From positions 1 through 49,040 of IMG/VR virus record IMGVR_UViG_3300033146_005003: 49,040 nt of DNA; one strand, 5' to 3'. The notes under the pieces are model-generated. The model was not told the origin of the DNA. It saw nothing but the letters and a program-made list of their open reading frames with translations, and made no database searches. Shown here piece after piece: positions 1 to 49,040 of this stretch. A program made the translations under genes and the position numbers. The stretch's first letter is position 1. Every line of letters begins with the position of its first letter. This DNA comes from a virus.

Positions 1-513
1 ATAAATAACAGTATTTTCTAATTTTAATTCATTCACATCTGATTTAGGATAAAAACCTATAGAAACATCAGAAGATATTTTTATTATACAGTTTTTAGCA
101 GTACACCCGCCAGATGAATTACTGTATATTACAGATGGATTACTCCCCTCGTCAGACCCAGTTCTTTCTATAAGAATTCCATCTATCTCTACTATTTCTT
201 CAATACCTAATCCATAATAATTAGAAGCGTTTAATTCGAGTATAAATTTAGAAGTATCCCACTTACCGTCGTTCTTTGCATCCCCGATTGCTTTAATAAG
301 AACCGAATCAGCATTAAAATCATCAATACGCACGGTTGATGTTTCTTGTAGTGGAGATGACCAAGAACCAATCACTTCTAAAACTTCACGATTCCCGGCA
401 GATGAATTTCCATCACGATCCGCTTCCCATGCCGATAACGAAGTAAATCCGCCACCGGTGTAGTGCGAGTCTCTTTCGGATTCTTGATATAGTGCTGAAA
501 ATACATCTGCCAT
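1..513 (-). CDS. Partial phage tail/appendage protein (C-terminus outside window)
   Basis: An open minus-strand frame starts with ATG at 513 (protein begins MADVFSALYQESERD) and runs off the left edge without a stop. The start overlaps the stop of the upstream gene as TAATG. The visible 171 residues are polar, rich in Ser, Asn, Asp and beta-branched residues, with no catalytic motif recognised. Its position directly after three tail-fibre genes suggests a virion surface or tail appendage protein. That role is inferred from context; the family is not recognised. Confidence 0.7.
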   Translation of the reverse strand, partial: MADVFSALYQESERDSHYTGGGFTSLSAWEADRDGNSSAGNREVLEVIGSWSSPLQETSTVRIDDFNADSVLIKAIGDAKNDGKWDTSKFILELNASNYYGLGIEEIVEIDGILIERTGSDEGSNPSVIYSNSSGGCTAKNCIIKISSDVSIGFYPKSDVNELKLENTVIY

Positions 514-1019
514 TAAACCGTATACTCCAAAATAAGTTCAAATGTCATATTTTTAGGAGTTCCAGAAACAGCCGTAACTATTGGTTGTATCATATCGCCA
601 TCAGATAATGTTTGATCTGATGGATTGGTTAATGTTGTTGTAGTAGTTACAGAAATTCCGGTAAAACCAGTAAGATCGCTACCATTTTTTTGAACTTTTA
701 CAGTTGCCGAAGTTCCAGAATTAATTCTATGTCTTACTGAGATTAATTTAACTGTTTGTCCAGCCGGCGCAATTACAAAAAACGGTGGTAAATAATCGGT
801 ATCGCCAGACGGTACTTTTATCTCACCCATAGGGGTGTATGGATATGGAAGAATTATTGTTTTTGATAAACCATCTGCATAAGCTTTAACTGCTTTTTCT
901 GTAGGTACAGCATCATCAGAATTACCGGACAAAGTACCATCGGTTGAAAATTCAGTTACACTTGTACCTGATTCAAGTTTTATTTTTATAAATGTAGATT
1001 CCGGGCTTTGTTCTTTCAA
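513..1019 (-). CDS. Putative tail fibre / receptor-binding accessory protein
   Basis: 168 aa. It starts with TTG at 1019, supported by AAGGA upstream. Residues about 35-50 carry the segment AVPTEKAVKAYAD, typical of phage tail-fibre proteins just after the N-terminal attachment region. The C-terminal half is Thr/Gly/Val-rich and predicted beta. No enzymatic motif is visible. It lies in an operon of tail-tip genes and overlaps the next gene by TAATG. The exact role (fibre tip, chaperone or adhesin) is not determined. Confidence 0.6.
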   Translation of the reverse strand: MKEQSPESTFIKIKLESGTSVTEFSTDGTLSGNSDDAVPTEKAVKAYADGLSKTIILPYPYTPMGEIKVPSGDTDYLPPFFVIAPAGQTVKLISVRHRINSGTSATVKVQKNGSDLTGFTGISVTTTTTLTNPSDQTLSDGDMIQPIVTAVSGTPKNMTFELILEYTV

Positions 1020-1038
1020 CTTTCGCCGTCCTTTAAAT

Positions 1039-2433
1039 TTATATTATCACTACTGTATATTGGTTGTTTGTTGGGATTATGCCAAAAGAAACCGTAATTG
1101 TATCAACGCTAGTTCTCTCTACTTTTGTATATATATCTTCATATGGAGTAGCTGTTTCATAAATATTAACAGTAACGCTTCTAGTGTTTTTATTATGAGT
1201 GATAACAAAACTATTATTTGTTCCATCTCCAATAGTAAATTCAGATCTAGTTAACGCGCCAGCATGAGTATGATTACCAACAGCAACCTGATTACTACCA
1301 GTACCAATATCACCATTAGTATTAAGATTTTCAAACGTAACCCCGCTCGCCTGAATTGCATCTGATGGAGCATGAGCGCTTTGTGAATGATCATATGCTG
1401 TTTTTCCACGATCACCCCTATAAGCAGTAGAAGATGTTTCTCCTAAAGCAAGACTAGTTGAAATTTCTATATAAGCGCTCCCAGACCAACGATACGTTTT
1501 ATTATCATCAAGCGTTACATATATCTTACCAGTTTCACCGGTACCCGGCAAATTAGCAAAATCTGTAGCTTCAACAACATCATCGACAAAACTTGGTAAC
1601 TGAGAACTAGGCACCACACCAGAAGAATCTAATTCTGCTACCCCTGAATTAGCGCCTTTCTGAGACAAAGGAATCTGTGCGTCATTAGTTACATTTCCCA
1701 AACCAATATCTGATTTTGTAGTATTATGAGGATTTGATGTAGTAACATGATCATAAGCCCAATTACTTGATATTGGTGCTGTTGTAACACCATTAACAGG
1801 AGTATCATCAACATCTGCTTGTTTTAATATTGTAACATCTGCATTTTCTTTTCCAGATAAACCAGAGTTTATTTTATTTGCAGACCATAATTCAGTTGTA
1901 GATGTACCCGAATCATTTATAATTCTATGCTTAGTAGCTTCATCATCATTTAATGTAGAATGTGCTATTTTACTAGGATCAATATCAATATCAATATCTT
2001 TGCCATTAAGAACAACCGTTACTTTATTTGATGCAGATGCTATATTACGAAATTGTAAATCAACACCAGATTTAACATCGAATACACCAACACCATCAAC
2101 TCCTTGATTTGAACCAGTATTTGCCTCACCACCAGTCCCGGCAATAAAACTAGATTTTGTCATACGTCTATAAATACCAGCACTAGCATCATAAATAAGT
2201 ATTTCATCAGAATCTGATGTAGTGGTTTCAAGCGATAATCTTACATGAAAATCGTCATCATCATTATAAAAGCTTCTAAACTCTGTACCATTATAACCTT
2301 TATGAGCATTGTCTGCGGTATTATAATAACCTTGACCAATAACAGGTGAACTTGGATCTGATGCAAGGTTTTGCCATCTAAAATTTTGAATCTCTAGTTT
2401 TGTTAAATTAATTGGATCTGTAAATTTAGGCAT
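1039..2433 (-). CDS. Tail fibre protein
   Basis: 464 aa. The N-terminus (MPKFTDPINLTKLEIQNFRW, then a 'YYNTADNAHKGYNGTEF' stretch) resembles the first domain of many phage tail fibres. The middle contains segments common in modular fibres: GVAELDSSGVVPSSQLPSFV, GKIYVTLDDNKTYRWSG and TAYRGDRGKTAYDHSQSAH. The C-terminal 70 residues form a small beta domain ending NNQYTVVII. It probably forms an elongated trimeric fibre for host binding. Tail-fibre assignment is firm at the level of architecture; receptor specificity is unknown. Confidence 0.8.
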   Translation of the reverse strand: MPKFTDPINLTKLEIQNFRWQNLASDPSSPVIGQGYYNTADNAHKGYNGTEFRSFYNDDDDFHVRLSLETTTSDSDEILIYDASAGIYRRMTKSSFIAGTGGEANTGSNQGVDGVGVFDVKSGVDLQFRNIASASNKVTVVLNGKDIDIDIDPSKIAHSTLNDDEATKHRIINDSGTSTTELWSANKINSGLSGKENADVTILKQADVDDTPVNGVTTAPISSNWAYDHVTTSNPHNTTKSDIGLGNVTNDAQIPLSQKGANSGVAELDSSGVVPSSQLPSFVDDVVEATDFANLPGTGETGKIYVTLDDNKTYRWSGSAYIEISTSLALGETSSTAYRGDRGKTAYDHSQSAHAPSDAIQASGVTFENLNTNGDIGTGSNQVAVGNHTHAGALTRSEFTIGDGTNNSFVITHNKNTRSVTVNIYETATPYEDIYTKVERTSVDTITVSFGIIPTNNQYTVVII

Positions 2434-2442
2434 AATAGCCTC

Positions 2443-2778
2443 CTAATTAAAATAAGCCTTTCCCGAAACAGAATAAGCTGAAATTATATCAACATTATTC
2501 TGATCTATATATTGTATTTTAGGAATAAATTCCGTACCAGCGCTGTCAACAACATTTACGGCAGGATATTTACCAAGCCCATGACTGACATGCCAAATAG
2601 CTTCTGGTGATAATTGATTATGTACATATGTAGCACCGCCGGTAATATTTTTAATCAATAAATCTGAATTTACTTCAATAACGGAATAATTAATTGTTTC
2701 TACAGCTACCGTATTATCATTATCATTAATTTCTTGTATATCTATAGTATATACAATGTTTTCTATAACAACAGACAC
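2443..2778 (-). CDS. Tail fibre-associated protein with HGLGKYP-type domain
   Basis: 111 aa. The C-terminal half has the pattern WHVSHGLGKYPAVNVVDSAG...IQYIDQNNVDIISAYSVSGKAYFN. This small beta domain recurs at the C-terminus of many phage tail and appendage proteins. The N-terminal half is short and unrecognised. It overlaps the upstream gene by one base and sits 9 bp from the main fibre gene. Likely a tail-tip or baseplate accessory protein. Confidence 0.65.
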   Translation of the reverse strand: MSVVIENIVYTIDIQEINDNDNTVAVETINYSVIEVNSDLLIKNITGGATYVHNQLSPEAIWHVSHGLGKYPAVNVVDSAGTEFIPKIQYIDQNNVDIISAYSVSGKAYFN

Positions 2779-3119
2779 TATACAGTAACCTCTCTTGATA
2801 AAGTAACAATGCCATGTAGTATCCTATCAACAACCCCGTTAACGGTCTCTATTTCAAAATCATAAACAGCTTTATCAAAATTCAAAGTAGCTGTTTTTGT
2901 GCTAGGTATTTCAATTGTTATCTCACCATTAACACTATCCGATATAGTTGAATATGTGCCTAAGTTCAATATCAATGTCCCACCAGTAAAATCTTTTATA
3001 ATAGATCTTAAAGAATATCCAGTTAAATCAAGTTTCGTACCATCAGCTTGTTTAATAGTTAATATTCTTTTAAACGTAGAACCTTGTTCTATTGTAAAAT
3101 CATATTTAGCAGATGCCAT
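2778..3119 (-). CDS. Putative tail/baseplate appendage protein (Ig-like beta domain)
   Basis: 113 aa. The pattern YDFTIEQGSTFKRILTI...LDLTGYSLRSIIKD...YDFEIET..GVVDRILHGIVTLSREVTV is that of small beta-sandwich proteins next to phage tail fibres. It is the first gene after the tape measure and is preceded by the palindromic box at 3140-3163 and a GAAAGG ribosome site. This marks it as the first gene of a late tail-fibre transcription unit. Function is inferred from context and fold pattern. Confidence 0.6.
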   Translation of the reverse strand: MASAKYDFTIEQGSTFKRILTIKQADGTKLDLTGYSLRSIIKDFTGGTLILNLGTYSTISDSVNGEITIEIPSTKTATLNFDKAVYDFEIETVNGVVDRILHGIVTLSREVTV

Positions 3120-3139
3120 AAGTTAATTTACCTTTCACT

Positions 3140-3163
3140 TATACCCAAAAATACAACGGGCTA
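3140..3163 (-). promoter_or_regulatory. Palindromic late control box, copy 1
   Basis: Read on the minus strand this is CCCGTTGTATTTTTGGG followed by TATA. It matches the family consensus TATACCC - GTTGTATTNTT - GGGTATA, with the outer left arm degenerate (TAG CCC). It overlaps the last codons of the tape measure gene and ends 20 bp before the start of the 2778-3119 gene, so it stands at the head of the tail-fibre operon. It is one of seven copies in the window, all next to late units or the regulator gene. Confidence 0.8.
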
Positions 3164-6100
3164 TAAACCATTTGTTGTATTATAAGTTGAAACACCTTGA
3201 TCCAACGCCTCAGCAACAGCCTTAGCCGTATCTTGCGGAGAATCAGTGCCTTGTACAACAATTGTTATTCCACCGTTATACTGTATATTACCACCAGTTT
3301 TTGCAAGCGCTGGTATTTTGAAATCACTAGGCGCATTGATCAACCTACTATCAAGATCTTTTAAGGATGCCGTATTCTCAGCAATCCTTTCTATATTATC
3401 TGAATCTTTTTTTTCATCTTTAGATAACATAGCGCCAATTATACCACCAATAAATGTACCAGCCATAGCACCGGCTGGCCCACCAGTCATACCTATGATT
3501 CCACCAAGCGATTGACCAGCACCAACCATATCACCAGTTTTACCCATATTTTTAGCAAACTGGTTACTTATTAATGAAGTAGCTATTCCTGTTCCAGCTA
3601 ACCCAAGTTGCTGTTCTGGCGTAATCGGTTTTTTATTTTTAAACAAATTAGAGAACCAATTACCAGTTTCTGTTTTTCCTTGTTGCTGAATATTGCTAGT
3701 ATTAAATCCTAGAACCGGTAATCCATCTGGTCTTAATAAAGATTGTCCAATTATAGAATCTCTGTTAAATCCAAGATTAGATATATTGGGTTGTTGAAAA
3801 CTAAGTTTGTTTGAAAATACCGGTAATCCATCTGGTTTTAATAAAGATTGTCCAATTATAGAATCTCCATTAAGATATCCAGATAACGTTCTGTTTAAAG
3901 CATCGACACTACTAGTTAATAATAATAATTTATTGGTATTTTCAGTTGTCGCTGTTTGTAACAATGCCTCCGGTTTTTTAACATTGGTACCTAAAATAAA
4001 TTGACCAAAAGCATTGTCTTTATTTCCAGCTTTTAAAACATCAATTGCGGCATTCATTCTTGTTTGAATAATGTTTTTACCTAATCCAGACAAATAATTT
4101 CTAAAACCAGAATCAAAATACTTTGACTTATCAAATCTGAAATTTTGTGTTGTGCTTAAAAAATCAACAGTAGCGCTAGTAAACATTTGAGTAACTTGCT
4201 GTGCGGCCTGAAGTTTAATATTCATATCCGTTAAAGAATAATTTAAGTTTTCAACGGCAATAGCATTTTTTTCACGCTGCTCTAAAATTTTTATTCCAGC
4301 TATATATTCATCGTCACTACTTTTATATAAATCGCTAAGTCTTTTTTCTTCTATTTTTGTTAAAACTTTATATTCTTCACCTATATTGATTAATGCTGTT
4401 TTATGTAATTCTAAAGCATCAACACTTTTATTTCCTGTACCAAACATTGTCGTTGCTTTTGTTCTGGCACTAGCTATGTTTTTTTGTAAATCAGGTGCGA
4501 GATCTAATAGTTTTATCTCAAAACTCTTTTTTATAACAACATTTTTTAATTCAGATAAAGCTGTTGTTAATGCTGTAATACCACCTTGTTTTAAAGCAAG
4601 TTCAAGTGTTTTTGATTGATTTTTATTAAAACTAACACCTAAAAGCTTTCCTATATCAGCAACAACGCCCGTATAATCACTAGCATTTAAATCTCTTTTA
4701 CCCTCAACTATCTTCATTACATTTGTTAAACGAGCCAACTCACCTTTAAGTTTAAACCAGTCCTTAGCATAATCAGCCTTTATCTCATCAGACTTTCCAG
4801 CATATTGCTGTTTTGCAAACTTAGCATATGCTGTTTTATCATTTAACCTAATACCACGTGCTTCACCCTCTTTTTGAAGTCTAGAAAACTCAGATAATAT
4901 ACCCTTATCAGCTTTCTTCATTTCAGCTTCAAGTATACCTAATCTAGACCGAGCTTTTTCTTGTTTTGTAACAAGACTAGTTGACACTGAATTTAATGTA
5001 TTAGCGTAATCTCTTAAAGCTTTTAATTGCTCTTTTTCCTTAAATATACCAACACCAGTATTAAATCTATTGTCAGACTTAAATTCAATATCCTTTAATT
5101 TCTTTTTAAAATCAACAGTAGCTCCATAAATCGGATCTTTAAGATTCTTTAAAGCATTAGCAAGACTACTAAGCTCTGCCTCAAAGTTTTTAAAACTATC
5201 TTTAAAATTATAACCAAGAGCTTCTAATTGTTTTTTAAATTTTTTAAACCCCGGAACATTAGCATATATAGAATCTACAAATTTTTCCATAGCAGGATCA
5301 AAACGTTCCTTAAACTTAGCTATAATATCTACTTCTTCTTTTAATTGAGCGCCGGGAACCTTACTTATACCGGCCTCACCAACAGCTTGAGGAGATCTTT
5401 TTATAAATATATTTTTTAATACTTTATCTATCACAGAATCTAATTGATCACCATTTAATTTATTGAGTTCTTCAAAAGCTTTTTTCTCATTTATAAACAT
5501 ACTAGTTCTAGAGGCTATACCCATAGTCCTAATAGGTTTAACAGCCAACTTATCGCTTTTTTCTTTATCAATAGACGAAGCCAATATATTTAATACACCA
5601 AAAAGCTGATCTTTTGTTTTCGATGTAATTTGTTTATTATAATTTTCTTTTGCAGATTGAACAAAACCATCAATCAAAGTAATAGCAAGAGAACCACCAG
5701 AATTTTTAGCTACCGTATGCATTCTTTTAGATATAATGTCATAAGCGCCACCAGTATCCTTATGTTTCAACGCTTCCTTATACGCAGAAAACTGATCTTT
5801 TGATAATCCAGTATCAAAACTACTAAATTTTACCCTATTTTCAAAACCAGCAAATATCTCTTCTTTTTGCTTAAGTAAAGATTCTCTTAATTTTTTAGAT
5901 GATTTCAATGTTTCGTTGTCAAGATATTTCCAAACGTTAGTTAATATTTCCAATGTTTTATTGTAATCGCCGGCCTCAAAACCCATTTCCTTAAAAGCCG
6001 TTTGTAATTGGTGAATATATCTAATAGCATCATCGGCATATTTTCCATCACTTGTTTTTTTATTTATTCTATCAGCAATACTAAGAAATCCTTCATTTAT

Positions 6101-8224
6101 TTTAGTTCCTTTTAGTTTGCCTTTTAATAGTAATGTTTCTTTCTCGGAATAACTTAATGTTTTTATATAATCCTTAATAGAGATTCCTGATCTATCAGCA
6201 GCTTTTTTAACAGCTTCTAAATCTTTGGTCATACCAAAGAATGCTTTAGATGCCTCTGATCCAATATTTACATCAGGTGTTTTGTATTCTGGCTTCCCTT
6301 CAATACCACTCCAAATTGCTTTTCCAAGAGCAATTATACCAGTAAGACCAAGATTTATAATTGTCATTATAGCCGTCATTTTCAGTATATTACCAGCAAT
6401 ACTACCTATAGATTGTGTTAATGCAGCAGTTTTTAATAGACTTGTACCCGACTTAATATCTTTGGTTTTGGTTACATCTATACCAAAAGCACCCTGAAAA
6501 CCTGCGGAAAGACCACGTTTAGCAACTGTATAATTTTTTCTAAGAATATTAGCTTCTTTACTTAAACCTTTTATACCAGATTGTTGTGAGGCTAATAGAG
6601 CAGAACTGGCTTGAGCCATATTAAACCGCATTAATGCGTTTTCACCTTGCTTTGCTGCAATCTTACGATCCAATTTCAATTTTTCTATATCTTTAGTTAA
6701 TACCTCTTTTTTTAGCGCACGTTCTGTTGTCAAACCCAGCGCATAATCAGTGCCAGTAGCAGTGCCAGACTTAGGAATAGGAGAACCATACTCAGAAGCC
6801 CTTACACCAAAATCAGACATAGACTGATACATTAAGTTTCTACCAACTGTTCTTCCTAAAGCTCCAGCACCTAACGCAATAACAGTAGCTGGTAAAGCAC
6901 CGGTCATTTCTTTACCAATACTAGTTTTACTTAGCTTTGCAAGTTGCTCCCCTAAATAAGAAATACCATCAACACTAAGTTTTAATGCAGGTATAAAAGA
7001 TTGTTCTAATGCATTTGAACCAAAATCGGTAAAAACAATACCAAGTTTTTCAAGTTTTTTAATTAAAGTATTTTGCACTAATTCATTGGCTTTAGCCGCA
7101 TCATTATAAGCATATAATGATTTCATCCTAGCGGCTTCGGCAGTATTCCATTGATCCATTAAAGCCAAAACATCTTTGTACTTTCTAATACCACCAATTT
7201 GTTTAGCTATATCAATCTTTTGCTCTTTACCAAGATCTAACGCCGCTATCTGCGACATCAACCCCCTGTAACTAGCTGTATGACCAGTACCTTCTGATAT
7301 TGTTTTTATACCATATTTACTTTCAAGATATTTTAATGTTTCTGGTTTATTAATTCTAGCAATCTGAGTTTTTAATGAAGTACCAACAACATTACCGGAT
7401 TCCCTTGTAACCTGACCAATTGCTGTTATCATGCCAAATACAGTACCAATATCATCACCCATAAGAGACGCTGTTTTACCAACAACTAAGAAGCCTCTGG
7501 CTAAACTAGCAGCGGTAATAGCAAAATTAGCCTGAACTCTCATGATACCGTCCATAATACCAACAGTACGTTCGGCTTCTATATTATATGATTTTGTAAT
7601 ACTGGTTAAAAATTCAACAGACTGAGCAGCCTCCAGATTAGCAGAATTGACACCCATTAAAGCAGATCTTGTTAATGCCGCTACTTCTAAATAATTTTTA
7701 CCCTGCTGCGCCCAAACAGTAGCAACTTGCGCTGTTTTGTCAATTGCAACAGAATATTCTTTAGCTGTTTTAAATAAGTTTTCTCTTACTTTCTTAAAAG
7801 GAGTATCATCAGACATTACTTTATGAAGCTCAACCATAGACATTTCAAGTTTATTCGTTGCTTGGAATACCTGTCTTATCTTAGCAATACTACCAAATAA
7901 AATCCCTATTCCTGAACTCCACAATGTAACCCTACGAAACATATCGGCTATATCATTTTTATTCTGAGATGCGGCTAATCTAAATTGCTTATTATATGAA
8001 TCTAATTGACGCTCAGAATGTTTCCAAGCCCTGCCTATACTTCTTGTATTAGCAGCAGCCGCTTTTTGAGAAGCAGATGTAGAAGTAGTACCCGCTCCAG
8101 CTTTCTTATTAAGATCTGCTATTTTTCTTAATGATTCTTCTAGCGCTTTTAATTTTTCACCACCATCAACAATAACGCCAATTACATATTGATTTAATGC
8201 TTCCTGAGATTGTCCCTGAGACAT
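3161..8224 (-). CDS. Tail tape measure protein (TP901 type)
   Basis: 1,687 aa. Residues roughly 90-290 match the TP901-type phage tail tape measure core ('ATNKLEMSMVELHKVMSDD', 'TAKEYSVAIDKTAQVATVWAQQG', 'AAQSVEFLTSITKSYNIEAERTVGIMD', 'GMITAIGQVTRESGNVVGTSLKT'). Long coiled-coil stretches fill the middle. Hydrophobic segments are seen near residues 610-640 and in a Gly/Ala-rich region near the C-terminus (GGPAGAMAGTFIGGIIGAML), as expected for a protein that enters the host membrane. By the usual 0.15 nm per residue, the length predicts a tail of roughly 250 nm. A duplicated motif DSIIGQSLL(K/R)PDGLPV lies in the last quarter. It follows the chaperone genes, as expected. Confidence 0.95.
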   Translation of the reverse strand: MSQGQSQEALNQYVIGVIVDGGEKLKALEESLRKIADLNKKAGAGTTSTSASQKAAAANTRSIGRAWKHSERQLDSYNKQFRLAASQNKNDIADMFRRVTLWSSGIGILFGSIAKIRQVFQATNKLEMSMVELHKVMSDDTPFKKVRENLFKTAKEYSVAIDKTAQVATVWAQQGKNYLEVAALTRSALMGVNSANLEAAQSVEFLTSITKSYNIEAERTVGIMDGIMRVQANFAITAASLARGFLVVGKTASLMGDDIGTVFGMITAIGQVTRESGNVVGTSLKTQIARINKPETLKYLESKYGIKTISEGTGHTASYRGLMSQIAALDLGKEQKIDIAKQIGGIRKYKDVLALMDQWNTAEAARMKSLYAYNDAAKANELVQNTLIKKLEKLGIVFTDFGSNALEQSFIPALKLSVDGISYLGEQLAKLSKTSIGKEMTGALPATVIALGAGALGRTVGRNLMYQSMSDFGVRASEYGSPIPKSGTATGTDYALGLTTERALKKEVLTKDIEKLKLDRKIAAKQGENALMRFNMAQASSALLASQQSGIKGLSKEANILRKNYTVAKRGLSAGFQGAFGIDVTKTKDIKSGTSLLKTAALTQSIGSIAGNILKMTAIMTIINLGLTGIIALGKAIWSGIEGKPEYKTPDVNIGSEASKAFFGMTKDLEAVKKAADRSGISIKDYIKTLSYSEKETLLLKGKLKGTKINEGFLSIADRINKKTSDGKYADDAIRYIHQLQTAFKEMGFEAGDYNKTLEILTNVWKYLDNETLKSSKKLRESLLKQKEEIFAGFENRVKFSSFDTGLSKDQFSAYKEALKHKDTGGAYDIISKRMHTVAKNSGGSLAITLIDGFVQSAKENYNKQITSKTKDQLFGVLNILASSIDKEKSDKLAVKPIRTMGIASRTSMFINEKKAFEELNKLNGDQLDSVIDKVLKNIFIKRSPQAVGEAGISKVPGAQLKEEVDIIAKFKERFDPAMEKFVDSIYANVPGFKKFKKQLEALGYNFKDSFKNFEAELSSLANALKNLKDPIYGATVDFKKKLKDIEFKSDNRFNTGVGIFKEKEQLKALRDYANTLNSVSTSLVTKQEKARSRLGILEAEMKKADKGILSEFSRLQKEGEARGIRLNDKTAYAKFAKQQYAGKSDEIKADYAKDWFKLKGELARLTNVMKIVEGKRDLNASDYTGVVADIGKLLGVSFNKNQSKTLELALKQGGITALTTALSELKNVVIKKSFEIKLLDLAPDLQKNIASARTKATTMFGTGNKSVDALELHKTALINIGEEYKVLTKIEEKRLSDLYKSSDDEYIAGIKILEQREKNAIAVENLNYSLTDMNIKLQAAQQVTQMFTSATVDFLSTTQNFRFDKSKYFDSGFRNYLSGLGKNIIQTRMNAAIDVLKAGNKDNAFGQFILGTNVKKPEALLQTATTENTNKLLLLTSSVDALNRTLSGYLNGDSIIGQSLLKPDGLPVFSNKLSFQQPNISNLGFNRDSIIGQSLLRPDGLPVLGFNTSNIQQQGKTETGNWFSNLFKNKKPITPEQQLGLAGTGIATSLISNQFAKNMGKTGDMVGAGQSLGGIIGMTGGPAGAMAGTFIGGIIGAMLSKDEKKDSDNIERIAENTASLKDLDSRLINAPSDFKIPALAKTGGNIQYNGGITIVVQGTDSPQDTAKAVAEALDQGVSTYNTTNGL
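3714..3866 (-). repeat. Direct repeat of 48 bp inside tape measure gene
   Basis: Copies at 3714-3761 and 3819-3866 differ at one position. They encode two copies of DSIIGQSLL(K/R)PDGLPV within the tape measure protein, 105 bp apart. This looks like a recent tandem duplication of a 35-residue unit, which would lengthen the protein. Confidence 0.85.
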
Positions 8225-8235
8225 TGAAATACCTA

Positions 8236-8925
8236 TTATTTAAATGAATATTTTTTTGTAATTCTTTTCATATATTCAATTATATATTGTTTTACATCGA
8301 CATCATCTCTATGAATATCTCCATCCAATCTAACAAAATATTCACGCCCTCTAAATCCGGGATTAACTGTTTTTTGGGTTTGAATACCATTTCCTGTTTT
8401 ACTGCTAAAAAATACTTGATTTCCTGTTCTTACAACAGCTTTAGGTCCAAACGGATTAAACAAACCGGTACCAAACTGTAATACACGCCAAATTTCTATC
8501 TTTGCGTTTGTACCAGTTAAACCAGCTAAAGAATTAAGTAAATCAATATTTGCTATACCAACAGCAATATAACCATCCCCCTTTATTGGAGGGCTGGCCT
8601 TAATAGCAGATTCAATCTTCTTAGTTATATTGCCTTTTTTATAACCTCCGGGAGTTCTGCGCTGTGCCTCTGTTTGAAGAGCCCAATCATGAGTTACCAT
8701 ACCATTTACAAAATCAGGATCTAGCTCAAACATAGTTCTATTTAAACTATATTCATAAGCTGATGCACCCGTTGATTCATGAAGCCTATCTTTGATATGT
8801 TTAATCCATATAACAGAACTTGCGTGATAAAGAACCTTACCAATAGTCTCTATTTCAAACAAATCTCTTCTTAACCCCTGAATTGCTTTAATAGCGCCAT
8901 TGCCATTTATATTAATTTTAATCAA
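8236..8925 (-). CDS. Putative minor virion/tail protein
   Basis: 229 aa, between the tape measure gene and the chaperone pair. It contains VNPGFRGREYFVRLDGD near the C-terminus, resembling the 'HPGFKGRPYF' signature of HK97 gp10-like tail-completion proteins, and an LQFGTGLFNPFGPKA stretch. The rest is not recognised. Its N-terminus overlaps the end of the frameshift ORF by 8 bp. Position after the chaperones rather than in the connector block is unusual for gp10, so a different minor tail role is possible. Confidence 0.55.
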   Translation of the reverse strand: MIKININGNGAIKAIQGLRRDLFEIETIGKVLYHASSVIWIKHIKDRLHESTGASAYEYSLNRTMFELDPDFVNGMVTHDWALQTEAQRRTPGGYKKGNITKKIESAIKASPPIKGDGYIAVGIANIDLLNSLAGLTGTNAKIEIWRVLQFGTGLFNPFGPKAVVRTGNQVFFSSKTGNGIQTQKTVNPGFRGREYFVRLDGDIHRDDVDVKQYIIEYMKRITKKYSFK

Positions 8926-9199
8926 CTATTATCCCGCCTTTACCAATACCGCGATCAACGTGCGGCGTTTTTCTATCTTTATGATAAGCTATTAATTGTC
9001 TTACGATATAAGCCTGATAGTTATTAAACCAAATATCAAGTTTTTTATCATTATTGATAATATATTCCTTTGGTCTTTCTATACTATCAAGCTCATATAT
9101 ACTTTCGTAAAACCCAATCCACCTCATAAGAACAAGCTGTTGTTTAGTTAAAACAAAAGCATGTTCTGTTAATGGAAAAAACTTTAGCCCTATTTCTTT
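8918..9199 (-). CDS. Tail assembly chaperone, -1 frameshift extension (gpGT-like)
   Basis: An ATG at 9127 (MRWIGFYESIYELD) would give a 69-aa protein, but the same frame is open upstream past the TAG of the 9190-10011 gene. Just before that stop the mRNA reads CAG CAA AAG AAA TAG. A -1 slip on the A-AAG tetramer continues as AKEIGLKFFPLTEHAFVLTK into this ORF, giving a fused product. Tail assembly chaperone genes upstream of the tape measure commonly use exactly this arrangement (lambda G/GT). No ribosome site is clear before the 9127 ATG. The slippery site is not a canonical X XXY YYZ heptamer, so the shift remains an inference. Confidence 0.6.
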   Translation of the reverse strand, partial: KEIGLKFFPLTEHAFVLTKQQLVLMRWIGFYESIYELDSIERPKEYIINNDKKLDIWFNNYQAYIVRQLIAYHKDRKTPHVDRGIGKGGIIVD

Positions 9200-10011
9200 T
9201 GCTGCTCTCCAGCGGAGACGGGTGTCAGATCTGCGGGAGACTCGGCGAAAAAAGATTCAGCCTCAGAAGAATCACTATTCCAGAAATCAGCGGCTTCACT
9301 TAACAATAAAGTAAAATTATTATCACTTAAATCTTTTTCAATATCTTCAACTGTACGCCATAATCGCTTAGAATCATCATAAGTATCGTCGCCCTCATTC
9401 CTACAAACGGCAGAAGCAATCCAACCCATATATTGTTTCATTTGAGCTTTTAACTCTATTGTATCTTTAAAAAACATTGTATATGTTTCTGTCATATTAA
9501 TAAGCTCTTCATGTAACGCTTTCATTCTAACAGCTAAAGCATCGACCTCATTTGTTAAATCAGCTACTACTTTTTTCTTTTTTGCCTTTTCTGCTTTTTC
9601 TATTTTTTCAAATAATATATTACGCTCATTAATTAACTCATCAACTTCTAATGACAAATCTGACATTTTACTATCATGTTGCTTAGACCATATGCCTCTG
9701 TCTTCAAGTATTTTTAATTGCTCTTCTTTAGTAATATAATCAGGATCTCTTAACAGCCGGCCTCTGGCTTTAACAAATTCATTATTACCATAATTAGCAA
9801 TCGCTAAAATTGTTTTATCATAAATTCTTATTGAATCTATATTAAATAAGCGCTTAATAAAATGATCATCATTTAGGTAGGCTATTCTATAACCACGAAG
9901 AACTTCTTGCAACATAATATCATCTTTTGCGGTATCTGCTTTTTCACTATCAGTTAATAATAATTCTCTACTTTTAACTTCTTTCTCTGTCATGCCTTTT
10001 GCAATTTCCAT
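9190..10011 (-). CDS. Tail assembly chaperone (gpG-like)
   Basis: 273 aa, ribosome site AGGAG before ATG at 10011. Helical and charged, with a clear coiled coil around residues 115-195 (SLEVDELINERNILFEKIEKAEKAKKKKVV...) and an acidic Ser-rich end (WNSDSSEAESFFAESPADL). It sits between the tail tube gene and the tape measure, the classic position of the chaperone that coats the tape measure during tail assembly. The coding sequence ends in a likely -1 frameshift site that joins it to the next ORF. No family match is claimed beyond position and architecture. Confidence 0.65.
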   Translation of the reverse strand: MEIAKGMTEKEVKSRELLLTDSEKADTAKDDIMLQEVLRGYRIAYLNDDHFIKRLFNIDSIRIYDKTILAIANYGNNEFVKARGRLLRDPDYITKEEQLKILEDRGIWSKQHDSKMSDLSLEVDELINERNILFEKIEKAEKAKKKKVVADLTNEVDALAVRMKALHEELINMTETYTMFFKDTIELKAQMKQYMGWIASAVCRNEGDDTYDDSKRLWRTVEDIEKDLSDNNFTLLLSEAADFWNSDSSEAESFFAESPADLTPVSAGEQQKK

Positions 10012-10035
10012 TTTACTCTCCTGTTTAACTTTTGT

Positions 10036-10260
10036 TTAACCTTTATTTTTTACCTCTATACGTTTTTGCCATACTTTTAAACCAAGTGCTGAAAAAATAA
10101 GAACAACAAGCTCTATCGACGGTTTAAATTCAACCAATCTAACTATATGTGAAAACCAATCAGACATATACCCAAACAACAATATATATACAGCAATCCT
10201 AAGTCCCGAATATTTATTATTTTCTTTAAATATCTCAAGTATTTTAATTTCTTTTTTCAT
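10036..10260 (-). CDS. Small membrane protein, holin-like
   Basis: 74 aa starting MKKEIKILEIFKENN. A longer frame is open upstream, but that part translates the control box and terminator, and AGAGGAG lies 6 bp before this ATG. Two hydrophobic segments (residues about 20-40 and 48-65, the latter IELVVLIFSALGLKVW) are followed by a basic tail QKRIEVKNKG. The size and topology fit a phage holin or virion membrane accessory protein. It is the first gene behind control box copy 2. Function inferred. Confidence 0.55.
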   Translation of the reverse strand: MKKEIKILEIFKENNKYSGLRIAVYILLFGYMSDWFSHIVRLVEFKPSIELVVLIFSALGLKVWQKRIEVKNKG

Positions 10261-10275
10261 ATTATCTCCTCTATC

Positions 10276-10300
10276 TATACCCAACAATACAACGGGTATA
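10276..10300 (-). promoter_or_regulatory. Palindromic late control box, copy 2
   Basis: Both arms are complete: on the minus strand TATACCC, centre GTTGTATTGTT, GGGTATA. It lies directly downstream of the terminator of the tail tube gene and 15 bp before the start of the small membrane protein gene. It therefore heads the chaperone/tape measure unit. This is one of the two most perfect copies. Confidence 0.85.
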
Positions 10301-10306
10301 ACAGAA

Positions 10307-10338
10307 AAAGGGGAAATGTTTTTATACAAATCCCCTTT
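10307..10338 (-). terminator. Hairpin terminator after tail tube gene
   Basis: On the minus strand AAAGGGGA pairs with the TCCCC TTT side around a loop containing TGTATAAAAACAT, followed by TTTTTC. It lies between the stop of the tail tube gene (10364) and control box copy 2, separating two late units. The loop is the same 13-mer as in the hairpin after the capsid gene. Confidence 0.75.
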
Positions 10339-10363
10339 CTCCGCTCTTATGTTGAAAAATTAA

Positions 10364-11692
10364 TTATGCCGCAGCGTCTGAATATGGATAACCTGTCGGA
10401 TAAGAACTATTAAGCCTTGTCGATGCAGGGTCTTCACCAACCCACGTCCAATTATCACCCTTTAATGATAACTGTAATTCACCATTACCGCCAACATCTA
10501 AACTAAATGGTGATTTAGTAAGTTTTAAACCAGTACAAGTTAATGTTTTTAACAACTTATCTTTGTTATAATCATCAAAAACCCTTACAATAAGCTTTTG
10601 TTCAACGCCGATAGAATCCTGAATTTTAATTTCAAGACCAGTCGTATCTCTAGCCGCCCATTCAGAAGCAGTAACACCAAGCATATAAGCCCAATTTTCT
10701 AAGTTTTCTTCAAGAACAGTAGCATCAACAGTAAGCTCATGTTTCTCAAAAGGTCTATCAACTACCTCAAAATTACCAATTTCTTTAATACTACCTCTTG
10801 TAATAGTCGAATTTACATCAACTGACTGTAGCTTGGTTGTATAAACACCGGGGGTACCAGTAACAATACTTGTCTGAGATAATTCAATTTCAACATAACT
10901 ACCTTTAATGGCACCAATACCAGAACTATCAAGCTCTGTATAGATAGTACCCGGAGTCGTTTTAACAAAAATTAAACGAATTCTATCACCAGCCACTAAT
11001 GTAGGAATAGCGGTTTGTAATGTAGTGTCAATTACATTACTATCAGAAGCCCACGTACAATCATCACTAGTACCTGTGGTCGGTCCAACAAAAGGATAAA
11101 TCTTACCATTAACAGAAACATATTTACCTGTATATAAAGTACCACCAGTATTAGTAGCAGCAACAGTAAATGTATGATCACCGGTCTGCGTTCCAATATT
11201 AATAAAAGCTTCTCTATTTTTACCTAAAAATGCTCGATCTGAATTCCCTTTAAATGTAAAATTTTCACTAGCATTACCATCTGTAGAATAAGACCAAGCC
11301 ACAGACTCTAATCTTGCATTAGGAATCCAAATACTGCGATTAAGCTGACCATCACTATGATTAGCCACCCTTACCAGAATGTCAACATTTTGTTTTTTAA
11401 GATCTGAAGACAATACAGTATATTCATTTTTAGTTGCTGAAGAATCATATACTGTAGTAGCATCGGTACCCATCATCTGACATAAAGCATCTACACTACC
11501 CCAATCATTTGTATTAATTGTTACCGGATCTGATACATTTGGATCAATAATAGTTTCAACAATACCGCTGTTACCAATTTCCTCAATATCTTCATCGTTT
11601 GTTTCCTGATCCCAATTTACAGTCTGTGCTCTCGTAATCACATACTCATCAAAATAAGCCTTTTTATCATAATGCTTAATTACTCCGCTCAT
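10364..11692 (-). CDS. Major tail (tube) protein
   Basis: 442 aa, rich in Thr, Ser, Gly and Val with predicted beta structure throughout. Recognisable tail-tube-like stretches are 'VETIIDPNVSDPVTINTNDWGSVDALCQMMG' near the N-terminus and a C-terminal region describing a repeated beta domain (FSLDVGGNGELQLSLKGDNWTWVGED). It follows the head-tail connector block and is closed by its own hairpin terminator, consistent with high expression. Longer than the usual 150-300 aa tube protein, probably because of an added Ig-like domain. ATGA overlap with the upstream gene. Confidence 0.75.
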   Translation of the reverse strand: MSGVIKHYDKKAYFDEYVITRAQTVNWDQETNDEDIEEIGNSGIVETIIDPNVSDPVTINTNDWGSVDALCQMMGTDATTVYDSSATKNEYTVLSSDLKKQNVDILVRVANHSDGQLNRSIWIPNARLESVAWSYSTDGNASENFTFKGNSDRAFLGKNREAFINIGTQTGDHTFTVAATNTGGTLYTGKYVSVNGKIYPFVGPTTGTSDDCTWASDSNVIDTTLQTAIPTLVAGDRIRLIFVKTTPGTIYTELDSSGIGAIKGSYVEIELSQTSIVTGTPGVYTTKLQSVDVNSTITRGSIKEIGNFEVVDRPFEKHELTVDATVLEENLENWAYMLGVTASEWAARDTTGLEIKIQDSIGVEQKLIVRVFDDYNKDKLLKTLTCTGLKLTKSPFSLDVGGNGELQLSLKGDNWTWVGEDPASTRLNSSYPTGYPYSDAAA

Positions 11693-11898
11693 TTTTTTCT
11701 CCCGTTATTATCATTTTTAACAATAATTAAATTATCTATCTTCTTATTTATTTCCGACATCCCGCTTGTTATAAGCCGTTCTATATTAATTATTTTTTCA
11801 GAATTTCTAGTAACATCTATCCTTAATGTATTTGCAAAAACAGCAATAGTATATACAAATGTTATCAAAGCTATTATAGCAGACATAATACCCTTCAT
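11689..11898 (-). CDS. Internal gene: small membrane/coiled-coil protein (holin-like)
   Basis: In-frame internal start at 11898 preceded by AGGGG with 5-bp spacing and by control box copy 3. The 69-aa product has one membrane segment (residues 4-24) followed by an amphipathic coiled-coil tail. This topology is common among small phage lysis or membrane proteins. It is a nested alternative to the 177-aa reading. Confidence 0.45.
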   Translation of the reverse strand: MKGIMSAIIALITFVYTIAVFANTLRIDVTRNSEKIINIERLITSGMSEINKKIDNLIIVKNDNNGRKK

Positions 11899-12222
11899 GT
11901 TAACCCCTAAATACAACGGCCTTTTAAACACTTCTTTTAATTGTTTTTTATTATTTGGTTCAACGTTTTTACTATAGATGTTGTTTTTAGAATTACCATA
12001 ATGAATCACATCAACGTTGCTTTGATATTTTTCTATAGCATCAATTATAAAAACACCGTTATGAAATATCTTATCATATGATTTATGGCGAAGTTTATCT
12101 TCTGCTACCTCTCTATCTTTAGCAATATCTAATTCTAATTTCCCTGATTCTATATCCCTCGCAAACCATTCCTTTATATTAATAACCAATGATGCGTTAT
12201 TAGAAACAATCAGAACCCTCAC
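11689..12222 (-). CDS. Two-part protein: receiver-like N-terminus, membrane/coiled-coil C-terminus
   Basis: 177 aa if read from ATG at 12222. Residues 1-95 (MRVLIVSNNASLVINIKEWF...) look like a degenerate response-regulator-receiver or Rossmann-like fold without the acidic pocket. Residues 108-177 begin MKGIMSAIIALITFVYTIAVFA, a clear membrane helix, followed by a coiled coil (NSEKIINIERLITSGMSEINKKIDNL), like small phage holin or haemolysin-type proteins. A degenerate copy of the late control box and an AGGGG ribosome site sit just before an internal ATG at 11898. The C-terminal 69 aa are therefore probably also, or mainly, made separately. It overlaps the tail tube gene by ATGA. Confidence 0.55.
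   Translation of the reverse strand: MRVLIVSNNASLVINIKEWFARDIESGKLELDIAKDREVAEDKLRHKSYDKIFHNGVFIIDAIEKYQSNVDVIHYGNSKNNIYSKNVEPNNKKQLKEVFKRPLYLGVNMKGIMSAIIALITFVYTIAVFANTLRIDVTRNSEKIINIERLITSGMSEINKKIDNLIIVKNDNNGRKK
11901..11923 (-). promoter_or_regulatory. Palindromic late control box, copy 3 (degenerate)
   Basis: On the minus strand GGCCGTTGTATTTAGGGGTTA. The central GTTGTATT is intact, but both arms are weakened relative to the consensus. It lies inside the 11689-12222 frame, 2 bp before the internal ATG at 11898, and precedes the tail tube gene. Confidence 0.55.
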
Positions 12223-12758
12223 AAACCAACCCTCCGTAGTATTTTCCCGGAAAATCCAACCATTCCAGCATACCTAAGCGCTATATTATCCTCCCCTAAA
12301 CCCGGAACTATTTTTTGTCCAACACCAAAAACTTCCATATCATAAGCCTTAACAGGTGTTGATGTAGGATAACCGGTGGTAGTATAATTATTAATACTTA
12401 TTATTTTACCACCTATCTTATTAGCGCCATCTGTAAGTGAAGTGTGAAATAAGTCTAGTAAATCATATATTTGACCTTCTGTTATTGCATGAATAAAAAA
12501 GTTAATATATAAATCAGTATACTGAGTCCCCCCACCAACCTCGATATAACTACCTTGATTTCTACTTGATATAGTTATTTTACCAGCCGGTAATTTTATA
12601 AGACCCTGATTAGCTACATAGTCATTAGGTACAACTATTTTATTATCTTCTGTCCAAGCAGATATAAAAGAAAAATCATAACCCTCAGCAGTAAGTAACG
12701 GATCAAAAAAATCCTTTAAACTAAGTATTATATTTCTACTAAGCTTAACGGTTGCCAT
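12219..12758 (-). CDS. Putative tail terminator / tail completion protein
   Basis: 179 aa. It begins MATVKLSRNIILSLKDFFDPLL and has alternating beta-rich segments (IKLPAGKITISSRNQG, TDLYINFFIHAITEGQIYDLLDLFHTSL). The N-terminal helix followed by a beta/alpha domain, with a position one to two genes before the tail tube, fits the tail terminator family (lambda gpU-like). No sequence signature is strong enough for certainty. Confidence 0.5.
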   Translation of the reverse strand: MATVKLSRNIILSLKDFFDPLLTAEGYDFSFISAWTEDNKIVVPNDYVANQGLIKLPAGKITISSRNQGSYIEVGGGTQYTDLYINFFIHAITEGQIYDLLDLFHTSLTDGANKIGGKIISINNYTTTGYPTSTPVKAYDMEVFGVGQKIVPGLGEDNIALRYAGMVGFSGKILRRVGL

Positions 12759-12998
12759 TTATTTTTCCTCGCCAGCAACATTTATTTTGTCTTTCATTTT
12801 ATTGTCTATATTATCTGCAACATATCTCAACCAAGTATTTTCTAATCTAAATGATTGATGTCTTACGCTAGCCCGCACTTTATTATAATCAATCTCATCC
12901 ATATCATATTTAACACCTAGTTCTTCAATTTGCTCAAGAATAATCTTAACTAAAGCAGATCTTGCAATAGAACATTGTCTATATGTAGTCTTTTTCAT
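12759..12998 (-). CDS. Small virion-assembly protein, unknown
   Basis: 79 aa, basic and helical (MKKTTYRQCSIARSALVKIILEQIEELG...). Not recognised. It is located in the connector block, 8 bp after the preceding gene and adjacent to the terminator-like gene, so a role in head-tail joining is possible from position only. Confidence 0.6.
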   Translation of the reverse strand: MKKTTYRQCSIARSALVKIILEQIEELGVKYDMDEIDYNKVRASVRHQSFRLENTWLRYVADNIDNKMKDKINVAGEEK

Positions 12999-13006
12999 AT
13001 TATAAC

Positions 13007-13495
13007 CTATTTGTTTGTAAAATCCATAAAAACGTCTAAAACATATGCATCACCAAGACCACGCGGCTTAGCAGATTTAACAACATATTTTAAACCACTC
13101 TTTTCAATAATAACATAATCAGCTTCATCAAAAATTGTCTTTGTTTTATCATCATCAATTATAGCGTCAGAAAGCAAACAAGTAAACATAGCGTCAGCCT
13201 GTGGAAAACTACCAATACTTATATTTTCATTTGAATCTGATTGTGATATTGAACTACCATATAAGTCTAAATGTACTTTTCCTGAAACTTCTTTAGTTGG
13301 TGGTTCAGCACTAACAACAGAACCAATATTACTAGGATTAGACGAATCCATACCTTCTTGAAAAAAACTATCAAAATCATTATCAACCCCGGTGCGAACT
13401 GGCTTATAATGAATTGTAACAATATCTGCTGATTTAACTAAAAAATCTTTTATATTATTTTCCCATATTTTAGCCATAGCAGAAAAATCACTCAT
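13007..13495 (-). CDS. Putative head-tail connector / stopper protein
   Basis: 162 aa. The C-terminal half (DEADYVIIEKSGLKYVVKSAKPRGLGDAYVLDVFMDFTNK) is beta-rich and ends in the pattern of small connector proteins that measure about 100-160 aa. The gene overlaps the upstream connector gene by ATGA-type overlap. Its order (adaptor, stopper, terminator, tube) is that of other siphoviruses. Assigned by synteny. Confidence 0.5.
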   Translation of the reverse strand: MSDFSAMAKIWENNIKDFLVKSADIVTIHYKPVRTGVDNDFDSFFQEGMDSSNPSNIGSVVSAEPPTKEVSGKVHLDLYGSSISQSDSNENISIGSFPQADAMFTCLLSDAIIDDDKTKTIFDEADYVIIEKSGLKYVVKSAKPRGLGDAYVLDVFMDFTNK

Positions 13496-13944
13496 AACAA
13501 TTCAATACCATCATATAAATCAATATTAGTCATACCTAAAGAGCCTATCTTAATAGCGGCCAGAGTATCATCATATTGCTTTTGTAATGATATTAACAAA
13601 TCAGAAGCAACTTTACCAGCACCAACACTACTAACAGACTCTAAACCAGAGCGCCAATTAACACCAATCTCATTATTGGCTACCTTAGAGCCAGTTTCAG
13701 AAATATGTATATCAATTAATGTTTTATATACGTACAACAAACTACTTTCATTACTTGGTTCTGTATTAAACACAAGATCATGATTCGATATATCATACGT
13801 TATACCAGACGGGAAATCTATTGATTCTACATGAACAACAGCAGATCTTAAAAACTTTTTAATACGATCTGGATTTAAAGTGGAACCAGTCGCCTGATCC
13901 CACTTAATCTGAATTAATTCAACAATCTGAGCAATGTCCACCAT
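13492..13944 (-). CDS. Putative head-tail adaptor protein
   Basis: 150 aa, mostly helical (MVDIAQIVELIQIKWDQATGSTLNPDRIKKFLRSAVVHVE...), like gp6-type adaptors, and the first connector gene after the capsid block. It overlaps the next gene by 4 bp. Assigned by position, size and helical content. Confidence 0.5.
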   Translation of the reverse strand: MVDIAQIVELIQIKWDQATGSTLNPDRIKKFLRSAVVHVESIDFPSGITYDISNHDLVFNTEPSNESSLLYVYKTLIDIHISETGSKVANNEIGVNWRSGLESVSSVGAGKVASDLLISLQKQYDDTLAAIKIGSLGMTNIDLYDGIELL

Positions 13945-14684
13945 TACCCCTTATCTTCTGATTTGTTAAAAATAATTTCTTCAATATATGCAATAATAGC
14001 ATTAATACTAGTTAAGTGTTTACCTTGATACTTACTTTCAAGACTTTTTGCATAAGCATACACTTTACTTAATGCTAATTCGTTTTTAGCAATACTATCA
14101 ATATATGTAGTAATTTTTTCAGTAGAACCAGAATCAAAAACAGTTTTTATTTCTTTCGGCATTGCAGCAGCAGCAATAAATTCATCAGGTAGTTCTATAT
14201 CGTCAAACAATACACCCGGAGAAATAACCCCACCAGCATTATTGTCCATAACAGCAAATCCCGACAAAAATGTTTTGTTTCTATTAGCAATATAATAAGC
14301 CATCCAATAATTAGGAATAACAGCAGTTTTACCAGACTTTAAAAAGATACCTTTATTTGCATCTTCAGGCATTCCGCTACCTGCTTCTGGTGCTGGTAGC
14401 CAAATATCACCATCACAAGTAGATCTAACACCAACAAATTTCGCAGAGGATTCCGCTTTAGAAGCTCGTTTTAAAAGTTTTTTATTTTCCGCCACAAGAG
14501 CATTGAGCTGATCTTTTAAGTTAGGCACCATATCAGCAATATCAGATTTGGTTTTTAGCTTTTCCTGATTAGATATAAGAGTATTTAATTTTTTAGTAAG
14601 TTCTAAATTTTGTTTTTTTAAAAGTTCGATCTCATTTGAATTGGTCTTACTTTTTTCTTTAGCTTGAGCATTTTTTTTTGGCAT
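13944..14684 (-). CDS. Coiled-coil head-associated protein
   Basis: 246 aa. The start at 14684 is chosen over 14690 because AGGAG is correctly spaced from it. Residues about 10-80 form a basic, Lys-rich coiled coil (NEIELLKKQNLELTKKLNTL...), followed by a beta domain (STCDGDIWLPAPEAG..., KGIFLKSGKTAVIPNYWMAYYIA). It is directly downstream of the major capsid gene. Likely a minor capsid or head-completion component; family not recognised. Confidence 0.5.
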   Translation of the reverse strand: MPKKNAQAKEKSKTNSNEIELLKKQNLELTKKLNTLISNQEKLKTKSDIADMVPNLKDQLNALVAENKKLLKRASKAESSAKFVGVRSTCDGDIWLPAPEAGSGMPEDANKGIFLKSGKTAVIPNYWMAYYIANRNKTFLSGFAVMDNNAGGVISPGVLFDDIELPDEFIAAAAMPKEIKTVFDSGSTEKITTYIDSIAKNELALSKVYAYAKSLESKYQGKHLTSINAIIAYIEEIIFNKSEDKG

Positions 14685-14704
14685 AATCATTCTCCTATTA
14701 GTAA

Positions 14705-14730
14705 GTGGGGATGTTTTTATACACCCCCAC
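14705..14730 (-). other. Hairpin after capsid gene with shared 13-nt loop
   Basis: GTGGGG pairs with CCCCAC around a loop containing TGTATAAAAACAT (minus strand), the same 13-mer as in the terminator at 10307-10338. There is no T run behind it on the minus strand, so it is not a standard terminator. It could be a partial terminator, a processing site or an mRNA stabiliser at the end of the capsid message. Confidence 0.6.
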
Positions 14731-14763
14731 GCTTTATAACCACAACAACTTTATTATATTGTG

Positions 14764-15804
14764 TTAGATATTATAAATTTTGTTTCCATATTGCAATTTC
14801 CAAACAGCAGCACCATCTTCATATTCAAAAATCATATGAAGCATACCAGTCGCCGGCTCTACCCAAGCTCGTTTAGTAATCGGCGTTACTTCCACAAACC
14901 GGTTAAAACTTTTTTCAGCAGAAAGAACAAATACATTAGCAGTACCAAAAGGTTCTAAACCATATACCTCATCTTTAACATAACTCAAACGAATAATATT
15001 AGCACCTCTGTAATAACTTAGGAAACCCTGACGACGAACTTCTTCAAGAGCAGCATCAGACAAACCACCAGTAGTAGAGCTGCCAACAAAATCAGAAATA
15101 GGCGCAACTACTTTACCACGACCAATTAACGTAATACTTCCACCTTCGTAATCAGCAACTTTGTCAATAGCTGTGTTTACGGGGACTTGAGCCAAAGAAC
15201 CACCACCACCATTATCGGTAGTATACGTAGTACCATTGACATAAGCAGTATTCAAAGTATTGTAAGCCAGCGCAATTTTATCACGCAAAATAGCCTGAGT
15301 AGCATTAAATACCAAATCAGCAGTAGTGTAACGACCCGTCTTCAATTGTTCTACCGGAATTTCTAAATGTACAGCAGAAGGAGCTGTATCAACCGTATAG
15401 GTCTTATGTTTCAGACTAGAAACCCGACGAACAGCACCATAAGTAAAACCATATACTTTAGCACCTTCAATTTCATGAGCTTCAACCTTTTTACCCATTT
15501 CGCCTTTTGTTTTATTAAACATCGTAGGTATAGGATCGTATACTTTAACACCACGTTTTACTTTCTCAAGTACCGTTTGAGCTATCTCTTGTATCTTATC
15601 AATAGCGGCAGAATTCATATTGTTATAATCAATGCCCGCAAAATCATTTCTAGTTTTTTCGATCTGACCATCATGAAACGCGGCTGCCGTAGCAAAGATT
15701 TTTGCTTTTTCCTGATTTAATACACCTGCTTCACTAGTCAGAAAAATCTCACGATAATCAAACTGATTGCGGAGCGAAGTATTAAGACTGCGAATAATTT
15801 CCAC
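14764..15804 (-). CDS. Major capsid protein (HK97-fold)
   Basis: 346 aa. The C-terminal two thirds show typical HK97-fold features: the P-domain and A-domain pattern 'IPVEQLKTGRYTTADLVFNATQAILRDKIALAYNTLNTAY', then 'GKVVAPISDFVG...LSDAALEEVRRQGFLSYYRGANIIRLSYV' and 'ERVV'-like end region 'KRAWVEPATGMLHMIFEYEDGAAVW'. It lies downstream of protease/scaffold and decoration genes, in the usual order. It is preceded by a strong ribosome site and followed by a stable hairpin. About 90 N-terminal residues may be partly removed on maturation. Confident by pattern and synteny. Confidence 0.85.
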   Translation of the reverse strand: MEIIRSLNTSLRNQFDYREIFLTSEAGVLNQEKAKIFATAAAFHDGQIEKTRNDFAGIDYNNMNSAAIDKIQEIAQTVLEKVKRGVKVYDPIPTMFNKTKGEMGKKVEAHEIEGAKVYGFTYGAVRRVSSLKHKTYTVDTAPSAVHLEIPVEQLKTGRYTTADLVFNATQAILRDKIALAYNTLNTAYVNGTTYTTDNGGGGSLAQVPVNTAIDKVADYEGGSITLIGRGKVVAPISDFVGSSTTGGLSDAALEEVRRQGFLSYYRGANIIRLSYVKDEVYGLEPFGTANVFVLSAEKSFNRFVEVTPITKRAWVEPATGMLHMIFEYEDGAAVWKLQYGNKIYNI

Positions 15805-15848
15805 TTTTATTCTCCTAAAATATTATTATTATTATTATTTATTATTTA

Positions 15849-16337
15849 TTAAGAAACCGCATCAGTCGAATCAACAGTACGATAAAAAATGATACTGTTT
15901 TCAAGATTCATAAATTCAGCAACGGTAATAGCTCCAGTCGGTGCATCAGCAGCAGCAACAGAAGTAAGATACCCACTAGCATTTACACACAAAGCATCAC
16001 CAAAACTAAGATTACCCCATATAGTAGTTGTAGATTTGGTGTACAAAATATCATCCTCAACTTCAACACCAGCGGCCTTTACAAAAACTACACGTTCACC
16101 AGCGGCAATAGCATAATGATCTGATTCGGCTCCATCTTTATCAACGGGATAATTCATAATAATACCTAACTTATCAGAATCTTTACCAGCCTCAGAAACA
16201 GAATTTACAGGAGAAATCTCAATTTCACCATCACTATTGTAACCAGCTTCAAAACCCCACATTCCCTGTTCGGCAGCTTCCGAACCAAGAATACGAGAAT
16301 GCTTGTCTTGTTCTTTAATATTTACAAAATTAATCAC
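15849..16337 (-). CDS. Putative capsid decoration / head stabilisation protein
   Basis: 162 aa, beta-rich, Ala/Gly/Val-rich (EISPVNSVSEAGKDSDKLGIIMNYPVDKDG..., YAIAAGERVVFVKAAGVEVEDDILYTKSTTTIWGNLSFGDALCVNASGYL). A short protein between scaffold and major capsid genes is typically the decoration protein (lambda gpD position, DUF2190-like pattern). Assigned from position and composition. Confidence 0.6.
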   Translation of the reverse strand: MINFVNIKEQDKHSRILGSEAAEQGMWGFEAGYNSDGEIEISPVNSVSEAGKDSDKLGIIMNYPVDKDGAESDHYAIAAGERVVFVKAAGVEVEDDILYTKSTTTIWGNLSFGDALCVNASGYLTSVAAADAPTGAITVAEFMNLENSIIFYRTVDSTDAVS

Positions 16338-16380
16338 TTGTTATACCTCCGTAACATTTACTTGTTTTTAAAATTATTTA

Positions 16381-16980
16381 TTATTCCCAATCTGCCGGAA
16401 TTTTATCTTTCTCATTACCTGTGGCTTTAGAAGGAACTACCGCAGCATTAGCAGAGGCAATTACCAATCCAGAAGGTTTTGCGTCAACAGATTTTACTTC
16501 TTTACCAAACAAAGCAAGAAAACGGTCAAAATCTTCTTTTTTATCAGAAATAATACCATTTTCTTCTAATGAAGCAGAATACATCTTAGTATAATGTTCA
16601 AGAGAATCTTTATCATCAATCAACTCAGCTAAAACAGTTTCCCTGTCTTTATTGATAGCGTCAACCTCAGCCTGTTTAATATCATTAACCTCTTTAACAG
16701 TGGCTTCATATTTAGCGGATAAATCAGTTACTTCTTTTTTAGAAGCCTCTAATTCTTCTTTAGCTGTTTTTAAACTATCTTTAACAGTTTCAAGTTCTTT
16801 ATTAGCAACCTCTAAATCATTACTAAGTTTTCCAAGATCCGCTTTTGCTGTCTCAAGCTCCTTATTAACCTCACTAGTTTTAGCAGAGGTTTTAAGATTA
16901 GCAATCTCAGTATCCCTCTTTTCTAAATCCTTAGTAAGAGTTTTAATCTGTTCCTGTAAAGCTAAAATTTTTTCATCCAT
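16381..16980 (-). CDS. Nested scaffold protein (internal start)
   Basis: 199 aa in the same frame as the protease gene, starting MDEKILALQEQIKTL. AAAGGA lies 8 bp before the ATG at 16980, exactly at the junction between the protease part and the coiled-coil part. This copies the lambda C/Nu3 layout, in which scaffold is made in excess from an internal start. Confidence 0.6.
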   Translation of the reverse strand: MDEKILALQEQIKTLTKDLEKRDTEIANLKTSAKTSEVNKELETAKADLGKLSNDLEVANKELETVKDSLKTAKEELEASKKEVTDLSAKYEATVKEVNDIKQAEVDAINKDRETVLAELIDDKDSLEHYTKMYSASLEENGIISDKKEDFDRFLALFGKEVKSVDAKPSGLVIASANAAVVPSKATGNEKDKIPADWE

Positions 16981-17664
16981 TTCTACATCCTTTACGTTAT
17001 TGTCTACGATTTGTTTGTTTGAACTTTGTGCCAATGCTAATAACCCAGCATTATCATCTGCCGGATCAGCGTCTGGCGGTATAATTGAATTAGCCATAAA
17101 CTGGGGATTAACAAGAACCCTTGATCCATTAACCATATCAACATCATCTGCACCACAAGCCATTGAAAACTTTAATATTCCTTTACTAGCCCACTTCCTT
17201 ATATTCTCAGCCTCCCAAGGAAATAACCAAGAGTAAAAAACAGAATAAACAACAATATGCTTAACCTGTTGATTACCATCCATCCCGCCAATAACTATTT
17301 CATCTTCCTTAATTTCAGCAGAAAATGTATTACCCATAGGAACAAAATTGTGTCGCCAGTCTAAAATAGCTGGTTGCGTACTGCCTAACTGTCCCGAATT
17401 AACGGCATTAACAAGATCTTCGGCTTTAAAAGCAACTCCGTTTTTATTAACATATGGCAAAGAAGTACAAAGAACAGATTTTAAAATAACAAAATCTTCT
17501 GGTTTATTATTTTGAACATCAAGTTTTTCGGCTATATGCATAAATTCTTCGGTGTTTTTACTAGGATCTATTACAGTAGCCTCAGACTCTAAAAAAACTT
17601 TATACCCGAATTTATCATATCTAGCTTTATAAGCTTCTGATAATTTATTTAAATCAACTGTCAT
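16381..17664 (-). CDS. Prohead protease fused to scaffold domain
   Basis: 427 aa in two parts. Residues 1-225 look like a prohead protease: LDWRHNFVPMGNTF with His105 and GILKFSMACG with Ser167 are the likely catalytic pair, spaced as in phage head maturation serine proteases. Residues 229-427 are a long coiled coil of heptads (KTLTKDLEKRDTEIANL...VNKELETAKADLGKL...), ending in an acidic scaffold-like tail. An internal start at 16980 would give the scaffold alone. It heads the protease/decoration/capsid unit behind control box copy 4 and a sigma70-like promoter. Confidence 0.75.
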   Translation of the reverse strand: MTVDLNKLSEAYKARYDKFGYKVFLESEATVIDPSKNTEEFMHIAEKLDVQNNKPEDFVILKSVLCTSLPYVNKNGVAFKAEDLVNAVNSGQLGSTQPAILDWRHNFVPMGNTFSAEIKEDEIVIGGMDGNQQVKHIVVYSVFYSWLFPWEAENIRKWASKGILKFSMACGADDVDMVNGSRVLVNPQFMANSIIPPDADPADDNAGLLALAQSSNKQIVDNNVKDVEMDEKILALQEQIKTLTKDLEKRDTEIANLKTSAKTSEVNKELETAKADLGKLSNDLEVANKELETVKDSLKTAKEELEASKKEVTDLSAKYEATVKEVNDIKQAEVDAINKDRETVLAELIDDKDSLEHYTKMYSASLEENGIISDKKEDFDRFLALFGKEVKSVDAKPSGLVIASANAAVVPSKATGNEKDKIPADWE

Positions 17665-17694
17665 GTAACATACCTCAAAATGTGCCCTCTACCT

Positions 17695-17716
17695 ATACCC
17701 AAAAATACAACGGGTA
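17695..17716 (-). promoter_or_regulatory. Palindromic late control box, copy 4
   Basis: Minus strand TACCC, centre GTTGTATTTTT, GGGTATA. It starts right after the -10 hexamer of the candidate promoter at 17717-17745, so it would cover the transcription start. The protease/scaffold gene starts 31 bp downstream. Confidence 0.85.
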
Positions 17717-17745
17717 AACATAAATTATTTGTACTATTTTGTTAA
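17717..17745 (-). promoter_or_regulatory. Candidate sigma70-like late promoter before capsid unit
   Basis: TTAACA, 17 bp, TATGTT on the minus strand, with the -10 abutting control box copy 4. It lies at the 3' end of the amidase gene. Confidence 0.5.
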
Positions 17746-18303
17746 ATAATGTAATATTCCGTTAAAAAGACCGTCTACGAACCCGGATCTAAACATATTA
17801 TCATTTAATCTTACCTCCTCATCTTCATTACTTATAAATCCAACTTCCAATAAAACAGCGGGAATTTTAGTTTTTTGTGATAAATCTCTCAAAACCTGAT
17901 AATTACCAAATCTCACACCAGTCCACTTTGAAGGTGTTTTATTGTGTTTTTTGTTAATATATCCTATTAATGTATTAGCAAGTTTAATATCCTTTATATC
18001 ATCATAATAATATATTTGAGTTCCATTTGGTTGATCAGATGTAAAAGAATTCATATGTATTGATATAAATATATCTGCTTTTTTATCAATTGCTATTTTA
18101 GATCTTGTTGATAAATGAATATAAGAATCATTATGTCTAGTAAGCACAGGCATAAACCTAGTATCTAACATCATTCTATCTCTTAAAGCTCTGGCATATT
18201 TTAGATTAAGTTCTTTTTCAAGAGAAATATCACCAGAAGCGCCATAATCATTACCACCATGACCGGGATCAATTACAACCAAATATTGTTTAAAGTCTGA
18301 CAT
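17734..18303 (-). CDS. Endolysin: N-acetylmuramoyl-L-alanine amidase (Amidase_3)
   Basis: 189 aa, complete single-domain Amidase_3. The zinc ligands are visible: DPGHGG (His15), the Glu of the LEKELNL segment (around residue 29-31) and SIHMN. The catalytic Glu lies in LLEVGFISN. It cleaves the amide bond between N-acetylmuramic acid and the stem peptide to lyse the host. There is no signal peptide, so export needs a holin. It overlaps the portal stop (ATG/TAA region at 18303) and sits between portal and protease, an uncommon place for an endolysin; it could also act as a virion-associated peptidoglycan hydrolase. Confidence 0.9.
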   Translation of the reverse strand: MSDFKQYLVVIDPGHGGNDYGASGDISLEKELNLKYARALRDRMMLDTRFMPVLTRHNDSYIHLSTRSKIAIDKKADIFISIHMNSFTSDQPNGTQIYYYDDIKDIKLANTLIGYINKKHNKTPSKWTGVRFGNYQVLRDLSQKTKIPAVLLEVGFISNEDEEVRLNDNMFRSGFVDGLFNGILHYLTK

Positions 18304-20006
18304 TATTTTCCCTGCCTCCCAGAATCTGGATCACTTGTATTGTTATTACGCCCATCATTGCCCTCTCCATCGCCAGTACCATCGGGACGACCAGCGGGTT
18401 GTTTTGAATACGGTACTATATTAATAGGCAGTTTTTCCCTCAAACCCTCTTCTTTTTCAGCGATTAATTCATCTATCACCTTATCACCATCATGACCTAA
18501 TAAATATAATGATCTACGAATTGGTAATAAATTCTTTTCGTATGTATTTAACACAACATTTTTAACTTTATCTTTAGACATAAGCCCTAAGAACATAAAA
18601 TGAAACTCAGGGAAACTATCTTTGTAATTATTTTGAATAGCTATCTGCCGCATTTTTTTATTAATCCACTTACTTATTAAGATGTGAAACCTTTCAAGTT
18701 GAGCCTCTATTTTAATAAATGCAGTTTCACCATCACTTGATTTATTACCAGACCCGGAATATCCTGTTAATATTTCAGGCACACCTAAAGCCTGTAGTAT
18801 ATCTCTATCAGCAGAATCATAACGATCTTTAAAACTTAAAACATTGTTTTCGCTAGATTTTAATTCTTCTGTAGAAATATCAGAACCACCCCATACCATT
18901 AACGAATGAGTTTTTAGTTTTTTCAATGCTGAAATCGCTAACAATACTCTCTTATTATCTGGTATATGTAATTTAGAAGCAGGGTCATCACTACCAATCT
19001 TAACAATCCATAATCTTTGTATTAATCCTTGAATTGTACTATTATCAAGAGCTCGTAATCTATGCTTATAAGCAAGGGCTGGAAAACAACGTGTTGTATA
19101 TGGTGTACCCCATGCAGTAAGATCATTATTTCTACTAGATAAATGTGTTGTTAATTTTGACGGCAATAGAAACTTATCACCACCAGCTTTAATTGTTTTT
19201 TGTATTTCAACAGGCACTGAATTAAGTAAAGCTTTTTCTTGCTCTGAGCCTGATGGCGATTTTACAACAGCAATTATTTCATCTGGAATTTCAGCATAAA
19301 TAACCTCGCGCCCCATTCTAGCTAAAAACTCATCTGTAGACAGATGTAATACATCATGTTGTAAAAATCTAGTTGGCAAATTTCTTTTAGCTGCTACTAC
19401 AGGCACATCTATATTTTCCCAAGTTTCAGTAGCAACATAATCAGCATCAATTAAAATTCCATACAACATATTAATTATAAGTCTTTCTATCCCACCATTT
19501 GAACCAACAAAAGAATCTTCTTTTAAACCAGTGTCAACTATTTCCGCATCACCAATAGCATTAACGTTTTCAAGCCAATACTTTAATATTTTTTTTAACT
19601 CAGGGTTCTTTTCTTCAACCCACCAACCTGACAAAGAAGCAAGTTCTACAATAGCCTGTAAAGCAGTACCAATAATCCCCTCGTTTTTAGCCGCTTTTCT
19701 CGAAAGTTCAATTATTTTCTTTCTATTATTATTTGTCTCTGAATAATCCTTTGCATCAGAAAGATAATCAACACTACCATCGGTTTTAGGAATAGTACCA
19801 GCAGTATAAAAATCACCTTGCTTTGATATATGCCATTCAATACTATCGTTCTCACCAACAATCATTTTTCCAGATACACCATCTGGATTTAAGTAGACAT
19901 CATCAATTTTGGCATTTTCACACTCATTGATTATCTCTTCTGCAATATCCTTACGCTCTGATAATGTTAATTCTACAATGCTTTGCTCAAAACCATCTTG
20001 CTTCAT
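18303..20006 (-). CDS. Portal protein
   Basis: 567 aa. The C-terminal half has the portal pattern DILQALGVPEILTGYSGSGNKSSDGETAFIKIEAQLERFHILISKWINKKM, followed by a polar glycine-rich tail (GRPDGTGDGEGNDGRNNN). The gene lies directly downstream of the large terminase gene. It forms the dodecameric ring through which DNA is packaged. Confident from pattern plus synteny. Confidence 0.88.
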   Translation of the reverse strand: MKQDGFEQSIVELTLSERKDIAEEIINECENAKIDDVYLNPDGVSGKMIVGENDSIEWHISKQGDFYTAGTIPKTDGSVDYLSDAKDYSETNNNRKKIIELSRKAAKNEGIIGTALQAIVELASLSGWWVEEKNPELKKILKYWLENVNAIGDAEIVDTGLKEDSFVGSNGGIERLIINMLYGILIDADYVATETWENIDVPVVAAKRNLPTRFLQHDVLHLSTDEFLARMGREVIYAEIPDEIIAVVKSPSGSEQEKALLNSVPVEIQKTIKAGGDKFLLPSKLTTHLSSRNNDLTAWGTPYTTRCFPALAYKHRLRALDNSTIQGLIQRLWIVKIGSDDPASKLHIPDNKRVLLAISALKKLKTHSLMVWGGSDISTEELKSSENNVLSFKDRYDSADRDILQALGVPEILTGYSGSGNKSSDGETAFIKIEAQLERFHILISKWINKKMRQIAIQNNYKDSFPEFHFMFLGLMSKDKVKNVVLNTYEKNLLPIRRSLYLLGHDGDKVIDELIAEKEEGLREKLPINIVPYSKQPAGRPDGTGDGEGNDGRNNNTSDPDSGRQGK

Positions 20007-20022
20007 ATAAACCTCTTGATTC

Positions 20023-21843
20023 TTAAATATTCATTGTTGGAGCAATAGTAGCTACATCAGTACTATCTCCGGGTAATTCAATATCATATAATAATTTCAA
20101 AACAGCGCCATACCCATATATAATAGAAGAATATAAATCTTTTTTCTGTTTTTTAGGATTTTCTGTATAAAAATGAATCCAATTTTTAGTAGGTCTTGTT
20201 TTAATCATTCTAAACTGCCTAGCAGCAATAGATATAAAATCCTGAACATCAGCAACTGAATCTTCTAATGTACTTGTATCATCCCCACCGGCAAATAACA
20301 ATAAACCAGATTTAAACGCAGTCCTTACACTACCATTAACCCTAGTATTATCTTCATCTGTATATGTTACAAGCCTCAACCTATCATTAGCACTTGTATC
20401 ACCAACCAAAGTAGCTATCCCATTTTCACCATCATCGTCTGGATCAAATAGTATTTCAGCATTAACCTTACCGTCCTTAACAACATGATATAATTGATCT
20501 CTTACACCACTACCACCACCACGCTTATCCATCGCAACTAATAATATATTTGGAAACATATCCAATATTTCATATATCTTTATTGCAGCGTCAGGATCAT
20601 GCATATTTCTTTCCTGATAAGCCCAAATAATATTAGAAAAATCAGTATGACCTTCCTGAGTAATTGGGTTCCAATCCTGTTCCGCAAGTTGACCTATTCT
20701 AATTATAGTAAATGTTGTAAAATCATCTTCCCTCGCACAATCAATACCTAATACACACGGATCATTAGTTTCTAATAAAGGCCTAAGAAACTGTGTTGCG
20801 GATTTTGCTTTTTCTTCATTTTTCTCATCAGTAAACCAAGTATCAGAAAGAACCTGTTTGTTAGTAACAGAATTCATTAACTCATGAGAATAATAATCTC
20901 CTGTTGCTCTCATAGCAACACACAAATGTTCAGAACGCCAAGACTCATAATCTGTTGTTAATTTATTTGCAGCAGCCTCAATATCATCTACCTTAATACC
21001 ATAGGGTGTTTTCCAGAACTTAAGATTCTGATGAAACACCTCTGATGAATATTTAAATTCTTCATCCGGTTGTGCAATATCAAAAGCATCTGGATAAATA
21101 AATTTAACAACTAAATATCGATCATCACCTTTTTCCATCTGTCTAAGATATTCTTCATATTCTAAAGTATAATCATCCTCTGCATATTCTAAAGTACCAG
21201 AATCGATATTTAAATTCTCAAAGTCCCCAGCTTGAGTCACAACATTGTAATCAATAATAGAAAAAGGCTTAATAACCTTTTCTTTAATTTCCTTTTTTAA
21301 ATCTTTACGCTCATCAACATAAGTTATATTAGCTCTAAAACCACGAATAGCATCACCCTTTGTCCCTATAGGCGCAGTGGCTATCACAGAACCATTTTTC
21401 ATAGGAATAGTCCACATTTCAGGGTTTTTACGAATAACTGAACTGGTCATTTTTCTATTACCAGTATCCATCATCTTTAAAGCAAACTTTTTTTCTTCCT
21501 GACCATCAAGTTCACCCTTAATTATTCTTTCAACTTCTTCAATTATAAATTTACCTTGTCTAAAACCACCAGAACCTAACATTAATATTTTCATTCTAGG
21601 ATAAAGCATTGCGGTTAAAATAGCATGTAATGCCTCTCCAAATGTCTTAGACATACCACGGCCAAATAATCTAATAATATCTTTAGCCGTAGAATTCCAA
21701 GTCAACCTTAAATCAAGTCTTTGGTGTGGTGCTAACCTTATACCAAGTAAATCCCTTACAGCAAGAACGGGATGATTCCTATAAAACAAAAGAATTTTAG
21801 GATATAATAATAATTCATCCCTTGTTTTTTTAATCTCCAACAT
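20023..21843 (-). CDS. Terminase large subunit
   Basis: 606 aa from ATG at 21843. An ATG 36 bp further upstream is also in frame, but AAGGTG is correctly spaced from this one and the overlap with the upstream gene is then only 14 bp. It has a Walker A-like LFGRGMSKTFGEAL, a Walker B-like ITYVDER and a nuclease domain with GIDCAREDDFTTFTIIRI and LVAMDKRGGGSG (acidic metal ligands). Motor and nuclease for packaging phage DNA into the prohead. Confidence 0.9.
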   Translation of the reverse strand: MLEIKKTRDELLLYPKILLFYRNHPVLAVRDLLGIRLAPHQRLDLRLTWNSTAKDIIRLFGRGMSKTFGEALHAILTAMLYPRMKILMLGSGGFRQGKFIIEEVERIIKGELDGQEEKKFALKMMDTGNRKMTSSVIRKNPEMWTIPMKNGSVIATAPIGTKGDAIRGFRANITYVDERKDLKKEIKEKVIKPFSIIDYNVVTQAGDFENLNIDSGTLEYAEDDYTLEYEEYLRQMEKGDDRYLVVKFIYPDAFDIAQPDEEFKYSSEVFHQNLKFWKTPYGIKVDDIEAAANKLTTDYESWRSEHLCVAMRATGDYYSHELMNSVTNKQVLSDTWFTDEKNEEKAKSATQFLRPLLETNDPCVLGIDCAREDDFTTFTIIRIGQLAEQDWNPITQEGHTDFSNIIWAYQERNMHDPDAAIKIYEILDMFPNILLVAMDKRGGGSGVRDQLYHVVKDGKVNAEILFDPDDDGENGIATLVGDTSANDRLRLVTYTDEDNTRVNGSVRTAFKSGLLLFAGGDDTSTLEDSVADVQDFISIAARQFRMIKTRPTKNWIHFYTENPKKQKKDLYSSIIYGYGAVLKLLYDIELPGDSTDVATIAPTMNI

Positions 21844-22744
21844 TAACAACAACACCTTGTTTTTTAAGCCAAATATCAAGGTTTTCTATATTAAGCTTTT
21901 TATTTTCGATTTCACCACCATATAATCTTCTCACATATGACATACCAACAAATTCAGGTAACGATCCCCTGTGAACAGCATTGCTAATTAGCGACAATTC
22001 TTCTATTTTATACTCTTTGTCAATATCAATGAACTCAAGCTTAGTTTTTTTATATATTTCTATTAATTCATCGATTGTACCCTGTCGATCTTTTGCTTCT
22101 TGGTTAACACGCTGCTTACCACTAACCCCCAAAGCATCGGATAATTTTATTATCTCCTCGGTAAGAAATTTTGTTATATCTACATTCTCATAATCTTTTT
22201 CATTCATAACATACATAAAAGCCAAGCGGTTCATCATCAACGTATCTACAATACTAGACTTTATAGGGAAGTCATTTAAAAAATCTTCCTTAAATTGTTC
22301 CATTTTAACTTTATCGGAAACAGATAACTCTGATGGATGTGGTGGTTTGGGTGACGAACCAGAGCTACTATCACTTTTAAGCGTAAATTTTTCCTTTAAT
22401 TTTATACTAGTTTTTTTAGTATTTCCAGCAATAATTCTTTTGTTATCTATATCGTACTTATAAACCTTTAACCGTTTTCGTAAAACCTCATACCAGTCAT
22501 CCTGTGGTAAACCCGGCGCTTTTTTCCAAACACTGCCATCTTTTCTAAAACCAGACATACACACATCTAACACTTCACGACAATGTTGTTCGGTAGATTT
22601 CTCAGTCTCACAACCTTTAATTTGACCTATAAAAGCCAAAACCATTTTATTTAAAACCCTGTCATAACTAGCCTTATCGGGAAAGCTTATTCTTCTTATA
22701 TTAGCAACTCTTTTATCTGCTAATGAAACCGGATCAATACCCAT
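21830..22744 (-). CDS. Putative terminase small subunit
   Basis: 304 aa, immediately upstream of and overlapping the large terminase gene. Helical N-terminal region (DKASYDRVLNKMVLAFIGQIKGC), a Ser/Pro linker (DSSSGSSPKPPHPSEL), then a helical region with DALGVSGKQRVNQEAKDRQGTIDELIEIYKKT. No DNA-binding motif is unmistakable and it is longer than most small subunits. Assignment rests on position. Confidence 0.5.
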   Translation of the reverse strand: MGIDPVSLADKRVANIRRISFPDKASYDRVLNKMVLAFIGQIKGCETEKSTEQHCREVLDVCMSGFRKDGSVWKKAPGLPQDDWYEVLRKRLKVYKYDIDNKRIIAGNTKKTSIKLKEKFTLKSDSSSGSSPKPPHPSELSVSDKVKMEQFKEDFLNDFPIKSSIVDTLMMNRLAFMYVMNEKDYENVDITKFLTEEIIKLSDALGVSGKQRVNQEAKDRQGTIDELIEIYKKTKLEFIDIDKEYKIEELSLISNAVHRGSLPEFVGMSYVRRLYGGEIENKKLNIENLDIWLKKQGVVVNVGD

Positions 22745-22893
22745 TATACAAAAACCTCAACACCTTTTATTTTTTTATTACTTGCCATAAACACCTTCTT
22801 ATAACAAGTCTTATGATATTTTTTACCTAAATATAATATAAAACTTGATTTTTCAATAGGTTCTTTACATTTACTACATATAATTTTAGACAT
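22744..22893 (-). CDS. Small zinc-finger protein (49 aa)
   Basis: Start ATG at 22893 with GGAGG upstream; the stop overlaps the next start as TAATG. The protein begins MSKIICSKCKEPIEKSS and has CxxC followed by HKTCY, giving a C-x2-C...H-x2-C zinc knuckle, and ends KKIKGVEVFV. It is the first gene of the terminase unit behind control box copy 5. It may assist terminase or regulate; unknown family. Confidence 0.7.
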   Translation of the reverse strand: MSKIICSKCKEPIEKSSFILYLGKKYHKTCYKKVFMASNKKIKGVEVFV

Positions 22894-22925
22894 TTAAACC
22901 TCCATTTAAAATACTACCTCTGTTA

Positions 22926-22946
22926 TTACCCAATAATACAACGGGC
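22926..22946 (-). promoter_or_regulatory. Palindromic late control box, copy 5
   Basis: Minus strand GCCC, centre GTTGTATTATT, GGGTAA. The central part and inner arms are conserved while the outer arms are weaker. It lies between the sigma-like gene and the start of the terminase unit, 33 bp before the zinc-finger start. Confidence 0.75.
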
Positions 22947-22952
22947 AAAAAA

Positions 22953-23243
22953 CTATTTATTTAATATTTTCTTTAATTTTATTATAGCACGACGATGTTT
23001 TCCAGAAACCGCTTGTTGTGATATACCCTGAACAACGGCTATTCTTTCCTGAGTCCACCCATGTTGATACATTAATACAATTACCTGAAACTGATCTTTA
23101 GTTAAGTATTTCCTTGCAGCCGCTTTTACATAAGACCAATTAGCGTATTTATGTCTTGTATAAACAATATCTGTATCATTGTATGGATATTGCTCAAGCT
23201 CTTTTCTAGGTACATGTATTTCCATAAAAGCATATGTTGCCAT
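22953..23243 (-). CDS. Sigma-70 region 4-like DNA-binding protein
   Basis: 96 aa. The C-terminal 50 residues, LTKDQFQVIVLMYQHGWTQERIAVVQGISQQAVSGKHRRAIIKLKKIL, have the helix-turn-helix layout of sigma factor region 4 (the 'TQEEIA..LGIS...V......A..KLKK' pattern). The first 45 residues lack a region 2. This may be a late-gene activator that docks on host polymerase, or a simple HTH regulator. It stands alone between a terminator (23258-23293) and control box copy 5, at the border between early and late genes. Confidence 0.7.
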   Translation of the reverse strand: MATYAFMEIHVPRKELEQYPYNDTDIVYTRHKYANWSYVKAAARKYLTKDQFQVIVLMYQHGWTQERIAVVQGISQQAVSGKHRRAIIKLKKILNK

Positions 23244-23257
23244 CTATATCCCCTAAA

Positions 23258-23293
23258 ACAAAAAAAACCCCTGAATCATAAGAAACAGGGGTT
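23258..23293 (-). terminator. Rho-independent terminator at the end of the nucleotide-metabolism unit
   Basis: AACCCCTG and CAGGGGTT form an 8-bp stem with a 12-nt loop. On the minus strand the stem is followed by eight T residues. It closes the unit ending with the 58-aa gene at 23346 and precedes the sigma-like gene. Confidence 0.85.
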
Positions 23294-23345
23294 TGGTTAT
23301 TCCAATACCTCTATATTAACATATTATTAATATTACTACACCAAA

Positions 23346-23522
23346 TTAAACCTTAATAGATTCGTTTACATTGCAATCTATTTTAGCGATCTCACCATCT
23401 TTCATAGTAACAACAAAAGTAAATCTCCCATATAAATAAACATCGTTCTCTTCATCAAAAAATTGATCAAGCCTTTCTTGGAATATCCTTAAAATATCTC
23501 TTTTGTTTTTCTCAACACCCAA
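23346..23522 (-). CDS. Small protein of unknown function (58 aa)
   Basis: A TTG start at 23522 is supported by GGGGGA 6 bp upstream. The product ends GRFTFVVTMKDGEIAKIDC..NESIKV and has a small alpha/beta character with a helical N-terminus (KRDILRIFQERLDQFFDEE). It is separated by 2 bp from the dNMP kinase stop and followed by the terminator at 23258-23293. No family recognised. Confidence 0.6.
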   Translation of the reverse strand: MGVEKNKRDILRIFQERLDQFFDEENDVYLYGRFTFVVTMKDGEIAKIDCNVNESIKV

Positions 23523-23524
23523 AA

Positions 23525-24205
23525 CTATTCCCCCGCAGAATTTTCCTGTTCAATTTCTATGGATTCCAAATAAGACATTAAAACATCTAATTTTTTATAC
23601 AAATCAACTATTTCTAAATCATTTTGAAGATGAAAATCAAAAATAGCATCGTCTAAAGCTGTTTCGCTATCATGTTTTGGTATACCGTTTCCAACAACAT
23701 CACGAACTATTTCTACTGACACACCACCAAGCTGTTTTATCAATTCTAATTCATTAGGAAACCTTACATCAGTAATAACCCAATTAGTATCAGGCTCTCC
23801 TAATATCTGTTGTTTTACTAAATCAACCCAATAATTTTCGTTTTCCACACGACGATAATTCGTACCCCATAATTGTAATAATACCCTATCTTTTTTAGGT
23901 CTACCATATTTTTGAAAAATAATATCACCTGTTATATAATCCACACAGTCTTTATTTTCTAAAATATAATCAACAAACACTTCTTTTATTTTACTATCTA
24001 CAATAAGTTTCATATTTCCGGGGTTGTCATATAAATATAATTCTTTTTTATCAATATTATAATTTATTAAAAGTCTGTTATATTCACCAACCTCTGATTT
24101 TAAAGCCTCTGCAAAACTTATTTTTTTGAAGCCATACTTCTCGATAAGATAATCAGCACTTGTATCTTTACCAGTTCTCATTTTATAACCAAAACCAATA
24201 ATCAT
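23525..24205 (-). CDS. Deoxynucleoside monophosphate kinase
   Basis: 226 aa. N-terminal P-loop GFGYKMRTGKDTSADYL, then LLQLWGTNYRRVENENYWVDLV and VITDVRFPNELELIKQLGG, the set seen in phage dNMP kinases of the T4 gp1/T5 type. It phosphorylates dNMPs to dNDPs to feed phage DNA synthesis. It overlaps the HD-GYP gene by 4 bp. Substrate range is not readable from sequence. Confidence 0.8.
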   Translation of the reverse strand: MIIGFGYKMRTGKDTSADYLIEKYGFKKISFAEALKSEVGEYNRLLINYNIDKKELYLYDNPGNMKLIVDSKIKEVFVDYILENKDCVDYITGDIIFQKYGRPKKDRVLLQLWGTNYRRVENENYWVDLVKQQILGEPDTNWVITDVRFPNELELIKQLGGVSVEIVRDVVGNGIPKHDSETALDDAIFDFHLQNDLEIVDLYKKLDVLMSYLESIEIEQENSAGE

Positions 24206-24825
24206 AATTTAAAACCCTCTATTTTTTGTATACCTTCAAACTTTCCAGATGACGCTAATTCAAAAAATATACCAACAATTTTAGGATCAAACATTTTGCT
24301 GGAATTTCTTGCTATATAATCAGCAGCATCCTGCATAGGCCATGCAGTTCTATATGGCCTATTATCAGTTAATGAATCAAATACATCTGCTATTGCTATT
24401 ATTCTGGCATACAAATGAATCTTTTTACCTTTAAGCCCATCTGGATAACCACTACCATCAAAATACTCATGATGCTGTCTGGCTATCATAGCCTCAGTAG
24501 ATAAATACCTACCGGTTAATATTAATTCACCTATTTCTGAATGACGTTTTACTTCATTATATTCTTTTTTTGTTAGTTTTCGTTTTGCCATGATAATCTT
24601 CGGATCAACACCAAGCTTACCAATATCATGGAGTAATGCAGATCTCCACAAGCTAGACAAATCACCAGCAGGTAGTTTCATTGCAGAACCTATTATATTA
24701 GCATATCCCGCCACCCTATCTGAATGATTTGTTGTATATGTACTCTTTTCAGTTATCTTTATTATTCTCAACATATAAACAATAAGATTGTTTCTTATTA
24801 AATCAATCGATTCCCTACTAGCCAT
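24202..24825 (-). CDS. HD-GYP domain phosphodiesterase
   Basis: 207 aa, essentially a single HD-GYP domain with all signatures: HSDRVAGYA, LLHDIGKLGV, KRHSEIGE, RQHHEYFDGSGYPDGL, ARIIAIADVFDSLTDNRPYR. HD-GYP proteins hydrolyse cyclic di-GMP, and some (V. cholerae V-cGAPs) hydrolyse 3',3'-cGAMP. There is no sensor domain. It lies between a coiled-coil gene and dNMP kinase in the nucleotide/replication block. A role in lowering host second messengers or blocking cyclic-nucleotide defence (CBASS) is inference. Confidence 0.88.
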   Translation of the reverse strand: MASRESIDLIRNNLIVYMLRIIKITEKSTYTTNHSDRVAGYANIIGSAMKLPAGDLSSLWRSALLHDIGKLGVDPKIIMAKRKLTKKEYNEVKRHSEIGELILTGRYLSTEAMIARQHHEYFDGSGYPDGLKGKKIHLYARIIAIADVFDSLTDNRPYRTAWPMQDAADYIARNSSKMFDPKIVGIFFELASSGKFEGIQKIEGFKL

Positions 24826-25319
24826 TATTTTCCACCAACAATATTATTATGTGCAGATAAAACACTTACACCAACATCAATAGCATGTTGTAAAACAATA
24901 CATCTGTCATTTGTATTATTAAAATCTTCCTGAGCATTTATTATCTTTTTCTTAGTTATATTAATTTGATCATCAACTTTTTTTAACTCCTCTGCATAAA
25001 CAACTTCTTCTATATATGCAGTCAATGTATCTAAATTCTTTTTCACTTGATTAGGATATGTATCAGTATTAAGTAAACCTGTTTTTATAATAGAAGCCCT
25101 TGACTTTTTAAAGAACGATAATCTTTCTTTTAATATGCTTAACTCATGCTGTTGCGATGCCTTAAATTGTATAATTTGAGTCAAATAATTTATTTTACTA
25201 AATAACTTCTGCGGCAATGTTTTATTTATTTCTATAGTATTACCAGATAGAAAACTAGCCGGAAATTCAAATTCCGATAAATCTGACCACTTTGGATCTT
25301 TATCAATAAATTCAGCCAT
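24825..25319 (-). CDS. Coiled-coil protein of unknown function
   Basis: 164 aa from MAEFIDKDPKWSDL. An earlier in-frame start lies within the SSB terminator stem and is less likely; AAGGTTGTT precedes this ATG. Long helices (KLFSKINYLTQIIQFKASQQHELSILKERL, EELKKVDDQINITKKKIINAQEDF) suggest a helical, perhaps oligomeric protein. It follows SSB, so an accessory role in recombination or replication is possible. Confidence 0.6.
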   Translation of the reverse strand: MAEFIDKDPKWSDLSEFEFPASFLSGNTIEINKTLPQKLFSKINYLTQIIQFKASQQHELSILKERLSFFKKSRASIIKTGLLNTDTYPNQVKKNLDTLTAYIEEVVYAEELKKVDDQINITKKKIINAQEDFNNTNDRCIVLQHAIDVGVSVLSAHNNIVGGK

Positions 25320-25335
25320 AACAACCTTCTTTATT

Positions 25336-25368
25336 AAAAACAGCGGCATATTATACCGCTGTTTTTTT
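25336..25368 (-). terminator. Bidirectional terminator after ssb
   Basis: AAAAACAGCGG and CCGCTGTTTTT form an 11-bp stem with an 8-9 nt loop, with A/T runs on both sides. It lies directly after the SSB stop. Confidence 0.85.
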
Positions 25369-25383
25369 GTTCAGTTTACAATA

Positions 25384-25923
25384 TTAAAACGGCAAATCAT
25401 CGTCTGATACATCTATTACCGGTGCTTGCTGTACCTGAGAAGCTACGGGCGGTACTTGCTGTGCTTGAGGGGCTACGGGCGGTACTTGCTGTGCTTGAGG
25501 GGCTACGGGCGGTACTTGCTGTGCCTGAGAAGCTACGGGCGGTGCTTGCTGTACTTGAGGGGCTGCGCCGGCTATCTGTTCGGGTTTCGGCCCAACCATC
25601 TGTAATTCATTGGCAATAACTTCTGTCCTATATCTTTTCTGACCAGTATTTTTATCATCCCAACTACTAGTCTGAAGCCGGCCTTCAACATAAACCAAAC
25701 CACCCTTTTTAATATATTCGCCAACAAATTCTGCTGTTTTGCCAAACGCTTTAATACTGTGCCATTCGGTTTGTTGTTCCCACTCCCCCGCAGCATTTTT
25801 TTTGTTATGGTTGGTAGCAATTGTAATATCAGCAATTGCAGTGCCGCTCGGTGCGTATCGCATTTCCGGATCTTTACCAACTCTACCTAATAAAATAGTT
25901 TTGTTCACTGTTCCTCTTGACAT
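25384..25923 (-). CDS. ssb: Single-stranded DNA-binding protein
   Basis: 179 aa. The N-terminal OB fold is clear (MSRGTVNKTILLGRVGKDPEMRY, FGKTAEFVGEYIKKG, VYVEGRLQTSSW, GQKRYRTEVIANELQMVG). The C-terminus is the acidic tail DVSDDDLPF that binds partner proteins. Between them lie five near-identical 10-residue units of the AQQVPPVAPQ type, encoded by 30-bp DNA repeats. It binds ssDNA during replication. It has its own promoter at 25997-26025 and its own terminator. Confidence 0.95.
   Translation of the reverse strand: MSRGTVNKTILLGRVGKDPEMRYAPSGTAIADITIATNHNKKNAAGEWEQQTEWHSIKAFGKTAEFVGEYIKKGGLVYVEGRLQTSSWDDKNTGQKRYRTEVIANELQMVGPKPEQIAGAAPQVQQAPPVASQAQQVPPVAPQAQQVPPVAPQAQQVPPVASQVQQAPVIDVSDDDLPF
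25421..25570 (-). repeat. Five tandem 30-bp repeats in the ssb linker
   Basis: Units at 25421, 25451, 25481, 25511 and 25541 each encode a Gln/Pro/Val/Ala-rich decapeptide. Adjacent units differ at only a few bases, so unit number is likely to vary between related phages. Confidence 0.95.
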
Positions 25924-25996
25924 AATTACCTCTTTCTTTTTGTGTTTTACTATTCAGCTAAACCTTCAATTAATTGTTTTAAACTTTTTAACTATG

Positions 25997-26025
25997 AATA
26001 TAATATATTTAAACATATAAAGCAA
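25997..26025 (-). promoter_or_regulatory. Early sigma70-like promoter of ssb
   Basis: TTGCTT, 17 bp, TATATT on the minus strand, 74 bp before the SSB start. Same form as other early promoters in this window. Confidence 0.7.
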
Positions 26026-26026
26026 A

Positions 26027-27376
26027 TTAAAAAGCATCTGACTTATCCGCACTATTAACATATTCAGTTGAGTAAGCCAAATCAGCTAACTTCATTTGTC
26101 TTGGCATATGTGACACTCTTAACCTACCTGTTTCATTATTTCTGTATTTAGCAATAATTATTTCCATCGTTCCCGCTGTTTGAGAACCGTCCTCCCACGC
26201 AACCACACCATTCTTAGCTGGATTATATAAAAATAACACCATATCAGAATCTTGTTCAATAGCGCCGGATTCTCTTAAATGAGATAATGCAGGTCTAACA
26301 AGCTTACCAAAGTCTTTATCTATTTCACGGTTTAATTGAGCTAAATTAAATACAGGGATATCTAACTCCATAGCAACTGACTTTACAGCTTTAGACACTT
26401 TAGTTACTTCAACTTGACGAGAGTCAGCCCTGCCATGATAATCAATTAATTGTAAATAATCCACAAATAACGCTTGAACACCGTAAAGATCTTTCATTCT
26501 ACGAGCAGTTGCCTTTAACTGCATATCATTCATTTGGCCTATGCTTTCAATAAATATTGGCAGTTTTTCTATTTTATTCCAAGCTTTAACAAGTTGTTGC
26601 CATTCATAATCGGTTATTTCACCAGATTTAATTCTAATAAAACTTATATTCGTTATAAATGCAACAAGCCTTATATAAAGATCTTTAGCAGACATTTCGA
26701 GTGAAATAAAACCAACGGGCACACCCGCAATAGCATTATGTAAGGCAAACTGTAAAGCAATAGCCGTCTTGCCCGAACCGGGTCTACCAGCAATAGTAAT
26801 CATTTCACCACCACTAAATCCCGGACACAATTTATTAAAACTCTTAATATCGGTACTTGCTTTAAATGGTACAGCACCATTTTCTCTGATATTTTTAATC
26901 TCTTCCATTGCCAATATGCCGGCCTGCCTAACACTAACAAGTGTATCGTTAGCTATATGATGAGATGAAATATCAAGCAACTTACCTAAAACTAAGTCAA
27001 TAGCTTTTTTAGAATCAAGATTATTATCAACAGACTCACGTAAATCTTTAGATGACTGATCTAGTAGATTTGTTACAATCCTACTTAAATAAAGATCTTC
27101 AAGTAATTTATAATATTCATCTATATTACTAACAACATAATCACTTGACATAATCTTATCTATTAAAAAAGGATCTGATTTTGCTTTAACAGTTGTAATG
27201 TCAATAGGAAGATTTTGATGACGCATTGTTTTTAATAAAACAAAAACATCTTGATTTAAACTAGAATAAAACCACAATTTATGGATTTTAATATATTTAT
27301 CAAGAAGATTGGGCTCCGTTAAAAAACAAGCCAAAATAGATAATTCTAATTCATTGTTATTTTGAGCCAATACCAA
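26027..27376 (-). CDS. Replicative DNA helicase, DnaB type
   Basis: 449 aa. N-terminal helical domain (residues 1-115), then RecA-like ATPase: ITIAGRPGSGKTAIALQFA (Walker A), VGFISLEMSAKDLYIRL, VQALFVDYLQLI (Walker B) and LSHLRESGAIEQDSDMVLFLY. It unwinds DNA at the phage fork. Its start overlaps the upstream gene by 20 bp, suggesting translational coupling. Confidence 0.95.
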   Translation of the reverse strand: MVLAQNNNELELSILACFLTEPNLLDKYIKIHKLWFYSSLNQDVFVLLKTMRHQNLPIDITTVKAKSDPFLIDKIMSSDYVVSNIDEYYKLLEDLYLSRIVTNLLDQSSKDLRESVDNNLDSKKAIDLVLGKLLDISSHHIANDTLVSVRQAGILAMEEIKNIRENGAVPFKASTDIKSFNKLCPGFSGGEMITIAGRPGSGKTAIALQFALHNAIAGVPVGFISLEMSAKDLYIRLVAFITNISFIRIKSGEITDYEWQQLVKAWNKIEKLPIFIESIGQMNDMQLKATARRMKDLYGVQALFVDYLQLIDYHGRADSRQVEVTKVSKAVKSVAMELDIPVFNLAQLNREIDKDFGKLVRPALSHLRESGAIEQDSDMVLFLYNPAKNGVVAWEDGSQTAGTMEIIIAKYRNNETGRLRVSHMPRQMKLADLAYSTEYVNSADKSDAF

Positions 27377-27791
27377 TCCCCATTTTTTCTATCAGTTCAT
27401 TCTTTTTAGACTCATCTGGTATAGTTGTAGCATACAGTTTTCTTCTTTCGTCTGAACTAAGCATATACATGGGTATATCAGATACTCCATTAGCCTCTAA
27501 AATATCTCTTGTTACAATAACATAATTATCAACAAAATTAACAAAAAAATTTTCAGAACCGCGTAAAGCTGTTTCTATATAAGCAATATTAATTTTTTTA
27601 CCAGATTTTATTTTCCAAGCAAGTACCCTAGTTAAAACAAAATGTATGTATTCTGGGCTATATGTTTTAAGCCATTTGTTTAACATCGAAAAATAACCGG
27701 TATATGAATATGGATCTTGTAGTCTTTTTTTAGGCACACCACAAATATCTACAATTAAACCATTTATTACAGAAGCTTCACCTTTTTTCAT
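27357..27791 (-). CDS. Replication-associated protein, possible helicase loader
   Basis: 144 aa, overlapping the DnaB start. Sequence such as YSYTGYFSMLNKWLKTYSPEYIHFVLTRVLAWK is helical, without a P-loop. A small gene coupled to dnaB often encodes a loader or primosome component (DnaD-like), but no signature proves it. It is the first gene of the helicase unit behind the promoter at 27839-27867 only if read-through from 27874 is not used. Confidence 0.5.
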   Translation of the reverse strand: MKKGEASVINGLIVDICGVPKKRLQDPYSYTGYFSMLNKWLKTYSPEYIHFVLTRVLAWKIKSGKKINIAYIETALRGSENFFVNFVDNYVIVTRDILEANGVSDIPMYMLSSDERRKLYATTIPDESKKNELIEKMGIGIGSK

Positions 27792-27838
27792 TAAACCCCA
27801 ACCAATTAGAAATCGCTTAATACAATTAAGAATTGTTT

Positions 27839-27867
27839 AATATAATTACATTGTAAAAATAAAGCAA
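27839..27867 (-). promoter_or_regulatory. Early sigma70-like promoter before helicase unit
   Basis: TTGCTT, 17 bp, TATATT on the minus strand, just after the stop of the 27874 gene and 48 bp before the 27791 start. A CTTAAT-TGT-ATTAAG palindrome lies between promoter and gene. Confidence 0.7.
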
Positions 27868-27873
27868 ATATTA

Positions 27874-28080
27874 TTAATCAATTACTTGAACAATATTTTC
27901 AACTCTCCCCCAAAATTGAAAAGCCCATTCAGAATCAGGGATTAACTCTGCTATCTCTTTTCCAGACTCATACCATTCCCATCCCTCAATGGACGGCAAC
28001 ATATCCGCACCTATATAATCATGTGTTAAACACAAGGCTTTTAAAGCTCGCTCTAAAACAGATTTATACTCATCCGTCAT
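27874..28080 (-). CDS. Small acidic protein, unknown
   Basis: 68 aa, ATG at 28080 behind AGGAG. It begins MTDEYKSVLERALKALCLTHDYIGADMLPSIEGWEWYESG. Rich in Trp and Glu; family not recognised. Last gene of the SbcD/membrane protein unit. Confidence 0.6.
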   Translation of the reverse strand: MTDEYKSVLERALKALCLTHDYIGADMLPSIEGWEWYESGKEIAELIPDSEWAFQFWGRVENIVQVID

Positions 28081-28088
28081 CACAACTC

Positions 28089-28547
28089 CTATTTAACAAG
28101 ATAAAAAATTCCACCAGTAAATAATGCACCAGCACTAAACCAAACATATTTATGCCAATTGGGTTCAGGTTTATTATAATTAATCATAGTATTAATATAA
28201 TTTTCTTTCATTTTATATGACATAACAACACTATCTGTAACAGATTTACCATAACAAGACAAAGATAATGAAAATTCTTTTGGCTCATAATTAAAATCCG
28301 TCTTAACCACTATATTACCAGTCGAAACATATATTGTATCATGAGTATTTAATGTATCATATTTTGTATATGTTATTATTTTAGGATATGGTTTAGATAT
28401 ATAAATAGTATCACTATAAACAGGATATAGTTTTATATCGGAAACAACATCTGTATTTATATTATTTGCATTATTATTATTGTTTATATATAACGCAAAT
28501 AACAACCCCATTAAAAAACCTATTACCACAATCAATACATATTTCAT
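28089..28547 (-). CDS. Membrane protein with N- and C-terminal anchors
   Basis: 152 aa. Residues 2-20 (KYVLIVVIGFLMGLLFALYI) form a signal-anchor, the middle is a periplasm-like Tyr/Thr/Asp-rich region (SDTIYISKPYPKIITYTKYDTLNTHDTIYV), and the C-terminus has a second helix (WFSAGALFTGGIFYLV). No lipobox is seen. A spanin-like or envelope role is possible; unknown. Confidence 0.55.
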   Translation of the reverse strand: MKYVLIVVIGFLMGLLFALYINNNNNANNINTDVVSDIKLYPVYSDTIYISKPYPKIITYTKYDTLNTHDTIYVSTGNIVVKTDFNYEPKEFSLSLSCYGKSVTDSVVMSYKMKENYINTMINYNKPEPNWHKYVWFSAGALFTGGIFYLVK

Positions 28548-28580
28548 CACATTACCAGCTTTTCCTTATTCATATTATAT

Positions 28581-29723
28581 CTACAATCTATTATCAGCTA
28601 CAATAGCTTCTAATATCTCCGCTTTCTTTATAATATCTTCATTTATTTCAATGTCAACAACATTTAACCATTCCCTGATTTTTTCAGATATAGTATTTAA
28701 ATTAGCTATTGTCTCAGATCTTACATTAGTCTTAGGTATTGTTTTTAACTTAACCAAAACAGAGCCATCATTATCGTCAGAAATCTTACTAAGTTTTTTC
28801 TTATTAAACATAGCTGTCATGCCCTCTGGAATATCTGCAACTATTTTAATATCAGTATTCTCTGGCATTTCAAATGGTAGCTCCCCTGAACTAATATAAG
28901 ACTTCGTTTGTTCTACATCTAATTTAAACTCAACCATTTTTTTAGCCGGCGTATTAACTAATTCTATTTCTGTATTATCGTCGTTAATAGTCCAAACAAC
29001 AAAACCAACACTATTGGTTTTTTCCGAATAACTTGTCCGATAATGAGGCGCTGAATATCTTATATTTGTTCCAGAAAAAATAACTTGCTCTCTTTTATGG
29101 ATATGACCTAACATAACCGCAGAAAACTCAGGAACATTGAGATCGTTAACATCAAGCATAACTTCATTACTCACTATCTTCTCATTATTAGCAAATTCTG
29201 CACCATACACAGAAATATGCCCAACAACTATTTTTTTATAAATAGTTTCAAATCTTTTAAATTCCTTTATCTTAGATTTATAATAATCACTAGCGTCATC
29301 AAATATGCCGGAAACACCCTGCCCTAAACCATTAAATATCATGGGATTGATATATGGTAACATTAACACAGATACCCTATCTCCGCTTTTATCAGATATC
29401 TCATGTATATCAACATCATTAAATACTTTTATTTGATATTTAATTCCCGACAAAGAATCAAAAGCAGACAACGAGCCTTTAGGATCATGGTTTCCGCGTA
29501 TTAAATAAACCGGGGCTATTCCAGACAACTCACCAACTAATCTAATGGCTTGTTTATATTCTTCTGAATTTATCATAGTATTAACATCAAATAGATCACC
29601 AGCACCAATAATCATATCAATGTCATTAGTTTTAGCATAATCAATCATCCATTCAAAATTTCTGACACACTCATTAAGGCGCTTAGAAGAAAAATGGGAA
29701 TCCGCAAAATGTAATATTTTCAT
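28581..29723 (-). CDS. SbcD/Mre11-type DNA exonuclease subunit
   Basis: 380 aa. Calcineurin-like phosphoesterase motifs in order: HFADSHF, MIIGAGDLFD, YLIRGNHDP, VVGHISV, MLGHIHKRE. The C-terminal region beyond residue 260 is the capping domain. These proteins work with an SbcC/Rad50 ATPase (T4 gp46/gp47 pair), but no SbcC gene is seen in this window. Probable role in recombination-dependent replication or host DNA degradation. Confidence 0.88.
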   Translation of the reverse strand: MKILHFADSHFSSKRLNECVRNFEWMIDYAKTNDIDMIIGAGDLFDVNTMINSEEYKQAIRLVGELSGIAPVYLIRGNHDPKGSLSAFDSLSGIKYQIKVFNDVDIHEISDKSGDRVSVLMLPYINPMIFNGLGQGVSGIFDDASDYYKSKIKEFKRFETIYKKIVVGHISVYGAEFANNEKIVSNEVMLDVNDLNVPEFSAVMLGHIHKREQVIFSGTNIRYSAPHYRTSYSEKTNSVGFVVWTINDDNTEIELVNTPAKKMVEFKLDVEQTKSYISSGELPFEMPENTDIKIVADIPEGMTAMFNKKKLSKISDDNDGSVLVKLKTIPKTNVRSETIANLNTISEKIREWLNVVDIEINEDIIKKAEILEAIVADNRL

Positions 29724-29992
29724 TCAAATAAATCCTTTTGTTGTAATTTATTATCAAGGAGCCTGAGAACAAATCTTAGACTCGGAATAAAAGAGTGTTT
29801 AACAATCACCTCTTTAACATTATGACGATATTTTAACTTGCCGTTTTTAAATTTTAAAAAATTACCACTATTAAACATTCCGAATTCTACTAATTTATCT
29901 CTAACGAATAAAAGATTGGCTTTAGCTTGAGGAGAATTAGGATATCTATGCTCTAATACAATAAACTCAGAATCATAACTAATACTTATCAT
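29720..29992 (-). CDS. Small protein upstream of SbcD, unknown
   Basis: 90 aa, ATGA overlaps on both sides. It contains EFIVLEHRYPNSPQAKANLLFVRDKLVEFGMF and a basic C-terminal half. Not recognised. Tight coupling to the SbcD-like gene suggests a shared process. Confidence 0.6.
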   Translation of the reverse strand: MISISYDSEFIVLEHRYPNSPQAKANLLFVRDKLVEFGMFNSGNFLKFKNGKLKYRHNVKEVIVKHSFIPSLRFVLRLLDNKLQQKDLFE

Positions 29993-30144
29993 AATTCAGG
30001 CACGGTTTTATTTTTACTGTAATAATTTTTCAACATTCTATATATATTATAAGGCTTAGATTGATCAGGATTAAAAAAATTAACTAACTCATTTCTATGT
30101 TTTAATGCAAATTTAAACAGATACTTATTTCTTTTACCACTCAT
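29989..30144 (-). CDS. Small basic protein (51 aa)
   Basis: Start ATG at 30144 with GGAG upstream, stop TGA overlapping the next ATG. It begins MSGKRNKYLFKFALKHRNELV and ends SKNKTVPEL; rich in Lys, Asn and Tyr. It is first in the operon that continues with the SbcD-like gene. Unknown function. Confidence 0.6.
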   Translation of the reverse strand: MSGKRNKYLFKFALKHRNELVNFFNPDQSKPYNIYRMLKNYYSKNKTVPEL

Positions 30145-30200
30145 ATTATCTCCAACTTTTTTTGTTATGTAATATTTTATCGATTTTCCTCACAACTATA

Positions 30201-30379
30201 AAACCAAGTCAATAAAAATCAGTTCAAGCATTCTGCCCAATAAGAAATATTACGAGATTTTTTCAAATAGAACCAATACTCAATCTATATTTTTTATGCT
30301 AACCGATTATTTGTGTTATAAAATCAAAAAAGACATATAGCCTTTGTTTTAACACAAACTGTCGTTATTGACTTGGTTT
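30201..30379. other. Non-coding element bounded by a perfect 15-bp inverted repeat
   Basis: AAACCAAGTCAATAA at 30201-30215 is the exact reverse complement of 30365-30379. Inside, a second imperfect inverted repeat (TTTGTGTTATAAAA and TTTTAACACAAA around 30312-30358) forms an inner hairpin. The 230-bp gap between genes holds no plausible ORF. It could be a structured RNA, a long-range terminator or a MITE-like insert. Confidence 0.7.
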
Positions 30380-30833
30380 AAAAGTCAATCATATTAAGTA
30401 ATTGCCAATATTTATAATACATAGCCTTGTCAAGGTTTTTAAGTTTCTCAGGAGATACATGGTTGTTATGAAGCTTAGGCGCTTTCTTTTCTTCATTAAA
30501 CAAAAACTCTTGGCCTGACTTTCTATAGACAATAAGCCCAGCATATTCAGGTATCTCCCTTAATGATAATATACCGTAGGGGGCAACATAATAAAACCTT
30601 GAAGCCGTCCCTTTTCCAGAGGCTAGCCTCTTATGTTTTTTTATTTTAGTAAAATCAGCTTTAAAATCACTATAATTTGCTTTTAACTCGTATTCTATTA
30701 AAAATTCAGATCGAGTTACAGCAAGAAGATCACATTCCCAATCAAAAGCATATATATTGGGATACGCCCGCATCCAACCAGTACCATATCTTTTTTGTAA
30801 TTCTATCTGAACCTTCGCCTCATGTACATTCAT
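30378..30833 (-). CDS. MmcB-like PD-(D/E)XK nuclease family protein
   Basis: 151 aa. The core WECDLLAVTRSEFLIEYELKANYSDFKADF carries the D...ExK arrangement of restriction-endonuclease-fold proteins, followed by KHKRLASG...RFYYVAPYGIL and IPEYAGLIVYR. It resembles the MmcB family of putative DNA repair nucleases. A homologue sits in the integron array at 40579-41061, sharing the ECDL...E-E-K core and the IPE-AGL block. The stop lies inside the 15-bp inverted repeat. Confidence 0.7.
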   Translation of the reverse strand: MNVHEAKVQIELQKRYGTGWMRAYPNIYAFDWECDLLAVTRSEFLIEYELKANYSDFKADFTKIKKHKRLASGKGTASRFYYVAPYGILSLREIPEYAGLIVYRKSGQEFLFNEEKKAPKLHNNHVSPEKLKNLDKAMYYKYWQLLNMIDF

Positions 30834-31294
30834 TAATATTCACTATCCGCTCTTTTATGATTAATGCCGTTCTTTTTCATATATCCATGATATAAATCAG
30901 ATGCTGTATAACCAGCTTTTAATAAGGCTGAAATAAAAAAATGTAAAGCATCAACCATCTCTTCTAAAAACAAATCAAGACTCTCTTTCTCAGAAACCTT
31001 CCACCACTTAGACTTAATATGAGCCTTTGCTTCAAATATCTCATCAACTAATTGAAATAAAATATCTTTTATTTCAGGAATAAAGCTTGTTTTATCAGAA
31101 CTAAGAATGTGTTTATCAAGCTGTTCTTGCTGACGAAATATTTCAGTCAAATAATCTGTTTTCGTTAAATGAATTTGAAATAATGCTTTTAACTTAAGAA
31201 ATTGTACATTATTTAAATTATCAACAAAATCTTCAAACCCCGGTAAATCAAAAAATTCAGAACTAATATTCAGATCTACATATTTATCTTCCAT
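30833..31294 (-). CDS. Dimeric dUTPase (all-alpha NTP pyrophosphatase)
   Basis: 153 aa from ATG at 31294 (AGAGG upstream). The active-site series of the dimeric dUTPase family is visible: EAKAHIKSKWWK, FLEEMVDALHFFISALLKAGYTASDLYHGYMKKNGINHKR. It hydrolyses dUTP (and dUDP) to dUMP, keeping uracil out of DNA. Overlaps the nuclease gene by a base or more. Confidence 0.85.
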   Translation of the reverse strand: MEDKYVDLNISSEFFDLPGFEDFVDNLNNVQFLKLKALFQIHLTKTDYLTEIFRQQEQLDKHILSSDKTSFIPEIKDILFQLVDEIFEAKAHIKSKWWKVSEKESLDLFLEEMVDALHFFISALLKAGYTASDLYHGYMKKNGINHKRADSEY

Positions 31295-31303
31295 TAACAC
31301 CTC

Positions 31304-31516
31304 TTATATTTTAGAATAAATAATCAACTCATTATTGTCTTTATCATAATTAATATCAATATCACCTATTTCCGCTGTCTTCCATTCAGATAAAACAGAA
31401 ATAATGTCAAACATAGAAACATTTACAAAAAAACTAATAGCGCCAATAACTATCTCCGCTTTAATAACCTCTGCTTTATATATATATTTTAAAAATTTAT
31501 CTTTATCCACAAACAT
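31304..31516 (-). CDS. Small protein, unknown
   Basis: 70 aa, MFVDKDKFLKYIYKAEVIKAEIVIGAISFFVNVSMFDIISVLSEW. It mixes charged and hydrophobic segments, and no clear membrane helix or motif is visible. Between dUTPase and a putative membrane protein in the same leftward unit. Confidence 0.5.
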   Translation of the reverse strand: MFVDKDKFLKYIYKAEVIKAEIVIGAISFFVNVSMFDIISVLSEWKTAEIGDIDINYDKDNNELIIYSKI

Positions 31517-31525
31517 AACAAACTC

Positions 31526-31783
31526 CTAATACATGGTTTCTAATTTGTCAAATCTAATACTAATTGTTTTTCTAAAAAATTTAAATCTACTTAAAATAAC
31601 CACATCTATATAATCTGTAATAGCATATGTTGTTGTCGGTATATAAATAACAAAAGAAAGGAAGGGTAATATCCGATATCTAAAAACCCTTCTGTGTTTT
31701 AGTTTCTCATCAAGTGATAGCTTGTTGTGTTCTTGCTGTGATAAAGTTTTATTATTTTCATCGCTTGGATTATAATATCTCAT
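31526..31783 (-). CDS. Small protein with one hydrophobic segment, unknown
   Basis: 85 aa. The N-terminal 35 residues are polar (NPSDENNKTLSQQEHNKLSLDEKLKHRR), then ILPFLSFVIYIPTTTYAI is a possible membrane segment, then a basic tail. First gene behind the promoter at 31810-31838. Unknown function. Confidence 0.55.
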   Translation of the reverse strand: MRYYNPSDENNKTLSQQEHNKLSLDEKLKHRRVFRYRILPFLSFVIYIPTTTYAITDYIDVVILSRFKFFRKTISIRFDKLETMY

Positions 31784-31809
31784 ACTAACCTCAATTAAAT
31801 AATTGAGAC

Positions 31810-31838
31810 AACATACTAAAATTATTATAAAAAGTCAA
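31810..31838 (-). promoter_or_regulatory. Early sigma70-like promoter before dUTPase unit
   Basis: TTGACT, 17 bp, TATGTT on the minus strand, 27 bp before the 31783 start. Confidence 0.65.
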
Positions 31839-31844
31839 CAATAA

Positions 31845-32096
31845 TCAACGCTTATTCTTTATAATATCATCGATCTTCTGTTCTATTAAAAGCATTAATG
31901 TTGTTGATACATCTGCATAAAATCTTGCAGTTCCAAATTTTAGTTTGATCTGAGCAAAGCTAAACCCCTGCATTCTTATAAGATCTTCAAAAATCTCGTC
32001 TAAAAATTTAGTAACTTCAGGAATGTCTATATCAAGACCATAAAACCTATCTTCAAGAAAATCTTCGTATTTTAAATTAAATTCAATTGCCGTCAT
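31845..32096 (-). CDS. Small protein, unknown
   Basis: 83 aa with GGAGG before its start. MTAIEFNLKYEDFLEDRFYGLDIDIPEVTKFLDEIFEDLI: acidic and helical; no motif recognised. Last gene of its unit before the promoter at 31810. Confidence 0.6.
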   Translation of the reverse strand: MTAIEFNLKYEDFLEDRFYGLDIDIPEVTKFLDEIFEDLIRMQGFSFAQIKLKFGTARFYADVSTTLMLLIEQKIDDIIKNKR

Positions 32097-32098
32097 AA

Positions 32099-32299
32099 TT
32101 AAACCTCCCCAGCTTTATCAAGATCTTGTAATAACCTATCAAAATGATCATTAAAACCAAACTGAGTAATAGCAAAGCTAATTATCTCATCCATAGCATC
32201 TATTGAGTCAATAACAGCTCTAATCTTATCTTTTTCGTCATTAGGGATCGTATCATAATAAAGTAAGCCATCTAAACAATCAATTAATTCTGATTTCAT
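32099..32299 (-). CDS. Small acidic protein, unknown
   Basis: 66 aa from MKSELIDCLDGLLYYDT. An upstream in-frame start exists, but this ATG has GGAGGG in front. Acidic, helical; overlaps the nucleotidyltransferase stop region. Confidence 0.55.
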   Translation of the reverse strand: MKSELIDCLDGLLYYDTIPNDEKDKIRAVIDSIDAMDEIISFAITQFGFNDHFDRLLQDLDKAGEV

Positions 32300-32300
32300 A

Positions 32301-33299
32301 TTATAAAACCCTCCCACTTACAACAACTTCCCGTAGTACAAACACACTAAATTCTTCAGCAAATTTATAATCAGGACGATCTGGAAGCCGGCTGTTATCT
32401 TTAGCAGATTCAATTTCTTTGAACAATTTTTGTGAGTATGTATTCACTTTTTCTAAATTCCAAAGCCCATTTTTAATATCAATTAACATCTGAGAATCAT
32501 TTACTCTGTTTACATTAAGCTCTGATGTTTTCATAAGCTCTATTCCCATTACAAGCAATCTTATTAAATGTGAAGCATGTTTTGTATCATAATCAAACCT
32601 ATCAATAACAGGCTTACGCTTACTGCTATAATACTTAGAATTAAGCCCTTTAGTCATTTTCTGAGATTGTGCATGTGCATATCCTACAAATGCTTTATAA
32701 GCAAGCTTACTAAGGAATTTGTCACGGTTTTGAATCAAAATATCTGATATACTAGTTTTTTTGATATAGTGTTCTGGATCAAGCCATAACAACGACATAA
32801 TATTAGGATTAGAATTTAATAGTAATTGCAAGTATTTTTTAAACTCATAAAATACTATATCAAGATCATCTTTAATAATAGTTAGTGTATTTTTGTTACC
32901 AAGAGTACGTGTCCATAGATAATGGTTTGCAGGGGGAATAATAATTCCTATTATGTCTCTATCAGAAAGATCTGAATTTGTACCATAAACAATACTTCCA
33001 TTCCAACCCAACAATACAGCACGGTCAAATAAATCAAATTTATTATAATCGGACAACGCTTTATTAAAACCAGATATATCTATTCCGGGTGCTGGAGGTT
33101 TAATAACCTCAAGTAAATAACTTGGTATTCCATCTATACCATCACCACGATCAATATCAATCCAATAACCATGCTCATTTACTGTTTCTCTATTTGGTGT
33201 TGCGTCAACAACTTTACCTAAACTTCTCTTGTCATCTTGATACACAATAACATAATCACCGTTATTAATCTCAACATCTTTTCTATCAAGTGCCTTCAT
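32301..33299 (-). CDS. Phage nucleotidyltransferase (YcgL/COG3541-like)
   Basis: 332 aa. After about 90 residues with a possible SH3-like N-terminal part, the catalytic motif reads LLGWNGSIVYGTNSDLSDRDIIGIIIPP: GS-x-x-YGT...SDxD is typical of the predicted nucleotidyltransferases found in many large phages. A further block AYKAFVGYAHAQSQKM...KHASHLIRLLVMGIELM matches the helical C-terminal part of that family. Substrate unknown; it may modify RNA, nucleotides or proteins. Confidence 0.75.
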   Translation of the reverse strand: MKALDRKDVEINNGDYVIVYQDDKRSLGKVVDATPNRETVNEHGYWIDIDRGDGIDGIPSYLLEVIKPPAPGIDISGFNKALSDYNKFDLFDRAVLLGWNGSIVYGTNSDLSDRDIIGIIIPPANHYLWTRTLGNKNTLTIIKDDLDIVFYEFKKYLQLLLNSNPNIMSLLWLDPEHYIKKTSISDILIQNRDKFLSKLAYKAFVGYAHAQSQKMTKGLNSKYYSSKRKPVIDRFDYDTKHASHLIRLLVMGIELMKTSELNVNRVNDSQMLIDIKNGLWNLEKVNTYSQKLFKEIESAKDNSRLPDRPDYKFAEEFSVFVLREVVVSGRVL

Positions 33300-33498
33300 T
33301 AGATATCCCTTTAATTTCGATTATAACCTTATCATATTTTTCATATAAATCAGCCATAGAATAATTACTACCTTGACTTGAAGCACCTCTTAGATTCCAA
33401 TATAAAGCGGTTATCTTATTATTTAATGACTCAAGATCGTAATCCCAAGCAACTATTCTAGGTGGGTTTGTTTTTGAGATCAAAGCAAATTTTTTCAT
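33286..33498 (-). CDS. Small protein, unknown
   Basis: 70 aa, MKKFALISKTNPPRIVAWDYDLESLNNKITALYW. Alpha/beta pattern, 14-bp overlap with the nucleotidyltransferase start. Unknown. Confidence 0.55.
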   Translation of the reverse strand: MKKFALISKTNPPRIVAWDYDLESLNNKITALYWNLRGASSQGSNYSMADLYEKYDKVIIEIKGISNEGT

Positions 33499-33500
33499 AG

Positions 33501-33722
33501 TTAATCTACATCATAAAATATTTTAGTAGTAGATGTAGGCACAGCTATTTCACCTTTTATTATCATAATATTATCACCCCAAAAACTAATCTCCTTCTCT
33601 AATATTTCTTTATAAAAATCTACATCTCCATAATATTTCTCTTCAAGTTTTTTGATTAATTCTTCTTTAGTTAAAGACTCAATATCTGCACTTCCCTGAC
33701 TCCCAACAATAACAAAATACAT
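33501..33722 (-). CDS. Small protein, unknown
   Basis: 73 aa, MYFVIVGSQGSADIESLTKEELIKKLEEKYYGDVDFYKEI, with AGGAG upstream. Short alpha/beta protein, not recognised. Confidence 0.6.
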   Translation of the reverse strand: MYFVIVGSQGSADIESLTKEELIKKLEEKYYGDVDFYKEILEKEISFWGDNIMIIKGEIAVPTSTTKIFYDVD

Positions 33723-33731
33723 TTAATGCTC

Positions 33732-33938
33732 CTAAATTTCAGTTGAAACAAATACACGGTTTAAAACACGCTCTGGTTTGAAGCCAAATCTTTGGATATA
33801 ATCAATGTCTAAATTTACAGATGTAATAAAAACACCAGTTTTTTCTGTGAAACCAGTAATTAGTTTTAAAATATCTCGCTCTAATTCAAGTTTTAATTCC
33901 GATGCTTCTTGTATAGTAACTTTAACTTGTTCTAACAT
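33732..33938 (-). CDS. Small protein, unknown
   Basis: 68 aa from MLEQVKVTIQEASELKLELERDILKLI. AGGAGG 4 bp before this ATG decides the start; the longer frame runs back into the inverted-repeat element. Helix then beta pattern (TGVFITSVNLDIDYIQRFG). Unknown. Confidence 0.6.
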   Translation of the reverse strand: MLEQVKVTIQEASELKLELERDILKLITGFTEKTGVFITSVNLDIDYIQRFGFKPERVLNRVFVSTEI

Positions 33939-33953
33939 ATACCTCCTAAGTAA

Positions 33954-34135
33954 AATTCGGTTAACCCCAAGACGACACAACAGGCAATTGGCTTATTTAT
34001 GTGTCCGAGTATGCTTGCATTTTAAAAGCCTGCGCGTTTCCATAAGCTCAAGTAATTCGTTGTAAATACCATGCCATCTTACGTTGTATGCTCAACGTGT
34101 TCAAAGTTATGAACCTGTAATCAATTAACCGAATT
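33954..34135. other. Non-coding element bounded by a perfect 11-bp inverted repeat
   Basis: AATTCGGTTAA at 33954-33964 and TTAACCGAATT at 34125-34135 bracket about 160 bp that is more GC-rich than the surroundings. Inside is a hairpin ACGTTG/CAACGT around 34081-34098 and short repeats (CAGGC...GCCTG, ATGC-TT-GCAT). No plausible start-to-stop ORF fills it. It may be a structured RNA or a small mobile insert; it is not obviously an attC. Confidence 0.6.
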
Positions 34136-34164
34136 CTTTTAAATAATGTTATTTTATTTATATC

Positions 34165-34263
34165 TTAATTAAGTATAGACCTGTAGTAATCCATTAATTC
34201 AAGTCCTAAAAAATCCTTAGCAAAATCAACAACATTATCTTTATAATAATCAATTGTTTTCAT
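34165..34263 (-). CDS. Very small ORF (32 aa), possible gene remnant
   Basis: Starts MKTIDYYKDNVVDFAKDFLG and ends MDYYRSILN. There is no clear ribosome site, and it overlaps the start-less ORF at 34250 by 14 bp. It could be the truncated N-terminus of a larger gene. Confidence 0.3.
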   Translation of the reverse strand: MKTIDYYKDNVVDFAKDFLGLELMDYYRSILN

Positions 34264-34450
34264 TACTTGTAATATAACCAATAACAGATGTTATTGCAAG
34301 TATTAAATTAACAATCTCAACCGGAAGATTATTCGACACAACAAATAAAGGCTTTGTTTTAAATCTTTCAGACATAACAGCTATATTATATATATCAAGA
34401 GCATTCTCAGGGGTAAATACTATGTTGTTATCAATTACAGATGTTTTTAC
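34250..34450 (-). pseudogene. ORF lacking a start codon (gene remnant)
   Basis: A 66-codon open frame (from VKTSVIDNNIVFTPENALD to ITSVIGYITSNENN) is preceded by AAGGAG at the right distance, but the codon there is GTA and a TAA lies four codons upstream. The first ATG is 26 codons inside. Either the start has mutated, a base is wrong, or a rare start is used. Codon use looks like real coding sequence. Confidence 0.45.
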
Positions 34451-34459
34451 TTGATCTCC

Positions 34460-34735
34460 TTATATGTATAATTCAAAACGACATTTATAAAACACATGGT
34501 TTTGAAGAACAACGGGCTCCTCTTCTTGTAGTTTAATAAACTTTATAAGCTCTAGAATCATTTGTTTTATGCCGATATAAAGAACATCTTTTTCATCGAT
34601 ACCGCGCCATAGATATAATGACTAGCTATTATAACAGGTTCAAATGTATTTAATTTAATTAAAACAACCGGACGATCTGGTTTTTCTAATTTACTACATA
34701 AGAACTAAAAAAAATATAAGTAGTTTATTTTTCAT
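34460..34735 (-). pseudogene. Frameshifted small lipoprotein gene
   Basis: It starts MKNKLLIFFLVLM at 34735, overlapping the upstream stop as ATGA, then hits TAG at 34694. One frame over, the sequence continues CSKLEKPDRPVVLIKLN...ASHYIYGA. A second shift near 34,610 leads to GIDEKDVLYIGIKQMILELI...FYKCRFELYI and stop. Reassembled, it would be a signal peptide with lipobox Cys and about 75 residues. Two indels mean decay or sequencing error. Confidence 0.5.
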
Positions 34736-35292
34736 GTTATTGCCTTGATACTTGAATTATTGTACTTTTTAACAAGGCCAATACTTATTAATTCACATTT
34801 TGTTATTGTCGTAATACCATTTGAATTAATAAAATCAATAACCCTGAACGATGGGGCTGGATATAAACCAATACAACCATCAGCGGCCTTATCAACTAAA
34901 TCCAAATTAGCAATCAACCCTAAATTTTCATCATAATAAACATGTGCTCCTCCAGCAAATCGATTTTTATTAAAACCAATCAGAACGGGAATGTCTTTTA
35001 CATTAATACCAGACAAACACTGTTTCGTAAACAATGTGCCGGAGCTATCAACAACGTCTGGCTTAAAACAAACCACCGTAATTTTATTACCATTACCATC
35101 TTCGTCTTCGTTATCATAATATTTAGACACAAAAACAGAATCAATATCTTTTAAAATCATGTCTTTTGTTGCAATTTCATATAAAACCTTTCCATAGTCA
35201 GTGAAGATAACGCGGCGCACATGACCCAAAACGCTTACCTGATTAATACTAACAAAAACCTTTTCACTTAAATCAAAATTACTTTCAAACAT
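34732..35292 (-). CDS. Protein of unknown function, protease-like beta layout
   Basis: 186 aa from MFESNFDLSEKVFVS; GAGGAG is correctly spaced for this ATG. The segment VDSSGTLFTKQCLSGINVKDIPVLIGFNKNRFAGGAHVYYDENLGLIANLDL...LYPAPSFRVID...CELISIGLVKK recalls the beta core of prohead-protease-like proteins, but no catalytic His/Ser pair is evident. It is an early gene, so such a role would be odd. Function open. Confidence 0.5.
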   Translation of the reverse strand: MFESNFDLSEKVFVSINQVSVLGHVRRVIFTDYGKVLYEIATKDMILKDIDSVFVSKYYDNEDEDGNGNKITVVCFKPDVVDSSGTLFTKQCLSGINVKDIPVLIGFNKNRFAGGAHVYYDENLGLIANLDLVDKAADGCIGLYPAPSFRVIDFINSNGITTITKCELISIGLVKKYNNSSIKAIT

Positions 35293-35530
35293 TGTCCGAC
35301 TCCTCATATTTAATAATCATTTGTTCTCCTGACTTACCGGCTGAATAAGCCATTTCAAGAGCATCTGTTATATAATATACATCATTAAAACCCCTTGAAA
35401 GAGTAGCATCTTCAGGCTCTCCATCAGCAAACCGTAGTTTTAATTTACCGTTAACACAAATTTCAATAGCATTTTTATACTCCATTTCTTCAATCTTTTT
35501 TGACGATCTAATAATTGATTTTACTATCAT
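35285..35530 (-). CDS. Small protein, unknown; left flank of cassette array
   Basis: 81 aa, MIVKSIIRSSKKIEEMEYKNAIEICVNGKLKLRFADGEPEDATL. Alpha/beta; not recognised. It is the first phage-type gene after the integron array on its left side. Confidence 0.55.
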   Translation of the reverse strand: MIVKSIIRSSKKIEEMEYKNAIEICVNGKLKLRFADGEPEDATLSRGFNDVYYITDALEMAYSAGKSGEQMIIKYEESDNV

Positions 35531-35650
35531 TTTTTATACCTTTTTTTAGTTGTATTTTCCCATTCCCAATATTAACCTATCCCCCTGAATTATTAGACTT
35601 AGCCCTGTTTTGGCAGTTTGCTAATACACACTTTAGTCGTATAATACTAT

Positions 35651-35657
35651 GTTAAAT
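35651..35657 (-). other. Possible terminal attC inverse core (degenerate)
   Basis: ATTTAAC on the minus strand carries the stop of the last cassette gene. Downstream a hairpin TTAGC-CTG/CAG-GCTAA and GTTAATA near 35,575-35,625 may be the rest of a degenerate attC marking the left end of the array. Confidence 0.35.
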
Positions 35658-35879
35658 GTCCATAAGTTTTTCTAAAAAATTAATATGTCTTTCAATTATA
35701 CGCATTTTCTTGTTATATTTAATCCTATTAAGTCTGGCCTTATCTGAGCCAACAAAAAACGAATTGCACTCAAATTCTTCAAAATTATGCCATCTTGAAG
35801 AATCGTTGCAAAACTTTTCATATAGTCTTTCTACATATTTTTTATTTTTCAACTTTCTTCTTAGTTTTGATATCCTCAA
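35652..35879 (-). CDS. Cassette 16 gene: basic helical protein, unknown
   Basis: 75 aa from TTG at 35879 (AAAGGA 7 bp upstream). A longer frame exists but reads through the neighbouring attC. MRISKLRRKLKNKKYVERLYEKF...WHNFEEFECNSFFVGSDKARLNRI: Lys/Arg-rich, helical, perhaps nucleic-acid binding. Unknown family. Confidence 0.55.
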   Translation of the reverse strand: MRISKLRRKLKNKKYVERLYEKFCNDSSRWHNFEEFECNSFFVGSDKARLNRIKYNKKMRIIERHINFLEKLMDI

Positions 35880-35896
35880 TTGTAATTCCTTTCTGC

Positions 35897-35985
35897 ATTT
35901 AACACCGGCTTGCAGTTGACCGCAAACGCGGTCTGCCTGCTTCACCTGATTTTCGGTTGCGGCAACTGAAGCCTATCCGTTATAA
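35897..35985 (-). repeat. attC site (cassette 15), near-copy of the site at 41075
   Basis: Inverse core TTATAAC including the stop of the 35980 gene, core GTTAAAT, central hairpin GACCGC-GTTT-GCGGTC. The first 48 plus-strand bases from 35901 are identical to those from 41080. Confidence 0.88.
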
Positions 35986-36240
35986 TGCTTTTAATCTATC
36001 TATAAGTACATCTGCCAACTTCTCAAGTTTGTAAAAATTCCCTTGCACCAAGTTATTATCTTTAGCATTATCAAAACCCGTGGCTAACTTGTTGATTTTC
36101 TCAAGTAAACGATAATAAGAATCCTTTTGATGTTTGTATAAATTAGACAACACATCGATTGTATATGGTTTAAATTCTTTATCTGGCGATGTTCTGTAGT
36201 GCATAATTCCGTTAATAATTTTTTCTTCTAAACCCATCAT
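35980..36240 (-). CDS. Cassette 15 gene: helical protein, unknown
   Basis: About 86 aa. ATG at 36240 or 36237 behind AAAGGA; a longer frame starts inside attC. MMGLEEKIINGIMHYRTSPDKEFKPYTIDVLSNLYKHQKDSYYRLLEKI...LADVLIDRLKAL is helical throughout. Stop TAA is part of the attC inverse core. Unknown family. Confidence 0.6.
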   Translation of the reverse strand: MMGLEEKIINGIMHYRTSPDKEFKPYTIDVLSNLYKHQKDSYYRLLEKINKLATGFDNAKDNNLVQGNFYKLEKLADVLIDRLKAL

Positions 36241-36253
36241 TAATTCCTTTCGC

Positions 36254-36340
36254 ATTATAACCCGCGTATGCAGCGGACACTACACACGCCGGGTTGATTC
36301 TGTCAAAATTAGCGCTCCGCTGATATGCCAATCGTTAGTA
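36254..36340 (-). repeat. attC site (cassette 14)
   Basis: Inverse core ACTAACG with the stop of the 36335 gene, core GTTATAA. Arms with AGCGGA/TCCGCT and AATC/CAACCC-type pairing form an imperfect hairpin of 87 bp. Confidence 0.8.
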
Positions 36341-36544
36341 AGCATATTTACCACAATAAGGACAATATAAACTTGATGTATTATTACCTTGTAACATATA
36401 ATCATTATCAATAATTGCTATAATCGCAAATTCAATTCCGCAATGCATACATTTTATTTTTATTACATCAAAAGGAACAAATATTTTATGCTTACTAACA
36501 ATTCGCTCAACTTGACGGCTTTCGCCGTCCGGTTTCTTCTTCAC
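36335..36544 (-). CDS. Cassette 14 gene: zinc-ribbon protein
   Basis: 69 aa from GTG at 36544 with AAAGGA upstream; a longer in-frame TTG start lies in the attC stem. KCMHCGIEF and LYCPYCGKYAY form a two-knuckle zinc ribbon. The N-terminal 17 residues (VKKKPDGESRQVERIVS) are encoded by the 3' half of the neighbouring attC, including its core GTTAGTA. Unknown role. Confidence 0.6.
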   Translation of the reverse strand: MKKKPDGESRQVERIVSKHKIFVPFDVIKIKCMHCGIEFAIIAIIDNDYMLQGNNTSSLYCPYCGKYAY

Positions 36545-36594
36545 ACTACGTCCTTTCTGCGGCAAAAACCGCAAGTTAGCTTTGTCTGTTAGCC
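36493..36594 (-). repeat. attC site (cassette 13), overlapping the next gene's start
   Basis: Inverse core GGCTAAC, core GTTAGTA. The arm AGCTAACTTGCGG pairs imperfectly with GACGGC...CAAGTTGAGC, and a GACGGCGAAAGCCGTC hairpin is internal. Start codon and ribosome site of the 36335 gene lie inside it. Confidence 0.75.
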
Positions 36595-36597
36595 GGA

Positions 36598-36807
36598 CTA
36601 AAACATCCGTGGTTTGTATAATTTAATAATATCTTTTTTTGTGTCATAAAAATGGTTCACAATATGCTTTTTTTTACTTTCTTCACTTTTAAAGCAATAC
36701 GTTTTTTCGCATAAATCACAATAATACTGGTTAACAATAGCATTAACCGGAATTGAAACGCTGTCCGGTTTATCTTGTCTATTGGCTGTTTTCTTATTCT
36801 CTTGCAT
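36598..36807 (-). CDS. Cassette 13 gene: C2H2 zinc-finger protein
   Basis: 69 aa. YYCDLCEKTYCFKSEESKKKHIVNHF is a clear C-x2-C-x12-H-x3-H finger, rare in bacterial genes. The N-terminus KPDSVSIPVNAIVNQ is encoded by the attC half site and matches the N-terminus of the 40165 gene (KPDSVSIPVDAIVKN). Likely nucleic-acid or protein binding. Confidence 0.6.
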   Translation of the reverse strand: MQENKKTANRQDKPDSVSIPVNAIVNQYYCDLCEKTYCFKSEESKKKHIVNHFYDTKKDIIKLYKPRMF

Positions 36808-36859
36808 ATCATGTCACTTTCTTAAAGGTTTCAATCCCGTTATGCTTTGCCCGTTAGGT
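36729..36859 (-). repeat. attC site (cassette 12), long type, overlapping the next gene's start
   Basis: Inverse core ACCTAAC, core GTTAACC. A near-perfect long stem: AGCATAACGGGATTGAAAC on one side pairs with GTTTCAATTCCGGTTAATGCT (shown split by core) on the other with an extrahelical base or two. 131 bp. The start of the zinc-finger gene lies in its loop. Confidence 0.85.
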
Positions 36860-37209
36860 TACCATAAATATTTATCTTCTATAAATCTTTTTACAATCAC
36901 ACCGTTCTTTATATCATTACACCCAAAAAAATCTTCCCATTTTTTTTCGATACAATCCCAATTAGCAAACCACAAATATTTGTAAAGACCTAAATCACCT
37001 TGGCGATGTAATTCCACCAAACATTTTCCACAATCTAACGGTTTTTCATCTGGATATGATTTCCAGTTTAGCCTAACAAAACGTTCAGTTGTGCTAATTA
37101 TATAAAATATCGGCGGCTCATTCTTATCATCCGATAAGCGAACCATAAAATCATCGGGCAGATAAGGATTCTTTTTAAATTTCATCCCATTTATTACAAT
37201 TTCTTCCAT
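36859..37209 (-). CDS. Cassette 12 gene: unknown
   Basis: 116 aa, AGGGG before ATG. MEEIVINGMKFKKNPYLPDDFMVRL...FYIISTTERFVRLNWKSYP, then a Cys/Trp-rich end (LDCGKCLVELHRQGDLGLYKYLWFANWDC). Two Cys pairs could bind metal. Stop TAA lies at the edge of the attC. No known family. Confidence 0.6.
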   Translation of the reverse strand: MEEIVINGMKFKKNPYLPDDFMVRLSDDKNEPPIFYIISTTERFVRLNWKSYPDEKPLDCGKCLVELHRQGDLGLYKYLWFANWDCIEKKWEDFFGCNDIKNGVIVKRFIEDKYLW

Positions 37210-37236
37210 TACTAACCCCTATATATAAAAATCGTC

Positions 37237-37323
37237 AGCTAACCACCGATTCAAGCTGACGGCGGAACGCGTCGCCAGCCATTAATTATCGTACTACGCC
37301 GCAGCTTAACCGCAGCGTTAGCC
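37237..37323 (-). repeat. attC site (cassette 11)
   Basis: Inverse core GGCTAAC (contains the stop of the 37318 gene), core GTTAGCT, arms GCGGTTAAGCTG and CAGCTTGAATCGG pair imperfectly. 87 bp. Confidence 0.9.
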
Positions 37324-37557
37324 AGCCTTTGCATCTTCACCGGCTAAAATAACATCAATAACTTGCTGTACATATGGCTCATCTTGATTACATACATAAT
37401 ATTTATTTTTCTTTGGAATTAAATTTAAATCATATAACTTTTTTAAAGCATTTGTAAAATCCAACAATGCTTCAATTTGTTCGTCATTGTGTTTTTCTAA
37501 ATCAATAGACAAATATTTCCAGTTAATTACCAAAAACTTTTCTTCATATTCTGCCAT
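37318..37557 (-). CDS. Cassette 11 gene: unknown
   Basis: 79 aa with AAGGA upstream. MAEYEEKFLVINWKYLSIDLEKHNDEQIEALLDFTNALKKLY...EPYVQQVIDVILAGEDAKAG: a small alpha/beta or helical protein. Unknown family. Confidence 0.6.
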   Translation of the reverse strand: MAEYEEKFLVINWKYLSIDLEKHNDEQIEALLDFTNALKKLYDLNLIPKKNKYYVCNQDEPYVQQVIDVILAGEDAKAG

Positions 37558-37589
37558 TTTTATAATTCCTTTTTTTTAATATCTTATTT

Positions 37590-37648
37590 GCCCAACAATT
37601 CATTCAACCCGAACCGCTAACGCGGTCGGGTTAATTCCAGCGTTATAC
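37590..37648 (-). repeat. attC site (cassette 10), classic 59-bp form
   Basis: Inverse core GTATAAC, core GTTGGGC, exactly 59 bp. The arm TTAACCCGACCGC pairs with GCGGTTCGGGTTGAA with one extra base, around loop GTTA. Confidence 0.93.
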
Positions 37649-38215
37649 CGCTGTTTTAAATAATTCTTGTTGTAGCGGACTTTTTTCTAATTCGTTCCCA
37701 TATGCATCCCAGCCTTGCCTTTGCTTTCTTGCAAAAAGTTCTAACTTCTTTGCATTTGGGAAAAGACGTTCAATTATCTCAAAAGAAATTTCTGGTTTTT
37801 TACTATGTTTTGTTGTCTGCTCCGTAAAGACAGAATGAATCTTACCACGTTCTGCTTTTGCTACTGGAAGCATTTTGCCCTGATAACAATAAAATAAATA
37901 CTCATGCCCATAACGAATTGTAAAAGCCGCAGGAATACCAGTTACTTTATTCCATATCATTCTTGCGTGTATTTTATAATCGAGTATCCTTAATATTTGA
38001 TGCGTTTCTTCTAAATATTTATCAATCACCCACAAAAAAAGAATATGGTTTTCTTCTCCTAAAAGGGAAGCATTATATAAATATGAAGTTATCGCACCTA
38101 AACTCATTGTCGGATAAATCAAATCAAGACCAGATGATTTTTCCCTTACACTTTTTTTACCACCTCTTTTTTGCTTCCAAGGCGGATCTGCTAAAATAAT
38201 ATCGTATTTTTCCAT
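37643..38215 (-). CDS. Cassette 10 gene: MT-A70 family N6-adenine methyltransferase
   Basis: 190 aa. YDIILADPPWKQKR contains the catalytic DPPW motif. LIYPTMSLGAITSYL, HILFLWVIDKYLEETHQILRIL, IRYGHEYLFYCYQGK and LELFARKQRQGWDAYGNEL complete the MT-A70 pattern. It probably methylates adenine in DNA, which could protect phage DNA from restriction. Own ribosome site AAAGGA. The stop is within the 59-bp attC. It is the only cassette gene with a clear enzymatic family besides the MmcB-like one. Confidence 0.85.
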   Translation of the reverse strand: MEKYDIILADPPWKQKRGGKKSVREKSSGLDLIYPTMSLGAITSYLYNASLLGEENHILFLWVIDKYLEETHQILRILDYKIHARMIWNKVTGIPAAFTIRYGHEYLFYCYQGKMLPVAKAERGKIHSVFTEQTTKHSKKPEISFEIIERLFPNAKKLELFARKQRQGWDAYGNELEKSPLQQELFKTAV

Positions 38216-38226
38216 TCTATCCTTTT

Positions 38227-38318
38227 AGTTAACAATGTGCTGTAATGGAACGAGCACGTGCCCGGTTCCCGTTAATTTGTTGTTGTGTGCTCGTCCCCTG
38301 AGCCCCAGCCGTTAGCTG
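38227..38318 (-). repeat. attC site (cassette 9)
   Basis: Inverse core AGCTAAC (carries the stop of the 38312 gene), core GTTAACT, arms around GACGAGCAC/GTGCTCGTTCC. 92 bp. Confidence 0.9.
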
Positions 38319-38665
38319 TTTTTCCATAATTTACACAACGGCATAATAGGCTCAACGACAAGGCTGTCGAAATACCATTCTCTTACCCATCCATCTTGAA
38401 AATGAACACATTCAGCACTACAGTTTTTCATTCCATTTATTGCGCAAGGCCTCTTTAGCATTTTTAGTTTATGCTCTTTAATTTTCTCAAGTGCCTGTTC
38501 TTGTTCTTTTTCGTATTGCTGTTGTTGAGCATCTTCCTTTTCTTGTTTATTTTGTTTGTATGTTCTTATCGGGTGTATTAGCACAGCTAACAATGGCATC
38601 AAGTGGGAATTTAAACGCGTCTCGTTCCCGTCATTGTCTTTCTTTTCTTTAGTTTTTTTACTCAT
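38312..38665 (-). CDS. Cassette 9 gene: coiled coil plus Cys-rich domain
   Basis: 117 aa. Residues about 35-70 are a Gln/Glu/Lys coiled coil (NKQEKEDAQQQQYEKEQEQALEKIKEH). The C-terminus CAINGMKNCSAECVHFQDGWV...PLCKLW looks like a four-Cys metal-binding module. The N-terminal 25 residues (through LNSHLMPLLA) are read from the neighbouring attC. Unknown function. Confidence 0.6.
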   Translation of the reverse strand: MSKKTKEKKDNDGNETRLNSHLMPLLAVLIHPIRTYKQNKQEKEDAQQQQYEKEQEQALEKIKEHKLKMLKRPCAINGMKNCSAECVHFQDGWVREWYFDSLVVEPIMPLCKLWKNS

Positions 38666-38714
38666 AAAATACCTCGCTTTTCTGTTTAAATCCCCTTATG
38701 CCTGACCGTTAAAC
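38585..38714 (-). repeat. attC site (cassette 8), long type, overlapping the next gene's start
   Basis: Inverse core GTTTAAC, core GTTAGCT. The arm GGCATAAGGGGATTTAAAC pairs with GTTTAAATTCCCACTTGATG with small bulges. 130 bp. Start codon of the 38312 gene is inside. Confidence 0.82.
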
Positions 38715-38947
38715 GCTTTTCGTTTACGTACAGTATCTATCAAACTATCAAGCGTGGTTTGCAATATCCATCTACGGCATATTAACCTTTCTAAACCACC
38801 CTCAGCCCATTTTATATTTTCAACAAAACCACACTCATCTCCGTAGTCACAATAATAAGTTACAACATCGTCTTGGTTTGGCTCACCATCTTTTATGTCA
38901 TTAAAATGGTCTATTAAACTATACATTTCTTCAGCAGAGTATTCCAT
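38696..38947 (-). CDS. Cassette 8 gene: unknown
   Basis: 83 aa, GAAAGGA upstream. MEYSAEEMYSLIDHFNDIKDGEPNQDDVVTYYCDYGDECGFVENIKW...LICRRWILQTTLDSLIDTVRKRK: acidic N-terminal half with two Cys, basic C-terminus. Unknown family. Confidence 0.6.
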   Translation of the reverse strand: MEYSAEEMYSLIDHFNDIKDGEPNQDDVVTYYCDYGDECGFVENIKWAEGGLERLICRRWILQTTLDSLIDTVRKRKAFNGQA

Positions 38948-38966
38948 TTATAAGTCCTTTCTTCGC

Positions 38967-39056
38967 GTTTAACAACGGCATTAAACCGACGCTAAACGCG
39001 TCGGATGTTCTAACTTTTTAGAACTATACGCACGGCTTATGCCTGCTCCGTTGGGC
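38967..39056 (-). repeat. attC site (cassette 7)
   Basis: Inverse core GCCCAAC, core GTTAAAC, arms GGCATAAGCCG and CGGTTTAATGCC, inner stem GACGC-GTTTA-GCGTC. 90 bp. Confidence 0.9.
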
Positions 39057-39061
39057 TAAAA

Positions 39062-39283
39062 TCAACACACCTTTTCAATTTCATTTAACAGAACCCGTGA
39101 TATACTTTTATTTCCGTCAAACTGAACAATAGCTATTTTTTCCGGCCATGCCATACCGCCATCATATCTATGCCTAAAAGATTCTCTGATAAATATTCCA
39201 AATTTTGTTTTTATTGTATAACTTTTAGAATTTAGCCAATGATAATACACCCATTTTATTTTATCGCCTTTTTTAAATTCCAT
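39062..39283 (-). CDS. Cassette 7 gene: small beta protein, unknown
   Basis: 73 aa, AGGAG upstream. MEFKKGDKIKWVYYHWLNSKSYTIKTKFGIFIRESF...IAIVQFDGNKSISRVLLNEIEKVC: the 'KGDKIKW....G.....FDG' pattern suggests an SH3-like barrel. Unknown role. Confidence 0.6.
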   Translation of the reverse strand: MEFKKGDKIKWVYYHWLNSKSYTIKTKFGIFIRESFRHRYDGGMAWPEKIAIVQFDGNKSISRVLLNEIEKVC

Positions 39284-39300
39284 ATCACATCTCCTACACC

Positions 39301-39400
39301 GCCCAACAATTTATTCAACCTGACCGAAAACGCTGGGCGGTTTTTGCGTTCACGGTCATATATTTAATGCGTTTTCGGCAGGTTAATTCTGCCGTTAGGC
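39301..39400 (-). repeat. attC site (cassette 6)
   Basis: Inverse core GCCTAAC, core GTTGGGC. Outer arms AATTAACCTGCCGAAAACGC and GCGTTTTCGGTCAGGTTGAA pair almost fully, with a second hairpin CGTGAACGC...GCGTTT region inside. 100 bp. Confidence 0.95.
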
Positions 39401-39565
39401 TTTAAAATAATCTGTTTTATCGAATAAATAATAAAATATGAATCCGAATAATGATACAATTAGCTTTGATAAATAAAACTCATTACTATTAATAGCATTA
39501 ATACCGGCATAAACCATAAAAAACAATGAATGCCCAAGTAGAAGCCCTTTTATGTAATTTTTCAT
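39395..39565 (-). CDS. Cassette 6 gene: small two-helix membrane protein (56 aa)
   Basis: ATG at 39565, stop TAA within the attC inverse core GCCTAAC. MKNYIKGLLLGHSLFFMVYAG and LSKLIVSLFGFIFYYLF form two hydrophobic helices joined by a short polar turn. Hairpin membrane peptides are common in mobile defence and toxin-like cassettes, but function cannot be assigned. Ribosome site weak. Confidence 0.6.
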   Translation of the reverse strand: MKNYIKGLLLGHSLFFMVYAGINAINSNEFYLSKLIVSLFGFIFYYLFDKTDYFKA

Positions 39566-39575
39566 ATTTCATTCT

Positions 39576-39666
39576 GCCTAACCCCGGCGTGGAACTGACA
39601 CCTTTACACGTCGAAGTCTGTTAGTTCATGTTTTATACGGCACAGCTCATGCCGTAATCGTTAGGC
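39576..39666 (-). repeat. attC site (cassette 5)
   Basis: Inverse core GCCTAAC, core GTTAGGC, both canonical. Arms GATTACGGCATGAGC / inner GAACTAACAGACTTCGACG and CGTGGAAC-type pairing form an imperfect hairpin. 91 bp. Confidence 0.93.
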
Positions 39667-39849
39667 TTATTTACCCAGTGCCATCCTAATTAATTGGACA
39701 TCTTGTTTATAATCATCATCATATTTATCGTCGTCCATTAATTTATTATATTCAGATTCAAGATTAGTATGTGCTTTCATTTCATCATCAAGCCACGATA
39801 CAGCCGCATTCAATGCTTTTTCAAGAATTAATTTGTCGACTTTTTTCAT
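39667..39849 (-). CDS. Cassette 5 gene: acidic helical protein, unknown
   Basis: 60 aa from MKKVDKLILEKALNAAVSWLDDEMKAHTNLE; GAGGTAA upstream decides this start over one lying in the attC. Acidic middle (LMDDDKYDDDYKQD). Unknown family. Confidence 0.6.
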   Translation of the reverse strand: MKKVDKLILEKALNAAVSWLDDEMKAHTNLESEYNKLMDDDKYDDDYKQDVQLIRMALGK

Positions 39850-39889
39850 AATATTTACCTCGTTATTTATAGTTTTTTCGCCTAACCAA

Positions 39890-39938
39890 TCGCTCAACCG
39901 AAACAAAAAACGTGTCCGCTGACGCTTGCCCGTTATAT
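39890..39938 (-). repeat. attC site (cassette 4), short
   Basis: Inverse core ATATAAC with the stop of the 39933 gene, core GTTAGGC. Arms GCGTCAGCGGACAC and GTTTCGGTTGAGC pair imperfectly around a T run. Only 49 bp. Confidence 0.75.
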
Positions 39939-40184
39939 GCTGCGTAATTTATCAATAAACATTTGTAACGAATCGCATCCATATTTACCACTATACCACA
40001 CACCGTCAACAAAGAACTGACCAGCAAATCCAACATCATCTGGCTCTATAAGTTCGATTTCACTAAAATATTCTTTAAAAACAACATCTAACAACTCGCT
40101 GTAATCGGAACGCAAACGCGTTCCTTTATTTCCTGTATCATATTCACTTGATGACCATTCTGGATTATTTTGTTTTGGTAACAT
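39933..40184 (-). CDS. Cassette 4 gene: unknown, N-terminus read from half attC
   Basis: 83 aa from ATG at 40184. Residues about 20-36 (GTRLRSDYSELLDVV) are encoded by the half attC at 40086-40124. The body FKEYFSEIELIEPDDVGFAGQFFVDGVWYSGKYGCDSLQMFIDKLRSI is alpha/beta and acidic. A shorter start within the attC is possible. Overlaps the 40165 gene by 20 bp, evidence of a deletion joining two cassettes. Confidence 0.5.
   Translation of the reverse strand: MLPKQNNPEWSSSEYDTGNKGTRLRSDYSELLDVVFKEYFSEIELIEPDDVGFAGQFFVDGVWYSGKYGCDSLQMFIDKLRSI
40086..40124 (-). repeat. attC half site (cassette 3)
   Basis: Core GTTAGAT and the hairpin GGAACGC-GTTT-GCGTTCC are present, but no matching inverse core arm is found on the upstream side. 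A truncated attC. Confidence 0.7.
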
Positions 40185-40518
40185 AATTTAAAGTTGCAGA
40201 TTTAAAATCAATCATTTTAAAAACTCTTATCCCGTCAGGTGATGCAAGAGCAAATGTTTGGTTTGTTTTCATTTTTCCAAGAGTATAATTTGTTAATTCA
40301 TTCTTTGTGCTGTATGAACGCCTATAGTTTGAAAGAACAACCTTGCCTTTTTGAGCCATTAGTATTTCAATAAAAGTTTCCTGAAGCGGTGTCATTTTGT
40401 ATGTCATAAATTTTTTAGAAAATTCAATTAAATCTGTTTCTGTATTTTTAACAATAGCATCAACCGGAATTGAAACGCTGTCCGGTTTGTCTTGTTTAAT
40501 TGCTTCATTTTTGTTCAT
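40165..40518 (-). CDS. Cassette 3 gene: unknown
   Basis: 117 aa, starting inside the attC at 40446-40576 (N-terminus KPDSVSIPVDAIVKN from attC). Body: FSKKFMTYKMTPLQETFIEILMAQKGKVVLSNYRRSYSTKNELTNYTLGKMKTNQTFALASPDGIRVFKMIDF. No family is recognised; the 'PLQETFIEIL...GKVVLSNYRRSYSTK' stretch is reminiscent of an ATPase start but has no P-loop. Unknown. Confidence 0.55.
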   Translation of the reverse strand: MNKNEAIKQDKPDSVSIPVDAIVKNTETDLIEFSKKFMTYKMTPLQETFIEILMAQKGKVVLSNYRRSYSTKNELTNYTLGKMKTNQTFALASPDGIRVFKMIDFKSATLNYVTKTK

Positions 40519-40576
40519 ATCTATCTCTCATTCATTGCTTTACGGTTTCAATCCCGTTATGCTTTGCCCGTTATAA
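40446..40576 (-). repeat. attC site (cassette 2), long type, overlapping the next gene's start
   Basis: Inverse core TTATAAC, core GTTAAAA. The long stem AGCATAACGGGATTGAAAC pairs with GTTTCAATTCCGGTTGATG, nearly the same as the site at 36729-36859. 131 bp. Confidence 0.82.
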
Positions 40577-40578
40577 AA

Positions 40579-41061
40579 CTAATTCATAGTTTTTAGTAAT
40601 TTCTTTTTTAAACCAAGAATCCGCATTGCGCCAAGAGAAGCTAATTTATTTCGTTCATCACTTGTCCATTTTCTAAACCTTGTGCTCTGTTTTGGTTTCC
40701 TAACTTCTGTCACGGTGTATACTGGTGGTTTTTCATAATAATTTGCTTTTCTTTCTTCAACTGAAAACAATCCTGCTCTTTCAGGGATTTCAGTTAAAGC
40801 AAAATCAGCTAATTCGGAAGGTACGGCAAAATAAAGATATTTAAACAAAGACGAACCGTGATTATGCCACTTATCCTTATCTTTTTTTAGGTCTGCTTTT
40901 GAGACCTTTATTTCTATTTCAGTTGCATAATTATTTTTTGTTAGCCTTACTAAATCGCACTCATAATCTAAACCAATTCCCCAATAAACATTTGGAACTA
41001 TTAAATTCTGTCTGATATTAAGATGTTGCATTAAAGCAACTTCCATTTCTATTGTTTTCAT
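40579..41061 (-). CDS. Cassette 2 gene: MmcB-like PD-(D/E)XK nuclease
   Basis: 160 aa. YECDLVRLTKNNYATEIEIKVSKADLKKDKDKW carries D and E-x-K of the nuclease core. LFKYLYFAVPSELADFALTEIPERAGLFSVEE parallels RFYYVAPYGIL...IPEYAGLIVYR of the phage gene at 30378-30833. A C-terminal basic extension follows (RKPKQSTRFRKWTSDERNKLASL). Likely a DNA repair or restriction-like nuclease. Ribosome site TAGGA. Confidence 0.7.
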   Translation of the reverse strand: MKTIEMEVALMQHLNIRQNLIVPNVYWGIGLDYECDLVRLTKNNYATEIEIKVSKADLKKDKDKWHNHGSSLFKYLYFAVPSELADFALTEIPERAGLFSVEERKANYYEKPPVYTVTEVRKPKQSTRFRKWTSDERNKLASLGAMRILGLKKKLLKTMN

Positions 41062-41074
41062 ATTATCCTACGTT

Positions 41075-41165
41075 TTATAACACCGGCTTGCAGTTGACCG
41101 CAAACGCGGTCTGCCTGCTTCACCTGCTTATTTCGGTTGCGGTAACTGAAGCCTGTCCGTTATAC
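41075..41165 (-). repeat. attC site (cassette 1), right end of array
   Basis: Inverse core GTATAAC with the stop of the 41160 gene, core GTTATAA, central hairpin GACCGC-GTTT-GCGGTC. Nearly identical to the site at 35897-35985 (2-nt indel and two or three substitutions). Confidence 0.9.
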
Positions 41166-41435
41166 ACTCAACCCATTAACATCGGCTCCCTTCTCAAAAT
41201 ATTTAGATAACCTATTATTAATAGCAGATATTATATTAACCACTATACTATTAACAACAGAATTAAATTTAGGATTTGTATTATATATAGCCAAAGCTTT
41301 TTCTGCTTCTGCTTTAGCATTATTTTTATCAAAGCTATCAATATAAGCGGTACTATACACTCCCATTACAATAATATTTACAATATCAGCTCTAAGACTA
41401 CCAATATCTTCTGTTATTATTGGTGTTAAACCCAC
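41160..41435 (-). CDS. Unknown protein at array border, stop inside attC
   Basis: 91 aa, MGLTPIITEDIGSLRADIVNIIVMGVYSTAYIDSFDKNNAKAEAEKALAIYN...NSIVVNIISAINNRLSKYFEKG. Helical. Its start overlaps the stop of the phage gene to its right, as in a normal phage operon, yet its stop is the TAA of an attC. It is either the first cassette or a phage gene to which an attC became attached. Confidence 0.6.
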   Translation of the reverse strand: MGLTPIITEDIGSLRADIVNIIVMGVYSTAYIDSFDKNNAKAEAEKALAIYNTNPKFNSVVNSIVVNIISAINNRLSKYFEKGADVNGLSV

Positions 41436-41650
41436 TCCGCCTCCAATCTACTTATTTCTTTGTTTATTAATTCAAGTATCTTCCATTTATTTCTACTATA
41501 ACTTCCCTTAAAATTAAAAACAACCGAATCAAAAGTACCATCAACAAATTTTATATAAAAATATCTCTCTGCTTGCGATATTAATCCCCTCATAGCATCG
41601 CTGTCAAACAAATCATAATGATAAATCTTTGTAATAGATGTTTGTATCAT
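41426..41650 (-). CDS. Small protein, unknown
   Basis: 74 aa, GAGGAAACGAA before ATG. MIQTSITKIYHYDLFDSDAMRGLISQAERYFYIKFVDGTFDSVVFNF: beta/alpha pattern resembling KTSC-like small domains (FYIKFVDGTFDSVVFNFKGSYSRNKW), role unknown. ATGA-type overlap with the next gene upstream. Confidence 0.6.
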   Translation of the reverse strand: MIQTSITKIYHYDLFDSDAMRGLISQAERYFYIKFVDGTFDSVVFNFKGSYSRNKWKILELINKEISRLEAEWV

Positions 41651-41907
41651 TTCGTTTCCTCTGTATTTATTTTATTAGTCTTAGCTTTATATTCTAAAAC
41701 AGTCAAACCCGGTATTACTTTGGAGAACACACGCTCTTGATGCTTTGTACGAATAATTAAAACATCTTTAATATCTACTTGGTTTTGAGCGCAAATAACA
41801 TCAGCATCAATATAAACACGTTTTCCATTGTCATTCATATATTTAGGATAACACACATATTTATAAGCCTTACCATAAAAATTTTTCATATAGATATTAG
41901 GATTCAT
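41647..41907 (-). CDS. Small protein, unknown
   Basis: 86 aa, AGGAG upstream. MNPNIYMKNFYGKAYKYVCYPKYMNDNGKRVYIDADVICAQNQVDIKDVLIIRTKHQERVFSKVIPGL. Tyr/Lys-rich, beta-like. Not recognised. Confidence 0.6.
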   Translation of the reverse strand: MNPNIYMKNFYGKAYKYVCYPKYMNDNGKRVYIDADVICAQNQVDIKDVLIIRTKHQERVFSKVIPGLTVLEYKAKTNKINTEETK

Positions 41908-42152
41908 TTTTTAATACTCCTATTAAATTCAGGACTTGAATCAACAAAAGTAAGACTAAGCTCATCAATTAATTCCAAATATAATGGATCAAATACTTTT
42001 TTACGATTTAGATAAATAAGACATACATTATGATCTTTATGTTTACAAAGCCCCGGAATATCAAAATCCCAATAACTACATATTTTAACCTGCTTACCAC
42101 CACGAAACATTGTTTCTTCTGTATAATCTTTACAAATTTCAGCATTAGTCAT
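41904..42152 (-). CDS. Cys/His-containing small protein, unknown
   Basis: 82 aa, MTNAEICKDYTEETMFRGGKQVKICSYWDFDIPGLCKHKDHNVCLIYLNRKK. Four Cys and several His could bind a metal. ATGA overlap with neighbours on both sides. Unknown family. Confidence 0.6.
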   Translation of the reverse strand: MTNAEICKDYTEETMFRGGKQVKICSYWDFDIPGLCKHKDHNVCLIYLNRKKVFDPLYLELIDELSLTFVDSSPEFNRSIKK

Positions 42153-42520
42153 AATTTTACACCCAATATAGCGCTAAAAATAACCCCAGATATTGTTTCG
42201 GAACTAACAACACCAGATTGTTCTTTGTATTTGAATTGGCACATATACACACCAGATGGTAACGCAGTTATTAAAACAATAGAACCACCTAAGTTTTCAA
42301 AAACATTAATCGCTAAATCAATATCGGCTATAATTCCTGAATCATCATCAAAATGTATTTGAGATTTTACATATTGAAGTTCTTGGGGTTGAGAAGGGCA
42401 TAAAAAATAATCAAATGTTCTTCCCGTTTTTTTATATAAAGGATCTCCGGGAGAAATGTCTATATATTTTCCAAATTTCTTATTAAAAGCAATAATATTA
42501 CGATTTATAAACATATCCAT
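42149..42520 (-). CDS. Unknown protein
   Basis: 123 aa, MDMFINRNIIAFNKKFGKYIDISPGDPLYKKTGRTFDYFLCPSQPQELQYV...GIIADIDLAINVFENLGGSIVLITALPSGVYMCQFKYKEQSG. Alpha/beta; not recognised. Part of the early leftward unit. Confidence 0.6.
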   Translation of the reverse strand: MDMFINRNIIAFNKKFGKYIDISPGDPLYKKTGRTFDYFLCPSQPQELQYVKSQIHFDDDSGIIADIDLAINVFENLGGSIVLITALPSGVYMCQFKYKEQSGVVSSETISGVIFSAILGVKL

Positions 42521-42522
42521 AA

Positions 42523-42936
42523 TTAGTCCTGATTAACAAGATTAGAAATTACCTTAACAATAACATCGGTTTTATCAAAACTATCTCGATTCTGATATAC
42601 CTTCGCTTTTAATTTAGCTTCTTCTGTTGTTGTTGCAACTACAAGCTCTTCAATTACTACCTTATTGTCTTCAACTACAATCACTTCGTACAAGCTTTTC
42701 ATTTGCTCTCCTATATTTTCTGTTACCACATTACGATACCATATTGAAACTTCTTCACCAGTATCATATCCAAACCCAGTTATTTCTATTTTTGGTATCA
42801 TAATATTCTCCAAATCATCGCAATAAATACTACTAAAATTAAAACCCCTAAGTTCTTTTGATTCTTTTACTATCTGATTTATTATTTCAGACACATGTTT
42901 ATCATGATAATATCCAAAAAGCTTTGTGTGATTCAA
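42523..42936 (-). CDS. Unknown protein
   Basis: 137 aa, TTG start behind GGGGG. MNHTKLFGYYHDKHVSEIINQIVKESKELRGFNFSSIYCDDLENIMIPKIEI...KVVIEELVVATTTEEAKLKAKVYQNRDSFDKTDVIVKVI. The second half is a beta-alpha-beta unit. Unknown role. Confidence 0.55.
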   Translation of the reverse strand: MNHTKLFGYYHDKHVSEIINQIVKESKELRGFNFSSIYCDDLENIMIPKIEITGFGYDTGEEVSIWYRNVVTENIGEQMKSLYEVIVVEDNKVVIEELVVATTTEEAKLKAKVYQNRDSFDKTDVIVKVISNLVNQD

Positions 42937-42945
42937 ATCAACCCC

Positions 42946-43158
42946 CTATTTTATTCCAAACATTGTTTTAAACATATTTGGTATATCTACATTATCCTTA
43001 TTAATGTTGGAATTAGAATCATGCTCAGATGAAAAGCAACCAAAAAGAACATCATGACATTTATCACAATAAGTATAATGCTTTGATTTAATCATCTCAG
43101 AACCTTTGGCAAGTCGGAATACGACAATACCACATTCCTCACAAATTATTTCCTTCAT
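42946..43158 (-). CDS. Zinc-binding small protein
   Basis: 70 aa. CEECGIVV and YCDKCHDVLFGC give two CxxC knuckles typical of a zinc ribbon. The start overlaps the upstream stop as TAATG. May be a transcription or replication accessory factor; unknown. Confidence 0.6.
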   Translation of the reverse strand: MKEIICEECGIVVFRLAKGSEMIKSKHYTYCDKCHDVLFGCFSSEHDSNSNINKDNVDIPNMFKTMFGIK

Positions 43159-43415
43159 TATTTAACAATCTCCGACAAATTCTTAATTATTTCAATTATT
43201 GTTATTTTAAGATAAGTAAAAAGAGATTCACCGGGATATCTTTCATCAAGCTCTGAACTCCAAATCGTAGTACCAAGAAATATTATCTTTGCCTCGATAC
43301 CATCAAATTTAAGTAAAACAGATAATGGTATTGTCGCAGCGTCTTGTGTTTTTAAATTAAGCCACTCGTTTATATGAGATACCGCAGCCAATTCTTCTTT
43401 TAATTTTTCTGCCAT
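43158..43415 (-). CDS. Small protein, unknown
   Basis: 85 aa, MAEKLKEELAAVSHINEWLNLKTQDAATIPLSVLLKFDGIEAKIIFLGTTIWSSELDERYPGESLFTYLKI. AGGGG upstream. Alpha/beta; not recognised. Confidence 0.6.
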   Translation of the reverse strand: MAEKLKEELAAVSHINEWLNLKTQDAATIPLSVLLKFDGIEAKIIFLGTTIWSSELDERYPGESLFTYLKITIIEIIKNLSEIVK

Positions 43416-43418
43416 AAT

Positions 43419-44015
43419 CTACCCCTTTATTTGTTTTCCTGATTCTTTAATTAATTTACCGCTTGGTTCTTTTGGTGGCTTCAAAGATTCATCACTCAAA
43501 GGAACAATATCTTCAATCTTTTTTTCTACACCATTCTCATTGACTTCGCTATACTCCGCCTCATCCCCATCGTCTGTCTCAATATAAGTCAATTCAAGCT
43601 CTTTTGCAAGAACTGTAAAAATATTAAGCAAACCTACTATTTTAGACAATAAAAACTTATAAAAAGTAAAGGTATTGTCATTGTCAAAATAACTCAAATA
43701 TTCTGTACCTGCACTATCCCACAATATCCAGTGCCCTAAAACAATATATATATTGTTTTTTTTACCTAATTTAATGTCTAAATCAAAATCACTTAGTTTA
43801 ATCTTAGCGCTAGTAATTGCTAAATCAAAATGAAGTTTAATATCTTGTAAAATTGCTTGTAACTGATCTGCTGTTACATTAGCCCCATCAAATTTCTCAG
43901 GCTTGTTTGGAAAGTTCTTGTTACCACGAAGCCAAATATTATCATCATGTATTGTTATTTGGCGCTGCGGCGCGGGCTTTGATTTGTGTTTAATTTTTCG
44001 TTTCGGTTTTGACAT
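43419..44015 (-). CDS. Unknown protein, first gene of early leftward unit
   Basis: 198 aa. Basic N-terminus (MSKPKRKIKHKSKPAPQRQ), a middle with helical segments (LQAILQDIKLHFDLAITSAKIKLSDFDLDIKL, YKFLLSKIVGLLNIFTVLAKEL), and an acidic to basic tail. Ribosome site GAGG. It is directly behind the promoter at 44053-44081. Unknown function. Confidence 0.6.
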   Translation of the reverse strand: MSKPKRKIKHKSKPAPQRQITIHDDNIWLRGNKNFPNKPEKFDGANVTADQLQAILQDIKLHFDLAITSAKIKLSDFDLDIKLGKKNNIYIVLGHWILWDSAGTEYLSYFDNDNTFTFYKFLLSKIVGLLNIFTVLAKELELTYIETDDGDEAEYSEVNENGVEKKIEDIVPLSDESLKPPKEPSGKLIKESGKQIKG

Positions 44016-44052
44016 AATTACCTCAATTAAGTTGTTTGCTTATAATAAGCAT

Positions 44053-44081
44053 AATATAAGCATTGGACTTAAATAATGCAA
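44053..44081 (-). promoter_or_regulatory. Early sigma70-like promoter, leftward
   Basis: TTGCAT, 17 bp, TATATT on the minus strand, 38 bp before the 44015 start. It probably drives the unit that includes the integron cassettes. Back to back with the rightward regulator promoter. Confidence 0.78.
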
Positions 44082-44132
44082 CTTTAATTAATCTTAAAAA
44101 CTTATTATATAATTATAGAATTTCTATATCCA

Positions 44133-44155
44133 CCCCCGTTGTATTTTTGGGTATA
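44133..44155 (+). promoter_or_regulatory. Palindromic control box, copy 6 (upstream of regulator)
   Basis: CCCC, centre GTTGTATTTTT, GGGTATA on the plus strand. It lies between the divergent promoters, about 50-75 bp upstream of the predicted start of regulator transcription. A TTATTA-N17-TATATC sequence precedes it. Confidence 0.82.
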
Positions 44156-44171
44156 GGTAGAAAATATAATG

Positions 44172-44200
44172 TTGCAAATATATATTTAATACATTATATT
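44172..44200 (+). promoter_or_regulatory. Promoter of the regulator gene
   Basis: TTGCAA, 17 bp, TATATT on the plus strand. The predicted transcription start falls at about 44207, the first base of control box copy 7. Confidence 0.75.
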
Positions 44201-44206
44201 ATTGTT

Positions 44207-44230
44207 ATACCCGTTGTATTATTGGGTATA
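44207..44230 (+). promoter_or_regulatory. Palindromic control box, copy 7 (at regulator +1)
   Basis: TATACCC, centre GTTGTATTATT, GGGTATA: both arms perfect. It covers the predicted +1 of the regulator transcript, the usual place for a repressor operator. Confidence 0.85.
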
Positions 44231-44269
44231 AGTAGTAATGGTTTTTTTAATTTCAAGCAATGGTATGGA

Positions 44270-45043
44270 ATGAAAACAGCAACCAGAATAAATACAGAAT
44301 TAGCAATTATTATGAATACCAAAGGCCTGAGAAAACCATTGGCTTTATATTTTCTGATAAAATCTAAATACAAACACACTATTATTTATAATGTAAATTA
44401 TAATAAAATAGGTAATATTACTGGTTTAAATCCTAAAACCGCAAAAAAATATATTTCACAATTAAAATCATTAGGCTTAGTTAAGTTCGTAGATAATAAC
44501 TTACTATTTATAGGACTTAATAAAGTCAAAGAAAAATTTGATATTCACACACCAGATGTTTATGTAGAAACAAGACCATGGACTAAATTTAAAGGTATGT
44601 TAGATAGAATAGATTATTCTATCATTAAAAACAACGGAAGACAACAAGATTACAGAAGAGCTCTACGTTCTGAACAATTAAAAGGAACAATTCTTGATGG
44701 AAGAGAAAAATCAAAGGTAGAAAAAGCCAAAAAAGAAAATGGCTTAGACACCGATGATAAAAATGCTTTCACAGAAAAGAACACTGACATAAGATTCAGT
44801 AGTCGACAGTTGTCAAAGTTATTAGGCATATCTCATACATCTGCAAACCTACAATTAAGATCATTACAAAACAAAGGTTATTTGCAGGTAAAACAAAAAA
44901 TAGAAAAAATTAAAGATATGATCTTTGATGAAAATTCTATTGGTTACATTAACATGCTGAATAAGGTCTCCCCCGGTTATTATTTCTTTAACAGAGGAAA
45001 ATTATATCAGCATTTAGGAGTTTCTTTGTTCTTTCTCGTTTAG
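44270..45043 (+). CDS. Double winged-helix transcriptional regulator
   Basis: 257 aa from MKTATRINTELAIIMNTKG. A longer open frame exists, but its first 69 residues would translate the two control boxes; GGTATGGA precedes this ATG. Two DNA-binding HTH units are seen: KIGNITGLNPKTAKKYISQLKSLGLVKF and SRQLSKLLGISHTSANLQLRSLQNKGYLQV. A basic linker lies between them (residues 110-180). It is the only rightward protein gene. With two control boxes in its promoter it is the best candidate for the factor that binds the boxes. Confidence 0.8.
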   Translation: MKTATRINTELAIIMNTKGLRKPLALYFLIKSKYKHTIIYNVNYNKIGNITGLNPKTAKKYISQLKSLGLVKFVDNNLLFIGLNKVKEKFDIHTPDVYVETRPWTKFKGMLDRIDYSIIKNNGRQQDYRRALRSEQLKGTILDGREKSKVEKAKKENGLDTDDKNAFTEKNTDIRFSSRQLSKLLGISHTSANLQLRSLQNKGYLQVKQKIEKIKDMIFDENSIGYINMLNKVSPGYYFFNRGKLYQHLGVSLFFLV

Positions 45044-45207
45044 TTATTTTTTAGCCAAAAGCAAAAATATTACAATCCATAAAAGGCCTTTGCAAGACTT
45101 TAGCAGTTTAATTAGAAGGCTGTCTTAGAGGTTATAAGAGAATGAATGTTCTAAATACAAAGGTATCTCCTTTAAAAAAGCAAAAAAAAATTGATTTTTA
45201 TTTTATT

Positions 45208-45280
45208 GCCGGTATAGCTCAATAGGAAGAGCATCTGTTTTGTAATCAGATTGTTGTGGGTTCAATTCCTGCTGCCGGCT
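45208..45280 (+). tRNA. tRNA-Thr (anticodon UGU)
   Basis: Full cloverleaf of 73 nt: acceptor GCCGGTA/TGCCGGC, D arm GCTC/GAGC, anticodon loop TTTGTAA (with a T-T mismatch closing the stem) and T arm GTGGG-TTCAATT-CCTGC. CCA is not encoded. Reads ACA codons. Downstream of the regulator gene on the same strand, followed by a terminator. Confidence 0.93.
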
Positions 45281-45290
45281 CAAAAAAAAA

Positions 45291-45320
45291 TGCCTTGGCT
45301 ACTTAATTAGAACCAAGGCA
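45291..45320. terminator. Bidirectional terminator between tRNA and early genes
   Basis: TGCCTTGG and CCAAGGCA form an 8-bp stem with a 14-nt loop, with T4 on the plus strand and T9 on the minus strand. It separates the rightward regulator/tRNA unit from the leftward unit ending at 45329. Confidence 0.88.
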
Positions 45321-45328
45321 TTTTCAGT

Positions 45329-45685
45329 TTAATTTACAAATATTTTATATGTAAGCTTTTGTATTATGTACCATAGCAATGCCCCATATATCATATACAT
45401 CCAATGTATCCCCGAAAAATACCACAATGAAATAATAATAATAAGAACGCTAATGTTTTTGAAGTTATGGTACCCGTCATAAAAAATAGGATGTAGTGGC
45501 AACCATTTCCATAATTTACGATGCTCATCACTATCATTAGATCGAAACCATTTAAACCAAAATCTATTTTTGATTTTTGAAAACATTGATTTATTATACC
45601 AGTTTTTAAAATCAATTATTTCTTTAAGACGATCTAATAAAGCCAGAGTAAAAACTACTAATAAAAACACCTGATAATTTTTCAT
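45329..45685 (-). CDS. Membrane protein, unknown
   Basis: 118 aa, AGGA upstream. A hydrophobic N-terminal helix (QVFLLVVFTLALLDRL), a basic Trp/His-rich middle (KNRFWFKWFRSNDSDEHRKLWKWLPLHPIF), then two close hydrophobic segments (VLIIIISLWYFSGIHWMYMIYGALLWYI). Last gene of the early unit before the terminator. Function unknown. Confidence 0.65.
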   Translation of the reverse strand: MKNYQVFLLVVFTLALLDRLKEIIDFKNWYNKSMFSKIKNRFWFKWFRSNDSDEHRKLWKWLPLHPIFYDGYHNFKNISVLIIIISLWYFSGIHWMYMIYGALLWYIIQKLTYKIFVN

Positions 45686-46320
45686 TTGGATTCCTTTAAA
45701 CTTTTAATACAAATAGAAATTATTTCTTTGAATTGTTCTATATTTAAATCCATATTCATATAGCTTCCTCGTAATGGATATTTATACCAATCCAGATAAA
45801 ATCCAGTTGGCTTGTAAAGAAAATTGTGTTTTGTTAACATACAATCATCACTATGATCATTTTCTGCTAAAAATTTATGCCAATGTTTATCGTAACTACA
45901 AGTACATATAACACCACAGCCTTGCCATGGATTTTTTTTATTGTAACTTAAATCATATTTTTTGTATAAATCACATAGTTTAGACTCAAATAAAAGTTTT
46001 TGATTACGATCTAAATCAATAATACTTTTTATATTGAATTCATCGCAAAATTGTTTTTCAAGTTTATTAAAGTCAGATAAATAACAATCGTCTTCATGTT
46101 CATTTTCTTCGGCAAACTTTCTGGCTTTTTTATCGTACTCACAAGTACATCCACCAGAATAATATTGTCTTAATTCAAATATATCATTACTATATGACTC
46201 AGGATAATATGTATCAGTATCAAGCGCTATCGTTAACGCTTCAAAAGCTGAATACCATGTACCTGTTCTTGGTACAAAAAATAATTCGGACTCAGTTTCT
46301 TTTTTTGTAGTCTGTGTCAT
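45682..46320 (-). CDS. Protein with duplicated Cys/His motif, unknown
   Basis: 212 aa from MTQTTKKETESELFF (AAAGGAGATGG upstream decides this start). Two similar blocks, CTCEYDKKARKFAEENEHEDDC and CTCSYDKHWHKFLAENDHSDDC, about 80 residues apart, each give CxC...H-x2-DC. They look like duplicated metal-binding units. Between them is a helical Leu/Lys region. Overlaps neighbours by a few bases. Unknown family. Confidence 0.65.
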   Translation of the reverse strand: MTQTTKKETESELFFVPRTGTWYSAFEALTIALDTDTYYPESYSNDIFELRQYYSGGCTCEYDKKARKFAEENEHEDDCYLSDFNKLEKQFCDEFNIKSIIDLDRNQKLLFESKLCDLYKKYDLSYNKKNPWQGCGVICTCSYDKHWHKFLAENDHSDDCMLTKHNFLYKPTGFYLDWYKYPLRGSYMNMDLNIEQFKEIISICIKSLKESK

Positions 46321-46504
46321 AAAAACCATCTCCTTTAAATATAATTGGTGCTGTACCAGCATTATAATTTCTACTCATCCTACGACCACATGTAGCGCAT
46401 AGAAAAGTAATTTTATCATTGATAAAATCTTTGAATGTAGATTCGGATATAAATTCTTCATGCTGATTACCGCAATAACTGCATTTAAGATCAATCGCTT
46501 TCAT
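46292..46504 (-). CDS. FmdB-like zinc-ribbon protein
   Basis: 70 aa. KCSYCG and LCATCGRRM form a zinc ribbon, and the C-terminus IIFKGDGFYDTDYKKR matches the FmdB-type 'FKGxGFYxTDY' ending. Such proteins are small putative regulators. Overlaps the 46491 gene and the 45682 gene. Confidence 0.72.
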   Translation of the reverse strand: MKAIDLKCSYCGNQHEEFISESTFKDFINDKITFLCATCGRRMSRNYNAGTAPIIFKGDGFYDTDYKKRN

Positions 46505-46832
46505 TTTTTATTCCTTCAAGTATATCTTGTATTTTATTTGTAGCCCAAAAAACAACTTTCTTAGTTTTGGTGATGTTTTGTGAAATTAGCTTCATATTTT
46601 TTGCAACATAAGCGCCATGTACTCTGGCAGAAAATATATTAAGAGTCATTGGTCTTTTATCATTTTTATTTTTTTCTAAAACAACGGGAATTACAGGTAA
46701 AAACATATAACATGAAACAACGGCATTCTTTATGCTACCACATTCATATCTTGCTTTTATTCCAGATTCTAAAAATTCAGCCCTGTGTTCACACCTGTAA
46801 CACAATCCAACAGCTTTTTGTGTATGATCCAT
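46491..46832 (-). CDS. Cys-rich phage protein, unknown
   Basis: 113 aa from MDHTQKAVGL; GGAG lies 7 bp upstream of this ATG, whereas the longer frame uses TTG. LCYRCEHRAEFLESGIKARYECG...VVSCYMFLP looks like a four-Cys metal site often seen in small phage proteins. A basic helical end follows. Unknown role. Confidence 0.62.
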   Translation of the reverse strand: MDHTQKAVGLCYRCEHRAEFLESGIKARYECGSIKNAVVSCYMFLPVIPVVLEKNKNDKRPMTLNIFSARVHGAYVAKNMKLISQNITKTKKVVFWATNKIQDILEGIKNESD

Positions 46833-46844
46833 TAGATACTCCAA

Positions 46845-47066
46845 TCATTTATTATTAACCGGTTTATATCGTAATGAAAAACTATCATGGTTTTTCTTGT
46901 TGGGTATTTTCAAAAATTGTTTTTGAATATCCCACATTCTTTTAGCTTGTACAAAAGCATGTATTGTTGATGAGAATATTATTTGAAAAAATAATATAAT
47001 ATATACAATCCATGCCGTTGGCAACCAAAACCAGTAATTTTCCTGACTAAACTTAATAAACTTATT
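46845..47066 (-). CDS. Small membrane protein
   Basis: 73 aa from MNKFIKFSQENYWFW; AAGGAG is correctly spaced, and the start overlaps the upstream stop. One hydrophobic stretch, FWLPTAWIVYIILFFQIIFSSTIHAFV, spans the membrane once or as a hairpin. Basic C-terminus. Unknown. Confidence 0.6.
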   Translation of the reverse strand, partial: NKFIKFSQENYWFWLPTAWIVYIILFFQIIFSSTIHAFVQAKRMWDIQKQFLKIPNKKNHDSFSLRYKPVNNK

Positions 47067-47349
47067 CATTATTTGTATCTCCTTCATTCATAAACATTGT
47101 CACAGCTAAACCCAATACATATCTATCTGACACTGGCTCATTATTAAGTATTCTACCTAAAGTTTCGTTACATATTTCCCCCAGTCGGTTTCCCGATAAT
47201 GCTAAACTTGCAAATGTTTCTTTCCATAATAATAATTCCTTTATAGGTGTTGTCTTTAATTTTTCAAGCATTTCATACGAAGCTGGATGTGGTTCTGTGA
47301 TATTGAGTGTTCCTGATATATTTGGTTCTTGTTTTGGTTTATTACTCAT
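47062..47349 (-). CDS. Helical protein, unknown
   Basis: 95 aa, MSNKPKQEPNISGTLNITEPHPASYEMLEKLKTTPIKELLLWKETFASLALSGNRLGEICNETLGRILNNEP. No motif. First gene behind the promoter at 47372-47400. Confidence 0.6.
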   Translation of the reverse strand: MSNKPKQEPNISGTLNITEPHPASYEMLEKLKTTPIKELLLWKETFASLALSGNRLGEICNETLGRILNNEPVSDRYVLGLAVTMFMNEGDTNNE

Positions 47350-47371
47350 TACTGACTCCTAATTTTATATT

Positions 47372-47400
47372 AAAATACTATATTAATAGTAATATAGCAA
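47372..47400 (-). promoter_or_regulatory. Early sigma70-like promoter
   Basis: TTGCTA, 17 bp, TATTTT on the minus strand, 22 bp before the 47349 start. Confidence 0.6.
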
Positions 47401-47403
47401 AAC

Positions 47404-47613
47404 TTATTTCTTTGTTTTTCTCTTCCTAGGAGGATCAAGAACTTTCATACAAAATTTTTCAAGCTCTAATTTTGACATTTTATTATCTTCATCATCATAA
47501 ATATCGAATATATCAGCAACAAAAGAATTTACAAACATATAAAAAGCCGCTTGTTTTCTTTCCGCAAGTTGTTTTTTTGTTGCTTTGCTTGTTTTAGTTG
47601 TTTTCTTTTTCAT
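47404..47613 (-). CDS. Small basic/acidic protein, unknown
   Basis: 69 aa from MKKKTTKTSKATKKQLAERKQAAFYMF. A Lys-rich N-terminus, a hydrophobic patch, an acidic DIFDIYDDEDNK and a basic end PPRKRKTKK. The start overlaps the upstream stop (TAATATG). Unknown; the basic ends suggest nucleic-acid contact. Confidence 0.58.
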   Translation of the reverse strand: MKKKTTKTSKATKKQLAERKQAAFYMFVNSFVADIFDIYDDEDNKMSKLELEKFCMKVLDPPRKRKTKK

Positions 47614-47614
47614 A

Positions 47615-48094
47615 TTAACCAATCGCAGAAACTAATGTAAAATCTTTTATATCGAATTCAACAATTATTTCAGGAGTGTCATCATATCTATTTCCTGCAT
47701 TTCTTTTATCTATTGTAAATTTAATTGGTCTTATTAATTTTGTATTTACAAATCCAGTACAGTTTAACCAAGACACAGAGAACAGTGATATTGTGTTTTC
47801 AGGAGATCTTATTAGAGTATCATATTTTGAAAGTGATAACCAAATAGTTTTATATTTACCGTATTCGTGTGATCTTGTTTTATGTTCTATCATAATTGTG
47901 TATTGATTCGGTACAATGGTTTCAATTAATGATAACGGTTTAGACATTGTTCCAAAATATGATATTCCTATATCAATAGGGCTTGCTTTTTTAAAATGGT
48001 GGATCTTGCCTTTGTTATTGAGGAATTGTTTGTTAATTTGTTTTGCCGCAATAAGAGCGTTGTCAATATCCGTTTGAGTTTCGTAGTATGGCAT
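47615..48094 (-). CDS. Unknown protein, first early gene
   Basis: 159 aa, MPYYETQTDIDNALIAAKQINKQFLNNKGKIHHFKKASPIDIGISYFG..., then a beta-rich stretch (YTIMIEHKTRSHEYGKYKTIWLSLSKYDTL, IKFTIDKRNAGNRYDDTPEIIVEFDIKDFTLVS). AAAGGA upstream. It is the rightmost gene in the window, behind the promoter at 48121-48149. Unknown family. Confidence 0.62.
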   Translation of the reverse strand: MPYYETQTDIDNALIAAKQINKQFLNNKGKIHHFKKASPIDIGISYFGTMSKPLSLIETIVPNQYTIMIEHKTRSHEYGKYKTIWLSLSKYDTLIRSPENTISLFSVSWLNCTGFVNTKLIRPIKFTIDKRNAGNRYDDTPEIIVEFDIKDFTLVSAIG

Positions 48095-48120
48095 TGTTTT
48101 TCCTTTACTTAGGTGGTTTT

Positions 48121-48149
48121 AATATAACAAAGTTCACTATATTATGCAA
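48121..48149 (-). promoter_or_regulatory. Early sigma70-like promoter at the right end
   Basis: TTGCAT, 17 bp, TATATT on the minus strand, 27 bp before the 48094 start; identical hexamers and spacing to the promoter at 44053-44081. Confidence 0.75.
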
Positions 48150-48286
48150 ATGTTTATATACCGTACAATTGTTAACCATAGTTAACAGGAATTTACCTAT
48201 CATTTTTTTGTGTTATAGTATTAGCTGTTTACGATTTATTAATATATCCATATCTGATACTATCTATAATTACCTTTAAATACAAT

Positions 48287-48342
48287 GCCTAACTGATACC
48301 ATCGCCATTATTGAGTTAAAGTGTCAAATGGTATAATTGCCC
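48287..48342 (-). other. Degenerate attC-like hairpin in control region
   Basis: On the minus strand GGGCAAT-TATACCAT pairs with ATGGTAT-CAGTTAGGC; the right end is a canonical core GTTAGGC while the inverse core is degenerate. 56 bp. It may be a relic attC or an unrelated hairpin. Confidence 0.35.
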
Positions 48343-48426
48343 GAAACGGCTCGACGTTTTATTTTCTGCATTGGCTGGTAAGTACTTACTTACAAGATAT
48401 ATAAATTTGAATAAACGGGGCATCTT

Positions 48427-48865
48427 ACTGTTTTTATTGAAGTTAGCTATTAAAAATTATGGTAAATTAGTAAAATTATAAATTTTTATAACTGCTCAGT
48501 TATGAAGTTATCAAAAAAACTTTTTAAGTTAAATATTTATTTATTAAAGACTTACGCACTTGTTTTATATTACATAATATAAGACACGTAACCTATTGTT
48601 TTTATTGAAGTTAGCTCACTTGAGATAATCTAAAGTAAAATCTGTAAGTTATTGTTTTTATTGAGGTTATGCCCCCTGCATCGGAGTTTAAAACAGGTAT
48701 AAATCTAATATCTACAAGTCATTGTTTTTATTAGAGTTAGTAATTATATCTAAGTTTTTATATTGTTTTGTATTGCAGGCTATCTCTTAACCGTTACAAA
48801 AGTCTCTTTTTTTGATGTTTTTTGCTCTTGTTTTACGTAAAGCATTGTTTTTATTAGAGTTATCC
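48427..48865. repeat. Five dispersed 20-bp repeats in a gene-free region
   Basis: Copies of TGTTTTTATTGAAGTTA and close variants (GAGGTTA, AGAGTTA endings) begin at 48429, 48597, 48653, 48723 and 48846, all in the same direction. Spacings are 168, 56, 70 and 123 bp. The 945-bp region from 48,095 to the window end has no credible gene. The repeats could be origin iterons, protein-binding sites or packaging/end signals. Confidence 0.8.
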
Positions 48866-49040
48866 AATATATATCGGTTTCTCCTGTTTTTTTTGTGCCA
48901 ATACAATATAATTTGCATAAATATTCAATATCTTGCATAAATATACATTTAAGTAGATGCTAAACCGTTAGGCTGAAGAGTAAGTATTCACTTTTCGATT
49001 TAAATTAAATAAAAACAAGGTTTTAACTAAATTTTTAGTG

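Follow-up and report, generated by a model that had tools for sequence, protein, structure and literature searches.

A stand-alone HD-GYP protein in the core gene block of a phage lineage, a candidate cyclic-dinucleotide phosphodiesterase

Described HD-GYP proteins and the phage family member

HD-GYP phosphodiesterases most commonly act on c-di-GMP, and some also cut 3',3'-cGAMP (PMC8177086). In the structure of PmGH, the GAF-HD-GYP protein of Persephonella marina (4mcw), R314 and K317 bind guanine base 1, the Lys of the KPG loop touches guanine base 2 solely via its main-chain carbonyl, and the residue at position E185 sorts HD-GYPs, Tyr or Phe marking a predicted binuclear subgroup (PMC4159591). 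Sequence motifs are a fallible predictor of activity: four of nine V. cholerae HD-GYPs were active, a set not wholly as predicted, with VCA0681 active though it is devoid of a residue that PmGH needs and VCA0931, predicted active, negative in c-di-GMP assays (PMC4212101). For phages, Iyer et al. 2021 predicted that the HD-GYPs of jumbo phages counter SMODS/CRISPR nucleotide signals (PMC7824862). Our open-literature search found no experimental test of a phage HD-GYP role; the original prediction was therefore right to call such a role little explored experimentally, but the idea itself had already been put forward by Iyer et al.

The window analyzed here, 49,040 bases long, comprises an entire IMG/VR virus record, and nearly all of its genes lie on the minus strand. 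One minus-strand ORF of 207 codons, reading from an ATG at 24825 to a TAA, exactly fills positions 24202-24825, across which the plus strand has many stop codons. An HD-GYP gene had been proposed at this place with no strand named, and the proposal is borne out. The 207-aa protein matches Pfam HD_5 (3.4e-31, 108.7 bits; cut-off 27.2 bits), and its best PDB sequence relatives are V-cGAP3, a 3',3'-cGAMP phosphodiesterase of V. cholerae (5z7c, 2.3e-39), and PmGH (1.6e-32). The HD-GYP domain covers approximately residues 26-193 and is accompanied by one N-terminal helix, in agreement with the earlier claim that a sensor domain is absent; PmGH, in contrast, carries a GAF domain. The PHROGs scan returned no family covering the protein. 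A PADLOC match to Cas3 (4e-5) was taken to reflect the common HD fold, and Cas3 identity was rejected. A chance ORF is contradicted by five viral homologues with 41-44% identity at the same locus and a dN/dS of ~0.057 in the closest pair. The assignment as a probable HD-GYP enzyme is well supported by family match, predicted fold, active-site conservation, and purifying selection.

An AlphaFold model based on an alignment of 109 sequences reached a pLDDT of 92.5 (60 with the six phage sequences only). It displays the five-helix HD core plus additional C-terminal helices and matches HD-GYP structures over its full length. In Foldseek and VIA-align comparisons, HD-GYP structures ranked top, with VIA Z scores of 25.5 for PmGH (202 residues, 33% identity), 25.5 for the HD-GYP domain of PA4781 (4r8z; 199 residues, 28% identity), 23.6 for DvhD (9rbz), and 19.4 for V-cGAP3, followed by 16.2 for the c-di-AMP phosphodiesterase PgpH. 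The PA4781 domain has the same fold but belongs to a REC-HD-GYP response regulator, unlike the stand-alone phage protein. In BFVD, a set of predicted viral structures, E-values under 0.001 were limited to two matches, Gp79 of phage G and a fragment of a viral "GGDEF protein". The HD-GYP of Microcystis phage MaAM05 is 32.5% identical to the window protein; the jumbo-phage HD-GYPs, compared here by their published description, likewise reside in phage genomes (PMC7824862). These carriers are large-genome phages, whereas in the present case the gene is a lineage core gene in a ~49-kb record.

Active-site residues

Alignment to PmGH located seven of its eight metal ligands in the phage protein (H34, H66, D67, H95, H118, H119, and D147; Table 1). 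The complete metal set of the HD superfamily (H...HD...H...HH...D) is thereby represented, and it is invariant across the six phages of the lineage described below. K70, the equivalent of the catalytic Lys K225, comes after the HD dyad, and the HHExxDGxGYPxxxxxxxI signature is present as HHEYFDGSGYPDGLKGKKI. Further PmGH-mapped residues that are kept include D150, G126-Y127-P128, I136, R156, and R159; equivalents of K225, GYP, I294, D308, R314, and K317 (R/K) are found in the window and in all five relatives. The substrate-contact RxxK pair is formed by R156 and R159, the latter being Lys in the relatives. Q117, which precedes the two His residues, is near-universal in the bacterial comparison set, but this is uninformative because the set was retrieved by a QHHE pattern.

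Table 1 Features of the window discussed in the text
Feature	Position	Strand	Evidence
Terminase large subunit (TerL)	20023..21879	-	resembles the TerL annotated in Bacillus phages Stahl and Slash
Deoxynucleoside monophosphate (dNMP) kinase	23525..24205	-	phrog_139 1.6e-40; Pfam DNMK 5.6e-12
HD-GYP phosphodiesterase gene (predicted), stand-alone, 207 aa	24202..24825	-	ORF, Pfam HD_5, AF2, VIA
R156-P-Y-R159, guanine base-1 clamp (PmGH R314/K317)	24349..24360	-	alignment; structural role from PMC4159591
D147 (metal ligand, PmGH D305) to D150 (PmGH D308)	24376..24387	-	PmGH alignment
HHEYFDGSGYP, residues 118-128, metal ligands H118/H119 and GYP loop	24442..24474	-	translation, PmGH alignment
H95, metal ligand (PmGH H250)	24541..24543	-	PmGH alignment
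KPG-type loop site, A80-K81-R82 here, S-D-K/R in relatives	24580..24588	-	alignment
H66-D67, HD dyad (PmGH H221-D222)	24625..24630	-	PmGH alignment; invariant in 6 phages
H34, first metal ligand (PmGH H189)	24724..24726	-	PmGH alignment; invariant in 6 phages
Y30, aligned with E185, the third-metal ligand of PmGH; five relatives have His	24736..24738	-	alignment
Helical (possibly coiled-coil) protein, directly upstream of HD-GYP	24825..25349	-	adjacent in 6/6 phages
Intrinsic-terminator-like hairpin, 14-bp stem, then T's	25336..25366	-	-18.3 kcal/mol, z -7.1
Single-strand DNA-binding protein (SSB)	25384..25923	-	Pfam SSB 5.6e-39
DnaB-like replicative helicase	26027..27376	-	Pfam DnaB_C 2.5e-67

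The protein differs from PmGH at three sites. The carboxylate that characterizes the trinuclear (E/D-T-G) subgroup at E185 is replaced by Y30 in the window and by His in the relatives; outside the lineage, only 5 of the 171 rows from bacteria and viruses have His here. All six phages carry Ser in place of D183 (S28 in the window), as do V-cGAP3 and 21 of 78 bacterial rows. The same S-x-Y arrangement, that is both replacements seen in the window protein, thus occurs in a solved cGAMP phosphodiesterase; unlike the window protein, V-cGAP3 contains another HD-like stretch at its N-terminus and retains KPG, and it does not group with the phage proteins in our tree. Finally, the KPG substrate loop is absent throughout the phage lineage. 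This loop is common rather than defining: exact KPG occurs in 29 of 78 rows from bacteria and in 32 of 93 from other viruses. Its Lys is present in 69 of 78 and 82 of 93, respectively, while the window has Ala and the relatives Ser. The original statement that all catalytic motifs are present therefore holds for seven of eight metal ligands, the Lys, GYP, and the clamp, but not for E185, D183, and KPG.

Following the published rule, Y30 places the window protein in the Y/F subgroup, so that its metal centre is probably di-metal (PMC4159591). The retention of R156/R159 together with the loss of KPG suggests that the base-1 guanine site is maintained and the base-2 side altered, which would bear on specificity. 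Given the Ser at D183 and the lost KPG loop, affinity or specificity may differ from those of PmGH.

Genomic setting and conservation in the phage lineage

Besides TerL, the window encodes portal, endolysin, capsid, and tape measure proteins, DnaB, SSB, a dNMP kinase, an SbcD-like phosphoesterase, and a sigma-70 region-4 protein. The placement of the HD-GYP gene in a phage nucleotide block, as originally described, was confirmed, with SSB and DnaB upstream and the dNMP kinase downstream. The start of the kinase gene overlaps the HD-GYP stop by 4 bases, and the stop of the helical-protein gene overlaps the HD-GYP start (TAATG). The true start of the helical protein is probably the ATG at 25319 (MAEFIDKDPKWSDL); Pfam and PDB searches yielded no relative of it above the cut-off. 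The hairpin stands between the SSB gene and the helical-protein/HD-GYP/dNMP kinase genes and was not seen at the equivalent spot in the three relatives that were folded. A search for a c-di-GMP riboswitch in the window with Rfam gave only a tRNA. This single tRNA-Thr (TGT; 45208-45281, plus strand) adjoins a large plus-strand HTH gene (44063-45043). We also observed an RlaP-type nucleotidyltransferase (32301-33299, minus strand; Pfam 4.5e-23, phrog_388), possibly linked to RNA repair, and a tandem Gln/Ala/Pro-rich repeat (QQVPPVAPQA) in the C-terminal tail of SSB (25422-25619), which gives rise to spurious overlapping plus-strand ORFs in the same interval.

No integrase was found when most of the larger window ORFs were scanned against PHROGs, Pfam, NCBIfam, and PADLOC. 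A pattern-seeded search of 84,980 GTDB species genomes found no TerL relative, and hence pointed to no prophage or host, which suggests a virulent phage, although sampling may explain the result. The source is probably a virulent, uncultured tailed phage.

A TerL scan of IMG/VR identified five relatives with 57-60% TerL identity, all metagenomic contig fragments of 20-38 kb; searches with the HD-GYP and the helical protein added no member with the same gene block. The HD-GYP gene occupies one conserved locus in all six lineage members, lying in each of the five relatives between the helical-protein gene and the dNMP kinase gene. The common gene order is SbcD, DnaB, SSB, helical protein, HD-GYP, dNMP kinase, sigma, TerS, TerL, and portal. 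Two relatives have an extra gene of ~186-189 aa between HD-GYP and the kinase (L003, 7363-7923; L005, 7325-7894). Mean identity between window and relatives was 59% for TerL, 43% for HD-GYP and portal, 41% for SbcD, 37% for TerS, 34% for DnaB, 33% for SSB, 28% for the dNMP kinase, and 26% for the helical protein, so that HD-GYP is second only to TerL and tied with the portal. Compared among themselves, the five relatives show the highest conservation in TerL (85%), then in HD-GYP (78%), then in the helical protein (77%). In the closest pair (L004-L007), the HD-GYP dN/dS of 0.057 compares with values of 0.032 (TerL), 0.101 (portal), and 0.305 (dNMP kinase); most other pairs were saturated. Retention in six of six phages, the second-ranked identity, and this dN/dS indicate a core rather than an accessory phage gene.

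A 179-row tree, obtained by a quick search with SH-aLRT and no bootstrap, unites the six phage HD-GYPs in a single clade (SH-aLRT 100). This clade has a long stem, lacks a supported sister, and is separate from the HD-GYPs of the 78 bacterial rows. Almost all of the closest bacterial proteins contain several domains: of 79, 76 have at least 260 aa and three are shorter. Scanning 2.9 million viral contigs for HHExxDGxGYP revealed 110 stretches; 31 of the proteins recovered lie outside the lineage and are shorter than 260 aa, and each of these retains its metal ligands. Some of the signature-bearing contigs may be provirus or host DNA. Stand-alone HD-GYPs are rare yet recurrent among viral contigs. 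An HD-GYP gene just upstream of TerL and portal (L206, 6875-7516; L208, 6932-7522; L209, 6644-7543) was also seen in at least two further types of phage, whose terminases are unrelated (phrog_2 in L206 and L208, phrog_38 in L209). Repeated acquisition near the packaging module is possible; as a phrog_2 terminase is present in 14 of 32 HD-GYP contigs and is nearby in only some, this position is not general.

Possible roles during infection

With moderate confidence, we favour a catalytically competent, sensor-free HD-GYP phosphodiesterase that would act on guanine-containing cyclic dinucleotides and reprogram the host or its surface. The enzyme would be made from the core replication and packaging gene block, its di-metal centre and K70 would activate a water that cuts the 3'-5' phosphodiester of the cyclic dinucleotide, and R156 and R159 would read one guanine. 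Such guanine reading leads us to expect c-di-GMP or 3',3'-cGAMP, most probably c-di-GMP as the commoner HD-GYP substrate. Since a regulatory domain is lacking, the enzyme is presumably always on after translation and would drain the host messenger pool during infection. The host might then leave its high-c-di-GMP state with respect to surface polysaccharide, pili, and adhesion, and re-adsorption of progeny or competitors could fall. In E. coli, PdeL, which lowers c-di-GMP, removes a phage receptor and protects cells from N4 (PMC8669472). On the benefit to the phage we can only speculate: it might be such a change of host surface or lifestyle, or the removal of an immune messenger. The two roles originally suggested, control of host motility or biofilm state and blunting of CBASS, are both candidates. 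Against the favoured reading stand the Ser in place of D183, which is essential in PmGH, the missing KPG loop, the fallibility of motif-based prediction, and the capacity of one HD-GYP fold, that of DvhD, to bind c-di-GMP as a receptor. The idea that recycling of c-di-GMP to GMP supplies the phage with nucleotides was dismissed because of the pool size.

Destruction of an immune messenger would make the protein a counter-defence enzyme that shields the phage by degrading a CBASS signal, e.g., 3',3'-cGAMP, or a related cyclic di- or oligonucleotide. Iyer et al. 2021 propose this role for jumbo-phage HD-GYPs (PMC7824862), and anti-CBASS nucleases are reported from phages (PMC9117128). The best PDB sequence match, V-cGAP3, shares the S-x-Y signature, and loss of the KPG loop could widen base-2 tolerance; however, the match is a similarity score only and the tree does not group the two proteins. 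The gene lies, moreover, in the replication block, and none of its neighbours was recognised as an anti-defence gene. Genes for counter-defence often have a patchy distribution and evolve quickly, and retention in six of six relatives at core-gene constraint fits basic takeover better. We regard counter-defence as rather unlikely, and action against CBASS in particular as possible but unsupported.

The replication genes and the dNMP kinase nearby, together with the changed KPG loop and the replaced E185 and D183, would also agree with an HD centre acting mainly on another nucleotide in a salvage block (pGpG, small RNA, 2',3'-cyclic or nucleoside phosphates), and nucleotide phosphohydrolases are common among the HD proteins of phages, one example being DatZ, a weak fold match. 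Yet the protein retains the GYP motif and the guanine clamp, which sets it apart from HD proteins of the nucleotidase type, and VIA Z scores range from 25 to 16 for HD-GYP/PgpH structures versus ~13 and below for other HD folds, which makes this reading improbable. The helical protein is a possible HD-GYP partner, as the two genes always adjoin and are under equal constraint within the five relatives (77% versus 78%). The HD-GYP protein might then be a non-catalytic module, working with the helical protein and binding either c-di-GMP or GGDEF proteins of the host; the HD-GYP fold of DvhD is reported to bind c-di-GMP as a receptor and is observed with the ligand bound (9rbz; PMC13090378). A pure binder could lose its metal ligands, but these are invariant in six phages, and we consider a solely binding function very improbable.

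Returning to the favoured phosphodiesterase, a broader and tentative reading, which we hold to be doubtful, is that removal of guanine-containing cyclic dinucleotides is near-obligate in the cycle of this lineage, carried out by an HD-GYP with an altered base-2 loop and third-metal site and a dedicated helical partner, and that unrelated phages acquired theirs independently. If the protein is active, it would represent a viral second-messenger-clearing enzyme kept as faithfully as structural genes, and cyclic-dinucleotide removal would belong to basic phage biology, beyond an arms-race extra. The stand-alone HD-GYPs of phages could form an unexplored class of host-control or counter-immune enzymes.
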